The position numbers and the translations under genes are program-made. A stretch of DNA of 64,000 bases, from the NCBI RefSeq assembly GCF_000466965.1, contig NZ_BATB01000003.1, positions 1 to 64,000 of the forward strand, written 5' to 3'. The notes beneath the pieces are model-generated. The model searched no databases and was not told the origin of the DNA. It was given only the letters and a program-made list of their open reading frames with translations. This document shows, piece after piece, positions 1 through 64,000 of this stretch (position 1 is its first letter; the number at the start of each line of letters is the position of its first letter). This stretch comes from Limimaricola cinnabarinus LL-001 (GTDB lineage: Bacteria; Pseudomonadota; Alphaproteobacteria; Rhodobacterales; Rhodobacteraceae).

Positions 1-855
1 AATAGGCGCAGGTGGTGACGACCGAGCGCGCTCGGGCGTATCCGATCTCGATCACCGATTTTTCCTGAAGCGTCGCGGTCGGGGCAGGCCTGCACGCAGC
101 GCCGCAGGATACGCAGTCCGAGGTCATGAAATCGTCGAGCTTGGTGCCCGCGGACACGCGGCTGTCGAAGCCGCGGCCCTCGATGGTCAGCGCAAAGGTG
201 CCCTGCACCTCGTCGCAGGCCCGCACACAGCGCGAGCAGACGATGCATTTCGAGGGATCGTAGGTGAAGTAGGGGTTGCTGTCATCCTTGGGCAGGAACT
301 GCGGGTTGTTGATGCCCACCGGTTCGCGCAGTCGCGCCTCGGCCTGGGACCGCGCGCCGGTGCCCGAGGGATCGTAGTGGTTGTCGCCCGGCTTGTAGCG
401 CACGTCGCGCAGGCCCACGGCCCCCGCCATGTCCTGAAGCTCGCAATCGCCGTTGGCGCCGCAGGTCAGGCAGTCGAGCGGGTGGTCGGAGATATAGAGC
501 TCCATCACGCCCTTGCGGAGCTTCTTGATCTTGGAGGTCTGGGTGTGGACCACCATGCCCTCGGCCACCGGGGTGGTGCAGGAGGCGGGGGTGCCACGAC
601 GGCCCTCGATCTCGACCACGCAGAGGCGGCACGAGCCAAAGGCCGCCATGTTGTCGGTGGCGCAGAGCTTGGGCACCTGGATGCCCAGCTCGGCGCTGGC
701 GCGCATGACGCTCGTGCCTCGGGCACCGTCACCTCAAAGCCGTCGATGCTCAGCGTCACTGTCCTGGCCGAGATCGACGCGGGCGTGCCCATGTCGGTGT
801 CGTCCTTGAGACCGGTGCCGCCGGGACCGTCGAAGGGGATCAGAAAGTCCTTCAT
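1..855 (-). CDS. fdsA: NAD-dependent formate dehydrogenase, alpha (Mo) subunit, N-terminal part; frame interrupted
   Basis: Catalytic molybdopterin subunit of the soluble NAD+ formate dehydrogenase (formate to CO2). Only the N-terminal iron-sulfur region is here; the gene runs off the left edge. It starts at the ATG at 855, overlapping the fdsB stop (ATGA). In the restored frame I read the NuoG-like segment with DCLTCG and a ferredoxin motif CIVCSRCVRAC, then the DCVSCGA motif. The frame is broken three times: one C missing near 717 (VPEGTSVMRAS becomes VPEARAS), and a compensating pair near 99 (one G missing) and 81-84 (one G extra) that garbles only the third Cys cluster. Compensating indels in an otherwise intact metal site argue for sequence error. 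Identity follows from the fdsGBA order. Confidence 0.88.
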
Positions 856-2393
856 TCCGCTGCCTCCTTGGCATTGGCATGGAAATCATCGGGGAAATGC
901 GTGAGCGCCGACATCACCGGGTAGGGGGTGAAGCCCCCCAGCGCGCAGAGCGAGCTGTCCTTCATGGTATCGCAAAGATCCGTCAGCAGCGGGATCGCGC
1001 TCGTGTCTCCGCGCGCGATGCGGTCGACCGTCTCGACGCCGCGCACCGCGCCGATCCGGCACGGCGTGCATTTGCCGCAGCTCTCGACCGCGCAAAACTC
1101 CATCGCGAAGCGCGCCATGCCGAGCATGTCGGCGGTGTCGTCGAACACCACCACGCCCGCATGGCCGATAAGGCCACCCTCGCCGTCGAACTCCTCGTAG
1201 CCGAAGGGCGTGTCGAATTTGGAGCGCGGGAAATAGGCCCCGAGCGGCCCGCCGACCTGCACCGCCTTGACCGGGCGGCCCGTCTCCGTGCCGCCGCCGA
1301 TCTCGTCGACCAGCGCGCCCAAGCTCGTGCCGAAGGCGGTCTCGAACAGGCCGCCGAACTTCACGTTGCCGGCGATCTGGATCGGGATGGTGCCGCGCGA
1401 GCGTCCCAGACCGAAGTCACGGTAATGCGCGGCACCTTTCTCGAAGATCACCGGCACGGTGCCCAGAGAGATGATGTTGTTCACCACCGTCGGCTTGCCG
1501 AGGAAGCCTTCGAGCGCCGGCAGGGGGGGCTTTGCGCGCACGACGCCGCGCTTGCCTTCGAGACTGTTCAGAAGCGAGGTCTCCTCGCCGCAGACATAGG
1601 CGCCAGCGCCGACGCGGACCTCCATGTCATAGGCGAAAGCCGAGCCCAGCACCGAAGCCCCGAGCACGCCGCGCGCCCGAGCGATGCGGATCGCCTCGTT
1701 CATGGTGTGGATCGCCTCGGGATATTCCGAGCGCAGGTAGATGTAGCCACGGGTCGCGCCGACGCAGATGCCCGCGATGGCCATGCCCTCGATAAGGCTG
1801 AACGGATCGCCTTCCATCAGCATCCGGTCGGCAAAGGTGCCCGAATCGCCCTCATCGGCATTGGCGACAATGTATTTCTGGTTCGCCTCGGCCAGACGCA
1901 CTGTGTCCCACTTGATGCCGGTCGGGAAGCCCGCGCCGCCACGGCCGCGCAAGCCCGATTCCTTCATCTCGTCGATCATCGCCGCGCCGGTCATCTCCAG
2001 CGCGCGGCGCAGGCCCTTGAGGCCGCCATGCGCTTCGTAGGCATCGAGCGAGAGCGGGTCGATGACGCCGACGCGGGCGAAGGTGAGGCGGGTCTGCCGC
2101 TTCATCCATTCGATCTCTTCGGTCGGGCCGAGAGCGAGGGCGTGGCTGCCCCAATCGGCGTCGAACAGCGCGCGGACGTCATGCGGCGTGACAGGGCCGA
2201 AGGCATGGCGGACACCGTCGCGCTCGATCTCGACCATCGGTTCCAGCCAGAGCATCCCGCGCGAGCCGTTGCGGACCAGCTCGACCTCGATCTCGCGGAT
2301 CTTCGCCTCGGCCATCACCGCCTCCGCCACCTTCTCGGCATCGACGGCGAGGGCGGCGGCGTCGCGGGGGACATAGATCTTCAACTTGCTCAT
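852..2393 (-). CDS. fdsB: NAD-dependent formate dehydrogenase, beta (FMN/NADH) subunit
   Basis: NuoF-like diaphorase subunit of about 513 aa that passes electrons from the Fe-S chain through FMN to NAD+. An N-terminal thioredoxin-like domain fused to the flavin domain is typical of FdsB. Visible motifs are GLRGRGGAGFPTG at residues 147-159 (FMN/NADH binding), NADEGDSGTF near 178, and the [4Fe-4S] ligands CGKCTPC at 439-445 with a fourth Cys at 483. An open frame extends upstream to 2546, but the ATG at 2393 overlaps the fdsG stop as ATGA and gives the family N terminus MSKLKIYVP. It also overlaps the fdsA start, so the three subunits look translationally coupled. Confidence 0.95.
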   Translation of the reverse strand: MSKLKIYVPRDAAALAVDAEKVAEAVMAEAKIREIEVELVRNGSRGMLWLEPMVEIERDGVRHAFGPVTPHDVRALFDADWGSHALALGPTEEIEWMKRQTRLTFARVGVIDPLSLDAYEAHGGLKGLRRALEMTGAAMIDEMKESGLRGRGGAGFPTGIKWDTVRLAEANQKYIVANADEGDSGTFADRMLMEGDPFSLIEGMAIAGICVGATRGYIYLRSEYPEAIHTMNEAIRIARARGVLGASVLGSAFAYDMEVRVGAGAYVCGEETSLLNSLEGKRGVVRAKPPLPALEGFLGKPTVVNNIISLGTVPVIFEKGAAHYRDFGLGRSRGTIPIQIAGNVKFGGLFETAFGTSLGALVDEIGGGTETGRPVKAVQVGGPLGAYFPRSKFDTPFGYEEFDGEGGLIGHAGVVVFDDTADMLGMARFAMEFCAVESCGKCTPCRIGAVRGVETVDRIARGDTSAIPLLTDLCDTMKDSSLCALGGFTPYPVMSALTHFPDDFHANAKEAAE

Positions 2394-2869
2394 GCGTCCA
2401 CCTCTTCGAGCAGCGATTTCAGCCGCGCCTCGTCGACCCGCGCCACAACGCGGCCGTCGAGCATCATCGCCGGGCCGTTGGCGCAAAGCCCGAGGCAATA
2501 GACCGGCTCGAGCGTGACGCCGCCCTTCGAGCTCGTGCCGTGCCAATCGACGCCGAGCCGCGCCTTGGCGGCCGCTTCGATGCCCTGGCCACCACGGGCC
2601 TGACAGGCTTCGGCACGGCAGATCTTGAGCATGTGGCGGCCTGCGGGCTCCTCGCGGAAATCATGATAGAAGCTGACCACGCCATGCACTTCGGCGCGGC
2701 TGATGTTCAGCCCTTCGGCAATGATCGGCAGCGCCTCTGGCGGGACATAGCCCCATTCGGCCTGCACGGCGTGCAAAATCGGCAGCAGCGGTCCTTCGAA
2801 GGTCGCGTGATCCGCAAGGATCGCACCAAGGCGGCCCTCCAGATCGGCGGGGGCTGGCGGTGTCGGCAT
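2390..2869 (-). CDS. fdsG: NAD-dependent formate dehydrogenase, gamma subunit (NuoE-like)
   Basis: Thioredoxin-fold [2Fe-2S] subunit, 159 aa, matching the usual length of NuoE/FdsG proteins. The four cluster ligands are visible as C84 and C89 (CRAEAC) and C125 and C129 (CLGLC). The helical N-terminal part carries the family pattern GPLLPILHAVQAEWGYVP. It is the first gene of fdsGBA, with its stop overlapping the fdsB start. A 93-bp gap holding a clear inverted repeat separates it from the upstream LysR gene, so fdsGBA probably has its own promoter. Confidence 0.95.
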   Translation of the reverse strand: MPTPPAPADLEGRLGAILADHATFEGPLLPILHAVQAEWGYVPPEALPIIAEGLNISRAEVHGVVSFYHDFREEPAGRHMLKICRAEACQARGGQGIEAAAKARLGVDWHGTSSKGGVTLEPVYCLGLCANGPAMMLDGRVVARVDEARLKSLLEEVDA

Positions 2870-2906
2870 CGGCTGGCTCCTCCTCGAGTCTTCCGCGCAT
2901 ACAACG

Positions 2907-2951
2907 GCATGCCCACATGCAATATCAATATCGCGGTTTCGTGCCGCGATA
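2907..2951. promoter_or_regulatory. Two inverted repeats upstream of fdsG, candidate LysR operator
   Basis: Between the LysR stop and the fdsG start there is a perfect 8-bp inverted repeat, TATCGCGG (2929-2936) and CCGCGATA (2944-2951) with a 7-nt centre, and a second one, GCATG-CCCA-CATGC (2907-2920). LysR regulators bind interrupted dyads upstream of their targets, so control of fdsGBA by the neighbouring LysR is a reasonable inference. The first repeat could also be a hairpin at the end of the lysR message, but no U-run follows it on the minus strand. Confidence 0.45.
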
Positions 2952-2962
2952 GAGAAACCCTA

Positions 2963-3847
2963 TCAAGCCCGGTCGAAGCGCCGCGCCTCGGAGAGAAGCG
3001 CCGAGAGCAGCGGCGTGTGCGGCTCGCGCCATGGCGCGATCAGCCCGATCCCGTGCGCGGCGTCGGGATCGGTGACGGGGCGGGCGACCAGTGGCTGGCC
3101 CTGCAGGAAGATCGCCGCCGCGCGCTCCGGCAGAATCGTGACCCAGCCCGAGTTCAGCACGTGGGAGATCAGCACGATGGTCGAGTTGGTCTCGACCCGG
3201 GGTGCCACTTCGATGCCCGCCCCGGCGAGATGCCCCGCGATGATCCGGCGGTTCTGCATGTCGGGGGTGAGCAGGCACAGATCCGTCCCGCCCAGATCGG
3301 CCCAGCGCAGCCGTTCATGCGTGGCCAGCCCGCAATCGGCCCGCATGACCGCGACATAGCGTTCGGTATAGAGCGGCACGGTGACGACCCGGCCCATGGG
3401 TTCGTTGTCGAGATAGCCGATCCCGGCATCGACCTCGTGATCCTCGATCGCCGCCAGAAGCTGCGTCGTGGTGGTCGAGCGGACCGAGAACCGCAGGTTC
3501 GGATGCGCCGCGGCAAAGCGCGAGGTGAGCTGTGTCACCGCGCCTAGCGCGGTCGGGACCACCGCGAGCCGCAGCACGCCGGTCAGACCCTCGCGCGCGG
3601 CGCGCAGTTCCTCCTTCATGCCGCGCACGTCGCCCGAGATCCGCCGTGCCCAGTCGCGCACGCGCTCGCCCTCCGGCGTCAGCCCCTGAAACCGCGATCC
3701 ACGCCGCACCAGCATCACGCCGAGTTGATCTTCGAGCTGCCGGATCGCCGCCGAAAGCGTCGGTTGCGTGACCCCCATCGCCTCGGCGGCGCGGCCGAAA
3801 TGTTCAGCCTTGGCCAGCGCGAGAAACATCTCCAGCCGGTCGATCAT
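2963..3847 (-). CDS. LysR-family transcriptional regulator, probably of formate dehydrogenase
   Basis: 294 aa. The N-terminal winged helix-turn-helix (about residues 1-60) is canonical: MIDRLEMFLALAKAEHF then AAEAMGVTQPTLSAAIRQLE. The remainder is a periplasmic-binding-like effector domain of normal length. It lies directly upstream of fdsGBA on the same strand instead of divergent, and 13 bp downstream of the hemerythrin gene, suggesting hemerythrin and lysR are cotranscribed. Control of fds genes by an adjacent LysR is known in other alphaproteobacteria; the effector and direction of control are inferred only from position. Confidence 0.88.
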   Translation of the reverse strand: MIDRLEMFLALAKAEHFGRAAEAMGVTQPTLSAAIRQLEDQLGVMLVRRGSRFQGLTPEGERVRDWARRISGDVRGMKEELRAAREGLTGVLRLAVVPTALGAVTQLTSRFAAAHPNLRFSVRSTTTTQLLAAIEDHEVDAGIGYLDNEPMGRVVTVPLYTERYVAVMRADCGLATHERLRWADLGGTDLCLLTPDMQNRRIIAGHLAGAGIEVAPRVETNSTIVLISHVLNSGWVTILPERAAAIFLQGQPLVARPVTDPDAAHGIGLIAPWREPHTPLLSALLSEARRFDRA

Positions 3848-3860
3848 CCTTTGGCCCCCG

Positions 3861-4445
3861 TCATCCCAAGGCCCCCGTGCCGTGATGCAGCAGCACCGGC
3901 ACCACCAGTTCCTCCTCGTCGACGAGATGCCGGTCGAGAAAGCGCTCGAAACCTTCGAGCCGCGCGGCGAAGCGCGCCGCCTCGCCGCGCATTTCGGCGG
4001 GGGCGTCGGCGATGCCGATCAGCGCGTTCGCGGCTTCGACGAAATCCGCCAGATGCGCGTCGAGCGCGTGGTGATCGCCGTCGAGCAGCGCGAAGCCCGC
4101 CTCCAGCCGGGGCTCCATCGCCGACAGGCGGGGAAAGTAATGCGCGTCCTCGATGCCGTGATGGCCGTGCAACTCGCCCACGAGCCGCCCACCGATCCGC
4201 GACAGCGCGGCGGCAAAGTGCGCCGGATCGGCGCCGTCGGCGGCAGCTTGGGTTTCGCGCGTCAGGATCGCCAGCATCTCGCGGAACGAAAGATGCTTGG
4301 AGAGCCAGAATCGCACCAACCCGTCGAAATTCGGATCAGCCTGCCAGCCCGCCCGGGGAAAGTCGTCGAGCAGCACGCGCAGCGCGTCCGGCAAGCCGTC
4401 GCGGGCCCCGAGTCCCAGCGCGGGATCGTTCGGATCGGTTGTCAT
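3861..4445 (-). CDS. Hemerythrin HHE cation-binding domain protein
   Basis: 194 aa, helical, cytoplasmic, no signal peptide. The His/Glu pattern of a diiron hemerythrin-like bundle is visible: HLSF, HGHHGIEDAHYFP, DGDHHALDAH and DRHLVDEEELVVP. Proteins of this type bind a diiron centre and serve in O2 or NO sensing, storage or repair. It is the first gene of a minus-strand group with lysR 13 bp downstream and fdsGBA beyond. A link to oxygen protection of the molybdenum formate dehydrogenase, or to redox sensing for the LysR, is a guess from context. Confidence 0.8.
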   Translation of the reverse strand: MTTDPNDPALGLGARDGLPDALRVLLDDFPRAGWQADPNFDGLVRFWLSKHLSFREMLAILTRETQAAADGADPAHFAAALSRIGGRLVGELHGHHGIEDAHYFPRLSAMEPRLEAGFALLDGDHHALDAHLADFVEAANALIGIADAPAEMRGEAARFAARLEGFERFLDRHLVDEEELVVPVLLHHGTGALG

Positions 4446-4807
4446 CGGATAGGTCCTCCCGTCCGAAAACTAGCCCGGTGGGGCGTCCGGGGCGAGAGGC
4501 GGCAAAATCCCGCGCGTCTGAATGATCACGTTTCTCGGCCCGCCGGGGCAGGACTGAAACGTGAAGTTGTCGTGCAATGGCGTCTGCGCAACATCAATCA
4601 TGCGAATACATAACAGATTTTGCCATAAGGTTGCTTGGCGCGGATGACGCATGGGAAATGGGGCCGCCGCGCTGTCGCGTGGTCATGCGGCGATAAGTCT
4701 TGCAAATAACGGTCGATCGCAAAAGGATCGTGCCACAACCACGCCCGCAAAGGGCGGAGCTGCATCCGACGCGGGCCGACCCGCGTCCTCCAGACAGGGA
4801 TGACCAC
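4446..4807. promoter_or_regulatory. Divergent intergenic region and oppA leader with three small hairpins
   Basis: No gene is visible in this 362-bp gap between the divergent hemerythrin gene and oppA. The oppA-proximal half holds three perfect inverted repeats in a row: CGATC/GATCG (4714-4718 with 4726-4730), CGCCC/GGGCG (4742-4746 with 4752-4756) and GACGCGGG/CCCGCGTC (4768-4775 with 4780-4787). A Shine-Dalgarno AGGGA sits about 8 bp before the oppA ATG. I cannot identify a convincing -35/-10 pair. The structured leader suggests post-transcriptional control. Confidence 0.5.
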
Positions 4808-6451
4808 ATGACCTTGAAGACCCATCTTCTCGCCGGCACCGCGGCGCTTTTCGCGCTGAGCGGCGCGGCGCATGCCGAGAGCCACGCGATGATGGAGCAC
4901 CCCGAGACCGGGGAAAAGCTCGCCACCGACCAGAGCTTCACCTACCGGGTGCTCGACGAGTTTCCCTCGATCGACCCCAACCTCATCGAGGATGTCGAGG
5001 GCTCGGCCATCGGCCGCCAGCTGTTCGAAGGCCTGATGAACCAGGACGAGAAGGGCGACGTGGTGCCCGGCGTGGCGACCGGCTACGAAGTCTCCGAGGA
5101 CGGGCTGACCTACACCTTCACCCTGCGCGACGACGCCAAGTGGTCGAACGGCGAGCCGGTCACCGCGAACGACTTCGTCTATTCGTGGCAGCGCGCCGCC
5201 GATCCCGCGACGGCGTCCGAGTACCAATGGTACATGGGGCTGATGAAGATCGCCAACGTCGACGAGGTGATCGCGGGCGACATGGAGCCCTCCGAGCTCG
5301 GGGTGAAGGCCGTGGATGACCTCACTTTCGAGGTGACGCTGTCGCAGCCGCTGCCCTACTTCCCGCAGATGGTGACGCACACCACCACCTTCCCGGTGCC
5401 GCAGGCGGCCATCGAAGAGCATGGCGATGCCTGGACCCAGCCCGGCAACATGGTCTCGAACGGCGCCTATGTGCTCGAGGACCGCGTTCCGCAGGAATAC
5501 ATCACCCTTGCCAAAAACCCCGAATACTGGGACGCCGAGAACGTCATCATCGAAGAGGTGAAGGCGCTGATCATCAACGACGAGAACCAGGCGCTGACCC
5601 GCTATCTCGCCGGTGAGTTCGACCAGACCGATGTGCCCGCAGGCCAGTTCCCGCGTCTCGCGGAGGAGCACCCCGAACAGGCGATCTCGGTGCCGAACCT
5701 GTGCACCTACTACTACAACCTGAACGTCTCCGAGAGCGGCCCCGAAGCGCTGGCCGATCCGAAGGTGCGCGAGGCGCTCTACCTCGCCATCGATCGTGAC
5801 GTGATCGTCGAGAACGTCGTCGCCGGTGGCCAGAAGCCGGCCTACACCCTGACCCATTGGGCCACCGCAGGCTTCGAGGTTCCCTCGGCCGAGGCGGCGC
5901 AGATGAGCCAGCAGGAACGCAACGAGCGCGCCAAGGAGCTGATGTCGGAGGCCGGCTATGGCACTGATGGCGAGGCGCTGACGCTCGACCTGCTCTACAA
6001 CACCTCCGAGTCGCACAAGCAGGTCGCGACCGCGATCGGCCAGATGTGGAAGCAGACGCTCGGCGTCGACATCTCGATGGCCAACATGGAGTGGCAGACC
6101 TTCCTCGAGGAGCGCCACAACAGGAACTACGAGGTGGCGCGTGCCGGCTGGTGCGCCGACTACAACGAGGCGTCGTCCTTCCTCGACATCATGGACACGA
6201 ACTCGTCCTACAACGACTCAGGCTTCAACAACGAGACGTACGACTCGCTGCTGACCGAGGCGAAGACCTCCGAGGATCCGTTGCCGCTCTACACCGAGGC
6301 GGAGACGATCATCACGCAGGAGTTCCCGATCCTGCCGATCTACCACTACGCCACCGTGTTCATGATGGACGAGACCATCAAGGGCTACCCGCTCGAGAAC
6401 GCGCAGGACAACTGGTACGCCAAGGACCTCTACCGCGTCGCCGGTGAGTAA
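4808..6451 (+). CDS. oppA: Oligopeptide ABC transporter, periplasmic binding protein
   Basis: About 547 aa, family SBP_bac_5 (cluster C). The start is the ATG at 4808, preceded by AGGGA and followed by a clear Sec signal peptide (MTLKTHLLAGTAALFALSGAAHAES); the open frame upstream has no leader character. The mature protein shows the OppA pattern YTFTLRDDAKWSNGEPVTANDFVYSW and, near the C terminus, GWCADYNEASSFLD, typical of OppA/MppA peptide binders. It captures oligopeptides for the membrane complex encoded by the next four genes. A block of hairpins follows it before oppB. Confidence 0.93.
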   Translation: MTLKTHLLAGTAALFALSGAAHAESHAMMEHPETGEKLATDQSFTYRVLDEFPSIDPNLIEDVEGSAIGRQLFEGLMNQDEKGDVVPGVATGYEVSEDGLTYTFTLRDDAKWSNGEPVTANDFVYSWQRAADPATASEYQWYMGLMKIANVDEVIAGDMEPSELGVKAVDDLTFEVTLSQPLPYFPQMVTHTTTFPVPQAAIEEHGDAWTQPGNMVSNGAYVLEDRVPQEYITLAKNPEYWDAENVIIEEVKALIINDENQALTRYLAGEFDQTDVPAGQFPRLAEEHPEQAISVPNLCTYYYNLNVSESGPEALADPKVREALYLAIDRDVIVENVVAGGQKPAYTLTHWATAGFEVPSAEAAQMSQQERNERAKELMSEAGYGTDGEALTLDLLYNTSESHKQVATAIGQMWKQTLGVDISMANMEWQTFLEERHNRNYEVARAGWCADYNEASSFLDIMDTNSSYNDSGFNNETYDSLLTEAKTSEDPLPLYTEAETIITQEFPILPIYHYATVFMMDETIKGYPLENAQDNWYAKDLYRVAGE

Positions 6452-6464
6452 CTTCTGATCGAAA

Positions 6465-6520
6465 GACCGCCGCGCCCCCTGGCTCATGCGCGGCGCGGTC
6501 CATTTCCGCAGATGCGGAAA
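6465..6520 (+). promoter_or_regulatory. oppA-oppB intercistronic hairpins
   Basis: The 85-bp gap between oppA and oppB contains an interrupted GC-rich dyad (GACCGCCGCGC at 6465-6475 with GCGCGGCGCGGTC at 6488-6500) and an almost perfect palindrome TTTCCGCAGATGCGGAAA (6503-6520). Neither is followed by a U-run. Such hairpins commonly protect the abundant binding-protein message and reduce read-through into the permease genes. Confidence 0.6.
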
Positions 6521-6536
6521 CGAGGTATCATCCCCC

Positions 6537-7460
6537 ATGCTGAATTACGTTCTCAGGCGCGTCGCCATCGCGATCCCGACGATCCTTCTGCTCGTCGTGA
6601 TCTCCTTCGTGCTGATGTATGCCGCCCCCGGCGGCCCCTTCAATTCCGAGCGGCCGCTGCCCGCGCAGGTGATGGCCAACATCGAGGCGCGCTACGGGCT
6701 CGATCAGCCCTATTGGAAGCAGATGACGACCTATATCTGGAACGTGGTCGTGCATTTCGACTTCGGCCCGTCGTTCCAGTACCGCGACCGCACTGTCAAC
6801 GATGTGATCGCCCAAGGCTTTCCGGTGACGCTCACCTACGGGTTCTGGAGCTTCATCGTCGCCCTCGTGGTGGGCGTGGCGCTGGGCGCCGCCGCCGCGA
6901 TCCGGCACAATTCGTGGCTCGACTACCTCGCTGTCGGTATCTCGATCGGCGCGCAGGTGCTGCCCAACTTCGTGATGGCGCCGATCCTCGTGCTCGTGTT
7001 CACGCTGTGGCTTGGCTGGTTGCCGGGTGGTGGCTGGCAGGGCGGGCAGATCGAATACATCATCCTGCCGGTGATCGCGCTCTCGACCTCCTATATGGCC
7101 TCGATCGCGCGGATCACCCGCTCCTCAATGCTCGAAGTGCTCAATGCCGGTTTCATCAGGACGGCGCGCGCGAAGGGCCTGCCGACCAGCCGGATCATCT
7201 GGAAGCACGCGATGAAACCGACAATGCTGCCGGTGCTGAGCTATCTCGGGCCCGCCTTCGTCGGCATGATCACCGGCTCGGTCATCATCGACGTCTTCTT
7301 CTCGACCGGCGGCATCGGACAGTTCTTCGTCAACTCCGCCTTCAACCGCGACTACTCGGTCATCATGGGGATCACCATCCTCGTCGGTGTGCTGACTGTC
7401 ACGTTCAACCTCGTGGTCGACCTGCTCTATGCGTGGATCGATCCGAAGATCCGCTACTGA
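6537..7460 (+). CDS. oppB: Oligopeptide ABC transporter, permease OppB
   Basis: 307-aa inner-membrane permease with an N-terminal TM helix (YVLRRVAIAIPTILLLVVISF), the N-terminal OppB domain with APGGPF, and five further hydrophobic segments. The ABC-contacting EAA-type loop appears as NAGFIRTARAKGLP at about residues 200-215. I use the ATG at 6537 (MLNYVLRR), the normal family N terminus; an earlier in-frame ATG at 6486 lies inside the hairpin region and gives a non-family extension. It forms the heterodimeric channel with OppC, whose gene begins 11 bp downstream behind a strong GGAGGGG. Confidence 0.94.
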   Translation: MLNYVLRRVAIAIPTILLLVVISFVLMYAAPGGPFNSERPLPAQVMANIEARYGLDQPYWKQMTTYIWNVVVHFDFGPSFQYRDRTVNDVIAQGFPVTLTYGFWSFIVALVVGVALGAAAAIRHNSWLDYLAVGISIGAQVLPNFVMAPILVLVFTLWLGWLPGGGWQGGQIEYIILPVIALSTSYMASIARITRSSMLEVLNAGFIRTARAKGLPTSRIIWKHAMKPTMLPVLSYLGPAFVGMITGSVIIDVFFSTGGIGQFFVNSAFNRDYSVIMGITILVGVLTVTFNLVVDLLYAWIDPKIRY

Positions 7461-7471
7461 GGAGGGGTCCC

Positions 7472-8404
7472 ATGTCGCTCAATCCTGATCCCGGCACCGC
7501 CGACCGCCTGCTCGCCGCGCAGGCCGCCGCCGACGTCAAGGGCCGCTCCTTGTGGAAGGACGCGCGCCAGCGCTTCATGCGCAACCGTGCGGCCACAGCC
7601 GGGCTGGTGGCGCTGGTGCTGATCTGCATCTTCGCCTTCTTCGGCGGGTTTCTCGCCCAGTACGAGCCCGATTACGTCGATTTCTCGCTGATCGGCTCCA
7701 ACGCATCGCAAGGCGTGCCCTCGATCGAGACGGGGCATTATTTCGGCACCGACAGTTCGGGCCGCGACCTCTATGCGCGCACCGTGCAGGGCACCCGGAT
7801 CTCGCTGCTCGTCGGCATCGTCGGCGCGGGCGTCGCGGTGATCGTCGGTACGCTCTATGGCGCCATCGCAGGCTACAAGGGCGGGCGCACGGACGGCGCG
7901 ATGATGCGCACGGTCGATATCCTGATGTCGGTGCCCTACATGTTCGTCCTGATCCTGATGCTGGTGATCTTCGGCCGCTCGATCCTGATGCTGTTCATCG
8001 GCATCGGCCTGATCTCGTGGCTCGACATGTCGCGCATCGCGCGCGGCCAGACCCTGACCATCAAGGGCAAGGAGTTCGTCGAAGCCGCCCACGCCACCGG
8101 CGTGCGGCCGATGACGATCATCCTGCGCCACATCGTGCCGAACCTTCTGGGGCTCGTCATCGTCTACGCGACGCTCCTCGTGCCGCAGATGATCATCACC
8201 GAAAGCTTCATCAGCTTTCTGGGCCTCGGGATTCAGGAGCCGAACACCTCGCTCGGCGCGCTGATCTCGAACGGCGCCAGCAACATGCAGTACGGCGTGA
8301 TCTGGCAGCTTGCCTTTCCGCTCTTCTTTTTCGTCATCACCCTTTTCGCCTTCTTCTTCGTCGGCGACGGTCTGCGTGATGCACTCGACCCCAAGGATCG
8401 CTGA
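7472..8404 (+). CDS. oppC: Oligopeptide ABC transporter, permease OppC
   Basis: 310-aa inner-membrane permease. It has the OppC N-terminal cytoplasmic segment with SLWKDARQRFMRNRAATAGL, a first TM helix, a periplasmic loop containing GTDSSGRDLYART (hallmark of DppC/OppC proteins), and the EAA-type motif EFVEAAHATGVRP. The start at 7472 is fixed by GGAGGGG 5 bp upstream; the longer open frame has no support. The stop overlaps the oppD start (TGATG), consistent with one transcript for oppBCDF. Confidence 0.94.
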   Translation: MSLNPDPGTADRLLAAQAAADVKGRSLWKDARQRFMRNRAATAGLVALVLICIFAFFGGFLAQYEPDYVDFSLIGSNASQGVPSIETGHYFGTDSSGRDLYARTVQGTRISLLVGIVGAGVAVIVGTLYGAIAGYKGGRTDGAMMRTVDILMSVPYMFVLILMLVIFGRSILMLFIGIGLISWLDMSRIARGQTLTIKGKEFVEAAHATGVRPMTIILRHIVPNLLGLVIVYATLLVPQMIITESFISFLGLGIQEPNTSLGALISNGASNMQYGVIWQLAFPLFFFVITLFAFFFVGDGLRDALDPKDR

Positions 8405-9378
8405 TGGCCCTGCTCGACATCGAAGACCTGCGCGTCACCTTCACCACCGGCGACGGCGAGGTGAACGCCGTCAACGGGGTCAGCTTCTCGGTGGAGGAGG
8501 GCGAGACCCTCGCCATCGTCGGCGAAAGCGGCTCAGGCAAGAGTCAGACCGCCTTCGCCGCGATGGGGCTTCTGGCGCGCAACGGCCGCGCCACGGGGCA
8601 GATCCGCTATGACGGGCGCAACCTGCTGGAGTTGAAACAGAAGGAGCTGAACCGGGTGCGTTCTGAAGAGATCGGCATGATCTTTCAGGACCCGATGACC
8701 TCGCTCAACCCCTACATGCGGATCTCGGACCAGATGGCCGAGGTGCTGACGCTGCACAAGGGCATGACCAAGCGCGATGCGGTGGCCGAGGCCACGAAGA
8801 TGCTCGACGCGGTGAAGATCCCCGACGCCAGGAACCGCATCACCATGTTCCCGCACGAGTTCTCGGGCGGCATGCGGCAGCGGATCATGATCGCCATGGC
8901 GCTGTTGTGTCAGCCGCGCCTGCTGATCGCCGACGAGCCGACCACCGCGCTCGACGTCACCGTGCAGGCGCAGATCATGGAGCTGATGGCCGAGATCCGG
9001 GCAGAGTTCGGCACGGCGATCATCCTGATCACCCATGATCTCGGCATCGTCGCGGACACCTGCGAACGTACGCTGGTGATGTATGGCGGCCAGATCATGG
9101 AGACCGGCCCGACCGACAAGCTGTTCGAGCGGCCGACCCATCCCTACACGCTGGGCCTCTTGCGCGCCGTGCCGCGGATCGATCGCGACGACGAAACGCT
9201 CTCGACCATCGCGGGCGAGCCGCCCGACATGTCGCGCCTGCCCAAGGGCTGCCCCTTCACACCACGCTGCGCCTGGGCGCATGGGCCGTGCCCAACGGTG
9301 CGCCCCGAGCTTCTGCCCGCTGAAGGCTTCCCTGAGCTGCGCCGCGCCTGCCATGCCCCCGTCGAGGAGGTGAAGTGA
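8404..9378 (+). CDS. oppD: Oligopeptide ABC transporter, ATPase OppD
   Basis: 324-aa ABC ATPase. Walker A is GESGSGKSQ (residues 40-48), the Q-loop region is [10 protein letters not shown], the signature is FSGGMRQR, Walker B is [12 protein letters not shown] and the switch is THDLGIV. The C-terminal oligopeptide/dipeptide extension with CPFTPRCAW is present, as expected for OppD/DppD. The start overlaps the oppC stop and the stop overlaps the oppF start. It powers peptide import together with OppF. Confidence 0.95.
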
Positions 9379-10598
9379 TGACCGATCCCAAGGACGACAA
9401 ATTCGCCGAGGCCTCGGGCCGCGACGAGGCGGGCGACCCGATCCCCGCCGCGCCGCCGGCAAGCGCAACGCCTGTGGCGACGCCGCCATCGCCCGCACCG
9501 GCCGAGGTGGCGCACAAGGACGCGCCCGTTGCGAAGGAGGCCGGCAATGCTGGCCGGCCCGACCGGACCGGCAAGCGCGCCGCGCCGATCCTGCGGGTCG
9601 AGGATCTGCGCGTCGCCTTCGACATCCGCCCGCGCGGCGCCTGGCCCTGGACGCCGTCGAAGAAGCTGCACGCCGTGGGCGGCATCAGCTTCGACCTCGC
9701 GCCTGGCGAGAGCCTCGGCGTGGTGGGCGAGAGCGGCTCGGGCAAATCGACGCTGGCGCGCGCCATCGTCGGCACCATCCCCTCGACCGGCGGGCGGATC
9801 GAGTTCGAGGGCCAGGACCTCGCCTCGATGTCCGAACGCCAGCGCCGCGTCCACCGCAAGGACGTGCAGATGGTGTTCCAGGACCCTCTGGCCGCGCTCA
9901 ACCCGCGCATGACGGTGGGCGACATCATCGCCGAGCCGCTGGTCACGCACGAGCCCAAGACGCCTCGCAAGGAGGTCCGCCGCCGGGTGGCCGAGCTGAT
10001 GGAGCGGGTCGGGCTGCTGCCGAACCTCGTGAGCCGCTACCCGCACGAGTTCTCGGGCGGGCAGTGCCAGCGCATCGGCATCGCCCGCGCGCTGATCCTG
10101 CGCCCCAAGCTGCTGATCTGCGACGAGCCGGTCTCGGCGCTCGACGTGTCGGTGCAGGCGCAGGTGGTGAACCTTCTGAAAGAACTGCAGCGCGACATGG
10201 GGCTGGCGATGATCTTCATCGCGCATGACCTGTCGGTCGTGAAGCACGTCTCGGACCGGATCGTGGTGATGTATCTGGGCCGGGTGATGGAGGTAGCGAA
10301 ATCGAAGCCCCTCGTCACCAACCCCGAGCATCCCTACACGCAAGCGCTCATCGCGTCCGTGCCGATCCCCGACCCGGTGCTGGAGCGTGCGCGCAAGCGG
10401 CCGGTGCTGGGTGGTGAGCTGCCCTCGCCGATGAGCCCGCCCTCGGGCTGCGTGTTCCGCACCCGCTGCCCCAAGGCGCATCCCGATTGCGCCGATGGGC
10501 TGCCGCCGATGCTCGATCTGGGCGACGGCCACCGCGTGGCCTGCCCTTATCACGAAGAGCCCAGCGTGCTCGACGCCGCGCGGCAGATGGCGGGCTGA
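9378..10598 (+). CDS. oppF: Oligopeptide ABC transporter, ATPase OppF, with an unusual Pro/Ala-rich N-terminal extension
   Basis: About 406 aa. The ABC core starts near residue 70 (LRVEDLRVAFDI); Walker A is GESGSGKST (117-125), then FQDPLAALNPRM, the signature FSGGQCQRI, Walker B LLICDEPVSALD and the C-terminal CVFRTRCPKAHPDC. The first ~69 residues are low complexity, rich in Ala, Pro and charged residues, and are absent from typical OppF proteins. The ATG at 9378 overlaps the oppD stop (TGATG) just after GGAGG, so the extension appears genuinely translated. A GTG one codon earlier (9375) is possible. It is the last gene of the operon; a terminator follows at 10658. Confidence 0.92.
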   Translation: MTDPKDDKFAEASGRDEAGDPIPAAPPASATPVATPPSPAPAEVAHKDAPVAKEAGNAGRPDRTGKRAAPILRVEDLRVAFDIRPRGAWPWTPSKKLHAVGGISFDLAPGESLGVVGESGSGKSTLARAIVGTIPSTGGRIEFEGQDLASMSERQRRVHRKDVQMVFQDPLAALNPRMTVGDIIAEPLVTHEPKTPRKEVRRRVAELMERVGLLPNLVSRYPHEFSGGQCQRIGIARALILRPKLLICDEPVSALDVSVQAQVVNLLKELQRDMGLAMIFIAHDLSVVKHVSDRIVVMYLGRVMEVAKSKPLVTNPEHPYTQALIASVPIPDPVLERARKRPVLGGELPSPMSPPSGCVFRTRCPKAHPDCADGLPPMLDLGDGHRVACPYHEEPSVLDAARQMAG

Positions 10599-10657
10599 CG
10601 ACACAAGAGGGGGCGCGCGGGGCCGCGCCGTCGGTTTGGAGCGTGCAAGTTACGGGG

Positions 10658-10687
10658 AAGGGGAGCGCGCGGCGTTCCCTTTTTTCC
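10658..10687 (+). terminator. Rho-independent terminator of the opp operon
   Basis: AAGGGGA (10658-10664) pairs with TTCCCTT (last arm ending about 10682) through a GC-rich loop, followed by a run of T ending near 10685. It lies 60 bp after the oppF stop on the plus strand and is the first U-tailed hairpin after the operon. One G-U pair is needed in the stem. Confidence 0.7.
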
Positions 10688-10833
10688 TGTCGGCGGGCCG
10701 GTGCTGTCGGGCGAAAGCCCCGAAGCGCCGTCGTGACTTACGGGCCGCTGTCGGGAGGACGTCGACCGCACCTGTGGACAAGCTACGACGCGCAGACCGT
10801 GTGTCTTCCCTGTTCCGGGGCAGTCAGACCGTC

Positions 10834-11205
10834 TCAGTCGCCAAGGGCCGCCCGCGCCGCCGCGAGAAGCTGCGTCGGGTCGTAGGGCTTTTGCACACAG
10901 CGATGCGCGGCGTAGCCCCCCGCCAGTCCCGCCGCCGCATAGCCAGTGGCGAAGACGAAGGGGATCTCGCGCTGGATCAGCTGCTCGGCCACCGGATAGC
11001 TCGTCTCGTTGCCGAGATTGACGTCTAGGATCGCCACGTCGAGATCGGCTTGCTGGACGGCATGCAGCGCTTCGCTGAGCCGCATCGCTACGGTAACGCG
11101 GCACCCGGCCTCTGTCAGCACGTCCTCGCCCAGCATCGCAACGAGGCTCTCATCCTCGACCAGCAACACCCGCACGCCATCAAGGCTGCCCTCACCCATG
11201 CGCAT
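10834..11205 (-). CDS. Single-domain response regulator (receiver only)
   Basis: 123 aa, a stand-alone CheY-like receiver with no output domain. The acidic pocket is V-E-D near residues 16-18, the phospho-acceptor is D61 in AILDVNLG, and K106 in VQKPY is the conserved lysine. The switch Thr lies in FATGY (85-89), which resembles the FAT GUY receiver family used in alphaproteobacterial stress phosphorelays; that subfamily call is tentative. Its start overlaps the end of the upstream HWE kinase by 14 bp, so the two are almost certainly a cognate pair. It converges on the opp operon. Confidence 0.88.
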   Translation of the reverse strand: MRMGEGSLDGVRVLLVEDESLVAMLGEDVLTEAGCRVTVAMRLSEALHAVQQADLDVAILDVNLGNETSYPVAEQLIQREIPFVFATGYAAAGLAGGYAAHRCVQKPYDPTQLLAAARAALGD

Positions 11206-12277
11206 AGTCCCGTCCGGGTTCGAGCGCCACGGGGTCGGGGAGCTGCGGCAACAGCATCTCGATCCGGCAGGTCAGGCCTTCGGGCGCGAACCCGACCTTG
11301 GCGGTGCCGCCGAACTCCATCGTCACCTGGCGCTCGATCAGGCGCAGGCCAAAGCCCTTGCGGCTGGGTTCGACCACGGCGGGACCGCCGGTCTCACGCC
11401 ATGCGAGGGCAAGGGCGGTGCGGTCGTCCTGCGCAGGCGTGGCGGTCCAGCTCAGTGCCACCTCGCCGCCCTCGCGGCTCAGCGCACCGTAGCTGCGCGC
11501 ATTGGCGAGCAGCTCGTGCAGCGCCATCGACAGGCTCACGGCGGCCTTGGGGTGGATATCGATATCCGGCCCCGTCACCGACATCCGCCCCTCGGGCACC
11601 TGATCGACGACCGCATCGGCGATGACCCGCAGCGACGCGCGCGCCCATGCGGTTTCGGTCAGCACGTTGTGGGCGCGCGACAGGGTGGTGAGGCGGCCTG
11701 AAAACCGCTCGAAGGTCTCGGCGTCGGAGCCCTTGAAGGTCTGCCACGCGATCGACTGCACCGTCGCGAGGGTGTTCTTGACCCGATGGTTCAGCTCGTT
11801 GACGAGCAGGCGCTGCCGCTCATCGGCCCGCTTCTCCGCGGAGATGTCGCGCACCTCGATGATGGTGCCGATGGTCTGGCTTTCCTCGTCGCGGATCGGG
11901 CTGGCGGTAAAGCCCACGGGGTAGAAATGCCCGTCGCGATGAACGAAGACCTCTTCGCCTTGGGTCTGGTTGTGCTCGGGAAAGGCACGGTCGATCGCGC
12001 ATTCATGCAGCGGAAACGGCGTGCCGTCAGGATAGGTGTGATGGATGATGTCGTGTAGCGGCCGATCCAGTTCCACGACCTCGTCGAGGGTCCAGCCGGT
12101 CAGGATCTCGGCGGCACGGTTCATGTAGACGCATTGCTGCCGGTCATCCATTAGGAAGATCGCGACGCTGGCATTGTTGAGAACGGCATGCAGCCGTCTC
12201 TGAGCGTCATCGAGCGGGCGCGCCTGCAGGTCAGTCATTGAACTTCGAGTCTCCGTCGCGAACGCCTGATCGAACAT
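11192..12277 (-). CDS. PAS-domain HWE-family sensor histidine kinase
   Basis: 361 aa, soluble (no TM segments). A PAS domain spans about residues 25-150 (VLNNASVAIFLMDD; PIRDEESQTIGTIIEVRDIS). The kinase core has the HWE/HisKA_2 phospho-acceptor box NELNHRVKNTLATVQS with H164, the N-box ALHELLANARSYGALS, the WRE motif that names the family, and GFGLRLIERQV. No LOV-type GXNCRFLQ motif is seen, so a flavin is unlikely. Start choice is uncertain: ATG at 12277, or a shorter form from 12238 (MTDLQARPL). It overlaps the downstream receiver gene, which is the presumed phosphotransfer partner. Confidence 0.88.
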   Translation of the reverse strand: MFDQAFATETRSSMTDLQARPLDDAQRRLHAVLNNASVAIFLMDDRQQCVYMNRAAEILTGWTLDEVVELDRPLHDIIHHTYPDGTPFPLHECAIDRAFPEHNQTQGEEVFVHRDGHFYPVGFTASPIRDEESQTIGTIIEVRDISAEKRADERQRLLVNELNHRVKNTLATVQSIAWQTFKGSDAETFERFSGRLTTLSRAHNVLTETAWARASLRVIADAVVDQVPEGRMSVTGPDIDIHPKAAVSLSMALHELLANARSYGALSREGGEVALSWTATPAQDDRTALALAWRETGGPAVVEPSRKGFGLRLIERQVTMEFGGTAKVGFAPEGLTCRIEMLLPQLPDPVALEPGRDYAHG

Positions 12278-12368
12278 GTCATCCCAACATGATCCCGACC
12301 AGCGGCCATTTTCAGACCATCTAGTGCCAGACGCGAGGCGGCAACACCGTTCCCCGCGTCACATTCAA

Positions 12369-13748
12369 TCAACTTCCCACCATCCGACCCCAGAGGTCGT
12401 ATTCGCCCGCCTCGTCGACCTTGACGGTGAGCATGTCGCCGGGCTTGAGGATCTCGTGGCCCTCGTCGATGAAGAGGTTGCCGTCGATCTCGGGCGCGTC
12501 GGCCATGGTGCGGCAGGTCGCGGCCTCCTCGTCGACCTCGTCGACGATCACCTGCAGGTGCCGGCCGACCTTGGCCTGCAGCTTGGCCTCGGAAATCGCC
12601 TGCGCCTTTTGCATGAAACGCTCCCAGCGCTCCTGCTTGACATCTTCGGGCACGTGATCGGGCAGGTCGTTGGAGCGCGCCCCGGCGACATTCTCGTATT
12701 TGAAGCAGCCGACCCGGTCGAGCTGCGCTTCGTCGAGCCAGTCGAGCATGTAGTCGAACTCGGCCTCGGTCTCGCCGGGATAACCCACGATGAAGGTCGA
12801 GCGCAGGGTGATGTCGGGCGCCATCGACCGCCATGCCGCGATTTCGTCGAGGGTCCGGGCCGAAGCTGCGGGACGGGCCATGCGTTTCAGCACGTCCGGA
12901 TGACCATGCTGGAACGGGATGTCGAGATAGGGCAGCAGCCCCGAGGCCGGATCGGCCATCAGCGGGATCAGGTCGCGCACATGCGGGTAGGGGTAGACGT
13001 AGTGCAGCCGCACCCATGCGCCCAAGGAGCCCAAGTCGCGCGCCAGATCGGTGATGTGGGCGCGGTGGCCGCGATCCTCGGCATGGCGGATATCGAGGCC
13101 GTAGGCCGAAGTGTCCTGGCTGATCACCAGAAGCTCGCGCACGCCCGCTTCGACGAGCTTTTCGGCCTCGCGCATCACCGCATGGGCGGGACGCGACTGC
13201 AGCCGTCCACGCATGTCGGGGATGATGCAGAACTTGCACTTGTGGTTGCAGCCCTCGGATATCTTCAGATAGCTGAAATGCCGCGGCGTGAGCGAGATGC
13301 CGCGTGCGGGCAGCAGGTCGACGAAGGGGTCGGGCGAGGGCGGCACCGCGCCATGCACCGCATCGAGGACCTGCTCGTATTGATGCGGGCCGGTGACGGC
13401 GAGCACCTTCGGATGCGCGCCGGTGATGTAGTCGGGTTCGGCCCCGAGGCAGCCGGTGACGATCACCTTGCCGTTCTCGTTCAGCGCCTCGCCGATGGCA
13501 TCGAGGCTCTCGGCCTTGGCGCTGTCGAGAAAGCCGCAGGTGTTGACGATCACCGCGTCCGCGCCGGCGTAGTCGGGGCTGATCGCATAGCCCTCGGCCC
13601 GGAGCCGGGTCAGGATGCGCTCGCTGTCGACCAGCGCCTTGGGGCAGCCGAGCGAGACCATGCCGATGGTCGGCTGGCCGGGGCGGGCGACATCGGTGAA
13701 GCGCGCCTTGGGGGCGAGGTCGGGACGGAGATCGGGAGGATTCTGCAT
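12369..13748 (-). CDS. rimO: Ribosomal protein S12 methylthiotransferase RimO
   Basis: 459 aa radical-SAM methylthiotransferase that adds a methylthio group to the conserved Asp of ribosomal protein S12. Three parts are visible: the N-terminal UPF0004 domain ([35 protein letters not shown]) with three Cys, the radical SAM motif CNHKCKFC, and a C-terminal TRAM domain ([12 protein letters not shown] to [13 protein letters not shown]). The sequence [10 protein letters not shown] distinguishes RimO from the tRNA enzyme MiaB. It appears monocistronic; the ends of the sit operon lie 20 bp upstream of its start. Confidence 0.96.
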
Positions 13749-13767
13749 CCGCGCGATCTAATCGCTC

Positions 13768-14613
13768 TCACGCCATCTGGGAAGCCCCCCCGGTCTCGGC
13801 GCGGCGGATCGTGAACGACTTCCAGATGAAGGCGGCGATGAAGATCAGCGTGAGACCGAGGATGATCGTCGGCGCGGGCGCGCTGTCGATCCAGAAGCTG
13901 GCATAGACGCCGCCCCAACCCGCCACCAGCGTCACCGCCACGGCGACCATGAGCATCGTGCCGAAGCGTCGGGTGACCAGAAACGCGATGGCGCCGGGCG
14001 CGATCAAGAGACCGATGGCGAGGATGATGCCCACCGCCGAAAGCGTCGAGACGATGGTGAGCGACAAGAGCGCCAGCAGCCCGTAATGAAACAGCGCGAC
14101 CGGAAGTCCCAAGGCGCGGGCATGGGCCGCATCAAAGGCGTGCAGCATGAGATCGCGCCAGCGGGCGAGCAGCGCGAGGCTGACCACTCCGCCGACGATC
14201 CCGGCGGTCCAGAGATCCTGAGCATCGATGCCCAGCATGTTGCCGAACAGGATGTGGTCGAGATGTACCTCGCTCTCGATCCAGGTGTAGAGCACGAGGC
14301 CGATGCCGAACATGCCGGAGAACACGACGCCCATCACCGTGTCCTGCTTGATCCGGCTGTGATCGGTAAGAAAGCCGGTGAGCAGCGCGCAGGACATGCC
14401 CGCGACGAAGGCGCCGATCAGCAGCGGGATGTTCAGGACGTAGGCCAGCACCACGCCGGGCAGCACCGCGTGGCTCACCGCGTCGCCCATCAGCGACCAG
14501 CCCTTGAGCACCAGAAAGCACGACAGGAGAGCGCAGGGCACCGCGATCAGCCCCGCGATCACGAAGGCGTCGCGCATGAAGTCGAGCTGGAAGGGCAGCA
14601 GTAGTTCGTTCAT
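13768..14613 (-). CDS. sitD: Manganese/iron ABC transporter permease SitD
   Basis: 281-aa ABC-3 family permease with eight or more hydrophobic segments; VLKGWSLMGDAVSHAVLPGVVLAY is the family motif. An open frame continues far upstream, but the ATG at 14613 overlaps the sitC stop as ATGA and gives a normal N terminus. It is the last gene of sitABCD. It and SitC are clearly paralogous (both carry LKGWSL.GDA.SH), as expected for the two-permease Sit/Mnt systems. Confidence 0.9.
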   Translation of the reverse strand: MNELLLPFQLDFMRDAFVIAGLIAVPCALLSCFLVLKGWSLMGDAVSHAVLPGVVLAYVLNIPLLIGAFVAGMSCALLTGFLTDHSRIKQDTVMGVVFSGMFGIGLVLYTWIESEVHLDHILFGNMLGIDAQDLWTAGIVGGVVSLALLARWRDLMLHAFDAAHARALGLPVALFHYGLLALLSLTIVSTLSAVGIILAIGLLIAPGAIAFLVTRRFGTMLMVAVAVTLVAGWGGVYASFWIDSAPAPTIILGLTLIFIAAFIWKSFTIRRAETGGASQMA

Positions 14614-15458
14614 AGCGCCGCCCTCGCACGCGCCCGGGCCGCCAGCCAGCCATGCTTGGGCGCGAAGACGAAGGTGAGAAGGAAGATCAAGGTTTGCAGG
14701 CTGATGATCACGCCGCCCGTCGCCCCGTCGAGGAAGAATGAAACGTAGGCACCGACGAAGCTGGTGACGCTGCCGAGCGCCACGGCGATGACGATGAGGC
14801 GCGGAAAGCGGTCGGTGAGCAGGTAGGCGGTGGCGCCGGGTGTGACCACCATGGCGATGACGAGAAACGCGCCCACGGTCTGCAAGGCGGCGACGCAGGC
14901 CGCCGACAGCAGCACGAAGAAGACAAAGCGCAGCAGGTCGGGACGCAGGCCCACGGAGCGCGCATGCGTCTCGTCGAAAAAGGTGACCATGAGGTCCTTC
15001 CACTTCAAAAGCAGCACCGCCATGCAGACCGCGCCGATGATGGCGAGTTGCAGCGTATCCTCGGGCGTGATGGCGAGGACGTTGCCGAGGATGATGGTCT
15101 GCACGTCCACCGGGGTGGGCGAGACCGAGACCATGAACAGTCCCAGCCCGAAGAAGCCGGTGAAAATGAGGCCGATCACGGTGTCCTCCTTGAGGCCGGT
15201 GCGCTGGTTCAGGAACAGCATCGCGGCCGCCGCCAGCCCGCCCGAGAGGAACGCGCCGAGCGCGAAGGGCAGGCCCAGCATGTAGGCCCCCGCGACGCCC
15301 GGCACGATGGAGTGCGAGAGCGCGTCGCCAATCAGCGACCAGCCCTTGAGCATCAGATAAGCCGAGAGAAAGGCGCAGACCGCGCCAACGAGGGCCGAGA
15401 CCCACATCGCGTTGAGCATGTAGCCATAGGTGAAGGGCAGGGCGAGCGTCTCGATCAT
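14610..15458 (-). CDS. sitC: Manganese/iron ABC transporter permease SitC
   Basis: 282-aa ABC-3 family permease. [26 protein letters not shown] near residues 36-61 is the conserved cytoplasmic loop and helix; further hydrophobic helices fill the rest. Start and stop both overlap neighbours (ATGA with sitB and sitD), so all four genes are coupled. It should pair with SitD to form the metal channel energised by SitB. Confidence 0.9.
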
Positions 15459-16354
15459 TCGCTGCCCCCGCTCTCGCCGCCGGTCTGCTGGCGGTCGTCA
15501 TAGAAGACCAGCGGGCGTTCGTCATCCGACAGGATGCGCAGCTTGCGCGCATCCTCGTCCTGATGCAGCTCCGCGCCGCCCAGCACGAAATGGCGCAGCA
15601 CACCGCCGAAGGCGCGTTCGAGGTTGTCGCGGGTGAACACATCGCGTGTCGGCCCATGCGCAAGGACGGTGCCCTTCACCAGCACGGTGCGGTCGCAGAA
15701 CTCGGGCACGCTACCGAGGTTGTGGGTCGAGACCAGCATCACCCGGCCCTCGTCGCGCAATTCGCGAAGGAGGCGGATGATCGCCTCCTCGGTCTGCACG
15801 TCGACACCTGTGAATGGCTCGTCGAGCAGGATCACGCGTCCGTCCTGCGCCAGCGCACGCGCGAGGAACACCCGTTTGCGCTGCCCGCCCGACAGCTCGC
15901 CGATCTGGCGGTGCCGGAAATCGCTCATGCCGACCCGCTCCAGCGCTGCCGTGACGGCGCCATGATCGGCCGCGCGCGGACGGCGCAGGAACCCCATGCG
16001 CCCGTAGCGGCCCATCATCACCACGTCTTCGACCAACACCGGAAAGGTCCAGTCGACCTCCTCGGCCTGCGGCACATAGGCCACCAGCCCGGATTTCAGT
16101 GCCTGCTTCACCGGCTGCCCAAGGATCGATATCGCGCCGCGCGACAGCGGCAGGAAACCCATGATCGCCTTGAACAGCGTCGATTTGCCCGCGCCGTTGA
16201 CCCCGACCAGCGCCGAGATCGTGCCCACGGGCAGCGAAAAGCTCGCGTTGCGCAGCGCCGTGACGCCGTTGCGGTAGGAGACGGTCACGCCATCGGCGGC
16301 GAGCCCTGCGCCCGCGCCTTGCGCATGTTTGGGAAAGGCGCGCGCATCCATCAT
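15455..16354 (-). CDS. sitB: Manganese/iron ABC transporter ATPase SitB
   Basis: 299-aa ABC ATPase. Walker A is GVNGAGKST, the Q-loop is [13 protein letters not shown] (typical of the Mn/Zn/Fe ABC family), the signature is LSGGQRKRV, Walker B is [12 protein letters not shown] and the switch is STHNLGSV. A ~40-residue charged tail follows the ABC core. It overlaps sitA upstream and sitC downstream by 4 bp each. Confidence 0.92.
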
Positions 16355-17238
16355 TCGACCCCGTTCAGGCCGCGCGCGACGGTCTCGGTGGTGACGCGCA
16401 AAAGGTCGAGATAGCTCGGCACCGGGCCGTCGGCCCCGGAGAGCGAATCGACATAAAGCTCGCCACCGTAAGCCGCGCCTGTTTCACGTGCGACCTGCTT
16501 CGCCGGGTCGGTGTTGACGGTGCTTTCGCAGAACACCGCCGGGATCTCGTGCTCGCGCACCCCGTCGATTACCTTTCGCACCTGCTGCGGCGTGCCGGTG
16601 GCGTCGGCGTTGATCGGCCACAGATAAAGCTCGTTCAGCCCGAGGTCGCGGGCGAGATAGCTGAACGCCCCCTCGCAGGACACGAGCCAGCGCTTGTCTT
16701 CGGGCACCCGTGCGATCTCGGCGCGCAGCGGCTCGATCACCGCCGCGATCTCCTCCTTGTAGCTTGCAGCGTGCGCGGCATAGGTCTCGGCGTTCTCCGG
16801 GTCGGCCTCGCTCAGCGCGTCGCGGATGTTGTCGACATAGATCGCGGCGTTGTCGGGGCTCATCCACGCATGCGGGTTGGGCTTGCCGTCGTAATCGCCC
16901 CCCGAAATCGAGATCGGCTCGATGCCTTCGGAGATCACGGCGGTGGGCCGGTCGCCCGCGTTGTCGAGGAACTGCTCGAACCACAGCTCGAGGTTCAGCC
17001 CGTTCCACAGCACCAGATCGGCGTCGCGCACGCCCAAGATGTCGCGCGGCGTGGGCTGGTAGTTGTGGATCTCCGCGCCGGGCTTGGTGATCGACACGAC
17101 CTCGGCCGCGTCGCCCGCGACATTGGCCACCATGTCGGCGATCACGGTGAAGCTCGTCGCCACCTTGATCTTGTCTTCGGCGGCGGCGGGCAGGGCCAGC
17201 AGCGAGGCGCCAAGGGCGAGAAGGGGCAGGGTGCGCAT
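16351..17238 (-). CDS. sitA: Manganese/iron ABC transporter, periplasmic metal-binding protein SitA
   Basis: 295 aa with a signal peptide ([22 protein letters not shown]), cluster A-I metal-binding lipoprotein/periplasmic family. The four metal ligands of Mn-type members are visible as H58 (GAEIHNY), H123 (NPHAWMSP), E189 (SCEGAF) and D264 (YVDSLS). The His/His/Glu/Asp set and the lack of a His-rich loop point to Mn (or Fe) and not Zn. First gene of sitABCD, with two Mur-type palindromes just upstream, so manganese repression is likely. Confidence 0.93.
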
Positions 17239-17278
17239 GGATGTCTCCGAACTGCTAGGGGTGTCGCAGAGGATAAGA

Positions 17279-17323
17279 TGCGAACGGTTCGCAGGAAGTC
17301 AACTGGATTGAGAATAATTCGCA
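17279..17323 (-). promoter_or_regulatory. Two Mur/Fur-like boxes in the sitA promoter
   Basis: A perfect 15-bp palindrome TGCGAACGGTTCGCA (17279-17293) and a near-perfect second copy TGAGAATAATTCGCA (17309-17323, one mismatch between arms) lie 41-85 bp upstream of the sitA start. Their centres are 30 bp apart, about three helical turns. In alphaproteobacteria the Fur-family regulator Mur represses sit/mnt operons through TGCRAA-type dyads, so these are the probable manganese operators. Confidence 0.75.
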
Positions 17324-17382
17324 ACTAAACGCGTAGTGCCGACGTGGCCGGGGCAGGGCAGGGCGCGGCGTTCGGCAAACGA

Positions 17383-17412
17383 AAAGGGCCGCTTCCGAAG
17401 AAGCGGCCCTTT
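17383..17412 (-). terminator. Rho-independent terminator of gcrA
   Basis: A perfect 13-bp stem (AAAGGGCCGCTTC at 17383-17395 and its complement at 17400-17412) with a CGAA loop (UUCG on the transcribed strand), ending in TTTT on the minus strand. It lies 25 bp beyond the gcrA stop and separates gcrA from the sitA promoter. Confidence 0.88.
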
Positions 17413-17436
17413 GTTCAGGCACATTGGTCCGCGGCT

Positions 17437-18030
17437 TCAGCGGCGGCGGTCGCGGCGCGAGGACATCGGTTGGAAGGCGACGCCGACATGGGCCTCGCAA
17501 TAGGGCTTGCCCGATTGGGTCGGCAGGCCGCAGAACCAGAAATTGTCGGTCGCGGGATCGCCCACCGGCCATTTGCAGGTCTTCTCGGTCAGCTCCATCA
17601 GGGTCAATTTCTTGGCGCCCTTCTCGATCTCGGACACCTTGGCGAGCGCCTCGGGGCTGATTTCGTTGGCCGAGGGCTGCGGCGGCAGCGGCTGACCGGC
17701 CGGGATGATGGCGCGCCGCGCCGCGCTCATCGGGATCGGCGCGTCGTCCTCGTCCTCCGCCTCGGTCTTCGGTTCGGGCTTGGCCTGCGGCGCGGGCGCG
17801 GGCTCGGGCCGCGCGGCCGTGGGCTGCGCAGGCGCGGAGGGCGCCGTCTGGGGCGCGGGAGGCGCGGGCTGCGGTGCCACGCCGGTGCGGTTCGACAGGC
17901 CCAGGCGATGGACCTTGCCGATCACGGCGTTGCGCGTCACGCCACCGAGTTCCTTGGCGATCTGGCTCGCCGACTGGCCCTCGTTCCACATTTTCTTGAG
18001 CGTTTCGACGCGCTCGTCGGTCCAGGACAT
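17437..18030 (-). CDS. gcrA: Cell-cycle regulator GcrA
   Basis: 197 aa. The N terminus (MSWTDERVETLKKMWNEGQSASQIAKELGGVTRNAVIGKVHRLGL) is the diagnostic DNA-binding region of GcrA, the alphaproteobacterial factor that works with sigma-70 at CcrM-methylated GANTC promoters. A Pro/Ala-rich linker (about residues 55-100) is followed by the C-terminal RNA-polymerase-binding part with a CKWPVGDP and CGLP.....YC motif. It is a single-gene unit with its own terminator, divergent from an ABC-2 permease. Confidence 0.95.
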   Translation of the reverse strand: MSWTDERVETLKKMWNEGQSASQIAKELGGVTRNAVIGKVHRLGLSNRTGVAPQPAPPAPQTAPSAPAQPTAARPEPAPAPQAKPEPKTEAEDEDDAPIPMSAARRAIIPAGQPLPPQPSANEISPEALAKVSEIEKGAKKLTLMELTEKTCKWPVGDPATDNFWFCGLPTQSGKPYCEAHVGVAFQPMSSRRDRRR

Positions 18031-18219
18031 GCAATGCCTCCGATCGGTTGGGCGGTGGCCCGCCGTTTCAGTTGCGACGTGCCGATTTACACAGCCACGC
18101 GCGGCAGTTCAACCCGCACCGCGCGTCGCGGCGCGTGTCGATGCGGATGCGATGCCATCTCCACCAGCCTTGCCACCGCGCGCATGACGGCTACAACCCC
18201 GACCTCAGGAGGCACGCAT

Positions 18220-19023
18220 ATGAGCACCGACACCGACCAGGGGATCCGCCGTTTCGGCCGGTTCAACACATTGGGCACCGCGACGCTCGCAAGCCGCGAG
18301 ATCCGCCGCTTTCTGAACGTCTGGGCGCAGACGGTGATGGCGCCGCTGATCAACGCGGCGCTGTTCCTGCTCATCTTCACCATCGCCATCGGCCCGCAGA
18401 GGGGCGACGTGATGGGCGTGGCTTTCCTGCATTTCCTCGCCCCCGGCCTGCTGATGATGACGGTGATCCAGCAGGCTTTCGCCAACACCTCGTCCTCGCT
18501 GGCTTCGGCCAAGGTGCAGGGCAACATCGTCGACACGCTGATGGCGCCGCTGTCACCGGCCGAGGTTCTGGCCGGTTACGTCGCAGGATCGGTGGCGCGC
18601 GGGCTGATCGTCGCGGTGGTCATCACCATCGGCGTCTGGCTGTTTCTGGGCGTCGGTCTGGCGCATCCCTTCTGGGCGCTGACCTTCTGGGTGCTGGGCT
18701 CGATCTTCATGGGATCGCTCGGGCTCATCGCCGGGATCTATGCGCAGAAGTTCGACCAACTCGCCGCGATCACCAATTTCCTCGTGACGCCGCTCGCCTT
18801 CCTGTCGGGCACCTTCTACTCGATCGACGCGCTGCCGGGCTTCATGCAGGTGATGAGCCACGCCAACCCGTTCTTCTACCTGATCGACGGGGCGCGCTAC
18901 GGCATGATCGGCGTGTCGGACAGCTCGCCCGTTCTGGGCCTCGGCGTGGCGCTGGTGTCCTGCTTGGTGGTGGTCGGCCTGGCCTGGACCTGGCTGCGAA
19001 AGGGCTACAGGCTCAAGCCGTGA
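18220..19023 (+). CDS. ABC-2 type transporter permease (orphan, no adjacent ATPase)
   Basis: 267-aa integral membrane protein with six hydrophobic segments, including FLHFLAPGLLMMTVIQQAFANTSSSL and a final helix VSCLVVVGLAWTWL. The pattern is that of ABC-2 permeases of polysaccharide/drug export (NodJ-like). The start at 18220 follows AGGAGG by 7 bp; the long upstream frame is antisense to gcrA and has no support. ABC-2 permeases normally sit next to their ATPase, but here the next gene is a GNAT overlapping the stop (GTGA) and no ATPase is nearby. Substrate unknown. Confidence 0.85.
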   Translation: MSTDTDQGIRRFGRFNTLGTATLASREIRRFLNVWAQTVMAPLINAALFLLIFTIAIGPQRGDVMGVAFLHFLAPGLLMMTVIQQAFANTSSSLASAKVQGNIVDTLMAPLSPAEVLAGYVAGSVARGLIVAVVITIGVWLFLGVGLAHPFWALTFWVLGSIFMGSLGLIAGIYAQKFDQLAAITNFLVTPLAFLSGTFYSIDALPGFMQVMSHANPFFYLIDGARYGMIGVSDSSPVLGLGVALVSCLVVVGLAWTWLRKGYRLKP

Positions 19024-19481
19024 GCCTGCTGCGCGACGCCGTTCCCGCCGATTTCGAACGCCTCGCCGTCGGGCTGCCGCCGCAGGGGCTCTTGCTGCCC
19101 GAGGCGGGGCTGGTGACGGCGCCGGTGGCGATGCTGCTGGCGCGGCGCTGCGAGGATCTGCGCGCGTTGCAGGGCTGGGGCGCCTGCCTGATCGTCGAGG
19201 GCGATCTCATGGTCGGCTTTGTGCTGCTCAACGGCATGGATGCGGCGGGTCATGCCGAGTTCGGCTATGCCGTCTCGCCGGGCCAGCGCGGCCGCGGGCT
19301 TGCGGGCGCAGCGGTCGGGGCCTTCGTGACACGCGCGGGCGACGAGGGGCTCGGGGCGCTTCTGGCCGAGACCGATCCCGGCAATGCGGGCTCGATCCGG
19401 GTGCTGGAGCGCAACCTCTTCACCCCCGTTCCCCCGACGCGCGAGGGGCGGCTGCGCTGGCGGCGCTACCTGCGCCGATAG
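19020..19481 (+). CDS. GNAT-family N-acetyltransferase
   Basis: About 153 aa starting from a GTG that overlaps the permease stop (GTGA). The acetyl-CoA binding region of the fold is visible as YAVSPGQRGRGLAGAAV, followed by ETDPGNAGSIRVLERN, the usual GNAT C-terminal pattern. Substrate unknown. The tight overlap suggests cotranscription with the ABC-2 permease, though a functional link cannot be read from the sequence. Confidence 0.78.
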   Translation: MSLLRDAVPADFERLAVGLPPQGLLLPEAGLVTAPVAMLLARRCEDLRALQGWGACLIVEGDLMVGFVLLNGMDAAGHAEFGYAVSPGQRGRGLAGAAVGAFVTRAGDEGLGALLAETDPGNAGSIRVLERNLFTPVPPTREGRLRWRRYLRR

Positions 19482-19676
19482 AACGGGTCATCGGCAAGAT
19501 CCGGCGCGGACGGCTGTTTCCGGGGTCTGATCTGCATCCGCCGCAGCTTCGATACGGATTGCGAGATTGCGCCGTGCCATGTGCCTCCGGGCGTTCGGGA
19601 TCATCCGACATCGCCTCCGGCCCGCGCGGCGGTTTTCCTCTTTTCGTCCGCGTCTTCCTCGCCTAACGTCGCGCCC

Positions 19677-19721
19677 ATGACGCAGATCGCCGCCTTTGCC
19701 GCCCCCCGACGCCGACGCTGA
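19677..19721 (+). CDS. Candidate arginine leader peptide MTQIAAFAAPRRRR
   Basis: A 14-codon ORF, ATG at 19677 and TGA at 19719-19721, ending in four consecutive Arg codons (CGA CGC CGA CGC). It precedes argD-argF, arginine biosynthetic genes, by 109 bp. Runs of the end-product amino acid at the end of a short leader ORF are the hallmark of ribosome-mediated attenuation. No strong Shine-Dalgarno is visible, so translation is unproven. I do not recall a characterised arginine leader of this type, though I cannot search. Confidence 0.55.
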   Translation: MTQIAAFAAPRRRR

Positions 19722-19810
19722 AGCCCACCCGCTTCGCGACGCGGCCTCTTTTGCGTCTTCCTCCCCCCGCGACAATTGACTCGCCCCTGCCGCTGCGGCA
19801 CCAACGGGGC
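19708..19810 (+). promoter_or_regulatory. Candidate attenuator hairpins between the Arg leader ORF and argD
   Basis: GACGC occurs three times (19708-19712 and 19714-19718 within the Arg codons, and 19738-19742) and its complement GCGTC once downstream (19753-19757). The Arg-codon copies and the downstream copy therefore compete for one partner, the topology of an attenuator. A separate stem GAAGC/GCTTC (19720-19724 with 19731-19735) overlaps the leader stop, and a nested hairpin (GCCCC...GGGGC, 19783-19810, enclosing TGCCG/CGGCA) lies just before the argD Shine-Dalgarno. No classic U-run follows any stem, so control may act on translation or through Rho. Confidence 0.4.
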
Positions 19811-19829
19811 CTCTTACAGGACCATTGCC

Positions 19830-21014
19830 ATGATCCCCTCGATCCTGCCGACCTACAACCGCGCGCCGCTGTCCTTCGTGAAGGGCGAGGGCGTCTGGCT
19901 GCAGACCGAGGACGGGCGGCGATATCTCGATCTCGGCGCGGGCATCGCGGTCAACGCGTTGGGGCACGCCAACCCCGATCTCGTGGATGCGCTGACCACC
20001 CAAGCGAACGCGCTGTGGCATGTGTCGAATCTCTACCAGATCCCGGCGCAGCAGAAGCTGGCCGACGCGCTGGTCGAGCGCACCTTCGCCGACACCTGCT
20101 TCTTCACCAACTCGGGCACCGAAGCGATGGAGCTGGTGGTGAAGATGGCGCGGAAATACTGGCATGATCAGGGCCAGCCCGAGCGGACCCGCATCCTGAC
20201 CTTCGAAGGCGCGTTCCACGGTCGGTCCTCGGCCGCGATCGCCGCCGTCGGGACCGAGAAGATGACCAAGGGGTTCGGGCCGCTTCTGTCGGGTTTCACG
20301 CAGCTGCCATGGGGCGATCACGAGGCGCTGCGCGAGGCGGCGGCGCAGGCCGATGTCGGCGCGATCCTGATCGAGCCGGTGCAGGGCGAGGGCGGCATCC
20401 GGCCCGTTCCCGACCAGTGCCTGAAGGGGCTGCGCGACCTGTGCGACGATATCGGCGCGCTGCTGATCTTCGACGAGGTGCAGTGTGGCATGGGCCGGAC
20501 CGGCAAGTTGTTCGCCCATGAATGGGCGGGCGTTACGCCGGACATCATGATGGTCGCCAAGGGCATCGGCGGCGGCTTTCCCCTAGGTGCGGTGCTGGCG
20601 ACCGAGGCGGCGGCGGCCTGCATGGTGGCGGGCACGCATGGCTCGACCTATGGCGGCAACCCGCTGGCCTGCGCCGTGGGGGCGAAGGTGATGGAGATCG
20701 TCGCGAGCGAAGACTTCCTCGACGGCGTCCGCGCCCGGTCGGGACGGCTGCGCCAAGGGCTCGAAGGGCTCGTCGCCAGCCACCCGGAGGTGTTCGAGGG
20801 CGTGCGCGGAACCGGGCTGATGCTCGGGCTGAAATGCAAGGGCGCGCCGGCCGATCTGGTGCAGGCGGGCTATGCCGAAGGCGTGCTCACCGTGCCTGCC
20901 GCCGACAACGTGGTGCGCCTGCTGCCGCCTCTCAACATCGCCGAGGCCGAGATCGACGAGGCGCTGTCCCGGCTCGACCGGGTGGCGGCGCGGGTCGGGT
21001 CCGATGCCGGGTAA
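19830..21014 (+). CDS. argD: Acetylornithine aminotransferase
   Basis: 394-aa PLP-dependent class III aminotransferase converting N-acetylglutamate semialdehyde to N-acetylornithine in arginine biosynthesis. The start at 19830 gives the family N terminus MIPSILPTYNRAPLSFVKGEG. Visible motifs are FFTNSGTEAMELVVK (91-105), GAFHGRSSA, IFDEVQCGMGRTG and the PLP lysine K244 in MVAKGIGGG. Cotranscription with argF two genes on supports ArgD over other class III transaminases. A GNAT gene overlaps its last 11 bp. Confidence 0.95.
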   Translation: MIPSILPTYNRAPLSFVKGEGVWLQTEDGRRYLDLGAGIAVNALGHANPDLVDALTTQANALWHVSNLYQIPAQQKLADALVERTFADTCFFTNSGTEAMELVVKMARKYWHDQGQPERTRILTFEGAFHGRSSAAIAAVGTEKMTKGFGPLLSGFTQLPWGDHEALREAAAQADVGAILIEPVQGEGGIRPVPDQCLKGLRDLCDDIGALLIFDEVQCGMGRTGKLFAHEWAGVTPDIMMVAKGIGGGFPLGAVLATEAAAACMVAGTHGSTYGGNPLACAVGAKVMEIVASEDFLDGVRARSGRLRQGLEGLVASHPEVFEGVRGTGLMLGLKCKGAPADLVQAGYAEGVLTVPAADNVVRLLPPLNIAEAEIDEALSRLDRVAARVGSDAG

Positions 21015-21504
21015 CTACCGCTTCAGGCCGCTGGTCGCCTCCGACCGGCGGCTCTTCGACCGCTGGCTGGCGGAGCCGCATATCGGCGGCTGGTGGGGCG
21101 ATGCCGCCACCGAATGGGCCGAGATCACCCGCGACTGGGCCGAGGGCAACACCGGCACCGACATGCGCATCGTCGAGCATGAGGGGCATCCCTTCGCCTA
21201 TGTGCAGGATTACGAAGCGCATTTCTACGACATGCCGCATTACGCGCAGCTCCCCAAGGGCGCGCGCGGCATGGATTCCTTCCTTGGTGATCCGGCCTAT
21301 CTCGGGCGCGGCCACGGGGCGGCCTTTCTGCGGGCGCGGGCCCTGCAGCTGATCGCCGCGGGCGCACCGCTCGTCGCGGTCGATCCCTCGCCCGACAACA
21401 CCCGCGCCATCGCCGCCTATCTGCGCGCGGGCTTCGAAGGCGACGCCGTGATGCCCTGCGAGGACGGCACGCCGATCCGGCTGATGACGCTGGCGCGGGC
21501 ATGA
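21004..21504 (+). CDS. GNAT-family acetyltransferase, AAC(6')/IucB-like, inside the arg operon
   Basis: 166 aa. The order of blocks (RFRPLVASDRRLFDRWLAEPHIGGWWG; HPFAYVQDYEA; MDSFLGDPAYLGRGHGAAFLRA; VDPSPDNTRAIAAYLRAGFE) matches the acetyltransferase family that includes aminoglycoside 6'-N-acetyltransferases and IucB. The ATG at 21004 lies inside the argD stop region (11-bp overlap), so it is translated with the arg genes. The true substrate is unknown; an amine related to ornithine or arginine metabolism is a guess from position, and resistance should not be assumed. Confidence 0.82.
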   Translation: MPGNYRFRPLVASDRRLFDRWLAEPHIGGWWGDAATEWAEITRDWAEGNTGTDMRIVEHEGHPFAYVQDYEAHFYDMPHYAQLPKGARGMDSFLGDPAYLGRGHGAAFLRARALQLIAAGAPLVAVDPSPDNTRAIAAYLRAGFEGDAVMPCEDGTPIRLMTLARA

Positions 21505-21592
21505 GATCACCGTTCACCCATGACGCGGGAGGAGGTCGCGGCAGCGACGACGGGCAACGCCCGCTTTCCGACACCAGACCGAAGAGACAGCC

Positions 21593-22519
21593 ATGACCCA
21601 TTTCCTCGACATCCTGCCCACGCCCACCGCCGATCTGCGCCAGATGATCGGCCAGGCCCGCACCATGAAGGACGCGCGCCGCGACCGCCCCAAGGGGATG
21701 TGCGACGACGAGACACCACTCGACGGGCGGATGGTCGCGCTGATCTTCGAGAAGCCCTCGACCCGCACCCGTGTCAGCTTTGACGTGGGCGCGCGGCAGA
21801 TGGGCGCGCAGACCATGGTGCTGTCGGGCACCGACATGCAGCTCGGCCATGGCGAGACCATCGCCGACACGGCGCGGGTGCTGTCGCGCTACGTCGATCT
21901 CATCATGATCCGCACCTTCGAGGAGCAGACCCTGCTGGAGATGGCCGAGAACGCCACCGTGCCGGTGATCAACGGTCTCACGAACCGCACCCACCCGTGC
22001 CAGATCATGGCCGACATCATGACCTTCGAGGAGCATCGCGGGCCGATCAAGGGCCGCAAGGTCGTCTGGTCCGGCGACGGCAACAACGTCTTCGCGAGCT
22101 TTGCGCAGGCCGCCGCGCAGTTCGAGTTCGACCTCGTCTTCACCGGGCCGCGCCCGCTCGACCCCGAGCCCGAGATCCTCGAGGCGGCGCGCGCGGCGGG
22201 CGGCAATATCGAGATCGTCCGCGATCCGATGGCGGCGGTCGAAGGCGCCGATCTCGTGGTCACCGACACATGGGTGTCGATGCACGACCCGGTCTCGGCG
22301 CGCGAGCGTCGGCACAACCAGCTGCGCGGCTATCAGGTCAATGCCGAGCTGATGGGTCGCGCCAAGCCGGACGCGCTCTTCATGCACTGCCTGCCCGCGC
22401 ATCGCGACGACGAGGCGACGAGCGAGGTGATGGACGGGCCGCATTCGGTGATCTTCGACGAGGCCGAGAACCGGCTGCATGCGCAAAAGGCGGTCATGCG
22501 CTGGTGCCTGGGCGTGTGA
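21593..22519 (+). CDS. argF: Ornithine carbamoyltransferase
   Basis: 308 aa. It transfers the carbamoyl group from carbamoyl phosphate to ornithine, giving citrulline. Visible motifs are STRTR (56-60, carbamoyl phosphate), HPCQ (134-137), DTWVSMHD near 225, and HCLP (265-268) at the ornithine site. It lies 88 bp after the GNAT gene. Its stop overlaps the GTG of the following GNAT gene. Confidence 0.96.
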
Positions 22520-23036
22520 CGCCCCCGTTCCGGCTGGTGCCGCTCGCCGTCGAGGATGCCGAGGCGCTCGCGGCCTCGAGGTGGCGAACCGCGACTGGTT
22601 CGAGCGCGAGGTGCCGCCGCGCCCGGCGGCCTATTTCGACGCGGACGCGCTGCGCGAGATCCTGCGTGAGATGCTGGAGGGGCCGGAGGCCGAGCGTGCC
22701 CGCTTCTTTCTGGTGCGGGCCATGGACGGGACGATCATGGGCCGGGTCAACCTGACCGGCATCACCGATGGGCCGCGCGGCCGCGAGGCGGAGGTCGGCT
22801 ACCGCGTCGGGCCCGCCCATGCGCGGCAGGGCCTTGCCCGCGCGGCGCTGGGCGTGGCGATCCACATGGCGCGCGAAATCGGGCTCGATCGGCTGAAGGC
22901 AAAGGTCCCCGAACACCATGTCGCCTCGATCCGGGTACTGGAGACCAATGGCTTCATGCCCACGGGGGAGGCGCCCGTGATGGCCGAACTGCACGGCGCG
23001 CCGCTGTCGCTTTCGCACTACGCCCGCGATCTGTGA
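22516..23036 (+). CDS. GNAT-family acetyltransferase (RimJ/RimL-like), frame interrupted
   Basis: The reading frame opens at a GTG overlapping the argF stop ([20 protein letters not shown]) and continues in another frame with [14 protein letters not shown]. One base is missing at about 22576 (GCC TCGAG where GCC TTCGAG restores the frame). The repaired product is about 173 aa with [19 protein letters not shown] (acetyl-CoA site) and [17 protein letters not shown]. It is probably an intact enzyme in vivo. Substrate unknown. Third GNAT within 4 kb around the arg genes. Confidence 0.75.
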
Positions 23037-23094
23037 CGGGGAACGCGGGCCTGTGCCTTGCGTTGTTTCCGGATTCCAAGCACCGGAGACCGCC

Positions 23095-23766
23095 ATGCCC
23101 CGCCCCGACGCCATCGCCTTCGACGCCGTGGAGACGCTGTTCTCGTTGGAAAAACTGCGCCCCCGGATGGAGCAGGCCGGCCTTGAGAGTTACCAACTCG
23201 AGAGCTGGTTCGCACAGATGCTGCGCGACGCCTTCGCGCTGGGCGCGCTCGACATCTACAGGCCGTTCCGGGAAGTGGCCGAGGCCACGCTCGACGTGAT
23301 GATGACCGCCAAGGGCATCGGGAGGCGTGCGGAGAGGATCGAGGCGATCCTTTCGGGCTTTACCGAGCTTGATGCCGAACCGGATGTAAAGCCCGCGATG
23401 CAGGCGGTGGCGCGGGCCGGCGTGCCGATTGCCACGGTGACCAATGGCAGCGAAAAGGTCACTCGTGCGCTGATCGAGCGAAACGGGCTGTCGGAGCTGG
23501 TCTCGCAGGTGATCTCGGTCGACGAGGTAGGCCACTGGAAACCGGTGGCGCGGGTCTACCACCACGCCGCCGCGCGGATCGGCGTGCCGCCCGAACGGCT
23601 CGCCCTCGTCGCGGCACATGGTTGGGACGTGCAGGGCGCGCGCAGCGCCGGGCTGGTCACCGGTTATGTCGCACGCAAGAGCAAGCCGCGCAGCGCGGTC
23701 ATGGCCGAGGCGGATGTCGAAGCGGCGTCGCTGCCCGAGGTCGTGGAGGGGCTTCTGAACGCCTGA
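23095..23766 (+). CDS. HAD-superfamily hydrolase, haloacid dehalogenase type II-like
   Basis: 223 aa. HAD motifs in order: motif I with the nucleophile in AIAFDAVETLF, motif II TNGSEKVT near 120, motif III lysine in GHWKPVARVYHHAA, and motif IV-like AAHGWDVQGARSAG. The spacing and the AHGWDVQGA block resemble the L-2-haloacid dehalogenase group, but many members of that group act on other phosphorylated or halogenated substrates. The ATG at 23095 follows GGAGA; an earlier frame adds 14 residues without support. It converges on the Nudix gene. Confidence 0.8.
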   Translation: MPRPDAIAFDAVETLFSLEKLRPRMEQAGLESYQLESWFAQMLRDAFALGALDIYRPFREVAEATLDVMMTAKGIGRRAERIEAILSGFTELDAEPDVKPAMQAVARAGVPIATVTNGSEKVTRALIERNGLSELVSQVISVDEVGHWKPVARVYHHAAARIGVPPERLALVAAHGWDVQGARSAGLVTGYVARKSKPRSAVMAEADVEAASLPEVVEGLLNA

Positions 23767-23769
23767 GGC

Positions 23770-24216
23770 TCAGAGGTTTCGCAGAATCTCGCGCAGCCCG
23801 TCCTCGGTGACGAGGCGCGCGGCGGCCTTCGCCGAGACCCAGCGCCTGTCGCGGCGCTTCACCTCGGGATAGATATCGAGCACCTTCTTGGCCTTCACCT
23901 CGAACACCCGCGTGATGCAGATGTCCTCATCCCCGTGCTTGGACTGCTTGACCGCGACGAAGGTGCCGATGGGCTTGCGCTTGACCTTGCCCTCGCGGAC
24001 ACCGGCCTCTTCCCAAGCCTCGACCAGTGCGGCTTCGCTGTCGTGCTTGCCCTCCATGGGCCAGCCCTTGGGCAGGATCCAGCGCCCTTCGGAGGAGGTC
24101 ACGAGAAGCACTTCGCGGCCCTTTTCGCCCTTGCGATGGCACAGGGCGGCGAGTTGGCGGTGGATCGGGGTGGTGTAGTTGCCGGACATGTCGTCCGGTA
24201 GGTCCTTAGGGCTCAT
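23770..24216 (-). CDS. Nudix hydrolase, diphosphoinositol-polyphosphate phosphohydrolase-like
   Basis: 148 aa from the ATG at 24216 (MSPKDLPDDMSGNY); a 39-residue upstream extension in the same frame is AT-rich and looks like promoter DNA. The Nudix region reads GRWILPKGWPMEGKHDSEAALVEAWEEAGV, with the catalytic EEAGV end intact though the usual RE is VE. The pattern matches Nudix proteins of the diphosphoinositol/ApnA hydrolase type widespread in alphaproteobacteria. Physiological substrate unknown. Confidence 0.82.
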   Translation of the reverse strand: MSPKDLPDDMSGNYTTPIHRQLAALCHRKGEKGREVLLVTSSEGRWILPKGWPMEGKHDSEAALVEAWEEAGVREGKVKRKPIGTFVAVKQSKHGDEDICITRVFEVKAKKVLDIYPEVKRRDRRWVSAKAAARLVTEDGLREILRNL

Positions 24217-24352
24217 CTGAAGCTGCCTCGATAATCGTACCGTTCTTGTTCTTGTGATCATTAACATAACATCACGAACAGGTAATGCAATCTGACCAAT
24301 CCATATCCTACGGCCTGGGGCAAATTGTGGCACGATAGCCGCGACGTCGGAA

Positions 24353-26761
24353 TCAGGTCCCGCGCGGCTTGGCGCGCAGGGTCGGCGCCGCCTCGGTCGG
24401 GTCTTCGGGCCAAGGGTGGCGGGGATAGCGGCCGCTCATATCACGGCGCACATCCGCATAGGAGCTGGCCCAGAAGCCGGGCAGGTCGTCGGTGACCTGC
24501 ACCGGCCGCCCGGCGGGCGAAAGGAGTGTCATCTTGAGAGGCGTGCCGCCGACGGTCGGGTGCCGCGTGACGCCGAACACCTCCTGCAGCCTGAGCGAAA
24601 CCGCGGGCTGCGCGTCGTCATAATCGATCGGAACCTGCCGCCCCAGCGGCGTGGTGAAGCCCGGCGGCGCCTCGCGGTCGAGCGTCTGGGTCTGGTTCCA
24701 GTCGAGCATCGCGCGCCACGGCCCGAGCAGGTCGAAACCCTTCCAGTCGCCCGCGCTCCTCACGTCACCGAGGAACGGCAGCAGCCAGTCCTCCAGCGTC
24801 TCCATGAGGGTGTCGTCCGACAGGTCCGGCAGATCTGCGCCGCCCGCGCGCACCAGCAGGACCCGGGTGCGAAACCGCTCGGCGGCGGGCGAGGGGCGCA
24901 GGCCGAGCTGGCGCACGCCGATCAGCATGGCGCGGGCAACCTGATCCTCGGGGGCGTCGCGCCAGATCCGGTCCGACAGGGCGATGGCGCCGAGACGCTC
25001 CTGCAATCGCGCCACGACACGGTTCTCGCGCTTGGACCAGTCGCAGAGCGTCACCTCGGCGATGCGGTCGGGAAAGATCTCGCGCAGCTCCGCCTCCTCG
25101 ATCCGCGCCGCCATGCGGAGCCGCGCCTCGGGTACGTCGTCGGAGAGATCCGTTGCCACGATCAGCCGGGCGCCCGCAAGCGGATCGGTCGCTGCCATCA
25201 CCGCGCCGCGCCCGCCCGACAGCAGCCAGCGCGGATCGTCGCCCGGCCGGCGCAGCCCGATCCGGTCGGGATAGGCGAGTGCGGCCATCGCGCCGGGCGA
25301 CATTTCGGGACCCGTGGCGCGGCCCCGCGACAGGCGTTTCGCCTCGTCGCGGATGCGGGCGAGCGCGCCCATGTCCGGGCCACCGGGCAGGTCGCGCCGT
25401 CCGGCGATGGCGGCGAGGCGGACGGAGAGGTCGGCCCCCGCGCCGCGCATCGGGTCGCGCTCGCCCATGAGAGCGGCGAGAGGGGCCGCCTGCGCGCCCG
25501 CCAGTTCCAGCATATGGCCCAGCCGGGGATGCAGCGGCAGCCCGGCAAGGCGGCGTCCATGCGCGGTGATCGAGCCCGCACCGTCGAGCGCGCCCAGATC
25601 GCGCAGGAGCGCCTGCGCCTCGGTGAGGGCGGGGCCGGGCGGCGGGGTCAGGAAGGGCAGGGCCTCCGAGCCCCATTGCGCCAGTTCGAGCGCCAGCGGC
25701 GCGAGGTCGGCGCTGGCGATCTCGGGCAGGGGAAAGGCTGCGAGCGCGCCCTCCTCGCCACGGGTCCAAAGGCGATAGGCGACGCCGGGGGCGACCCGGC
25801 CGGCGCGGCCCGCGCGCTGATCGGCCTCGGCCCGCGTGGCCTTTTCCGTTACCAACCGCGACATGCCCGATCCGGGGTCGAAACGGGCCCGGCGGGCGCG
25901 GCCCGCATCGACGACGACGCGGATGTCGGGGATCGTCAGCGAAGTCTCGGCGATGGAGGTCGCCAGCACCACCCGTCTGCCCCTCCCCGGCTCCAGCGCC
26001 GCGGCCTGTTGGGCGGGCGGCAGCGCACCATAAAGCGGCAGCACCTCGCAACCCGAGAGGCGCGACGTCAGCAGCCCCTGAACCCGCCGGATCTCGCCCT
26101 CGCCGGGCAGGAACACCAAGATCGAACCTTCAGCCTCGGCGGCGGCCCGGACCACGAGGTCGGCGGTCTCCGTCTCAAGCCGTGCGCGCGGCCCGAGCGG
26201 GCGGTCGAGCCAGCGCGTCTCGACCGGAAAGCTGCGGCCTTCGGAGACGACGACCGGCGCGCCCATCAGATCGGCCACGGGCTGCGCGTCGAGCGTGGCC
26301 GACATCGCCACGAGCACCAGATCCTCGCGCAGCGCGGCCCGGATTTCGAGGCACAGAGCGAGGCCGAAATCGGCGTTGAGAGAGCGTTCGTGGAATTCGT
26401 CGAAGATCACCGCGCCGATGCCCGAAAGCTCGGGGTCCGATTGCACCATCCGCGTCAGGATGCCTTCGGTCACGACCTCGATCCGGGTGCCCTTGGAAAC
26501 CTTGGCCTCGCCACGGATGCGAAATCCGACCGTCTCGCCGACCCGTTCGCCCAGCGTCGCGGCCATCCGCATGGCTGCCGCACGGGCGGCGAGGCGGCGC
26601 GGCTCGAGCATGATGATGCGCCCCGTGATCCTTGGCAGCATCGCCAGCGGCACCCGCGTCGTCTTGCCCGCGCCGGGCGGGGCCATCAGCACCGCCTGTC
26701 CCTTGCGCTTGATCGCGGCGAGCAGGTCGGGCAGGGCATCGTCGATCGGCAGTCGGGTCAT
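24353..26761 (-). CDS. hrpB: ATP-dependent helicase HrpB
   Basis: 802-aa DExH-box helicase. Walker A is APPGAGKTT (27-35), motif II is DEFH (121-124), motif III is MSATLDA, and motif VI is QRAGRAGRVAPG. The C-terminal HrpB-specific domain (LGRQVPIDYDDAQPAVSLRLQEVFGV and FWASSYADVRRDMSGRYPRHPWPEDP) is present and the length is normal. Function in Gram-negative bacteria is poorly defined. Single gene unit, followed on the same strand by the Nudix gene. Confidence 0.93.
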   Translation of the reverse strand: MTRLPIDDALPDLLAAIKRKGQAVLMAPPGAGKTTRVPLAMLPRITGRIIMLEPRRLAARAAAMRMAATLGERVGETVGFRIRGEAKVSKGTRIEVVTEGILTRMVQSDPELSGIGAVIFDEFHERSLNADFGLALCLEIRAALREDLVLVAMSATLDAQPVADLMGAPVVVSEGRSFPVETRWLDRPLGPRARLETETADLVVRAAAEAEGSILVFLPGEGEIRRVQGLLTSRLSGCEVLPLYGALPPAQQAAALEPGRGRRVVLATSIAETSLTIPDIRVVVDAGRARRARFDPGSGMSRLVTEKATRAEADQRAGRAGRVAPGVAYRLWTRGEEGALAAFPLPEIASADLAPLALELAQWGSEALPFLTPPPGPALTEAQALLRDLGALDGAGSITAHGRRLAGLPLHPRLGHMLELAGAQAAPLAALMGERDPMRGAGADLSVRLAAIAGRRDLPGGPDMGALARIRDEAKRLSRGRATGPEMSPGAMAALAYPDRIGLRRPGDDPRWLLSGGRGAVMAATDPLAGARLIVATDLSDDVPEARLRMAARIEEAELREIFPDRIAEVTLCDWSKRENRVVARLQERLGAIALSDRIWRDAPEDQVARAMLIGVRQLGLRPSPAAERFRTRVLLVRAGGADLPDLSDDTLMETLEDWLLPFLGDVRSAGDWKGFDLLGPWRAMLDWNQTQTLDREAPPGFTTPLGRQVPIDYDDAQPAVSLRLQEVFGVTRHPTVGGTPLKMTLLSPAGRPVQVTDDLPGFWASSYADVRRDMSGRYPRHPWPEDPTEAAPTLRAKPRGT

Positions 26762-26852
26762 GGCGCGCCTCGGATCGGCCGGGTCTGGGACGCTGCCCCC
26801 GCCGCCCGTCGGCGGCTCCCCCGGAGTATTTCAGGTGCAAAGTCGCATGTGA

Positions 26853-26887
26853 AAAGGCCCGGCGCCTCGCGAGAGGGCCGGGCCTTT
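26853..26887 (-). terminator. Rho-independent terminator of rpmB
   Basis: Perfect 11-bp stem AAAGGCCCGGC (26853-26863) with GCCGGGCCTTT (26877-26887), ending in TTTTC on the minus strand, 20 bp after the rpmB stop. The A/T symmetry means it could also act on the plus strand. Confidence 0.85.
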
Positions 26888-26907
26888 CTGATCGCGATCC
26901 GAAAGGA

Positions 26908-27198
26908 TCAGGCGTTGGCGGCAGCGGCCTTCGCGAGCTCTTTCTTGACCTTCAGAGCGGCGTCCGACAGGTCCTCGGCCTTTGCTTTGGTCAGGAAGGC
27001 GTCGAGCCCGCCACGGTGATCGACCGAGCGCAGCGCATGCGAGGAGATGCGGAACTTGAAGCTGCGGCCCAGCGTGTCCGACAGCATCGTCACATCTTGC
27101 AGGTTGGGCAGGAACCGGCGACGGGTCCTGTTCTTGGCGTGGCTGACATTGTTGCCAGTCATCGGGCCTTTTCCGGTCAGTTCGCAACGGCGCGACAT
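26908..27198 (-). CDS. rpmB: 50S ribosomal protein L28
   Basis: 96 aa, basic. The N terminus [33 protein letters not shown] is diagnostic of L28. The longer frame upstream to 27267 is discarded because MSRRCEL at 27198 is the family start. It forms a single-gene unit with a terminator. The C-terminal AKAAAANA tail is typical of alphaproteobacterial L28. Confidence 0.97.
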
Positions 27199-27321
27199 GG
27201 TCTCATCCTTCGTGTCTCGGGGCCTGGCAGAAATCCGCGCCCGGGGGCAGGGATACGGCGTCGGCAACGGGGCCGGGCCATGAATTCGGTCAGGGGGCCT
27301 TACGGGGATTCCATGGCCCCG

Positions 27322-28320
27322 TCAAGCGCCCCGCAGCGCCCGCGCGAGTGGATCGAGCACCGTGCGTGCTGCCGCCGAGGGGGCCGCGCGCCCCGCCTCG
27401 ACCTCGGCACGCATCTTCCCGAGCCGGGCCGCGAGAGCGGCGTCCGAGGCCAAGAGAGCCTCGACGCCCGCGCGCAGCTCGTCTTCGAACCACTGGCCGG
27501 CCTGCGCCGACCGCATCCGCGCCGTCACACCGCTGTCGCGCCGCCATGCAGCCAGTCGCTCCACCTCGGCCCAGGCCTCATCCAGCCCGGCGCCGGTGAG
27601 GGCCGAGATCGTCCGTGCCGCCGGAATGCCCTCGGGGTCGGTGTCGCGCCCGCGCATCAGTCGCAGCGCGCCCGCGTAATCGGCCCGCGTGCGCATCGCC
27701 TGCGCCGCGAGATCGCCATCGGCCTTGTTGACCAGCACCAGATCCGCGATCTCCATGATGCCGCGCTTCACGCCCTGAAGTTCGTCGCCACCGGCGGGGG
27801 CGAGCAGCAGGAGGAACACGTCCGTCATGCGGGAGACCAGCGTTTCGGACTGGCCCACACCGACCGTCTCGGCGATCACCACATCGAAGCCCGCCGCTTC
27901 GCAGAGCAGCATCGCCTCGCGGGTGCGCCTCGCCACGCCACCGAGCTGCGCGGCGGCGGGGGAGGGGCGGATGAAAGCGCAACTCTCGCGGCTCAGCTGC
28001 TCCATCCGGGTCTTGTCGCCCAAGATCGAGCCGCCCGAGCGCGCCGAGGACGGATCGACCGCCAGCACCGCCACGCGTTTCCCGGCGTCAACCAGCCGCA
28101 GGCCCAATGCCTCGATCACGCTCGACTTGCCGACGCCCGGCGTACCGGACAGCCCGACGCGCAACGCCGCGCGCGATGGGTCCGCCAGACGGTCGAGCAG
28201 CGCCTCGGCGGCGGCGCGGTGATCGGTGCGGGTGCTCTCCACGAGCGTGATCGCCCGCGCCAGCGCCCGTCGTTCGCCCGCGACCAGACGCGCGGCCAGA
28301 TCCTCGATCTCGATGCTCAT
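27322..28320 (-). CDS. meaB: Methylmalonyl-CoA mutase-associated GTPase MeaB (ArgK family)
   Basis: 332-aa P-loop GTPase chaperone that protects and reloads adenosylcobalamin-dependent methylmalonyl-CoA mutase. Visible are GTPGVGKSS (59-67, Walker A), [33 protein letters not shown] and the base-recognition NKAD. The start at 28320 gives [12 protein letters not shown]; the very long upstream frame only reads into the next gene. The mutase itself is not in this window, but prpE at 35404 fits the same propionate assimilation route. Confidence 0.93.
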
Positions 28321-28357
28321 GCCCCGTTGTCGCGGGGCGGCCGCGCTCTGTCCAGCC

Positions 28358-28656
28358 TCAGCGGCAGATTGCCTCGGCCCGCTCGGCAAAGGCCTTGTAG
28401 CGGCGCCAGAACGCCGCGGTGCCGTCGCCTGCCGGGTATCCTGCGCCTTTTGCGGGTCCTTGAAGAACTTCGCCGCCCGCCGCTGCTCGCTCCCCGAGAG
28501 GGTCGCGTCGGCCGCGCCCTGGACGCAAGAGCACAGCGAGGCATTGGCCGCCGGCCTGCCGCTTGCCTCGCAGGCGCGGCTGATCGCCCCGGAGGGCCGC
28601 CCGCTGCCGCAGGCCGCCAGCGCCGAAAGCGCGATGATGGAAATGATGATGCGCAT
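28358..28656 (-). CDS. Small lipoprotein, frame interrupted
   Basis: Begins [16 protein letters not shown], a lipoprotein signal with the lipobox Cys near residue 16, then a Cys-containing segment ([27 protein letters not shown]). One C is missing at about 28426 on the plus strand; restoring it continues as [23 protein letters not shown] and a stop at 28358, giving about 99 aa. I recall similar small proteins in Rhodobacteraceae, sometimes labelled arginine transporter without evidence. Function unknown. It lies 37 bp upstream of meaB. Confidence 0.65.
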
Positions 28657-28861
28657 GCCCGTATCCCCGTCCGACCGGCCCGGGTTGACCCGGATCGCGG
28701 TGCTGCTCTGCCGGGGCACAAGATGACGCAAGCCGGAGCGCTGTGCAATTCGACCACGCGGCACTGCATCGGGGTTTGCCTCACGATGGCGTGAGCGGAT
28801 GCGCGCGGCCCGCCCGCGCGGCCCCATTGACCGAAACACCGAACCCCTGCATATGCGGGCC

Positions 28862-30658
28862 ATGACCGAGCTTTCGCACATCCGCAACTTCTCCATCGTG
28901 GCGCATATCGACCACGGTAAATCGACGCTTGCCGACCGGCTGATCCAGTCGACCGGGACGGTGCAGGACCGCGAGATGAAGGCCCAGCTGCTCGACAGCA
29001 TGGACATCGAGCGCGAGCGCGGCATCACCATCAAGGCGCAGACCGTCCGCATCGACTACAAGGCGCTCAATGGCGAGACCTATGTTCTCAACCTGATCGA
29101 CACGCCCGGTCACGTCGATTTCGCCTATGAAGTCTCCCGCTCGATGCGCGCGGTCGAGGGCTCGCTTCTCGTGGTCGATTCGACCCAAGGGGTCGAGGCG
29201 CAGACGCTCGCCAACGTTTACCACGCGCTCGACGCGGATCACGAGATCGTCCCGGTCCTGAACAAGATCGACCTGCCGGCCTCGGAGCCCGACCGGATCA
29301 AGGAGCAGATCGAGGACGTGATCGGCATCGACGCCTCCGAGGCGATGCTGGTCTCTGCCAAGACCGGCGAGGGCATCCGCGAGACGCTCGAAGCCATCGT
29401 CCACCGCCTGCCCGCGCCCAAGGGCGACCGCGACGCGCCGCTCAAGGCGATGCTGATCGATTCGTGGTACGACCTCTACCTGGGCGTCGTGGTTCTCGTG
29501 CGGATCATGGACGGCGTGCTCAAGAAGAACGACCGCATCACCTTCATGCAGAACGGCACCATCCATCAGGTCGACCGGATCGGCGTGTTCAAGCCGGGCA
29601 TGCTCCCGGTCGAGGAGCTGGGGCCGGGCGAGATCGGCTTTCTCACCGCCTCGATCAAGCAGGTGCGTGACACCAAGGTCGGCGACACCATCACCCACGA
29701 GAAGAAGGGCGCGACGACGCCGCTGCCGGGCTTTGCGCCTTCGGTGCCGGTGGTGTTCTGCGGCCTCTTCCCGGTCGATTCGGCCGAGTTCGAGGATCTG
29801 CGCAACGCCATCGAGAAGCTGGCGCTGAACGACGCCTCCTTCTCCTACGAGATGGAGACCTCGGCAGCCCTCGGCTTCGGCTTCCGTTGCGGTTTCCTCG
29901 GGCTCTTGCACCTCGAAGTCATCCGCGACCGGATCGATCGGGAATACGACATCGACCTGATCACCACCGCGCCCTCGGTGGTCTATCACGTGCACATGCG
30001 CGACGGCACGATGCAGGAGCTGCACAACCCCGCCGACATGCCCGACCTCACCCATGTCGATCATATCGAGGAGCCGCGGATCAAGGCGACGATCATGGTC
30101 CCCGACGACTATCTGGCGACGTGCTCAAGCTGTGTCAGGACCGGCGCGGCATTCAGCAGGAGCTGACCTATGCGGCTCGCGCCCGCTGGTGGTCTATGAC
30201 CTGCCGCTCAACGAGGTGGTGTTCGACTTCTACGACCGGCTGAAATCGGTGACCAAGGCTACGCCAGCTTCGACTACCAGATCACCGGCTACCGGCAGGA
30301 CAACCTCGTGAAAATGTCGATCCTCGTCAATGACGAGCCGGTCGACGCGCTGTCGATGATGGTGCACCGCGACCGGGCCGAGATGCGGGGCCGGGCGATG
30401 GTGGAAAAGCTCAAGGAGCTGATCCCCCGCCACATGTTCAAGATCCCGATCCAGGCCGCGATCGGCGGCAAGGTCATCGCCCGCGAGACGCTTTCGGCGA
30501 TGCGCAAGGACGTGACGGCCAAGTGCTATGGCGGCGACGCGACCCGAAAGCGCAAGCTGTTGGACAAGCAGAAGGCGGGCAAGAAGAAGATGCGCCAGTT
30601 CGGCAAGGTGGACATTCCGCAGGAGGCGTTCATCTCTGCGTTGAAGATGGATAGTTAA
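28862..30658 (+). CDS. lepA: Elongation factor 4 (LepA), frame interrupted three times
   Basis: Ribosome back-translocase GTPase. The start at 28862 gives [23 protein letters not shown]1 is AHIDHGKS (14-21), switch II is DTPGHVDF, G4 is NKID, and the LepA-specific C-terminal domain ends [33 protein letters not shown]. The frame is broken by three one-base losses from GGG runs: 30115 (CTGGCGAC for CTGGGCGAC), 30174 (GCGGCTCG for GCGGGCTCG) and 30257 (AAGGCTAC for AAGGGCTAC). Repair gives 599 aa, the standard length, with no residue lost. These look like sequence errors, not decay. Confidence 0.93.
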
Positions 30659-30691
30659 ACTTATAGTTGACTACCTATAGTAGTATGAAGC

Positions 30692-30725
30692 AACCTCCAG
30701 CTGTATGGCTGGAGGTTTTTTTTTT
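30692..30725 (+). terminator. lepA terminator that also carries the Shine-Dalgarno of the next gene
   Basis: Perfect 10-bp stem AACCTCCAGC (30692-30701) with GCTGGAGGTT (30708-30717), loop TGTATG, then ten T in a row (30716-30725): a strong Rho-independent terminator 34 bp after the lepA stop. The next ATG is at 30726, immediately after the T-run, and GGAGG in the 3' arm (30711-30715) is the only Shine-Dalgarno candidate for it. Confidence 0.9.
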
Positions 30726-31628
30726 ATGACTAAGTTCGAAGTTGGAAGCCCTATCCTTGCCAGGATTCATAACGAGAGAAACTTAACAAAAGGCGAGTGC
30801 TACTTTGTGGGATTTCTTGAAGGGGTTCTTGCGAATAAGAGAATAGACAATACGGAAGTTGAGCCGTTACTCGAAACATGCCAAGCATTCTGTGAAAACT
30901 TTAATGATGACGATGCGCGTGAGATTCTAACTGAAGCTGCTCAGGACTATGTCGACACTGTTTCTGAACTACTGCAGCTCATAGGTTGCATTGTTGAGTG
31001 TCGTCTAGGAAAAATAGATACAACTTGCCCAAAAAGCAGCGCAAATAGATTATTAGGATTTTGTGCCGGGGTGGCATGTGATGGCGTGATCACCATCAAT
31101 GAGGTTCGCTCTCTGCTTGACCGGTTGAGTGCTCCATCTGATTTGCAGGAAGATTTAAGGGTGACGGCACTAAAACGCATATGCGCAGAGGCACTTGAAG
31201 ACGACTTAGTCGACAGCGATGAGGAAAGGGAGATCGCTGATTGGATAGCAAGGCTCGTAGGGGATAGTTACAGCGACACTGGCCTTACGACTTTTGGTTC
31301 ATCTCCGGTTCTCGATGATAATGTGGAGTTCGATTTATCGAATCTTCATAGGGATGAGGTATTTGTCCTGACGGGCAACTTTGAAGCATGTTCACGAGCA
31401 GATTTTGCCGAAGCCTTGAACGCTAGGGGTCTGAATCAAGCTAGAAGCGTCAGTAAAAAAGTGTCCTATGTTATTGTGGGGAATGAAGCTGCCCGTGATT
31501 GGCGTCTAGCATCAATGGGAACGAAGATGCAGAGAGCATTTCAATTGAAAAGTCAGGGGCATCCGATCAAAATCGTCAGCGAATCCAAGTTTCGGAAACT
31601 ATTCGAAGGAGCGGGGCTTGGGGCCTAA
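30726..31628 (+). CDS. Foreign, AT-richer gene: duplicated TerB-like helical module plus C-terminal BRCT domain
   Basis: 300 aa. Residues 211-293 form a BRCT domain of the DNA-ligase type (EVFVLTGNF, SVSKKVSYVIVGNEAARDW, then GHPIKIVSESKF). The N-terminal half is helical with an internal repeat: FVGFLEGVLANKRIDNTEVEPLLE (28-51) aligns with LLGFCAGVACDGVITINEVRSLLD (109-132) as GF..GV....I...EV..LL, and a weaker third copy lies near 160-175. This resembles TerB/DUF533-type modules. Base and codon use differ sharply from neighbours (AGA, TTA, ATA common; 28 of 60 bases G+C at 30901-30960 against 42 of 60 at 30361-30420 in lepA). Likely horizontally acquired. A DNA-associated role is inferred from BRCT; no enzyme motif is seen. 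Confidence 0.8.
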   Translation: MTKFEVGSPILARIHNERNLTKGECYFVGFLEGVLANKRIDNTEVEPLLETCQAFCENFNDDDAREILTEAAQDYVDTVSELLQLIGCIVECRLGKIDTTCPKSSANRLLGFCAGVACDGVITINEVRSLLDRLSAPSDLQEDLRVTALKRICAEALEDDLVDSDEEREIADWIARLVGDSYSDTGLTTFGSSPVLDDNVEFDLSNLHRDEVFVLTGNFEACSRADFAEALNARGLNQARSVSKKVSYVIVGNEAARDWRLASMGTKMQRAFQLKSQGHPIKIVSESKFRKLFEGAGLGA

Positions 31629-31851
31629 CCGTATATCGATCTTTCACCCCGCCCACTCTTCTCCTGCAACGCATCGATCCGCTCGCTGGCCTCGGCCTTG
31701 GTTAGCCCGTCGTCGAACGCCTCACCGGCCTCCTCGGACAGCGTCTTGAGATAGCTCGCCTGCGCGCGGTCATCTTCTCGTCGCCGGTCACCCAATCCTC
31801 GGGGTTCTTCTCGGCGTTACCCTGCGGATGGCTCTTGGGGTTGTCGGTCAT
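31625..31851 (-). CDS. DUF3072 family small protein, frame interrupted
   Basis: Begins MTDNPKSHPQGNAEKNPEDWVTGDEKMT, then, after restoring one base missing at about 31767, AQASYLKTLSEEAGEAFDDGLTKAEASERIDALQEKSG, the conserved DUF3072 core (about 75 aa in all). It is paralogous to the intact copy at 39832-40032 (compare LRDLCDKTGEEFDASLTERQADERISVLQEQ). Its TAG stop shares bases with the TAA of the convergent BRCT gene (CTAA at 31625-31628). Function unknown. The tail after LQEK differs from the paralogue and may have been replaced at the junction. Confidence 0.7.
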
Positions 31852-31939
31852 GATACGATCTCCTGTCTTGGTGTTCGTATAATGTTCCGCACTCGAAAGC
31901 GTTCCCCGCGCCGATGATCACACCGGCGCGAGGCGGGCC

Positions 31940-32689
31940 TCAGCCTTCCAGAAAGCCCCTCACCGCCACCTCTACCTCGCGCGGCTTTTCCGCGTGCAGC
32001 CAGTGCCCGGCGCCCTCGATCACTTCGAAGCTGGGCTCCGCGAACAGCGCCCGGATCGCGTCGTGGTGGTCTTCGGTCACGTAAGACGAGTTCGCCCCCG
32101 ACAGGAACAGGGCAGGGCCAATGAACCGCCCCTCGACCTGCGGGAAACCGAGGATCGTCTCCATGTCGCGCTCCAGCACGTCGAGGTTCAGCTTCCAGCG
32201 CTTTTTCGACAGATCTAGCGATTGCAGGAAGAACGCCGCCGTCGCGGCCTCCAGATCGCCCATCATCTCGGCGGCGTCGGACCGGCTGGCGATGGCCTCC
32301 AGATCGACCTGTTTCATCTTGCGGATGTTGTCGATCTGGTCGTGGCCGTATTCGACAGGGGCGATATCGGCCACGACGAGGCGGCGGACGAGGTCGGGGC
32401 GGGTGAGGGCGAGGACCATGGACGCCTTGCCGCCCATGGAGTGACCCAGCACGTCCGAGGCCCCGTGATGCTCCAGCACCTCGGCCAGATCCTCGGCCAT
32501 GCCGAAGTAATCATGGCTCTCGGTCCAGTGGCTGTCGCCGTGGTTGCGCATGTCGACCGAGATCACCTGCCGGTCGGTGCCGAGGCGGCGCGCGATGACG
32601 CCCCAGTTGCGAGCCGAGCCGAACAGGCCGTGGACGATCAGGAGGGGCGGGCGGTCGGAGGGCTCTCCGGTGAGGATGGTGTTGAGCAT
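31940..32689 (-). CDS. Alpha/beta-fold hydrolase, YbfF-like esterase
   Basis: 249 aa from the ATG at 32689 (MLNTILTGEPSDRPPLLIVHGLFGSARNWG). The catalytic set is clear: oxyanion motif HGLFGS, nucleophile S84 in GHSMGG, and His229 in GAGHWLH. The DMRNHGDS block and LDVLERDMETILGFP resemble the YbfF acyl-ester/acyl-CoA esterase group. The in-frame extension upstream to 32977 is antisense to the next gene and is not used. Substrate unknown. Confidence 0.85.
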   Translation of the reverse strand: MLNTILTGEPSDRPPLLIVHGLFGSARNWGVIARRLGTDRQVISVDMRNHGDSHWTESHDYFGMAEDLAEVLEHHGASDVLGHSMGGKASMVLALTRPDLVRRLVVADIAPVEYGHDQIDNIRKMKQVDLEAIASRSDAAEMMGDLEAATAAFFLQSLDLSKKRWKLNLDVLERDMETILGFPQVEGRFIGPALFLSGANSSYVTEDHHDAIRALFAEPSFEVIEGAGHWLHAEKPREVEVAVRGFLEG

Positions 32690-32774
32690 GAGAGAGGTTG
32701 TAGCGCATGCGCCCGATGACGCCAGCCCCCACACCGCCCATTGAGTGCCGGGGCCGGGGGCGCTAACAAAAGGG

Positions 32775-33149
32775 ATGGACCGCACCACGATAACCGGCTG
32801 GACGCGCGAGATTTCCCGGCTTCTGTCTGACAGGGCAGGGGTCGAGGGGCGCAGCCTTGGCGACCGGCTCGACCGCGCCGCCCCGGCGCTGCCGCCGGAG
32901 ATCCTGTCACGCGCGCGCTTTCTCGCCGCCGCCGAGGCCGTGGCGCGGATGCCCGGACGGGCCGAGGCGATCGACATGGAGCGGGTCGAGACGGCCTATG
33001 TCACCGTGCAGAGCTGGCTCATGGCCGAGGAGCCGGACGAGCTGCGCCACGCGCTGCGCCGGGCCTTGTGGATCAGGCGGGCGCGCTCGGCCGCCACGAT
33101 CCTCATCGCCGCGCTGATCGCGGGCGTGCTGTGGCGCGAGGTCCTGTGA
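32775..33149 (+). CDS. Hypothetical protein with a C-terminal membrane anchor
   Basis: 124 aa (start at the ATG 32775; a GTG at 32745 would add ten residues). I do not recognise the family. The body is helical and charged (WTREISRLLSDRAGVEGRSLGDRLDRAAPALP; AVARMPGRAEAIDMERVETAYVTVQSW), and the last 25 residues contain one hydrophobic helix (AATILIAALIAGVLW), suggesting a tail-anchored inner-membrane protein. It is divergent from the hydrolase and converges on glyA with 16 bp between stops. Codon use matches the host. Confidence 0.6.
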   Translation: MDRTTITGWTREISRLLSDRAGVEGRSLGDRLDRAAPALPPEILSRARFLAAAEAVARMPGRAEAIDMERVETAYVTVQSWLMAEEPDELRHALRRALWIRRARSAATILIAALIAGVLWREVL

Positions 33150-33165
33150 CCCCGCGCCCGCGTCT

Positions 33166-34461
33166 TCAGAGGTTCGGGTAGAGCGGGAACCGCTCGCACA
33201 GCGCCTCGACCTCGCCGCGCACCTTGGCCTCGACATCCGCATTGCCCTCGGCGCCGTTCGCCGCCAGCCCGTCGACCACCTCGACGATCCAGTCGGCGAT
33301 CTGCCGGAACTCGTCCTCGCCAAAGCCGCGGGTGGTGCCCGCGGGCGAGCCCAAGCGGATGCCCGAGGTCACGGCGGGTTTTTCGGGGTCGAAGGGGATG
33401 CCGTTCTTGTTGCAGGTGATGTTGGCGCGGCCCAGCGCGTCCTCGGTCGCGTTGCCCTTCACGTTCTTGGGCCGCAGATCGACGAGCATCAGGTGACTGT
33501 CGGTGCCGCCCGTCACGATGTCGAGCCCGCCCCTCATCAGCTGATCGGCGAGCGCCTGGGCGTTCTTGACCACCTGCTCCTGGTAGGTCTTGAACTCGGG
33601 ACGCAGCGCCTCGCCGAAGGCCACGGCCTTGCCGGCGATGACATGCATGAGCGGGCCGCCCTGAATGCCCGGGAAGATCGCCGAGTTGACTTTCTTGGCG
33701 ATGGCCTCGTCATTGGTGAGGATCATGCCGCCGCGCGGACCGCGCAGTGTCTTGTGCGTGGTGGTGGTGGCGACATGCGCATGCGGGAAGGGCGAGGGGT
33801 AGAGCCCCGCCGCCACGAGACCCGCGAAGTGGGCCATGTCGACAAGCAGCCACGCCCCGACGCTGTCGGCGATCTCGCGCATGCGGGCGAAATCGATGAT
33901 CCGCGGAATGGCCGAGCCGCCGGCGATCAGCATTTTGGGCTGATGCTCGGTGGCGAGCGACTGGATTTGGTCGTAGTCGATCTGCTGGTCCTGCTGGCGC
34001 ACGCCGTACTGGATCGCGTTGAACCACTTGCCCGACTGGTTCGGCTTGGCGCCGTGGGTCAGGTGCCCGCCCGCGTCGAGGCTCATCCCGAGGATGGTGT
34101 CGCCCGGCTGCAAGAGCGCCTGAAACACGCCTTGGTTCGCCTGTGAGCCGGAGTTCGGCTGCACGTTGGCAAAGCCGCAGTCGAACAGCTGCTTGGCACG
34201 GTCGATGGCGAGGTTCTCGGCCACGTCGGCAAACTCACAACCGCCATAGTAGCGACGGCCCGGATAACCTTCGGCGTACTTGTTGGTGAGCACCGAGCCC
34301 TGCGCCTCAAGCACGGCGGCCGAGACGATGTTCTCGCTCGCGATCAGCTCGATCTCGTGGCGCTGACGGCCAAGCTCATCGGTGATCGCGCGGGCGATCT
34401 CGGGGTCGCGGGTGGCGAGCGTTTCGGTGAAAAAGCCGTCGTCGCGGGTGGAAGCGGTCAT
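33166..34461 (-). CDS. glyA: Serine hydroxymethyltransferase
   Basis: 431-aa PLP enzyme interconverting serine and glycine with tetrahydrofolate. Visible are LIASENIVS (39-47), [15 protein letters not shown], and the PLP lysine K237 in [14 protein letters not shown]. Two starts are possible: GTG at 34470 and ATG at 34461; I chose the ATG because GAGG lies 8 bp upstream and the length matches the family. No glycine or folate riboswitch could be recognised upstream. Confidence 0.96.
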
Positions 34462-34632
34462 CTCGGACACCTCGTGAGGGGTTGCGTCGCGGCACTCTTA
34501 ACCCAGCGACAAGGGGGCCAAAAGCCCCGAAACCGTCGCAGCGGGGGCCGTTCGCGGCGCGGCGGCGCGCGGCTTGCCTTTCGGGGGCGGCTGTCGGACA
34601 ACCAATCGGCAGCATCGGGGGGAGACAGGGAC

Positions 34633-35396
34633 TTGGGCATCGACCGCATCGCCTTTCTGGCCAGCGAGACCCCCGTGGCGCAGGAGACCCGCGAACGGCT
34701 CGCCGCGCGCTACGGGGACAGCCCGCTCGACGAGGCCGACATCGTCGTGGCGCTCGGCGGCGACGGCTTCATGCTGCAGACGCTGCACGCGACCGAAGGG
34801 CTCGATCTGCCGGTCTACGGTATGAACCGCGGCACCGTCGGTTTCCTGATGAACGCGTTCTCAGAAGACGACCTTCCCGAGCGGCTCGCCGCCGCCGAGG
34901 AGGCGATCATCAACCTCTCGCCATGACCGCCGAGACCGTCTCGGGCGAAGTGCATCGGGGCCTCGGGATCAACGAGGTGAGCCTTTTGCGTGCAGGGCCG
35001 CAGGCCGCGAAGCTCAAGGTGATCGTCGACGGGCGGGTGCGGCTCGAGGAGCTGGTCTGCGACGGCGCGATGCTGGCCACGCCCGCCGGATCGACGGCCT
35101 ACAACTACTCCGCCTACGGGCCGATCCTGCCGATCGGGGCCGACGTGCTGGCGCTCACCGCGATCGCGCCGTTCCGGCCCCGGCGCTGGCGCGGGGCGCT
35201 GCTGCCCACCGCCGCCACGGTCCGCTTCGAGGTGCTGGAGGCCGAGAAGCGCCCGGTGATGGCCGATGCCGACAGCCGCCTCGTGCGCGACGTGATCGCG
35301 GTCGAGATACGCTCCGAGCCACGGGTGCGGCACCGGATCCTGTTCGATCCGGGCCACGGGCTCGAAGAACGCCTGATCCGCGAGCAATTCGCCTGA
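34633..35396 (+). CDS. nadK: NAD kinase, frame interrupted
   Basis: ATP-NAD kinase making NADP, normally essential. The first part reads [29 protein letters not shown] (GGDG motif) and [13 protein letters not shown]; the second continues [24 protein letters not shown] and [21 protein letters not shown]. The join needs one C restored at 34914 (AACCTCTCG for AACCCTCTCG); the repaired protein is about 254 aa. The start appears to be TTG at 34633 with GGAGA upstream, since no ATG or GTG fits. It converges on prpE, 7 bp away. Confidence 0.88.
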
Positions 35397-35403
35397 ACCG
35401 GTC

Positions 35404-37311
35404 TCAGCCCGCCGCGGCTTTCGAGGCGCCATAGCCCAGCGGCGCCATCGCGGCGCGCAACTCGTCGAGGATCGCCGGATCGTCGATCGTGGCGGGCATG
35501 GCGAAGTCCTCGCCATCGGCGATCTTGGCCATGGTGGCGCGCAGGATCTTGCCCGAGCGCGTCTTGGGCAGCCGCTCGACCACCACCGCCAGCTTGAACG
35601 CCGCCACCGGGCCGACGCGTTCGCGCACGAGGTCCACCGCCTCACGCAGGATTTCCTCGGCCGGGCGGGCGCAGTTGCGGTTGAGGCACAAAAAGCCCAT
35701 TGGCAGTTGACCCTTGAGCGGATCGGCCACGCCGATCACCGCGCATTCGGCCACGTCGGGATGATCGGCCAGCACCTCCTCCATGCCTCCGGTCGAAAGA
35801 CGATGCCCCGCCACGTTGATCACGTCGTCGGTCCGCGCGAGGATCGACACGTAGCCATCCTCGTCGATCAGCCCCGCATCGCCGGTGGCGTAATAGCCGG
35901 GATAGGTCGAGAGGTAGCTGCGCTGATAGCGCGCCTCGTCGCCCCAGATGCCCGACAGCGTGCCGGGCGGCAGCGGCAGCCGGATCGCCACGGCCCCCAA
36001 CTCGCCGCGCGGCTTGTCCCGGCCGCCCTCGTCGAGGATATGCACGTCGTAACCCGGCATCGGCACGGTCGAGGAGCCGTCCTTGACCGGCAGAGCCTCG
36101 ATCCCCACCGGATTGCCGGTGATGGTGTAGCCGGTTTCGGTCTGCCACCAGTGGTCATAGACCGGAACCCCCGCCACTTCGCGGGCCCAGGCCACCGTGT
36201 CGGGGTCGGCCCTTTCGCCCGCGAGGTAGATCGCGCGCAGGCCCGAGAGGTCGTGCGCCCTGGCCATCTGGCCTTCGGGATCCTCGCGCTTGATCGCGCG
36301 CAGCGCGGTGGGGGCGGTAAAGAAGGTGCGCACCTTGTTGCGCGCGATGACCCGCCAGAAGGCCCCCGCATCCGGCGTGCCCACGGGCTTGCCCTCATAG
36401 ACGACGGTGGTGTTGCCATGCAATAGGGGCGCGTAGCAGATATAGCTGTGGCCCACGACCCAGCCGACGTCGGAGGCGGCCCAGAACACCTCGCCGGGGG
36501 CGGTGTCGTAGATGTTCTTCATGGTCCAGTGCAGCGCCACGAGGTGCCCGCCGGTGGGGCGCACCACGCCCTTGGGCTTACCGGTCGTGCCGGAGGTGTA
36601 GAGGATGTAGGCCGGGTGGTCCGCCTCGACCGGCACGCAGTCGGCAGGCTCGGCCTCCTCCTGAAAATCGTGCCATTCGATGTCTCGGCCATGCTCGATC
36701 TCGGCCATGGCCTGCGGGCGTTGCAGGATCACGCAGAACTCGGGCGCGTGTTCGGCTTCGCGCAGTGCCTGATCGAGCAGCGGCTTGTAGGGGACGACGC
36801 GGTGCGGCTCGATCCCGCAAGAGGCGGCAAGGATCGCCTTGGGGCGGCAATCGTCGATCCGTACCGCCAGCTCGCGCGCGGCGAACCCGCCGAAGACGAC
36901 GCAATGGATCGCCCCGATCCGCGCGCAGGCCAGCATTGCCTCGAGCGCCTCGGGGATCATCGGCATGTAGATGACGACGCGGTCGCCCTTTCCCACACCG
37001 CTCGCCTTGAGCGCGCCCGCAAGCCGCGCGACGCGGCCCAGAAGATCGCCATAGGTTATCTCGGTACGGCTTTCCGTCACCGGGCTGTCATGGATGATGG
37101 CGATGTCATGCGCGCGCCCCTCGGCCACGTGCCGGTCCACCGCGTTGTGACAGCCATTGACCAACCCGTCGGAATACCACGCGTACAGGGGGGCGTTCTC
37201 GTCCGAAAGCGCCCGGCTCGGCGGGCGGTGCCAGTCGATGGCCTGGGCCGCCTGCAACCAGAACCCCTCCGGGTCGGCGCGCCAGCTCTCGTAGACTTCC
37301 GCGTATGTCAT
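35404..37311 (-). CDS. prpE: Propionate-CoA ligase (propionyl-CoA synthetase)
   Basis: 635-aa acyl-CoA/acetate ligase family member. YTSGTTGKPKG (238-248) is the P-loop-like AMP motif, WWQTETGYTITGNP the A5 region, YYATGDAG the A7 region, and KTRSGKILR near the C terminus contains the catalytic lysine. The N terminus MTYAEVYESWRADPEGFW and overall pattern fit PrpE better than acetyl-CoA synthetase. The ATG at 37311 is used; the longer frame adds unrelated sequence. With meaB in the window it fits propionate assimilation. Confidence 0.9.
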   Translation of the reverse strand: MTYAEVYESWRADPEGFWLQAAQAIDWHRPPSRALSDENAPLYAWYSDGLVNGCHNAVDRHVAEGRAHDIAIIHDSPVTESRTEITYGDLLGRVARLAGALKASGVGKGDRVVIYMPMIPEALEAMLACARIGAIHCVVFGGFAARELAVRIDDCRPKAILAASCGIEPHRVVPYKPLLDQALREAEHAPEFCVILQRPQAMAEIEHGRDIEWHDFQEEAEPADCVPVEADHPAYILYTSGTTGKPKGVVRPTGGHLVALHWTMKNIYDTAPGEVFWAASDVGWVVGHSYICYAPLLHGNTTVVYEGKPVGTPDAGAFWRVIARNKVRTFFTAPTALRAIKREDPEGQMARAHDLSGLRAIYLAGERADPDTVAWAREVAGVPVYDHWWQTETGYTITGNPVGIEALPVKDGSSTVPMPGYDVHILDEGGRDKPRGELGAVAIRLPLPPGTLSGIWGDEARYQRSYLSTYPGYYATGDAGLIDEDGYVSILARTDDVINVAGHRLSTGGMEEVLADHPDVAECAVIGVADPLKGQLPMGFLCLNRNCARPAEEILREAVDLVRERVGPVAAFKLAVVVERLPKTRSGKILRATMAKIADGEDFAMPATIDDPAILDELRAAMAPLGYGASKAAAG

Positions 37312-37465
37312 GTCCGTCCTCCCTCGAGGCGGAATCCTACGCCCGCCCAAGGGGTTCGGGCAAGCGTCACGAGCGTCGCGCCCGCCTGGATCGGATGCGG
37401 CGGGCCGGAGAAGTCGCGTATTCGGAGAGTGAGTTGCGGGGGAGGGCGCGCCTCCCCTCGCAGGT

Positions 37466-39766
37466 TCAGCCGTAATGGGCGACGGGTGTGCCCGCGATGG
37501 CCGACATGTTGAGAAGGCCGCGCGCCGTGATCGAAGGCGTCACGATATGCGCGCGGTTGCCCAAGCCCATCAGCAGCGGTCCGACCTCGAGGCCCGCGCC
37601 CTTCATCTTGAGGATGTTTCGCACGCCCGACGCCGCGTCGGTGTTGGCAAAGACAAGGCAGTTGGCTGCGCCGTCGAGCCGCGCGCCGGGAAAGATCCTC
37701 TCGCGCAGAGCCGGGTCGAGTGCCGCGTCGACATGCATCTCGCCCTCATAGGCGAAGTCGCGGCTCTCGGCGTCGAGGATCTCGAGCGCGGCGCGCATCC
37801 GGCGGCCCGAGGAGATGTCGAGATTGCCGAACTGCGAATGCGAACACAGCGCGATCTGCGGCACGATGCCGAAGCGGCGGATATGGCGCGCGCAGCCAAG
37901 AACCGTCTCGGCGATCTGCTCGGGCGTGGGCTCGGCATGAACCTGCGTGTCGGCCACGAAGAGCGGCCCATCCTCGAGGATCATCAGCGACAGCGCGCCC
38001 ACGGGACGCAGGTCGGGCGTGCCCAGCACCTGCGTGACGTAGTTGAGATGCCACAGATATTGACCGAAGGTGCCGCAGATCAGGCTGTCAGCCTCGCCGC
38101 GCTGCACCATCACTGCGCCGATGGCAGTGGTGTTGGTGCGCATCACGGCGCGCGCGATGTCGGGGCTGACGCCGCGACGGGCCATGATCTCGTGATAGCT
38201 GCCCCAGTAGTCGCGATAGCGCGGGTCGTTCTCGGGGTTCACGATCTCGAAGTCGATGCCGGGGCGGATGGTGAGGCCCGCGCGCTCGCAGCGCGTCTCG
38301 ATCACGTCCGGGCGGCCGATCAGGATCGGCGTGTCGGTGGTCTCCTCGATGATCGCATGCGCGGCGCGCAGCACCCGCTCGTCCTCGCCCTCGGCAAAGA
38401 CGATCCGCCGCTCGGCGGAGCGGGCCGCGTCGAAGACAGGCCGCATCAGGAGCGCCGATTTGAACACCGAGCTGTCGAGCCGGGCCTTGTAGGCCGCCAT
38501 GTCGTCGATCGGCCGCGCCGCGACGCCGGTTTCCATGGCCGCGCGGGCCACGGCCGAGGCGACGACGCCCATCAGCCGCGGATCGAAGGGCTTCGGGATC
38601 AGGTAGTCGGGCCCGAATGTCAGCTGCTCGCCGCTATAGGCGGCGGCGGCCTCGGCGGAGGTCGTCGCACGCGCCAGCGCCGCGATGCCCTCGATGCAGG
38701 CGATCTTCATCTCGTCGTTGATCGTCGTAGCGCCGACGTCGAGCGCGCCGCGGAAGATGAACGGGAAACACAGCACGTTGTTGACCTGGTTCGGAAAATC
38801 CGACCGGCCGGTGGCGATGATGGCGCCGGGCTTCACCTCTCGGGCGAGGTTGGGCATGATCTCGGGCGTCGGGTTGGCGAGCGCGAAGATGATCGGACGT
38901 TCGGCCATGCGCCCGACCATCTCGGGCTTGAGCACGCCGGGGCCCGACAGGCCGAGGAACAGGTCGGCGCCGTCGATCACATCTCCAAGGCCCCGCGCAC
39001 CGCCGGGCTGCGCATAGGCGGCCTTCTGCGGCGTCATGTCCTCGGTCCGGCCCTCATGGACGAGGCCCGCGAGGTCGCACAGGAACACGTTCTCCCGGCG
39101 GACGCCGAGCTTGAGCAGCATGTCGAGACAGGCGATGCCGGCAGCACCCCCGCCGGTCGAGACGACCTTGATCTCGTCGAAGGACTTGCCCGCCACGCGC
39201 AGCGCGTTGGTGGCGGCGGCCCCCACGACGATCGCGGTGCCGTGCTGGTCGTCGTGAAAGACGGGGATGTTCATCCGCTCGCGGCAGATCTTCTCGACGA
39301 TGAAGCAGTCGGGGGCCTTGATGTCCTCGAGATTGATCGCGCCGAAGGTCGGCTCCAGCGCGCAGACGATCTCGGCGAGCTTTTCTGGATCGCTCTGGTC
39401 TAGTTCGATGTCGAAGCAATCGATATCGGCGAATTTCTTGAAGAGCACCGCCTTGCCCTCCATCACCGGCTTGGAGGCCAGCGCGCCGATATTGCCCAGC
39501 CCCAGTACGGCGGTGCCGTTGGTGACGACGGCGACGAGATTGCCGCGAGAGGTGTAGTCGCGCGCCGTGTCGGGGTTTGATTTGATTTCCAGACAGGCTT
39601 CGGCGACGCCGGGGGAGTAGGCGCGGGACAGATCCCGTCCATTCGCCAGCGGTTTCGTGGCGCGGATCTCGAGCTTTCCGGGCTTGGGCAGCCGGTGATA
39701 ATCAAGCGCGGCCTGCCGCAGGCTGTCGGAGCCCCCGCGGGCGGTGTCGTCGGTGCTGTCGGCCAT
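37466..39766 (-). CDS. maeB: NADP-dependent malic enzyme with phosphotransacetylase-like C-terminal domain
   Basis: 766 aa. The N-terminal malic enzyme half shows [37 protein letters not shown] and the Rossmann motif [16 protein letters not shown]; the C-terminal third, from about residue 440 ([29 protein letters not shown]), is the PTA-like regulatory domain that usually lacks transacetylase activity. It decarboxylates malate to pyruvate with NADPH formation. The ATG at 39766 is preferred over 39802 because GGGGAGAGA lies about 10 bp upstream. Confidence 0.95.
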
Positions 39767-39831
39767 CGCGTCGTCTCTCCCCTGATCGGAATGGTTCAGC
39801 ATTAAACCTTTCCGAAGGGGACGCGAAAGTC

Positions 39832-40032
39832 CTATCGCTTGTCGATTTGTTCCTGAAGCACGCTTATCCGCTCATCGGCCTGCCGCTCGGTCAGGGAGGC
39901 ATCGAACTCCTCGCCGGTTTTGTCGCACAGATCGCGCAGCAGCACCGCCTGCTTGGGGTTCATCGGCGCGTCGGGATCGTCCGGCGTGCGCGCCTCGGTT
40001 TCGGGCAGAACGGCCTTGGTGGGCTCGATCAT
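39832..40032 (-). CDS. DUF3072 family small protein
   Basis: 66 aa: an acidic Pro-rich N terminus (TKAVLPETEARTPDDPDAP) and the DUF3072 core (MNPKQAVLLRDLCDKTGEEFDASLTERQADERISVLQEQ). Intact paralogue of the interrupted copy at 31625-31851. The ATG at 40032 is preferred over the frame start at 40065. Function unknown; the core looks like a short helical hairpin. Confidence 0.75.
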   Translation of the reverse strand: MIEPTKAVLPETEARTPDDPDAPMNPKQAVLLRDLCDKTGEEFDASLTERQADERISVLQEQIDKR

Positions 40033-40160
40033 CCTGTCTCCCTCCATATGGGCTACCAAGGGCAAACCCCTGCGCGAGGGGAGGGGTTCCGCGAGGGCGG
40101 ACTTGCATCATGTGGGGCTGCGCGACACAGTTTCCGGCAAACCCCGATGGAGGCCCACCC

Positions 40161-40553
40161 ATGTCGCTGGTCGATGACGCGCGCGCCGTGCGCGAGAACG
40201 CCTACGCCCCCTATTCCAATTTCAAGGTCGGCGCCGCGATCCGTGCGACCTCGGGCGCCGTCCATCTCGGTGTCAATGTCGAGAATGTCGCCTATCCGGA
40301 GGGGACCTGCGCCGAGGCGGGCGCCATCGCCGCGATGATCGCCGCGGGCGACAATGAGATCGCCGAGGTGGCGGTGATCGCCGACAGCCCGGTGCCGGTC
40401 TCGCCCTGCGGCGGCTGCCGTCAGAAGCTCGCCGAGTTCGGGCGCGGCGACGTGAAGGTCACGCTGGCCACCACCGACGGCACCACCAGCGAGACGACGC
40501 TGGGCGCGCTGCTGCCCGGCGCCTTCGACCAGCACCAGATGGAACGCGCCTGA
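40161..40553 (+). CDS. cdd: Cytidine deaminase
   Basis: 130-aa homotetrameric-type zinc cytidine deaminase. The active site is visible as NVENVAYPEGTCAEAGAI (CAE motif) and PCGGCRQKLAEF (PCxxC). It converts cytidine/deoxycytidine to uridine/deoxyuridine. The ATG at 40161 follows GGAGG; the upstream frame is not used. First gene of a five-gene salvage operon, with its stop overlapping deoA (TGATG). Confidence 0.95.
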   Translation: MSLVDDARAVRENAYAPYSNFKVGAAIRATSGAVHLGVNVENVAYPEGTCAEAGAIAAMIAAGDNEIAEVAVIADSPVPVSPCGGCRQKLAEFGRGDVKVTLATTDGTTSETTLGALLPGAFDQHQMERA

Positions 40554-41857
40554 TGGAGGCTCGCCGCCTCATCGCCGCGTTGCGCCGGGGCGACACATTG
40601 CCGCCCGAGGCCATCGCCGGTTTCGTGCGCGGGCTCGCCGACGGCACCGTCTCCGACGCGCAGGCCGGGGCGTTCGCCATGGCCGTCTGCCTCAAGGGTC
40701 TGGGCGAGGCGGGGCGCGTCGCGCTGACCACCGGCATGCGCGACAGCGGCGACCGGCTGCGCTGGAACCTGCCGGGGCCGGTGCTCGACAAGCATTCCAC
40801 CGGCGGCGTCGGCGATCCGGTATCGTTGCTGCTGGCGCCCGCGCTCGCGGCGTGCGGCGTCTATGTCCCGATGATCTCGGGGCGGGGTCTGGGCCATACC
40901 GGCGGCACGCTCGACAAGCTCGAAGCGGTGCCGGGGCTGTCGACGCAGGTGGACGAGGAGAAGTTGCGCCAGATCACCCGCGACGTAGGCTGCGCCATCG
41001 TCGGCGCGACGGACCGCATCGCACCCGCCGACAAGAGGCTCTATGCGATCCGCGACGTGACCGGCACGGTGGACAGCGTCGATCTGATCACCGCCTCGAT
41101 CCTGTCCAAGAAGCTCGCCGCCGGGCTCGAGGGGCTCGTGCTCGACGTCAAGGTCGGCTCGGGCGCCTTCATGAAGTCCGAAGGCGAAGCCCGCGCGCTG
41201 GCCGAGGCGCTGGTGGCGACGGCGAACGGCGCGGGCTGCCCGACGGCGGCCTTCCTGACCGACATGGACGAGCCACTGGCCCCCGCTTTGGGCAATGCGA
41301 CTGAGATGGCGGTGATCTTGCGGGTGCTCTCGGGCGACCGGCTCGCGGCACCGCGCCTGCACGATCTCACCGTGGCGCTGGGCGGGCGGCTCATGGCGCT
41401 GGCCGGCGGGGCGGAGGGGGAGGGCGAAGAGATGATTGCCCATGCCATCGCTTCGGGCCGGGCGCTGGAGACGTTCTCGGCGATGATCCACGCGTTGGGC
41501 GGGCCGGGCGACATGGCCGGAAACTGGCGCTCCCATCTGCCGAATGCCCCCTTGATCCGCGACGTGACCGCCCCCGAGGCCGGGCACCTGGCGGCAATCG
41601 ACGGCGAGGCGCTGGGCCATGCCGTCGTGGGGCTTGGCGGTGGACGAAGGGTCGAGACCGACCGGATCGACCCGGCGGTGGGGCTGTCCGACATGGCCCG
41701 GCTGGGCACAAAGCTCGGCTCTGGCGACCTGCTCGCGCGCATTCACGCGGCGAGCGAAGAAGCCGCCGACCGCGCCGAGGCGGCGCTGCGCGAGGCCATC
41801 GTGATCGGCGATGCGCCTCGGATCAATGACCTCGTCCGAGGGAGGGTGGACCCATGA
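40553..41857 (+). CDS. deoA: Thymidine phosphorylase
   Basis: 434 aa, pyrimidine-nucleoside phosphorylase family: thymidine or deoxyuridine plus phosphate to base and deoxyribose 1-phosphate. Visible are [11 protein letters not shown] (the phosphate-binding signature), [20 protein letters not shown] and [15 protein letters not shown]. Start and stop overlap the neighbours by 1 and 4 bp, so it is translationally coupled to cdd and deoB. Confidence 0.96.
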
Positions 41858-43061
41858 CGCGCGTTTTTCTTCTGGTGATGGACAGCGCCGGCATCGGCGG
41901 CGCGCCGGATGCCGCCGACTTCTTCAACGGCGACACGCCGGATACCGGCTCCAACACCATCGGCCATATCGCCGAGGCCTGCGGCGCGGATCGGGCCGAA
42001 GAGGGCCGCACCGGACCGCTGAAGCTGCCGACGCTCGATGCGATGGGGCTGGGGCGCGCCATTTCGTTGGCCTCGGGCCTCGACGCGCCGGGCCTCGGGG
42101 CGGAGCCTCGGGCGCCTGGGGTGCCGCGACCGAGGTGTCGAACGGCAAGGACACGCCCTCTGGCCATTGGGAACTGGCGGGCGTGCCGGTGCCGTGGGAC
42201 TGGCACTATTTCCCCAAGGAGGTCCCGGCCTTTCCGACCGAGGTGAGGCGCCTCCTGATGCAGGCGGCGGGCACCGACGGGATCCTTGGCAACCGCCATG
42301 CCAGCGGCACCGTCGTCATCGACGAGGAAGGCCCCGAGCATATGCAGACCGGCTGGCCGATCTGCTACACATCCGTTGACAGCGTGCTGCAGATCGCCGC
42401 GCATGAAGAGCGCTTCGGCCTCGATCGGCTTTTAAAGATGTGCCGCGCCGTTGCGCCGATGCTGCACGACATGAAGGTCGGCCGCGTCATCGCCCGACCT
42501 TTCGTCGGCGACGAGACGACCGGCTTCACCCGCACACCGCACCGCCGCGATTTCGCCATCGCGGCACCGGGTCTCACGCTGCTCGACTGCGCGCAGGCGG
42601 CGGGCCGCGACGTGCATGCGGTGGGCAAGATCGGCGACATCTTCTCGATGCGCGGCATCACGGATCTGCGCAAGGGGCCGGACGACAAGCTGATGGAACA
42701 CCTGTCGGATCTGGTGGACGAGGCCGCCGACGGCGCGCTCGTCTTCGCCAACTTCGTGGAGTTCGACACCAATTTCGGCCACCGCCGCGACGTGTCGGGC
42801 TATGCGCGCCATCTCGAATGGTTCGATGCCGAACTTGGCCGCATCCTGCCGCGCCTGCGTGAGGGCGACCTCGTGATCGTCACCGCCGATCACGGCAACG
42901 ATCCGACCTTTATCGGCACCGACCACACGCGCGAGCGGGTGCCGGTGCTGTGCCACGGCCTTGGCGCGCGCGAGCTTGGCCTGATGGGCTTTGTCGATGT
43001 GGGCAAGCTGGCCGCGCGGCATCTCGACATCCCCGCACCCGACCCGGAGGCGACCCCATGA
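41854..43061 (+). CDS. deoB: Phosphopentomutase, frame interrupted
   Basis: Converts (deoxy)ribose 1-phosphate to the 5-phosphate. The N-terminal part reads [18 protein letters not shown] (metal-binding Asp) and [13 protein letters not shown]; the rest reads [44 protein letters not shown] and [12 protein letters not shown], the alkaline-phosphatase-fold metal sites. One base is missing at about 42105; the repaired protein is about 402 aa, normal length. ATGA overlaps with deoA and add. Probably intact in vivo. Confidence 0.92.
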
Positions 43062-44044
43062 GCTACCGTTCCCTGCCCAAGGTCGAGTTGCACCTGCATC
43101 TCGAAGGCGCGGCACCGCCCGCCTTCATCAAGGGGCTGGCCCGCGAGAAGCATATCGATATCGACCGTATCTTCGATGAACGCGGCGGCTATGTGCGCGG
43201 TGACTTCGACTGGTTCCTCAAGGCCTATGACGCGGCCTGCACCGTGCTGCAGAGCCCCGAGGATTTCCGCCGCCTGACCCTCGCGGTGCTCCAACAGAGT
43301 GCTGCGCAAGGTGTGGTCTATACCGAGTTCTTCCTGTCGCCCGATTTCTGCGGCGGCGGCGATCTCGCGGCGTGGCGCGATTACCTCGATGCCATGGTCG
43401 CGGCCTCGGACGAGGCGGAGCGCGATCTTGGCATCGCCTCGCGAGGCATCGTCACCTGCCTGCGCCATCTGGGCCCCGAGGCCGCCAAGCCGATCGCGCG
43501 TTGCGCCGCCGAAACCAAGGGCCGTTTCATCACCGGCTTTGGTCTTGCCGGGGCCGAGATGATGCACCGGCCCGGCGATTTCACATGGGCTTACGACGCC
43601 GCGCGCGAGGCGGGGCTGCAACTCACCGCTCATGCGGGCGAATGGGGCGGGCCGGACATGGTGCGCGAGACCGTCGATCTTTTGGGCTGCGAACGCATCG
43701 GCCATGGCATCAACGCCGTCTCGGACCATGCGCTGTGCGATCACCTGATCGAGCGGGGCGTCACGCTCGAGGTCTGCCCGGTGTCGAACCTCGTTCTGGG
43801 CGCGGTGAAGGATTGGAAATCACACCCGATCGAGGAGTTGCGCCATCGCGGGCTTCGCGTCACCGTCTCGACCGACGACCCGCCCTGGTTCGGCACCACG
43901 ATGACCCATGAATACGAGATGCTGGAGCGGCATTTCGGCTGGGAGGAGGAGCGGCTGGGCCTCTCCAACCGCATTGCCGCCGAGGCGGCCTTCTGCGACG
44001 AGGACACCCGCGCGCAGGTCCTGAAGAAACTGGAGGCGGCATGA
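43058..44044 (+). CDS. add: Adenosine deaminase
   Basis: 328-aa amidohydrolase-fold deaminase of adenosine/deoxyadenosine. Zinc ligands are H12 and H14 in ELHLHLEG, with HAGEWGG (catalytic His/Glu region), [10 protein letters not shown] and [11 protein letters not shown] (the Asp-Asp pair) in the expected order. Some bacterial members of this group deaminate adenine instead, but the nucleoside operon context favours adenosine. Coupled by 4-bp overlaps to deoB and upp. Confidence 0.92.
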
Positions 44045-44682
44045 GCCATACCGACCAACATCTGACCGTCGTCACGCATCCGCTGGTGCAGCACAAGCTG
44101 ACCCTGATGCGTCGAACCGACACCTCCACCGCGAGCTTCCGGCAGCTTCTGCGCGAGATCAGCCTGCTGCTGGCCTACGAGGTCACGCGCGACCTGCCGA
44201 TGACCACGACGCGCATCGACACGCCGATGCAGCCGATGGACGCGCCCGCGATCGAGGGCAAGAAGCTGGCGCTGGTGTCGATTCTGCGCGCGGGCAACGG
44301 GCTTCTCGACGGCATTCTCGAATTGATCCCTTCGGCGCGCGTCGGCTTCGTCGGTCTCTACCGCGATCCTGAAACGCTGCAGCCGGTGGAATACTACTTC
44401 AAGGTGCCGAGCCATCTCGACGAGCGGCTGACCATCGCGGTCGATCCAATGCTGGCCACCGGCAACTCCTCGGTCGCGGCGATCGACATGCTCAAGAAGG
44501 CCGGGGCCAAGGACATCATCTTCCTGTGCCTGCTCGCGGCACCCGAAGGCGTGGCGCGGATGAAGGAGGCGCATCCCGACGTGCCCATCGTCACCGCCGC
44601 GCTCGACGAGCGGCTCAACGATCACGGCTATATCGTGCCCGGATTGGGGGATGCGGGTGACAGGATGTTCGGTACCAAGTAG
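44041..44682 (+). CDS. upp: Uracil phosphoribosyltransferase
   Basis: 213 aa; joins uracil and PRPP to UMP. Visible are [28 protein letters not shown], the PRPP-binding [10 protein letters not shown] and the uracil-specific C-terminal [17 protein letters not shown]. Last gene of the salvage operon: cdd and deoA release uracil from pyrimidine nucleosides and upp recaptures it. No clear terminator is seen in the 65 bp before the next gene. Confidence 0.96.
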
Positions 44683-44747
44683 CGGCAAGCTTTACACAAA
44701 AGCGGCCCTGTAGCATTCTGCCGAAAACTCCGGAGGCAGGGGCCAGC

Positions 44748-46156
44748 ATGATCAGGACATTCCTCGCCGTCTCGGCGGCGGCACTCGCCGTCGCGGGACA
44801 GGCTGTGGCGCAGGACAGCATCCCGGCGGAGTTCCCGCCCGAAAGCTACAGCGCCAACCAGTATGTCGACAGCGAGGGCTGCGCCTTCATCCGCGCGGGC
44901 ATCGGCGGCATGACCAACTGGATACCGCGCATGAACCGCAACCGCGAACCCCTGTGCGGCTTTCAGCCCAGCCGCACCGCCGCCGCGGATCTGCCCGTGA
45001 TCCCCGATCCGGTGCCCGAGGGCCGTGCCGCCGCAGCCACGCCTGCGCCCGCCGCGAAACCCCCGGCCCCCCCCGCACGCGCCGCCCCGGCGCCCACCGC
45101 GCCAGCCCGCGCCGCGCCGGTCTCGGCACGAGTGCGTACACCGGAACCCGATGTCGCGCGCACGGCACCGCCGGCGCTGACCCGCGCGGCCTTCTGCAAC
45201 GGGCGCAGCGGTCCGCAACCGGGCTACGTCAGCAACATGACGGGCGAGACCATCGTATGCGGTGCACCCCGCCGATCCGACCCCGCCGCGCCGTTGCGCG
45301 GGGCCTACACGCTGGCCGCCGTCTGCGCCGACATGGCCGCAACGGGGCGCCGCTACGTGCTGCAAGGCAGCGGGGAGCCGGTAAGTTGCGGCCCGCAGCG
45401 CGCCACGGCGCAGGTGCCCGGCGCGCGCCTCGCCGCGACCCGCCTGCCGGTGGCCCCCTCCGGTCCCGCCACCGGGCTGCGCCCGGTGCTCCGGTCGCCG
45501 CCGGACGGGGGCCGGTCATCGCCTCGGCCGCCGGGCGCTGCGATCTCGGGCCGGACTCGGGCCATGCGCTGATCGGCGCGGGGGACCACCCGCGCCGCTG
45601 CGGTCCGCAGGCGCAGTCGCCCTCGGGCCTAGGCAACGCCGCCCGGATCGAACCGCAGGGCGCGGTCGGAGCGATGGCCTTCCTCGCTCCGCAGAGCGAG
45701 GCGCTGCGACGCGCGGCGGCAGCCGTGCCGCTGCCCGATCCCGTCGCGCCGCCGACCGGCTATGTGAGCGCATGGGATGACGGGCGGCTCAACCGCAACC
45801 GCGGCGTTCGCATCGTCGAGCGCGCGGGCGCGGGACAGGTCCGCGCGCCGGTCCTCGCGGCCCCCGTCACGGTGCCGACAGCGCTGGTCGGGCGGGTATC
45901 GAGCAGCTCCGCCCCCGCGTCCAAGCCTGTCGCGACGACCACGGGGCGCTTCGTGCAGGTTGGAAGCTATGCCGAGGCCGCCAATGCCGACCGCGCCGCG
46001 GCGCGGCTGCGGGTGATGGGTCTGCAGGTCGCGCGCGGCCAGAGCGGTGGCCTGCAGATCGTCGCGACCGGCCCCTTTGCCGAAGGCGCGCCGCTGGCCC
46101 GGGCGCTGGGTGCGGTGCGGGCGGCAGGCTACCGCGACGCCTTCGCGCGCAATTGA
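44748..46156 (+). CDS. Exported SPOR-domain protein, frame interrupted
   Basis: Signal peptide (MIRTFLAVSAAALAVAGQAVAQD), a Cys-containing N-terminal segment (NQYVDSEGCAFIRAGIGGMTNWIPRMNRNREPLCGF), a long Ala/Pro-rich linker, then after a frameshift at about 45485 (one G missing from CCCGGG) further Cys-containing segments (SAAGRCDLG) and a C-terminal SPOR domain (GRFVQVGSYAEAANADRAAARL to AGYRDAFARN). Repaired length about 469 aa. SPOR domains bind denuded septal peptidoglycan, so an envelope or division role is likely. GGAGG precedes the ATG. Confidence 0.82.
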
Positions 46157-46174
46157 GACAGGGATAGTTCCGCG

Positions 46175-46190
46175 CGCGGCCAAGGCCGCG
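46175..46190. terminator. GC-rich palindrome after the SPOR gene
   Basis: CGCGGCC-AA-GGCCGCG, a perfect 7-bp inverted repeat in the short gap between two convergent genes. There is no clear U-run, so it may be a bidirectional or Rho-assisted terminator. Confidence 0.45.
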
Positions 46191-46241
46191 AAGCCTTTCG
46201 GTGAAAATTGGTTGAGGGTTCTGAAGCCTTCGATTGGGGGG

Positions 46242-47252
46242 TCAGCCCCGGCAGATGCCCTGCAGGCTGACCCAGTCGCCATCCGACACGACCGGTCCCG
46301 CGCTCGCCGCGGGTTCGGCGGCGACCAGAACCGCCGACACCGCGCCGTCGGGATCGGTGGCGCGCGCCCAAGGCCCGATCGGCACGCCAGCGGCCGCGAA
46401 CTCCTCGAGGAGCAGCGAATCATCGGCGCGCGGCGCGGGGGTCTCAACGAGATGGACCGCCTGCGCTTGCAGCGTTTCGGTCGGGATGTCGCCGGTGGTC
46501 AGCAGCTTGAGCACGGTGCCGAACCCCGCCTCGCGCAGCAGGTCGTCGAGCGGATCATGCTCCTCGCGGCTTGCGACCGTGGCCAGGACATGCCCCGCGA
46601 TCTCCGCCGGCTCCTCGGCATCCTCGACCAGTTCCTGCGGTAGCACGATGATGCCGCCCGGTAGGTAGAGCGGACCGGCGAGCCCCTCGGGAACCACCAC
46701 GATCTGTCCACCGCCCTGACCCAGAAGCCGGTCGCGCATCCGCCCCAGCGCCTCGCTGCCCAGAGGGTCGCGGCAGGTCGGGCCGGTGATCTTCTGCACC
46801 ATGCCCAGAAGCGTCGCACCCAGTTCGGATCGCTTGCCCGGCGGCACCACGCTCAGGGTCTGCTGCATCAACGCGCCGGGTAGCCAGAACACGGCCAGCC
46901 CCAGCCCGAGCACGATGCTGCCGGCGATCATGCCCTGTCGAAGGCGGCCCGGCCGCGGCTCGCGCGCGGCGACGGCGCGACGCACCTTTTCCAGCGCGCC
47001 GATCATCGTGTCGTCCTCGATCTCGAGCGTCTCGCTCGCCTCGGCGTCAGGCGCATAGATCGCGGGGCGTTCGGAGGGGTTCATCCGGTGCAGCGCGGGC
47101 AGGGACCAATGCGTCACCGGCAGGCCGGTCTCGTCCGAGAGCACCAAGGTTGCCTCGCCGAAGGAAATCGTCACCGGACGCGGCTCCGCCCCCGGTTCGG
47201 AGAACCAGACGCCTTCCGTCTCCAGCCGAGCGAATTCCTTGAGTGCGGTCAT
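46242..47252 (-). CDS. Membrane protein with a degenerate M48-metalloprotease-like domain
   Basis: 336 aa from the ATG at 47252. Residues 1-60 form a soluble beta-rich N-terminal part, one TM helix lies at about 108-127 (GMIAGSIVLGLGLAVFWLPG), and the remainder is periplasmic or cytoplasmic. The stretch YLPGGIIVLPQELVEDAEEPAEIAGHVLATVA (about 196-227) has the layout of an M48 zincin around HExxH, but the motif reads AEIAGH, so the first His is gone and catalysis is unlikely. I do not know a function. It converges on the SPOR-protein gene. Confidence 0.65.
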   Translation of the reverse strand: MTALKEFARLETEGVWFSEPGAEPRPVTISFGEATLVLSDETGLPVTHWSLPALHRMNPSERPAIYAPDAEASETLEIEDDTMIGALEKVRRAVAAREPRPGRLRQGMIAGSIVLGLGLAVFWLPGALMQQTLSVVPPGKRSELGATLLGMVQKITGPTCRDPLGSEALGRMRDRLLGQGGGQIVVVPEGLAGPLYLPGGIIVLPQELVEDAEEPAEIAGHVLATVASREEHDPLDDLLREAGFGTVLKLLTTGDIPTETLQAQAVHLVETPAPRADDSLLLEEFAAAGVPIGPWARATDPDGAVSAVLVAAEPAASAGPVVSDGDWVSLQGICRG

Positions 47253-47419
47253 CGTTCCCTTCGCGGCCCGAATGTCCCGGCCAGCCGTTTCGGTCAACAT
47301 AGCCCCCGGGTCGGGCGAGGAACAGGGGCTGCGAGAGGCCGTGGCCCGCCCGACGCACCATAATGGGGGAGGCTACAGGACTGAGGTTCCCGGCCGGAAG
47401 AACAGGCGCGATCGGGCAA

Positions 47420-47452
47420 GGGCCCGCGACGGGAAAAGGGTGTCGCGGGCCC
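47420..47452 (-). terminator. Long GC-rich hairpin after fadJ
   Basis: Perfect 11-bp stem GGGCCCGCGAC (47420-47430) with GTCGCGGGCCC (47442-47452), 11 bp after the fadJ stop on the minus strand. No U-run follows, so it may terminate poorly or mainly protect the 3' end. The rest of the 47253-47462 gap holds no gene I can see. Confidence 0.5.
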
Positions 47453-47462
47453 CATTCAGGCG

Positions 47463-49664
47463 TCAGGCAGCGCGCGCGGCGCGGCCGTCGCCGTAGCGGT
47501 CGTAGAAGGCCGCCCCCGACTGCGCCATCTCGCGCAGAAGGGCCGGACAGGCGAAGCGGTCGCCATGCGCGGCGGCGAGTGCGTCGCAGCGCTCTGCGGC
47601 AAAGCCCGCGCCGATCATGTCGAGCCACGAGAACGGCCCGCCCGACCACGGCGCGAAGCCCCAGCCGAGAATTGCCGCCACGTCGCCTTCGCGGATGTCG
47701 GTCAACACCCCGTCCTCGAAGGCGCGCACCGCTTCGAGCACCTGCGCGAACAACAGCCGCTGCTGCACTTCGACGAGATCGGGTTGCTCGTCCGAAACCG
47801 TGTAGCGCTCCGACAGCCCGTCCCAGAGGCCGCTGCGCTGGCCCTTTTCGTCATAGGCGTAGAAGCCCGATTTCGACTTGCGGCCCATCCGGCCCTGATC
47901 GGCCATCCAGAACAGCACCTCGTCCACCGCCTCGTCAGGATAGGCATCGCCCATCGCGGCCTTGGTGGCCTTGGCGATCTTCACGCCGAGATCGATCGAG
48001 GTCTCGTCCACGAGCTGCAGCGGACCCAGCGGCATGCCGACAAGACGCGCCGCGTTTTCGATCAGCGCGGGCTCGACCCCTTCGGCCACCATGCGGATGC
48101 CCTCGTTGATGTAGGGGATGATGCAGCGGTTGGCGTAGAAGAAGCGTGCGTCGTTGACGACGATCGGCGTCTTGCGGATCTGGCGCGTGAAGTCGAGCGC
48201 CTTGGCCACGGCAACATCACCGGTCCTTTCGCCCTTGATGATCTCGACCAGCATCATCTTGTCGACCGGCGAGAAGAAGTGGATGCCGATGAAGCGGTCG
48301 GGGGCGTCCGACGCCTTGGCCAGCTCGGTGATCGGCAGGGTCGAGGTGTTGGTGGCGAAGATGCAGTCGGGGCCGACATGGGCCAGCACGTTCCGTGTGA
48401 CCTCGGCCTTGACGCCGATATCCTCGAACACGGCCTCGACGATCAGATCGCAGCCCGAGAGCGCGGCGTAATCGGTGGTGGCGGTGATGCGCGACAGCAC
48501 CTCTTCCTTTTTCTCGGTCGTCACCTTGCGGCGCGAGATGCCCTTGTCGAGCAGCCCTTCACAATGGGCCTTGCCGCGATCGGCGGCGTCCTGGGCGGCG
48601 TCGATCAGCACCACATCGATGCCCGCATTGGCCGAGACATAGGCGATGCCCGCGCCCATCATGCCCGCGCCGATCACGCCGACCTTGCGCACCGTCTGGT
48701 CCGGCGCTTCGGGGCGGTTCGCACCCTTTTCCAGCGCCTCCTTGTTGAGAAAGAGCGAGCGGATCATCGCGGTGGAGGAGGGGTCCATCAGCACCTTGGT
48801 GAACCAGCGCGCCTCGATCCTGAGCGCGGCGTCGAAGGGCACGAGCGCGCCTTCGTAGACCGCCGAAAGGAGCGCCTTGGCCGCCGGATAGACGCCTTGG
48901 GTTTTGCCATGCACCATTGCGGAGGCACCGACGAAGGTCATGAAGCCCGCCGGGTGATAGGGCGCGCCGCCGGGCATCTTGTAACCCTTGGCGTCCCACG
49001 GCTTCACGAGATCCGCATCCTTGGCCTGCAGCACCCATGCCTTGGCGGCGGCGAGCGGGTCCTCGACCACCTCGTCGATCACGCCGAGCGCCTTTGCCTT
49101 CTTGGGGTCGTTCATCTTGCCTTCGAGCAGCAAGGGCGACGCGCCCATCGCGCCGAGCTTGCGCACGAGGCGCGTGGTGCCACCGGCGCCGGGAAAGATG
49201 CCGACCATGATCTCGGGCAGGCCGATCTTGGCCTTGGGATTGTCGGCGGCAAAGATCCGGTGGCAGGCCAGCGGGATCTCCAGACCGATGCCCAGCGCGG
49301 TGCCGGGCAGGGCGGCGGCGATCGGCTTGCCCCCCTTGTTGGTCTTGGGATCCATCCCAGCGCGCTCGATCTTGCGCAGCACGCCATGCATGCGCATCAC
49401 GCCTTCGAACACGGCGCGGGCGGGCTCGTCGCCGCCCGATTGCTTCATCCCGGCGATCACGCCGAGATCCATGCCGCCGGCGAAATCCTTCTTTCCGGAG
49501 GTGATGACGATGCCTTTCACGGCCTCGTCGGCCAGCGCCTCGTCGATCAGCGCGTCGAGCTCCTCGAAGCCCTGCATCGACATGACATTCATGGAACGTT
49601 TCGGCACGTCCCAAGTGATGACGGCAACGCCGTCGGCGTCGCGCGCAAGCGTGAAATCGGTCAT
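47463..49664 (-). CDS. fadJ: Fused enoyl-CoA hydratase / 3-hydroxyacyl-CoA dehydrogenase
   Basis: 733 aa. The N-terminal crotonase domain (about 1-190) has the oxyanion loop GKKDFAGGMDLG and GLPEIMVGIFPGAGGTTRLVRKLG with the catalytic Glu; the second half opens with the NAD Rossmann motif KVGVIGAGMMGAGIAY (about 327) and continues with FATNTSTLPITELA and GIHFFSPVDKMMLVEII carrying the catalytic His. It performs the hydration and dehydrogenation steps of beta-oxidation. Gene order (thiolase upstream, acyl-CoA dehydrogenase beyond) makes a fatty-acid degradation block. fadB and fadJ cannot be told apart with certainty. Confidence 0.93.
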   Translation of the reverse strand: MTDFTLARDADGVAVITWDVPKRSMNVMSMQGFEELDALIDEALADEAVKGIVITSGKKDFAGGMDLGVIAGMKQSGGDEPARAVFEGVMRMHGVLRKIERAGMDPKTNKGGKPIAAALPGTALGIGLEIPLACHRIFAADNPKAKIGLPEIMVGIFPGAGGTTRLVRKLGAMGASPLLLEGKMNDPKKAKALGVIDEVVEDPLAAAKAWVLQAKDADLVKPWDAKGYKMPGGAPYHPAGFMTFVGASAMVHGKTQGVYPAAKALLSAVYEGALVPFDAALRIEARWFTKVLMDPSSTAMIRSLFLNKEALEKGANRPEAPDQTVRKVGVIGAGMMGAGIAYVSANAGIDVVLIDAAQDAADRGKAHCEGLLDKGISRRKVTTEKKEEVLSRITATTDYAALSGCDLIVEAVFEDIGVKAEVTRNVLAHVGPDCIFATNTSTLPITELAKASDAPDRFIGIHFFSPVDKMMLVEIIKGERTGDVAVAKALDFTRQIRKTPIVVNDARFFYANRCIIPYINEGIRMVAEGVEPALIENAARLVGMPLGPLQLVDETSIDLGVKIAKATKAAMGDAYPDEAVDEVLFWMADQGRMGRKSKSGFYAYDEKGQRSGLWDGLSERYTVSDEQPDLVEVQQRLLFAQVLEAVRAFEDGVLTDIREGDVAAILGWGFAPWSGGPFSWLDMIGAGFAAERCDALAAAHGDRFACPALLREMAQSGAAFYDRYGDGRAARAA

Positions 49665-49716
49665 GACGACCTCCCTATCGCAGGAACTTTGGGGGAAAGA
49701 CGACGCGGCTGCCGCA

Positions 49717-50103
49717 TCAGTCGGTCGGGCTGGGCGGTGCGCCGAATTCGATCATCTCGATCAAGGGGCGCGGCGTGTCGAAACGACAGTAGTAGATCAC
49801 GTCGAGATCGAGCTGCTCGCCGGCTTCGTTTTCGAACCTGCGCTCGATCCAGACCCGGAACTTGCCGGCACGCGGCAGCTCCAGCGTATGGATGCGCACA
49901 TATTCCTCGCGCATGCCGCGGTTGCCAAGGTCGCCTCGCCAGTTCTGCAGCCATTCGCGGTAGGTGTCGCGGGAGGCCACCGCGAGGCCATCCGGCCCCT
50001 GCACCCCCAGCGGATAGTCGCAATCGTCGAGCATCTCCTCGATCCGTCCTTCTCGGAACAGCTGGCTGTGACGTTCGATGAATTGCGACATGATCGGGAC
50101 CAT
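49717..50103 (-). CDS. Hypothetical protein, possible NTF2/SnoaL-like fold
   Basis: 128 aa from the ATG at 50103, which has AGGA about 9 bp upstream (an alternative ATG is at 50091). The pattern IERHSQLFREGRIEEMLDDCDYPLGV, YREWLQNWRGDL and an alternating beta-rich C terminus (FRVWIERRFENEAGEQLDLDVIYYCRF) suggest an NTF2-like cone fold, but I do not recognise the family with certainty. It lies between fadJ and the thiolase on the same strand, so it is probably part of the fatty-acid block. Confidence 0.6.
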   Translation of the reverse strand: MVPIMSQFIERHSQLFREGRIEEMLDDCDYPLGVQGPDGLAVASRDTYREWLQNWRGDLGNRGMREEYVRIHTLELPRAGKFRVWIERRFENEAGEQLDLDVIYYCRFDTPRPLIEMIEFGAPPSPTD

Positions 50104-50219
50104 GCTGGCGGTCCTCGCGGGAATAGGGTGGCGGGGTATCCAATAGACTAATTCGCTCAAGGGGCATGTCCATGTGAATACCGGATTTTCGCCTCGAAAT
50201 CGCGCTGTGGTCTGGCATC

Positions 50220-51431
50220 TCAGACCCGCTCGATGATCGTGGCCGCGCCCATGCCGGAGGCGACGCAGAGCGTGGCGAGGCCGGTCGACTGGCCCGTGCG
50301 CTCCAGCTCGTCGAGCAGGATGCCGATGATGATCGCGCCGGTGGCACCGAGCGGATGGCCCATGGCGATGGCGCCGCCATTGGGGTTGAGCTTGGCGGGG
50401 TCGATGTCGAAGGCCTGCTGGAAGCGCAGCGCCACGGCGGAGAAGGCCTCGTTCACCTCGAACAGGTTGATGTCCGAGATCGACATGCCGCTGTCGGCGA
50501 GGATCTTTTCGGTGACCGGCACCGGGCCGGTGAGCATGATCGTCGGATCGGTGCCGATCTTGGCGGTGGCGCGGATACGCGCGCGCGGCTTGAGGCCATG
50601 CGCCCGCCCGAACTCGGCATCGCCGATCAGCAGGCCGGCCGCGCCGTCGACGATGCCCGACGAGTTGCCCGCGTGGTGCACGTGGTTGATCCGCTCCAGA
50701 TGCGGGTATTTCATCAGCGCGACCTTGTCGAAGCCGGGCATCACCTCGCCCATCGCCTTGAACGACGGCTCGAGCGCGCCCAAGGCCTGCATGTCGGTCT
50801 GCGGGCGCATGTATTCGTCATGGTCGAGAAGGGTGAGGCCGTTGATGTCCCTGACCGGGACCACCGAGCGGGCAAAGCGCCCGTCGTCCCACGCCGCTTT
50901 GGCGCGGCGCTGGCTCTCGACAGCGAAGGCGTCGACCTCGTCGCGCGAAATCCCGTATTCGGTCGCGATGATGTCGGCCGAGATGCCCTGCGGTACGAAG
51001 TAGGTCTTCATCGCGATGGACGGGTCGACCGCGATCGCGGCACCGTCCGAGCCCATGGGCACGCGGCTCATCGCCTCGACGCCGCCCGCGATATAGGCCC
51101 GGCCCGCGCCCGCGCGCACTTGGTTGGCGGCGAGGTTAACGGCCTCCATGCCGGAGGCGCAGAACCGGTTGATCGACAGGCCCGGAATACGCTCGTCGAG
51201 CGACGAGGCCAGCACGGCGGAGCGGGCGAGGCAGCCGCCCTGTTCGGCGACCTGCGTGGCGTTGCCCCAGATCACGTCCTCGATGACGTGCCCTTCGATG
51301 CCGTTGCGCTCGGCAAGGGCGTCGAGCACGCCCGCCGAGAGCCTGAGGCTGGTGACTTCGTGCAGCGCGCCGTCCTTGCGGCCCTTGCCGCGCGGGGTGC
51401 GGATCGCGTCGTAGATGAAGGCGTCGGTCAT
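50220..51431 (-). CDS. fadA: Acetyl-CoA C-acyltransferase (thiolase)
   Basis: 403 aa. The nucleophile is C91 in NRFCASGMEA, H359 lies in AMGHPLGATG and the second catalytic C389 in LCVASGMGAA. It cleaves 3-ketoacyl-CoA to acetyl-CoA in the last step of beta-oxidation. Length and the N terminus MTDAFIYDAIRTPRGKGRKDGALHE match the FadA/FadI group rather than biosynthetic PhaA. It is near fadJ and the acyl-CoA dehydrogenase on the same strand. Confidence 0.93.
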   Translation of the reverse strand: MTDAFIYDAIRTPRGKGRKDGALHEVTSLRLSAGVLDALAERNGIEGHVIEDVIWGNATQVAEQGGCLARSAVLASSLDERIPGLSINRFCASGMEAVNLAANQVRAGAGRAYIAGGVEAMSRVPMGSDGAAIAVDPSIAMKTYFVPQGISADIIATEYGISRDEVDAFAVESQRRAKAAWDDGRFARSVVPVRDINGLTLLDHDEYMRPQTDMQALGALEPSFKAMGEVMPGFDKVALMKYPHLERINHVHHAGNSSGIVDGAAGLLIGDAEFGRAHGLKPRARIRATAKIGTDPTIMLTGPVPVTEKILADSGMSISDINLFEVNEAFSAVALRFQQAFDIDPAKLNPNGGAIAMGHPLGATGAIIIGILLDELERTGQSTGLATLCVASGMGAATIIERV

Positions 51432-51443
51432 GTCGTCTCCTTG

Positions 51444-51524
51444 TCGGCCCGGTCGGCGGGCACTTACTGGTCCACCCGGTCGGTGGGCATTTATCGGTCC
51501 GCCCGGTCGGCGGGCGAGCCAGGC
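51444..51524. repeat. 27-bp tandem repeat, three copies, spanning the GST stop codon
   Basis: Three adjacent 27-bp units (51444-51470, 51471-51497, 51498-51524) share TCCGCCCGGTCGGYGGGC at their 5' part with variable 3' parts. They cover the end of the GST gene and the gap to the thiolase. The stop of the GST gene (51491) falls in the second copy, so copy number would change its last residues or the spacer. Confidence 0.7.
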
Positions 51525-52129
51525 ATCAGGTCATAGGGGTGTTTCCAGCCGGGCAGGGCCGCGATGCGGTCGAGCCAGCGGTCGATATGAGGGTGCGCGG
51601 CGCGGTCGAAGCCGAAGGGCTCGGGGTAGTAGAGATAGCCACAGCAGGAGAAATCGGCGTTGGTCGGGCCGTCGCCCACCAGCCAGTCGCGCCCGGCGAG
51701 CGCACGGTCGAGCGTGGCATAGGTCGGCGCGAGACGGCCCTGCAGCCATTGGATCACCTGTTCGGGACGCTTCTCGGGCGGCAGGAAGTTCATGAGGAAT
51801 CGCAGCGCGCCCGCCTGGCCCGAGAGCTTGTGGTTGTCCCACAGCACCCAGCGCAGCACCTCGCGCTTTTCCTCGGGGGTCGCGCCGCCATAAAGCCCGG
51901 TCCGCTCGCTGATCCAATCCTGGATCGCGCCGGACTGGCTCAGCCTCAGGCCGTCGGCCTCGAGCACCGGCACCTCGCCCATCTCATTAAGCGCGCGGAA
52001 CGTGTCGGAGCGCGCGGCACCGGCAAAGAAATCCACCTTCACCGGCTCCCAGTCGAGCCCGGCGAGCGTCATCGGCAGGGCCGCCTTGTAGGCGTTGCCG
52101 CTCTCGCCAAAGCAGTGCAGTCGGATCAT
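51491..52129 (-). CDS. Glutathione S-transferase family protein
   Basis: 212 aa from the ATG at 52129. The thioredoxin-fold N terminus (MIRLHCFGESGNAYKAALPMTLAGLDWEPVKVDF, then NEMGEVPVLEADGLRLSQSGAI with the cis-Pro and SQSGAI glutathione contacts) precedes a helical C-terminal domain with GRDWLVGDGPTNADFSCCGYL. Substrate unknown. The last residues (SPADRADR) are encoded by a 27-bp tandem repeat. The 268 bp upstream (52130-52397) contain no gene or clear signal that I can identify. Confidence 0.85.
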   Translation of the reverse strand: MIRLHCFGESGNAYKAALPMTLAGLDWEPVKVDFFAGAARSDTFRALNEMGEVPVLEADGLRLSQSGAIQDWISERTGLYGGATPEEKREVLRWVLWDNHKLSGQAGALRFLMNFLPPEKRPEQVIQWLQGRLAPTYATLDRALAGRDWLVGDGPTNADFSCCGYLYYPEPFGFDRAAHPHIDRWLDRIAALPGWKHPYDLMPGSPADRADR

Positions 52130-52397
52130 GTTCTCTCCCTTGATCGGCGCACCGGGCCAGCGCCGGACGCGTGGCTCGATGCGTGATGATGACGAGATCG
52201 CGTCGCGGTTAACGACTCGTAAACCTTTGCGACCGGTTCGCGAACTTGCGGTACAAGCTGGCGAGCCGATGACCACGATTGGTGAAACCGGGTCCACGCG
52301 TCGACCGAAACGACTGCCGTCTGGACCGGGCGGAACGCCGACCCGTTCATCATTCTAAAAATACGCAGCTCCACCATCTGCCTTTCCCTGCAGGTCC

Positions 52398-52610
52398 CTA
52401 CCGCTTGCGCGCTTCCAGCTCCGCGTTGAACAGCCTCAGCCTGTGGTTGAAAGTGTCCTCGGAGATGACGCTGTCGAAATTCTCGAACAGGAAGGACAGG
52501 GCCTCGCCCTCGTCGAGCCCGGCCTCGCGCGCGAAACGCCTGAGGCGGCGATAGCCGTCCTCGCTCATTGCGACGGGAAAGCGGCGGGTCAGTTTCAGGC
52601 GCTTGGGCAT
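52398..52610 (-). CDS. Small conserved-looking protein, possible ribbon-helix-helix type
   Basis: 70 aa, basic: KRLKLTRRFPVAMSEDGYRRLRRFAREAGLDEGEALSFLFENFDSVISEDTFNHRLRLFNAELEARKR. A short strand followed by two helices (VAMSEDGYRRLRRFAREAGLDEGEALSFLFE) resembles ribbon-helix-helix DNA-binding proteins, but I cannot assign it to a known family. It sits 55 bp downstream of the acyl-CoA dehydrogenase on the same strand. Confidence 0.6.
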   Translation of the reverse strand: MPKRLKLTRRFPVAMSEDGYRRLRRFAREAGLDEGEALSFLFENFDSVISEDTFNHRLRLFNAELEARKR

Positions 52611-52665
52611 GTCGTCCTCCGGTTCGGTCCGGAGCGAGCCTCGCCCCGGACCACGCCGTCGTCCA

Positions 52666-54442
52666 TCAGAAAGCGTCGACTTCCAGCGCCATCACCGGGG
52701 CCGCGCCGCTTTCGATCCGGGCGAGATGCATCTTCGTCGCCGGAAGCTGGCGCGCCATGTAGTAGCGCCCCGTCGCGATCTTGGTCTCGTAGAAGTCGCG
52801 ATCGCCGGTGCCCGACGCCAGTCCCGCCTGCGCCGCCTTGGCCATGCGTGCCCAGGTCCAGCCGAGGCAGACATGCCCCATCAGATGCATGAAATCGGTG
52901 CTGCCCGAAAGCGCGGCGTCGGGGTCCTTCATGCCGCTCTGCATGAAGAACATCGCCGCCTGCTGCATGTCCTTCGACGCGGATTTCAAAGGCTCGATGA
53001 AATCGCGCACGAAATCGGCATCCTCGGCGTTCTCCTTGCAGAAGACCTTGATCTCCTCGATCAGCGTCATCATCGGCTTGCCGCCCTGCGCCGCGAGCTT
53101 GCGGCCCACCAGGTCGAGCGCCTGCACGCCATTGGCACCTTCGTAGATCATCGCAATTCGGGCATCTCGCACGAATTGCGACATGCCCCATCCTCGATGT
53201 AGCCATGCCCGCCGAAGATTTGCTGGGCCTGCACGCACATCTCGAAGCCCTTGTCGGTCAAAAAGCCCTTGATGATCGGGGTCAGCAGCGAGATCATCGC
53301 CTCCGCCTGCGCGTCGCCCATTTTGTGGCTGCGATCGATCATCGAGGCGCCCCAATAGGTGAAGGCGCGCGCAGCCTCGTTGAAGCTCTTTTGATCCATC
53401 AGGCTGCGGCGGATGTCGGGATGCACGATCAGCGGGTCGGCCGGGCCGGCCGGGTTCTTGGTACCCGTGACGGCGCGGCCCTGCAGCCGGTCCTTGGCAT
53501 AGGCCAAGGCGTTCTGATAAGCGGCCTCGGATTGCGCCCAGCCCTGCAGGCCGACGCCGAGACGGGCCTCGTTCATCATGGTGAACATGGCGCGCATGCC
53601 CTTGTGCGCCTCGCCCAGAAGATAACCCTCGGCCTCGTCGTAATTCATGACGCAGGTGGCGTTGCCGTGGATGCCCATCTTGTCTTCGAGCGCGCCGCAG
53701 GCGACGCCGTTGCGCGCGCCCAGAGAGACGTCCTCGTTCACGAGCATCTTGGGCACCACGAAGAGCGACACCCCCTTGATGCCCTCAGGGCCGCCGGGAA
53801 TCTTGGCCAGCACGAGGTGGACGATGTTCTCGGCCATGTCGTGTTCGCCGGCCGAGATGAAGATCTTCTGGCCCGAGATCCGGTAGGTTCCGTCCTCCTG
53901 CGGCACCGCCTTGGTGCGCATCAGGCCGAGATCCGTGCCGCAATGCGGTTCGGTCAGGTTCATCGTGCCGGTCCATTCGCATGAGCCGAGCTTCGGCAGC
54001 CAGCACGCCTTCTGCGCGTCGGTGCCGTGGATCTTGATCGCGGTGTAAGCGCCGTGGGTCAGGCCCTGATACATGTTCAGCGCCATGTTGGCCGAGACCA
54101 TCGGCTCGTTCGCGGCGGTATGCATGAGATAGGGCAGGCCCTGTCCGCCGAATTCCTCGGCGACGTCGATGGCGGTCCAGCCGCCATCGCGGATCTGGTC
54201 GAAGGCCGCCTTGAAGCCCTCGGGCGTGCGCACCACCCCGTTGTCGAGGCGGCAGCTTCATGATCGCCCGAGAGGTTCAGAGGCGCCAGCACGGCAGAGG
54301 AGAGCTTGCCCGCCTCCTCAAGGATCGCCGCCGTGAAATCGGCGTCGAGATCCGTATATCCGGGGGTGTCCTGTTCGGAGACCCGCAGAAATTCGTGCAG
54401 GACGAACTGGATGTCGCGGATCGGTGCGGTGTAGCTTGGCAT
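52666..54442 (-). CDS. Acyl-CoA dehydrogenase with C-terminal extension, frame interrupted twice
   Basis: FAD-dependent first enzyme of beta-oxidation. From the ATG at 54442 ([19 protein letters not shown]) the frame breaks at about 54256 (one C missing on the plus strand; [19 protein letters not shown] restored) and at 53190/53191 ([19 protein letters not shown] restored). In between are [15 protein letters not shown] and [18 protein letters not shown]; after the second break come [21 protein letters not shown] and the C-terminal domain found in long (about 590 aa) members. Repaired length is 592 aa, full size. Both breaks look like sequence errors. Confidence 0.88.
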
Positions 54443-54554
54443 TCCTGTCTCTCCTCCGGCGGGCCGCGCGGCCCGGTCTGGTCCGATGAACGCGGACCGG
54501 GCTCCTCCTCCCGGACCGCGCAATGTCATCCCGACCAGATCGTGGAGAGGGCGG

Positions 54555-54953
54555 TTAGGCCGCCGTCGCCCGTGCGCGCAACTGGCTCAGCCGGTCCGCG
54601 CCCCAGTTCATCTGCGTCTCGAGCTCCCGGATCGCCTCGTCGAGGGCGGCGCGCTGCTCTTGCATCTCCCGCAGATGCCGTTCGGCCACTTCGAGGGTGC
54701 GCGCGAGCTGCACCTCCTGCTGGTCGTCGGTCTCGTAGAGATCGAGAAGCTGGCGGATCTCTTCGAGGCTGAAGCCGAAGCGCTTGCCGCGCAGGATCAG
54801 CTTGAGCCGGGCCCGGTCGCGCCGGGTGAAGAGCCGCTTCGTGCCTTCACGAATGGGAAACAGAAGCTCCTTTGCCTCGTAGAAGCGCAATGTGCGGGGC
54901 GTCACGTCGAAGCTGTCGCACATCTGGCGGATGGTCATGGTCTGGTCGGTCAT
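54555..54953 (-). CDS. MerR-family regulator, first of two next to the fatty-acid genes
   Basis: 132 aa from the ATG at 54953. The N-terminal MerR winged helix reads MTIRQMCDSFDVTPRTLRFYEAKELLFPIREGTKRLFTRRDRARLKLILRGKRFGFSLEEIRQLLDLY, then a coiled-coil dimerisation helix. There is no Cys-based metal site. It resembles LiuR-type MerR proteins that control acyl-CoA catabolism. About 50% of positions match the second MerR downstream by eye. It lies 113 bp upstream of the acyl-CoA dehydrogenase on the same strand. Confidence 0.88.
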   Translation of the reverse strand: MTDQTMTIRQMCDSFDVTPRTLRFYEAKELLFPIREGTKRLFTRRDRARLKLILRGKRFGFSLEEIRQLLDLYETDDQQEVQLARTLEVAERHLREMQEQRAALDEAIRELETQMNWGADRLSQLRARATAA

Positions 54954-55024
54954 TTTTTTCTTAACCCTTGGTGTCCGGTCAGACGATCCACCTGCGGGTT
55001 CCGAAAAGACCTTACAAGCAAAGG

Positions 55025-55076
55025 TGACGCGAACGTAAACATGACGCCACGTCAGCAATGCGATGACGAAAGGTCA
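55025..55076. promoter_or_regulatory. Three TGACG-type inverted repeats between two MerR genes
   Basis: In the 207-bp gap upstream of the first MerR gene: TGACG-CGAA-CGTAA (55025-55038, one arm mismatch), TGACG-CCA-CGTCA (55042-55054, perfect) and TGACG-AAA-GGTCA (55064-55076, one mismatch). Spacings of 17 and 22 bp. They are candidate operators for one or both MerR proteins, comparable in style to the ACGT-containing dyads reported for LiuR-type regulators. Confidence 0.55.
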
Positions 55077-55160
55077 AGAAAAATTCACCTCTTACGGAGA
55101 AACTTTGTTCTCCCGGTAAAATTCTCGATTACCCGCTGAAGTTGATTGTTTTCCGGGACT

Positions 55161-55529
55161 TCACTTCAGGGACGAATAAGATTCGTCTCGCAGCTTGCGC
55201 AGTTCGGAGATCGTCTCGTCGAGCTCGCGACGCTGTGCCTCCAGCGTCTCGAGCTGCTTGTCCGCCATCCCGACCCATGTCTCCATCTGGGCGCGGGTGC
55301 CTTCGGCCTCGTAGATGATAAGGAACTGGCGAATATCCTCGAGGCTGAAGCCGAAGCGGCGGCCCCGTAGGATCAGGATCATGCGGGCGATCTCGCGGCG
55401 TCCGTAGAACCGGGCGCGGCCCTGCTTCTCGGGAGCCAGCAGCTCGATGTATTCGTAATAGCGCAAGGTCCGAGGCGTCACCTCGAATCGTTCACACATT
55501 TCTTTGAAAGTCAGGGGGGTATCGGACAT
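55161..55529 (-). CDS. MerR-family regulator, second of two
   Basis: 122 aa. N-terminal helix-turn-helix LTFKEMCERFEVTPRTLRYYEYIELLAPEKQGRARFYGRREIARMILILRGRRFGFSLEDIRQFLIIY, then a coiled-coil helix. No metal-binding Cys. Paralogue of the MerR at 54555-54953, most alike in the recognition helix (VTPRTLR.YE) and in GRRFGFSLEDIRQ, so the two may read similar operators. It is divergent from the thioesterase pair that starts 118 bp away. Confidence 0.88.
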   Translation of the reverse strand: MSDTPLTFKEMCERFEVTPRTLRYYEYIELLAPEKQGRARFYGRREIARMILILRGRRFGFSLEDIRQFLIIYEAEGTRAQMETWVGMADKQLETLEAQRRELDETISELRKLRDESYSSLK

Positions 55530-55647
55530 CTTCGGCGCTCCTTCGAGCAGACATTAGGAGTCTCGTGCCGTGACGACAACACGGCTATGGGCTGCTTTCT
55601 TCAAAGATAACGCTTGCCGACGCCTGTGGGATCGCCAAGTTGATCGC

Positions 55648-56091
55648 ATGACATCCGATCACAACCTCGATCTCGATCGCGCCCAGCAATTCATCGATGC
55701 CCTGCCGCATGCGCAGGCGCTTGGAATGCGGATCGCGGCGCTTGGCGGCGGTCATGCCGCCATCACCATGCCTTGGGCCGCGGAGCTGGTCGGCGATCCA
55801 GAGACCGGTGTGATCCATGGCGGCGCGGTATCGGCTTTGATGGACACTTGCGCGGGCGCGGCCGTGATGTCGCATCCCTCCGCACCGCTGAGCACCGCGA
55901 CACTCGATCTGCGGATCGACTACATGCGCCCCGCGACGCCCGGACAGGTGATCACCGCCAAGGCCGAATGCTGGCACGTCACGAGGTCGGTCGCCTTCGT
56001 GCGCGCCGTGGCCTGCGACGAGGATGACAGCCGCCCCGTGGCGACGGCGACGGGCGCCTTCACCGTCGAAAAGCTGGGAGCGCCGAAATGA
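55648..56091 (+). CDS. PaaI-type hotdog-fold thioesterase
   Basis: 147 aa from the ATG at 55648. Hotdog-fold PaaI features: [50 protein letters not shown] with the HGG loop and catalytic Asp. Acts on acyl-CoA esters; exact substrate unknown. Its stop overlaps the next thioesterase (ATGA). Context (fatty-acid block, MerR regulators) suggests release of CoA from dead-end acyl-CoAs. Confidence 0.85.
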
Positions 56092-56594
56092 GCCGTCCGC
56101 GTCCCGAACCCGTCCAGGTCATCAAGACCCGCCGCGACGCCGCGCTGGAGCGGCTCGTCGGCGGCGTGCCCTACATTGCCTTTCTCGGCATCCGTTTTGA
56201 GCGGCATGGCGACGAGTTGACCGCCGTGCTCCCCTATGCGGACCGGCTGATCGGCAACCCGATGCTGCCGGCGCTGCATGGCGGCGCCACGGCGGCGTTT
56301 CTGGAGACCACCGCCATCGTCGAACTGGCGTGGTCGCGAATGTGGGGGCTGATCGAGGCGGGCACACCCGAGGCGCAGGCCGAGGCCGAGGCGCGTCCGA
56401 ACTGGCCGCGCACCATCGACTTCACCGTCGATTACCTGCGATCCGGCCTGCCGCGTGACGCCTATGCGCGGGCCCGGATCAACCGTTCGGGGCGGCGCTA
56501 TGCGAGTGTGCATGTCGAGGCATGGCAGGACAACCGCGCGCGTCTCTTCGCGCAGGCGACGGGGCATTTCCTGATGCCGGGGCTCGATGGCTGA
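56088..56594 (+). CDS. Second PaaI-type hotdog-fold thioesterase
   Basis: 168 aa. [57 protein letters not shown] carries the HGG loop and a Glu in place of the Asp of the preceding enzyme. [40 protein letters not shown] is the usual beta-strand end of the fold. Overlaps the upstream thioesterase by 4 bp and the MATE gene by 8 bp. The two may form a hetero-oligomer, but that is only a guess. Confidence 0.85.
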
Positions 56595-57902
56595 AACCGC
56601 CGCGCCGCTGACCCACCGGCGCGTCCTCAAGATCGCGCTGCCCATCGTGCTCTCGAACGCCACCGTGCCGATTCTGGGCGCGGTCGACACCGGTGTCGTC
56701 GGACAACTCGGGGCCGCAGCCCCGATCGGTGCGGTCGGCATCGGCGCGGTGATCATTTCCGGCGTCTACTGGATCTTCGGCTTTTTGCGCATGGGCACCA
56801 CCGGCCTCGCCGCGCAGGCGCTGGGCAGGGGTGACCGGGCCGAGGTCTCGGCGCTGCTCAGCCGCGCGCTGATGATCGCCTTTGCCGCCGGGGCCGCGCT
56901 GATCGCGCTGCAATGGCCGATCTTCGCCGCCGCCTTCACGCTCGCGCCCGCGAGCGCCGAGGTCGAGACGCTGGCGCGCGACTATCTCGCGATCCGCGTC
57001 TGGTCCGCCCCCGCCGCCATTGCGATCTATGGGCTGACCGGCTGGCTCATCGCGCAGGAGCGCACCGGCGCGGTGCTGGTGCTGCAGCTGTGGATGAACG
57101 GCGTCAACATCGCGCTCGACTTGTGGTTCGTGCTGGGTCTGGGCTGGGGCGTGCCGGGCGTCGCCGTCGCCACCTTCCTCGCCGAATGGTCGGGCCTCGC
57201 GCTCGGGCTGTGGCTGTGCCGGGATGCCTTTGCCACGCCGGCCTGGCGCGACCGGGCGCGGATCTTCGACGCGGCGCGGCTCAGGCATATGGCGGCGGTG
57301 AACACCGACATCCTGATCCGCTCGGTGCTGCTGCAATCCATCGTCATCAGCTTCCTGTTCTGGGGCGCGGGGTTCGGCGACGTGCCCCTCGCCGCGAACC
57401 AGGTGCTGCTGCAATTTCTCAACATCACCGCCTTCGCGCTCGACGGTTTCGCCTTCGCGGCCGAGGCGTGGTGGGGCAGGCGATGGGCGCGCGGGCGGCG
57501 CTTCGGCTCAGGCGGGCGGCGATCCTGCCGTCGATCCATGGCGGCGTGGTGAGCCTCGCTCTGGCGTTGGGCTTCTGGATCTTCGGGCCCGCGATCATCG
57601 ACGCCATGACCACCGCGCCCGAGGTGCGGGAAGCGGCGCGCGACTACCTGCCATGGATGGTGGCGACGCCGTTGTTCGGGCTGATCCCATGGATGCTCGA
57701 CGGGATCTTCATCGGCGCCACCCGCTCGCGTGACATGCGCAACATGATGGCGCTTTCGGCGGCGATCTACTTCGCCGCCGCGATCCCGCTCACCGCCGCC
57801 TTCGGCAATCACGGGCTGTGGATGGCGATGCTGGTGAGCTATGTGGCGCGCGGCGCGACGCTGGCCGCGCGCTACCCTGCGCTGGAACGGGCCGCCGCCT
57901 AA
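56587..57902 (+). CDS. MATE-family efflux transporter, frame interrupted
   Basis: Twelve-helix Na+- or H+-coupled multidrug/toxin exporter of the DinF-like group ([29 protein letters not shown] at the N terminus). One G is missing at about 57468 (GAGGCGTGGTG for GAGGCGGTGGTG), after which the frame continues [37 protein letters not shown] to the stop. Repaired length 438 aa, full size. Starts 8 bp inside the second thioesterase. Its TAA shares bases with the convergent pyrD stop (CTAA). Confidence 0.88.
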
Positions 57903-58947
57903 AGCCAGTCGGAGCGGCCGGTGCCCACGACGTCGGCCACGTTGGCAAAGCCGTCGCGCGCCAGCAGAGCGTTGAGCCCCCGCGCGATCTCTCCCGCGAG
58001 CGACACGCCGCCATAAACCAGCGCGGTGTAGAGCTGCACGGCGCTCGCCCCGGCGCGGATCTTGGCATAGGCCTGCTCGGCCGAGCCCACGCCGCCGACG
58101 CCGATCAGCGGCAGATCGGTGAGAGAGGACAGACGTGCCAGCACCCGCGTCGATCTCTCGAACAACGGCTGGCCCGAGAGGCCGCCCATGTTGTCACGCT
58201 GCTGTCGGTGAGCCCGTCGCGCGACAGCGTGGTGTTGGTGGCGACGATCGCCGAGACGCGCGCCTCCTCGGCCACCCGCGCCACATCCTCGATCTCGGCC
58301 TCTGAAAGATCCGGCGCGATCTTGAGAAAGACCGGGAGCGGGCGAGGCAGGGCGGCATTGGCCGCCATCACGCCCGCCAGCAGCGCCGAGAGCGCCGCAC
58401 GGCCCTGCAGATCGCGCAGTTTCTCGGTGTTGGGCGAGGACACGTTGACAGTGGCGAAGTCGAGATGCGCGGCGCAGCGGGTCAGCACGGCGGCGAAATC
58501 TGCCGCGCGGTCCTCGCTGTCCTTGTTGGCCCCGAGATTGAGGCCGATGATCCCCGCGGGCCGCCGTGCAAGTCGCCCGGCGATCGTCTCCATGCCTTCA
58601 TTGTTGAAGCCGAAACGGTTGATCGCGGCGCGGTCCTGCGTCAGCCGCCACAGGCGCGGGCGCGGGTTGCCCTCCTGCGGGCGCGGCGTGGCGGCGCCGA
58701 CCTCGACAAAGCCGAAACCGGTCTGCGCCAGCGCGTCCAGCGCCACCGCGTTCTTGTCGAAGCCCGCCGCCAGCCCGACCGGGTTGGGCAAGTCGAGACC
58801 GGCCACGCGGGTGGCGAGCCGCGCGCTTGTCACCGGGCTGCCCTTGGGTCCGAGGCCCGCCTTCAGCGCTTTGAGCGCCAGACCGTGCCCGGTTTCGGGG
58901 TCGATGCGATGCAGCGCCGCGAGACCCAGCTTTTCCAGAGCACTCAT
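57899..58947 (-). CDS. pyrD: Dihydroorotate dehydrogenase (quinone), class 2, frame interrupted
   Basis: Membrane-associated FMN enzyme of pyrimidine synthesis. N terminus [28 protein letters not shown] is the class-2 extension; further motifs are [38 protein letters not shown] with the catalytic Ser, and [13 protein letters not shown]. One base is missing at 58190/58191 ([15 protein letters not shown] restored), after which [32 protein letters not shown] follows. Repaired length 349 aa. Since it is usually essential, a sequence error is likely. Confidence 0.92.
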
Positions 58948-59282
58948 GCCATGTCCCCGGGGAATTCGTGGCGTCCGCCCGCCAGCGGCAGCTTCTTCGA
59001 CCAGACCACCTCTTGGCGCTTCAGCGCCCGGTAGAGATGCGGGAAAAGCTGACCGCCGCGCGACGGCTCCCAGTGCAGATCATCGCCCAGTGCCTCGGTG
59101 TCGATGGCCGCCAGCACCAGCCCGTCCTCGCCCGCGAAATGCTTCGCGGCCGTCCCGGGCGCCTGTTCGGCAGTCGAGAAATGGATGAAGCCATCGGCGA
59201 GATCGACCGGAGCGCCGAGCGTTTCGCCGGCGAGGTCCAGATCGGCCCATTCGGGCGCGCGGAATATCTTGTAGATCAGCAT
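58944..59282 (-). CDS. DUF952 family protein
   Basis: 112 aa from the ATG at 59282 ([15 protein letters not shown]); its stop overlaps the pyrD start (ATGA). The family pattern is clear: [68 protein letters not shown]952 is structurally related to ADP-ribose-binding/ART-like folds in some descriptions; function here unknown. Cotranscription with pyrD is likely from the overlap. Confidence 0.85.
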
Positions 59283-59429
59283 GACCGTCTCATGGCCGCG
59301 CCCCGCCGCCACGTCAAGCGGGCCCGTCATGCGTGTGTCATGCCGCTAGGGCAGGACAACGCCAGCTTTGACAGACGCCGCGGCCTTGGCGCAGGCTCGG
59401 GCCATAACGAAACCGACAGGGACGCAACA

Positions 59430-60992
59430 ATGAAACTTGGACTCTTCGGCACCACGGCCGCCATCGCGCTTGCCGCCGGTGCCGCACAGGCGGAATACAG
59501 CCTGACGATCCTGCACACCAACGACTTCCACGACCGCTACGAGCCGATCTCGGCTTACGACTCGACCTGCTCGGCCGAGGACAACGAGGCCGGCGACTGC
59601 TTTGGCGGTGTCGCGCGTCTCGTCACGGCGGTGCAGGAGGCGCGCGGGCGGGCGGGGGACAACCTGCTGCTCGTCGATGGCGGCGACCAGTTTCAGGGCA
59701 CGCTGTTCTATACCTACTACAAGGGCGAGATGACGGCCGAGTTCATGAACCAGCTCGGCTATGACGCGATGACCGTGGGCAACCACGAGTTCGACGACGG
59801 CCCCGAGGTGCTGCGCGCCTTCATCGACAATGTCGATTTCCCGGTGCTGATGTCGAACGCCGACGTCTCGGGTGAGGAAAAGCTCGCCGACGCGATCCAG
59901 AAGAGCACCGTGATCGAGCGCGGCGGCGAGAAGATCGGCCTCATCGGCCTCACCCCGCAGGACACAGACGAATTGGCGAGCCCCGGCCCCGACGTGATCT
60001 TCACCGACCCGGTCGAGGCGGTGCAGGCCGAGGTGGACCGGCTGACCGAGGAAGGCGTCAACAAGATCGTGGTGCTGAGCCATTCGGGCTTTGAGACCGA
60101 CAAGCGCGTGGCCGAGGCGACCACCGGCGTCGACGTGATCGTCGGCGGGCATTCCAACACTCTTTTGTCGAACGAACAGGAGGGCGCGGTCGACGTCTAT
60201 CCGGTGATGGTCGGCGACACCGCCATCGTGCAGGCCTATGCCTATGGCAAGTTTCTGGGCGAGCTGAACGTGACCTTCGACGATGAGGGCGTGATCACCG
60301 AAGCCTCGGGCGAGCCGGTGCTGATCGACGGTGAGGTGGTCGAGGATCAGGCGGCGGTGGACCGCGTGGCGGAGCTCGCCAAGCCGCTCGACGAGATTCG
60401 CAATCGCGTCGTCGCCGCCTCCGCCGCGCCGATCGAGGGCAACCGCGACATCTGCCGGGCGCAGGAATGCGAGATGGGCAACCTCGTGGCCGACGCCATG
60501 CTCGACCGCGTTGCCGATCAAGGCATCCAGGTCGCCATCGCCAACTCGGGCGGCCTGCGCGCCAGCATCGACGAAGGCGAGGTGACGATGGGCGAGGTGC
60601 TGACCGTGCTGCCCTTCCAGAACACGCTTTCGACCTTCCAGATATCGGGCGCGACGCTGCTGGAGGCGCTGGAGAACGGGGTAAGCCAGATCGAGGAGGG
60701 CGGCGGCCGCTTCCCGCAGGTCGCCGGCATGACCTTCGCCGTCGATGCCGCGGCCGACCCAGGCAGCCGCGTCTCGGACGTGGTGATCGACGGTGAGCCG
60801 CTCGATCCGGAGGCCACCTATGGCGCCGTGTCGAACAACTACGTGCGCAACGGCGGCGACGGCTACTCGATGTTCGTCGAGGCCGAAAACGCCTATGATT
60901 TCGGCCCCGACCTCGCCGACGTGACGGCCGAGTACATGGCGGCGCAGGGCGACTACAAACCCTATACCGACGGTCGCATCACGATGAAGTAA
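59430..60992 (+). CDS. Periplasmic 5'-nucleotidase / bifunctional UshA-like enzyme
   Basis: 520 aa with signal peptide MKLGLFGTTAAIALAAGAAQAEY (start at 59430; upstream frame unsupported). The N-terminal metallophosphatase domain has LHTNDFHDR (28-36, metal Asp and His), VDGGDQFQGT, VGNHEFDDG and GGHSN; the C-terminal 5'-nucleotidase domain has GNLVADAMLD and IANSGGLRASIDEGEVTMGEVLTVLPFQN. It hydrolyses external nucleotides to nucleosides, which could feed the deo/add/upp salvage genes. A terminator follows. Confidence 0.92.
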   Translation: MKLGLFGTTAAIALAAGAAQAEYSLTILHTNDFHDRYEPISAYDSTCSAEDNEAGDCFGGVARLVTAVQEARGRAGDNLLLVDGGDQFQGTLFYTYYKGEMTAEFMNQLGYDAMTVGNHEFDDGPEVLRAFIDNVDFPVLMSNADVSGEEKLADAIQKSTVIERGGEKIGLIGLTPQDTDELASPGPDVIFTDPVEAVQAEVDRLTEEGVNKIVVLSHSGFETDKRVAEATTGVDVIVGGHSNTLLSNEQEGAVDVYPVMVGDTAIVQAYAYGKFLGELNVTFDDEGVITEASGEPVLIDGEVVEDQAAVDRVAELAKPLDEIRNRVVAASAAPIEGNRDICRAQECEMGNLVADAMLDRVADQGIQVAIANSGGLRASIDEGEVTMGEVLTVLPFQNTLSTFQISGATLLEALENGVSQIEEGGGRFPQVAGMTFAVDAAADPGSRVSDVVIDGEPLDPEATYGAVSNNYVRNGGDGYSMFVEAENAYDFGPDLADVTAEYMAAQGDYKPYTDGRITMK

Positions 60993-61012
60993 GACCCGTT
61001 CGGGTCGGAACA

Positions 61013-61045
61013 GGCGCGCGCCGGGACACCGGCGCGCGCCTTTTT
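61013..61045 (+). terminator. Rho-independent terminator of the 5'-nucleotidase gene
   Basis: Perfect 12-bp stem GGCGCGCGCCGG (61013-61024) with CCGGCGCGCGCC (61029-61040), loop GACA, then TTTTT. It ends 2 bp before the convergent SH3-protein stop. A smaller dyad GACCCG-TT-CGGGTC precedes it. Confidence 0.9.
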
Positions 61046-61047
61046 CA

Positions 61048-61332
61048 TCAGCTTTCGGACAGGTAGTCTTCGGACACGTAGCCGGTGATGCCGGGCGCAT
61101 CGGCGAGGGAGACCCGGCACCAGAGCTGGCCCATTTCGGTGACGCAGTCGCGGCGTTGGAGCCGTGTGCCGTCGGGCAGGCCGAGGATCACGCTATAGCC
61201 CAAACCCGGTCCCGCGCGCAGCTTCAAAAGCTCGTCCGGGCCAGTGCCCCGCACGACGGTCGAGCCGCCGGAGGCAGCGCAGGCGGAGACGAGCGTGAGC
61301 GCGAACAGGGCGGCGGGCAGGCGGCGGGTCAT
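61048..61332 (-). CDS. Small SH3-domain lipoprotein
   Basis: 94 aa. MTRRLPAALFALTLVSAC is a lipoprotein signal with a lipobox Cys at 18. The remainder is one bacterial SH3 domain (LLKLRAGPGLGYSVILGLPDGTRLQRRDC...LWCRVSLADAPGITGYVSEDYL) with a Cys pair that may form a disulphide. Such proteins usually bind cell-wall components. It is divergent from the SRAP gene and converges on the 5'-nucleotidase terminator. Confidence 0.85.
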   Translation of the reverse strand: MTRRLPAALFALTLVSACAASGGSTVVRGTGPDELLKLRAGPGLGYSVILGLPDGTRLQRRDCVTEMGQLWCRVSLADAPGITGYVSEDYLSES

Positions 61333-61477
61333 AGAACGTCCTCAACTGAAACTCGTGACCGTTCTGGCAGGCCCGCGCCGGACTGTGAAGCCGGGCCGGG
61401 CCGGGTCAGGCGCCGATCCGCCGCGACGTAGGCGCGCGCCATGCTATGTTGGGCGTCGAAAACCACAGGAGCCCCCC

Positions 61478-62143
61478 ATGTGCGGACGTATGGCCATCAC
61501 GCTGCCCCATGAGGCGATGGCGCAGGTCTTCGAGGCGCAGCCGTCGAACGACCTGCCCGAAGTGCCCAACTACAACGTCTGCCCGACGGTGCAGGTCCAC
61601 ACGGTCACCGCGCAGAAGGGGGCGCGCCGTCTGCGCCCGATGCGCTGGGGCTTCATTCCGCATTGGTACAAGACGCCGACCGATGGCCCGCTCCTCATCA
61701 ACGCCCGCGCCGAGACGGTGGCCGAAAAGCCCGCCTTCCGGGCCGCGGTGCGCGAGCAGCGCTGCCTGATCCCGGCAAGCGGGTTCTTCGAGTGGACCGT
61801 GGACGAGGCGGGCCGCAAGCTGCCGTGGTTCATCCACCGCGAGGACGGCGATCCGCTGGCTTTCGCGGGGCTGTGGCAGGAGTGGGAGCGGGATGGCGAA
61901 GGCTTCACGACCTGCGCCGTGGTCACCACCGGGGCGGCGGGAGCGATGCGCGACATCCACAGCCGGATGCCGGTGATCCTCGAAGCCGCCGACTGGCCGC
62001 TCTGGCTTGGCGAGGCGGGGCATGGGGCGGCGGTGCTGATGAAGCCCAACCCGGAGGCTCTGGCCTTTCACAGGGTCGATCCGAAGGTGAACTCGAACCG
62101 CGCAAGCGGGCCGGAGCTGATCGAACCGATCAAGGTGGATTGA
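61478..62143 (+). CDS. SRAP domain protein (YedK/HMCES family)
   Basis: 221 aa from the ATG at 61478. SRAP proteins form a covalent thiazolidine crosslink with abasic sites in single-stranded DNA. All catalytic features are present: C2 (exposed after Met removal), N75 in LLINARAET, E105 in SGFFEW and H161 in IHSRMPVIL. The upstream frame is not used because Cys2 must be N-terminal. Single-gene unit just upstream of a tRNA gene. Confidence 0.93.
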   Translation: MCGRMAITLPHEAMAQVFEAQPSNDLPEVPNYNVCPTVQVHTVTAQKGARRLRPMRWGFIPHWYKTPTDGPLLINARAETVAEKPAFRAAVREQRCLIPASGFFEWTVDEAGRKLPWFIHREDGDPLAFAGLWQEWERDGEGFTTCAVVTTGAAGAMRDIHSRMPVILEAADWPLWLGEAGHGAAVLMKPNPEALAFHRVDPKVNSNRASGPELIEPIKVD

Positions 62144-62195
62144 CGTCCGAGCCGTCTTGAAGCCGCCCGCGCGAGCCGCTATCAAAGCCGTCGAA

Positions 62196-62269
62196 GCGGG
62201 CGTGATGTAGTGGTAGCCTGTCAGCCTTCCAAGCTGAACGTGCGGGTTCGATTCCCGCCGCCCGCTCCA
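62196..62269 (+). tRNA. tRNA-Gly(UCC)
   Basis: Cloverleaf read by eye: acceptor GCGGGCG (62196-62202) with CGCCCGC (62259-62265), anticodon stem TCAGC/GCTGA (62221-62225, 62233-62237) around loop CTTCCAA with anticodon TCC at 62228-62230, T arm GCGGG-TTCGATT-CCCGC (62242-62258), discriminator T and an encoded CCA (62267-62269). The D arm contains GATGTAGTGGTAGC. Confidence 0.95.
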
Positions 62270-62296
62270 GCCTCTCTCCAAGTCGCGAAGATGCAA

Positions 62297-62318
62297 GGGG
62301 GCAGCCGCGCCGCCCCCC
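62297..62318. terminator. Hairpin between tRNA-Gly and lldD
   Basis: GGGGGC (62297-62302) with GCCCCC (62312-62317), between convergent transcripts. No U-run on either strand, so it is only a possible terminator. Confidence 0.4.
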
Positions 62319-62323
62319 GATGG

Positions 62324-63535
62324 TCAGGCGGGCAGGGTGTGGATCTGTGCCCCGGCCCGGTCCGACATGTCCTGCTGCCAGCGCCCCTCGAAATCCTCGG
62401 GCACCAGCAAGTTCTGCCGCCCGAGATTCGCCACGTCGCGCTCGCCGCACAGCGCCATGGTGAGGTCGAGCTCCTTGCGGATGATCTCGAGCGCCGCCGT
62501 CACGCCCTTTTCGCCCATGGCACCCAGACCGTAGAGCCAGGCCCGGCCGATCATCGTGGCGTCCGCCCCCATCGCCAGCGCCTTGAGCACGTCCTGTCCC
62601 GAGCGGATGCCGCTGTCGAGCCAGATCTCCGTCTCGCCCTTCACCTCGCGCACGATCGACGGCAGGATGCGGATCGAGGAGAGCGCCCCGTCGAGCTGCC
62701 GCCCGCCATGGTTCGACACGACGATCGCGTCGGCGCCGACTTCCACGGCCTTGCGTGCGTCATCGGCATCGAGAATGCCCTTCAGGATCAGCTTGCCGTC
62801 CCACTTGGCCGCGATCTTGCGGACCTTCTCCCAATCGAGCTTCAGGTCGAACTGCTCAGCGGTCCATTTCATCAAGGAGCGCGTGTCCTCCACGTCGGAG
62901 GCGTGGCCCACGATGTTGCCGAAGAAGCGCCGCTTGGTGCGCAGCATTTCCAAGCCCCAGTTCCACTTGGTCGAGAGGTCGAGCATGGTGGCGGGGGTAA
63001 GTTTGGGCGGGGCGGACAGGCCGTTCTTGAGATCCTTGTGCCGCTGGCCCAAGAGCTGCAGATCGAGCGTCAGCACCAGCGCCGAGCAGCCGGCGCGCTT
63101 GGCCCGCTCGATGATCCGGTCCACGAAATCCTCGTCGCGCATCACGTAGAGCTGGAACCAGAACGGGGCCGAGGTGTGCTCGGCCACGTCCTCGATCGAG
63201 CAGATCGACATCGTGGAGAGGGTGAAGGGCACGCCGAATTTCTCGGCTGCGCGCGCGGCCTTGATCTCGCCATCGGCGTTCTGCATGCCGGTCATGCCCA
63301 CCGGGGCAAGCGCCACGGGCATCGCCACCTTCTCGCCCAGCATCGTGCCCACGGTCGAGCGGTCGGACATGTCCACCGCCACCTTCTGGCGCAGGCGGAT
63401 CTTCTCGAAGTCGGTGGTATTCTCGCGGAAGGTCTGCTCGGTCCAGCTACCGGATTCGGCATAGTCGAAGAACATCTTCGGCGCCCGGCGTTTGTGCAGG
63501 CGTTTCAGATCCTCGATGCAGGTAATGACTGGCAT
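62324..63535 (-). CDS. lldD: L-lactate dehydrogenase, FMN-dependent (quinone)
   Basis: 403 aa from the ATG at 63535 (MPVITCIEDLKRLHKRRAPKMFFDYAESGSWTEQTF). Family alpha-hydroxy-acid oxidase: visible are PVALAPVGMTGMQ, STMSICSIEDVAEH, LTLDLQLLGQRHKD, the catalytic His in VVSNHGGRQLDG and the FMN phosphate site WLDSGIRSGQDVLKALAMGADATMIGRAWLYG. It oxidises L-lactate to pyruvate and passes electrons to the respiratory chain. The upstream frame to 63565 is not used. Confidence 0.92.
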   Translation of the reverse strand: MPVITCIEDLKRLHKRRAPKMFFDYAESGSWTEQTFRENTTDFEKIRLRQKVAVDMSDRSTVGTMLGEKVAMPVALAPVGMTGMQNADGEIKAARAAEKFGVPFTLSTMSICSIEDVAEHTSAPFWFQLYVMRDEDFVDRIIERAKRAGCSALVLTLDLQLLGQRHKDLKNGLSAPPKLTPATMLDLSTKWNWGLEMLRTKRRFFGNIVGHASDVEDTRSLMKWTAEQFDLKLDWEKVRKIAAKWDGKLILKGILDADDARKAVEVGADAIVVSNHGGRQLDGALSSIRILPSIVREVKGETEIWLDSGIRSGQDVLKALAMGADATMIGRAWLYGLGAMGEKGVTAALEIIRKELDLTMALCGERDVANLGRQNLLVPEDFEGRWQQDMSDRAGAQIHTLPA

Positions 63536-63596
63536 GGTTCCCTCCCGCCGATTGGTCAAGATCATTTACCAGCGGTTGCAGGGTGCCGCAACGAGA

Positions 63597-63618
63597 ACGG
63601 CACCCCGAAGGGTGCCGT
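63597..63618 (-). terminator. Hairpin after trpA
   Basis: Perfect 9-bp stem ACGGCACCC (63597-63605) with GGGTGCCGT (63610-63618) and a CGAA loop (UUCG on the transcribed strand), 32 bp after the trpA stop. The U-run is weak (TCTCGTT), so termination is probable but not certain. Confidence 0.6.
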
Positions 63619-63650
63619 CGAGATCGCGCATTCCGGAAATGAAGGCAGCC

Positions 63651-64000
63651 TCAGGCCGAATGGGCCCCGTCGGCGAGGGTCTTCACGAAGGCAAGGATCT
63701 CGGGCACCGGCTTGCCTTCGGCAATCTGGCTTACGATGACCGAGCCGACCACCGTGCCGTCGGCGATACCGGCGATGCTCTTCGCGGTCTCGGGCGTCCT
63801 GACGCCGAAACCAACGATGATCGGCAGGTCGGTCTTTGACTTGATCCGCGCCACCTCGGGGGCCACGGCGTCCGCCTGCGCCTCGGCGGCGCCGGTGATG
63901 CCGGTGATCGAGACGTAATAGACGAAACCGGAGGTGTTTTGCAGCACGCGTGGCAGCCGGGCGTCATCCGTGGTCGGCGTCGCGAGGCGGATGAAGTTCA
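63651..64000 (-). CDS. trpA: Tryptophan synthase alpha subunit, C-terminal part (cut by window edge)
   Basis: The last ~116 residues: [35 protein letters not shown], then [41 protein letters not shown]. These contain the (beta/alpha)8-barrel phosphate site GFGVRTPE and GSVIV that mark TrpA, which splits indole-3-glycerol phosphate to indole. The start lies beyond position 64000. It is transcribed toward lldD, separated by a hairpin. Confidence 0.95.

What the first reader, a model, noticed from the sequence alone, without database searches (positions are those of the whole stretch)
30726..31628. Foreign-looking gene with a duplicated TerB-like module and a BRCT domain, alone between lepA and DUF3072
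Seen: sharply lower G+C (28/60 at 30901-30960 against 42/60 at 30361-30420) and a different codon style from everything around it. The N-terminal half contains an internal repeat (residues 28-51 and 109-132, pattern GF..GV....I...EV..LL, possible third copy near 160-175), joined to a ligase-type BRCT domain (211-293). Known: BRCT domains mediate DNA-repair contacts or bind phosphopeptides and DNA ends; TerB-like modules occur in stress and phage-defence systems. Inference: a one-gene acquired element, possibly a defence or DNA-damage adaptor.
Basis: partly seen in the sequence, partly recalled or inferred. Interest (0 to 1): 0.7.

Follow-up and report, generated by a model that had tools for sequence, protein, structure and literature searches.

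The report
Single-gene swap site after lepA
A lone foreign gene, related to a phage protein with a DNA-end-binding type of domain, sits directly after the housekeeping gene lepA, at a spot where related bacteria often carry a different single gene, several of them of anti-phage type.

Summary
In detail: window 30726-31628 encodes a solitary 300-aa protein, GC 0.46, with an internal duplication and a LigA/RFC1-type BRCT domain. 'TerB' is not confirmed: the N-terminal half is a duplicated eight-helix unit sharing only a short D-G...E motif with TerB. The protein belongs to PHROG_3989 (function unknown) and partly matches PADLOC candidate PDC-S48. Relatives are patchy lone genes, or lie between repressor and integrase in temperate phages, as Orf2 of K139 does.

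The larger finding is the site. In eight genomes of the genus, 13-15 kb after lepA is collinear, but the first gap holds a different single low-GC gene in seven and nothing in one; cargoes include ThsB-like TIR, AriAB-like ATPase, HARE-HTH and HEPN-like proteins. In the sample of the family, 33 of 66 genomes carry such a gene. Like for like, 12 of 26 lepA loci do, against 1 of 29 and 0 of 29 for two control genes. This insert has no integrase; three genomes keep a broken second lepA end beside the cargo.

Best reading: a prophage-type accessory gene, probably defence or exclusion, in a single-gene exchange site. Sensing of DNA ends is inferred; no function was tested.

The parts
28799..30658 (+). 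lepA, left flank of the site; in this assembly broken by three single-base deletions between about 30114 and 30257
   Evidence: intact in 7 of 7 same-genus genomes (open frames of 657-804 aa)
30659..31646 (.). the inserted stretch: collinearity with sister genomes stops at the lepA stop codon and resumes at about 31647
30692..30725 (+). lepA-type terminator (11-pair stem, then T run) ending at the base before the start codon; resembles the terminator at the empty site of genome G003
   Evidence: the consensus scan alone is not above chance (2 found, 1.4 expected)
30711..30715 (+). GGAGG in the 3' arm of the terminator stem, 10 nt before the ATG; possible ribosome-binding site hidden by the hairpin (inference)
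   Evidence: reading
30726..31628 (+). the gene: 300-aa protein of family PHROG_3989
   Evidence: start supported by homologues beginning with M at the same column
30765..31016 (+). helical module 1 (residues 14-97, four helices)
31017..31271 (+). helical module 2 (residues 98-182, four helices), a duplicate of module 1
31338..31610 (+). BRCT domain (residues 205-295) with T216, G217, R224, G265, K267 invariant in the 34 aligned homologues
   Evidence: family name not tested here

Best explanation
The gene is a prophage-type accessory gene, most likely a single-gene anti-phage or superinfection-exclusion factor. It sits in a recurrent, apparently integrase-free single-gene exchange site at the lepA 3' end, where genomes of this bacterial family hold different cargo genes or none. 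Shown by computation: foreign composition, absence from sister species, the variable site, the duplicated helical N-terminal half, the LigA/RFC1-type BRCT domain, and relatives in lysogeny operons of temperate phages. Inferred: that it acts against incoming DNA. Proposed mechanism: the BRCT domain binds 5'-phosphorylated ends or nicks of invading or replicating phage DNA, and the helical modules oligomerise or bind a metal or partner to block replication or recruit a host nuclease. No catalytic domain was recognised, so it would be a sensor or adaptor rather than a nuclease.
For: No match in 7 of 7 same-genus genomes; full-length relatives are rare. 13-15 kb collinear except this gap, with seven unrelated single genes and one empty site in 8 genomes. 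Low-GC ORF of at least 150 aa at lepA's 3' end in 33 of 66 genomes. With equal methods lepA 12 of 26, glyA 1 of 29, third gene 0 of 29. Cargo in the genus: ThsB1-like TIR 2.6e-59, AriAB-like 1.4e-26, HARE-HTH, HEPN-like below cut-off; in the family GmrSD_N/NsnA, FRG/PDC-S15, DUF3800, SocA, SIR2-like below cut-off. P0001: PHROG_3989 1.9e-40, PDC-S48 4.4e-10 over 119-294. Phage context: cI-orf2-glo-int in K139; repressor-BRCT-variable gene-integrase in viral contigs. Neighbours in relatives: Shango SngA/B/C (L011), PDC-S37/Hhe (L221, L224), KAP/PDC-S20 (L241). BRCT T-G...R...GTK aligns with RFC1, and T-G...R with LigA.
Against: No test of function for this family was found in the searches made or in the passages seen of two K139-family papers. 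PDC-S48 is only a candidate, and the match covers 176 of 300 residues. Many relatives sit alone with no defence neighbour recognised (neighbours of only a few were scanned). 3 of 7 genus cargoes, and 6 of 10 family cargoes scanned, have no PADLOC match. The BRCT domain alone is equally usual in repair proteins. No promoter-like site was found before the gene and a terminator abuts its start, so expression is not established. About half the relatives do not stand out by GC: 17 of 32 loci with both flanks are lower than both by 0.03 or more (my count).
Confidence: 0.6

Rival explanations
1. A lysogeny-control gene: it works with the S24-type (CI/LexA-like) repressor next to it in prophages, sensing DNA ends during damage and tuning prophage induction; the chromosomal solo copies are prophage leftovers.
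For: Directly after a repressor in K139 and in L237, L238, L239, L241 (Pfam for L237); a Peptidase_S24 protein also precedes it in L219 and L031.
Against: This copy has no repressor beside it, and none was recognised beside most chromosomal copies (not all neighbours were scanned). Yet most frames are open: 28 of the 33 ranges loci read without a stop (L203 after trimming 12 nt, L216 with a length not divisible by three).
Confidence: 0.15
2. A DNA-repair or ligase adaptor: a stand-alone BRCT protein that recruits LigA, polymerase or clamp to nicks, acquired by chance and kept for repair.
For: The BRCT is closest to LigA and RFC1.
Against: Patchy, phage-linked, foreign composition here, several broken copies; it shares its site with unrelated genes, several of defence type.
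Confidence: 0.12
3. The site is only a permissive gap between convergent genes that keeps chance insertions; there is no exchange mechanism and no link to defence.
For: In this genome the lepA stop and the next gene's stop face each other, so insertion is harmless; no integrase or shared boundary repeat was found; no gradient of synonymous divergence along lepA.
Against: Strong excess over two control genes; three cargo families recur at the same site at 27-51% identity; broken lepA 3' ends next to cargo in three genomes.
Confidence: 0.2

Closest known systems
PHROG_3989 (phage protein family, function unknown), with Orf2 of Vibrio phage K139 and kp3 of phage Kappa as homologues
   Same: Full-length match E 1.9e-40; two helical modules plus BRCT; 26% identity to Orf2 over 97% of the query
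   Different: Here it is chromosomal, without phage genes, at the lepA 3' end
PADLOC candidate PDC-S48
   Same: Residues 119-294 match, E 4.4e-10
   Different: The profile has 411 positions and only 241-406 are matched; the N-terminal module is not covered; a candidate only
BRCT domains of NAD-dependent DNA ligase LigA and of RFC1
   Same: Fold (Z 10.6 and 8.7); T-G...R...GTK with RFC1, T-G...R with LigA
   Different: No ligase or clamp-loader parts; a duplicated helical module instead
P2/P4 prophage hotspots of antiviral systems (PMC9122126; start of abstract in the search listing, and a term search of the text)
   Same: A variable slot holding antiviral genes; relatives of this gene sit between repressor and integrase in K139 (Peduoviridae) and similar viral contigs
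   Different: The slot here is chromosomal, behind lepA, in this genome one gene long and without an integrase; BRCT does not occur in that text and 'lepA' only as an author's name
Chromosomal hotspots and defence islands in general (PMC8791490; passages seen)
   Same: High turnover of acquired, often defence-related genes at one locus
   Different: Explained there by decaying mobile elements; here mostly single genes, and fragments of the host gene rather than element remnants

Membership tests
PHROG_3989 | full-length profile match | tested here: met
   E 1.9e-40, residues 12-293 on profile positions 6-292 of 296
BRCT domain | Pfam PF00533 above the gathering score | tested here: inconclusive
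   20.1 bits against 21.3; 30 of 34 homologues match at E up to 0.1
BRCT domain | BRCT fold | tested here: met
   Z 10.6, rmsd 1.7, 77 residues to LigA; RFC1 Z 8.7
5'-phosphate DNA-end-binding BRCT subclass (RFC1/LigA type; binding role recalled, not read here) | conserved T-G, R and G-T-K positions | tested here: met
   T216, G217, R224, G265 and K267 invariant in 34 sequences; aligned with RFC1
5'-phosphate DNA-end-binding BRCT subclass | actual binding of 5'-phosphorylated ends | not testable with these tools
   needs a binding assay
TerB | Pfam PF05099 match | tested here: not met
   no match in P0001 or in any of 34 homologues at E up to 0.1
TerB | profile-profile similarity | tested here: inconclusive
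   hhalign probability 0.5-16; best stretch 23 columns at the D-G...E motif
TerB | TerB fold | tested here: inconclusive
   N-terminal model pLDDT 89.7; no PDB match at E under 0.001 and none with Z of 8 or more
PADLOC PDC-S48 | profile match over the whole model | tested here: not met
   only profile positions 241-406 of 411
Known anti-phage defence system | shown protection against phage | not testable with these tools
   no assay
Classical integrase-borne genomic island | integrase gene in the element | tested here: not met
   the insert holds one gene only; a simple recombinase-motif scan of the 66 lepA regions gave one doubtful ORF, in G159
Classical integrase-borne genomic island | flanking direct repeat of the target gene end | tested here: not met
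   no second lepA end found in this genome; clear second ends only in G004, G045, G148 of 67 genomes
Defence hotspot | different genes, several of defence type, at one site in related genomes | tested here: met

The most novel reading that the evidence does not exclude
The lepA 3' end is a family-wide, integrase-free exchange slot in which single immune genes are swapped one for one between species, carried on short DNA pieces with host-gene flanks (perhaps by gene transfer agents, for which a marker gene is present in 6 of 8 genomes of the genus), and often joined to lepA transcription. The PHROG_3989 protein is a new single-gene immune sensor that recognises DNA ends with an RFC1-type BRCT domain.
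Probability: 0.25. Interest if true: 0.8.

Novelty: new variant of a known kind. Interest (0 to 1): 0.62.

Why it matters
If right, one can list candidate immune genes simply by reading what follows lepA in this family: 33 of 66 genomes sampled carry a candidate there, and 9 of the 17 cargo proteins scanned had no PADLOC match. It would also test an open question: whether defence genes move as single genes by homology to core-gene flanks, without mobile-element machinery. And it gives a concrete function to test for phage K139 Orf2 and its family.

Tried and rejected
TerB membership: tested by Pfam, by profile comparison with 14 TerB sequences from relatives, and by structure search of the N-terminal half alone; not confirmed. 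Solved TerB structures did not appear among the listed fold matches, which does not exclude the fold.

Homologous recombination anchored in lepA: 4-fold-site divergence along lepA in 21 pairs of 7 genomes (G000 left out, its frame is broken) shows no drop towards the 3' end (window means 0.14 to 0.29); not supported, not excluded. Gene transfer agents: GTA_TIM matches in 6 of 8 genus genomes, this one included, G001 and G003 without; this shows feasibility only.

A fixed boundary repeat or att site: none seen by eye in the eight left and right junctions. A shared terminator as target: the CCTCC...GGAGG hairpin occurs in only 2 of 66 lepA 3' ends, against 1 of 258 control windows. Second lepA ends: besides the three clear ones, G001 and G120 gave weak hits (E 0.03-0.04) taken as chance; G045 was added to the 66 because one search listed two lepA matches in it.

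A conserved partner gene: among three flanking ORFs on each side, few recur apart from prophage neighbours, loci of the same genome and a few pairs. lepA next to homologues: only L201 among 62 context loci, on the other side of lepA; possibly chance.

The PHROG_3989 search of the class and phylum is dominated by LigA BRCT hits: 363 of 385 and 367 of 398 genomes 'match', but only a handful are stand-alone members.

Papers: ten searches answered and one turned down for its wording; nothing on a lepA defence hotspot, PDC-S48 or the function of Orf2 was found in this library. The 'lepA' hits in PMC9122126 and PMC8791490 are the author name Lepanse; its five other papers were not opened. PMC4012209 mentions BRCT and TerB only as fusion partners of WYL domains (passage).

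Full report
What is there. Window 30726-31628 (+) encodes 300 aa. Its GC is 0.463 and GC3 0.43, against GC3 0.82 +/- 0.09 (minimum 0.51) for 45 other ORFs of at least 200 aa; the lowest-GC 900-bp windows of the 64 kb lie on it. The N-terminal half is a duplication: residues 14-97 and 98-182 align as profiles with probability 96.5, and the model of this half (mean pLDDT 89.7) has two sets of four helices. The C-terminal domain is a BRCT of the LigA/RFC1 kind, with T216, G217, R224, G265 and K267 invariant in 34 aligned homologues; all five line up with RFC1, the first three also with LigA. That RFC1-type BRCTs bind 5'-phosphorylated DNA ends is recalled, supported here only by PDB titles such as 2k7f. 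The TerB label is not confirmed.

Its family. P0001 matches PHROG_3989 over its whole length (E 1.9e-40), and PADLOC PDC-S48 over residues 119-294. Annotated relatives are Orf2 of Vibrio phage K139 and kp3 of Kappa (in K139 the lysogenic operon reads cI-orf2-glo-int), half-length versions such as that of Pseudomonas phage Lodos beside integrase and BamE genes, and copies on four plasmids, one of them covering more than 80% of the query. A scan of named genomes gave 33 loci, nearly all alphaproteobacterial, the nearest in Pseudooceanicola and Roseovarius at 41-43% identity. In viral contigs L237, L238, L239 and L241 the gene follows an S24/CI-type repressor and is followed by one or more variable genes and then an integrase (Pfam for L237 only; the L239 integrase is by appearance). 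On chromosomes no neighbour is conserved. Its GC is below both flanks by 0.03 or more in 17 of 32 loci that have both flanks (my count). In 5 of those 33 loci the matched stretch contains a stop when read straight through, although some are draft assemblies. A few copies sit beside defence genes: Shango SngA/B/C in Hymenobacter, PDC-S37/Hhe in L221 and L224, a KAP ATPase (PDC-S20) in L241. True stand-alone members are rare: among the matches listed, full-length copies in 3 of 385 class genomes (this one included) and, apart from this genome, 5 of 398 phylum genomes plus 5 half-length ones; nearly all other hits are in long LigA-like frames. In 101 relatives, 7 had a match: this genome, G016 (full length, 31%), G022 (half length) and four in long frames.

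Its site. None of 7 same-genus genomes has a match. lepA is present in 8 of 8, and the following DNA is collinear, in main blocks of 82-88% identity over 13-15 kb. The one interval that differs everywhere is the gap right after lepA: P0001 in G000, a ThsB1-like TIR protein in G001, an AAA ATPase (PDC-M28C 3.9e-7; weak ORC-CDC6-like Pfam match) in G002, HARE-HTH with a weak GIY-YIG match in G004, a HEPN-like protein (Pfam below cut-off) in G005, an OLD/AriAB-like ATPase in G006, an unnamed protein in G007, and nothing in G003. Insert GC is 0.45-0.49 in all seven. In G003, G005 and G007 the homology to the short convergent ORF is also lost. Small differences elsewhere exist: gaps under 200 bp towards the far end and a 445-bp stretch in G003 after glyA.

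How widespread. In 58 further family genomes, chosen from 177 with a lepA match among 198, 26 carry an ORF of at least 150 aa, beginning within 900 bp of lepA, with GC at least 0.08 below lepA's; with the genus, 33 of 66. Of these 25 are in lepA's direction and 8 opposed. By first possible start codon 12 of the 25 begin within 50 nt of the lepA stop (11 if G000's homology-supported start, 68 nt away, is used), so they may share its transcript (inference). Only 5 pairs of cargoes are homologous (27-51% identity), leaving 29 distinct groups. Under one method applied to the best-scoring loci of three searches, a low-GC ORF follows lepA in 12 of 26, glyA in 1 of 29 and a third gene in 0 of 29 usable loci (Fisher p 0.00025 and 0.00002); a GC drop of 0.12 or more is seen in 13 of 26, 2 of 29 and 2 of 29 (dropped for short or unreadable ends: 2 of 28, 1 of 30, 1 of 30; the control sets include G000 and G004, the lepA set does not). 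Of 20 cargo proteins from 19 of the 26 family genomes scanned with Pfam, 15 had some match: GmrSD_N, FRG, DUF3800 (twice), HARE-HTH, SocA/Panacea, DUF2971, DUF7946 (twice), HTH_3 (twice, one weak), a ClpP-like protease, and SIR2_2, PLDc_2 and HATPase_c_2 below cut-off; 5 had none. Of 10 scanned with PADLOC, 4 matched (NsnA, PDC-S15, weak SIR2, weak mad1) and 6 did not.

How genes may get in. No integrase accompanies this insert. Three genomes of 67 (G004, G045, G148) keep a degenerate second copy of the lepA 3' end, about 150-170 nt, between lepA and the foreign DNA; in G148 the mechanical DUF3800 frame begins inside this fragment. This fits cargo arriving together with a donor's lepA end, or serial insertions; it does not prove either. 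Gene transfer agents are a feasible carrier (GTA_TIM in 6 of 8 genus genomes), but lepA shows no 3' gradient of synonymous divergence. In this genome a lepA-type terminator ends at the base before the start codon, and its 3' arm holds a GGAGG 10 nt before the ATG (the terminator scan alone is not above chance, the likeness to the G003 terminator is the better evidence); no promoter-like site was found before the gene. Translation may therefore need read-through of the hairpin (inference).

Most likely function. A single-gene exclusion or defence factor of prophage origin. No catalytic domain was recognised, so the proposed role is a sensor or adaptor binding DNA ends or nicks through the BRCT pocket, with the helical modules as oligomer, metal or partner site. 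Rough odds: accessory cargo at a swap site 0.9; defence or exclusion 0.6-0.65; the specific DNA-end mechanism 0.25. Rivals are lysogeny control, repair adaptor, and a merely permissive gap.

Novelty. Defence hotspots and P2/P4 hotspots are known (PMC9122126, search listing and term search; PMC8791490, passages). I found no report of lepA as such a site, of PDC-S48, or of Orf2's function, in searches of this library, which lacks most subscription journals.

Noticed in passing
window 30114-30257: lepA carries three single-base deletions, in or beside short runs of G or C, relative to four sister genomes, giving a broken frame in this assembly; sequencing error is likely but not shown.
   Followed up: partly
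L201 5380-8340: In a Pseudooceanicola contig the homologue sits directly before lepA, on the other side from the window; the contig ends just after lepA.
   Followed up: partly
L113 874-1725 (genome G148): A DUF3800 protein frame begins inside a decayed lepA 3' fragment, as if the cargo were fused to the old lepA end.
   Followed up: no
L022 452-1984 and L084 4940-6451: The same AAA ATPase family (51% identity) lies behind lepA in two genera; HARE-HTH proteins (G004, G056) and an HTH family (G057, G200, G219) also recur there.
   Followed up: partly
L124 (G055:C17:22435-22743): Genome G055 has a second, 92% identical lepA C-terminal stretch on another contig; G047 and G236 have lepA split at contig ends, as a repeated 3' end might cause.
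   Followed up: no
L011 1-5576: A Hymenobacter plasmid carries a half-length BRCT relative right after a Shango-like SngA/B/C trio.
   Followed up: partly
L221 7968-14619 and L224 7851-13691: BRCT relatives next to a large helicase-nuclease of the Hhe/PDC-S37 type in two different genomes.
   Followed up: partly
L237, L238, L239, L241 (viral contigs): Prophages keep repressor and BRCT gene while the next gene before the integrase varies (a KAP ATPase and unnamed proteins): a possible phage-borne swap slot.
   Followed up: partly
G000:C128:7301-8185: The genome encodes a gene-transfer-agent GTA_TIM protein (E 2.7e-146).
   Followed up: no
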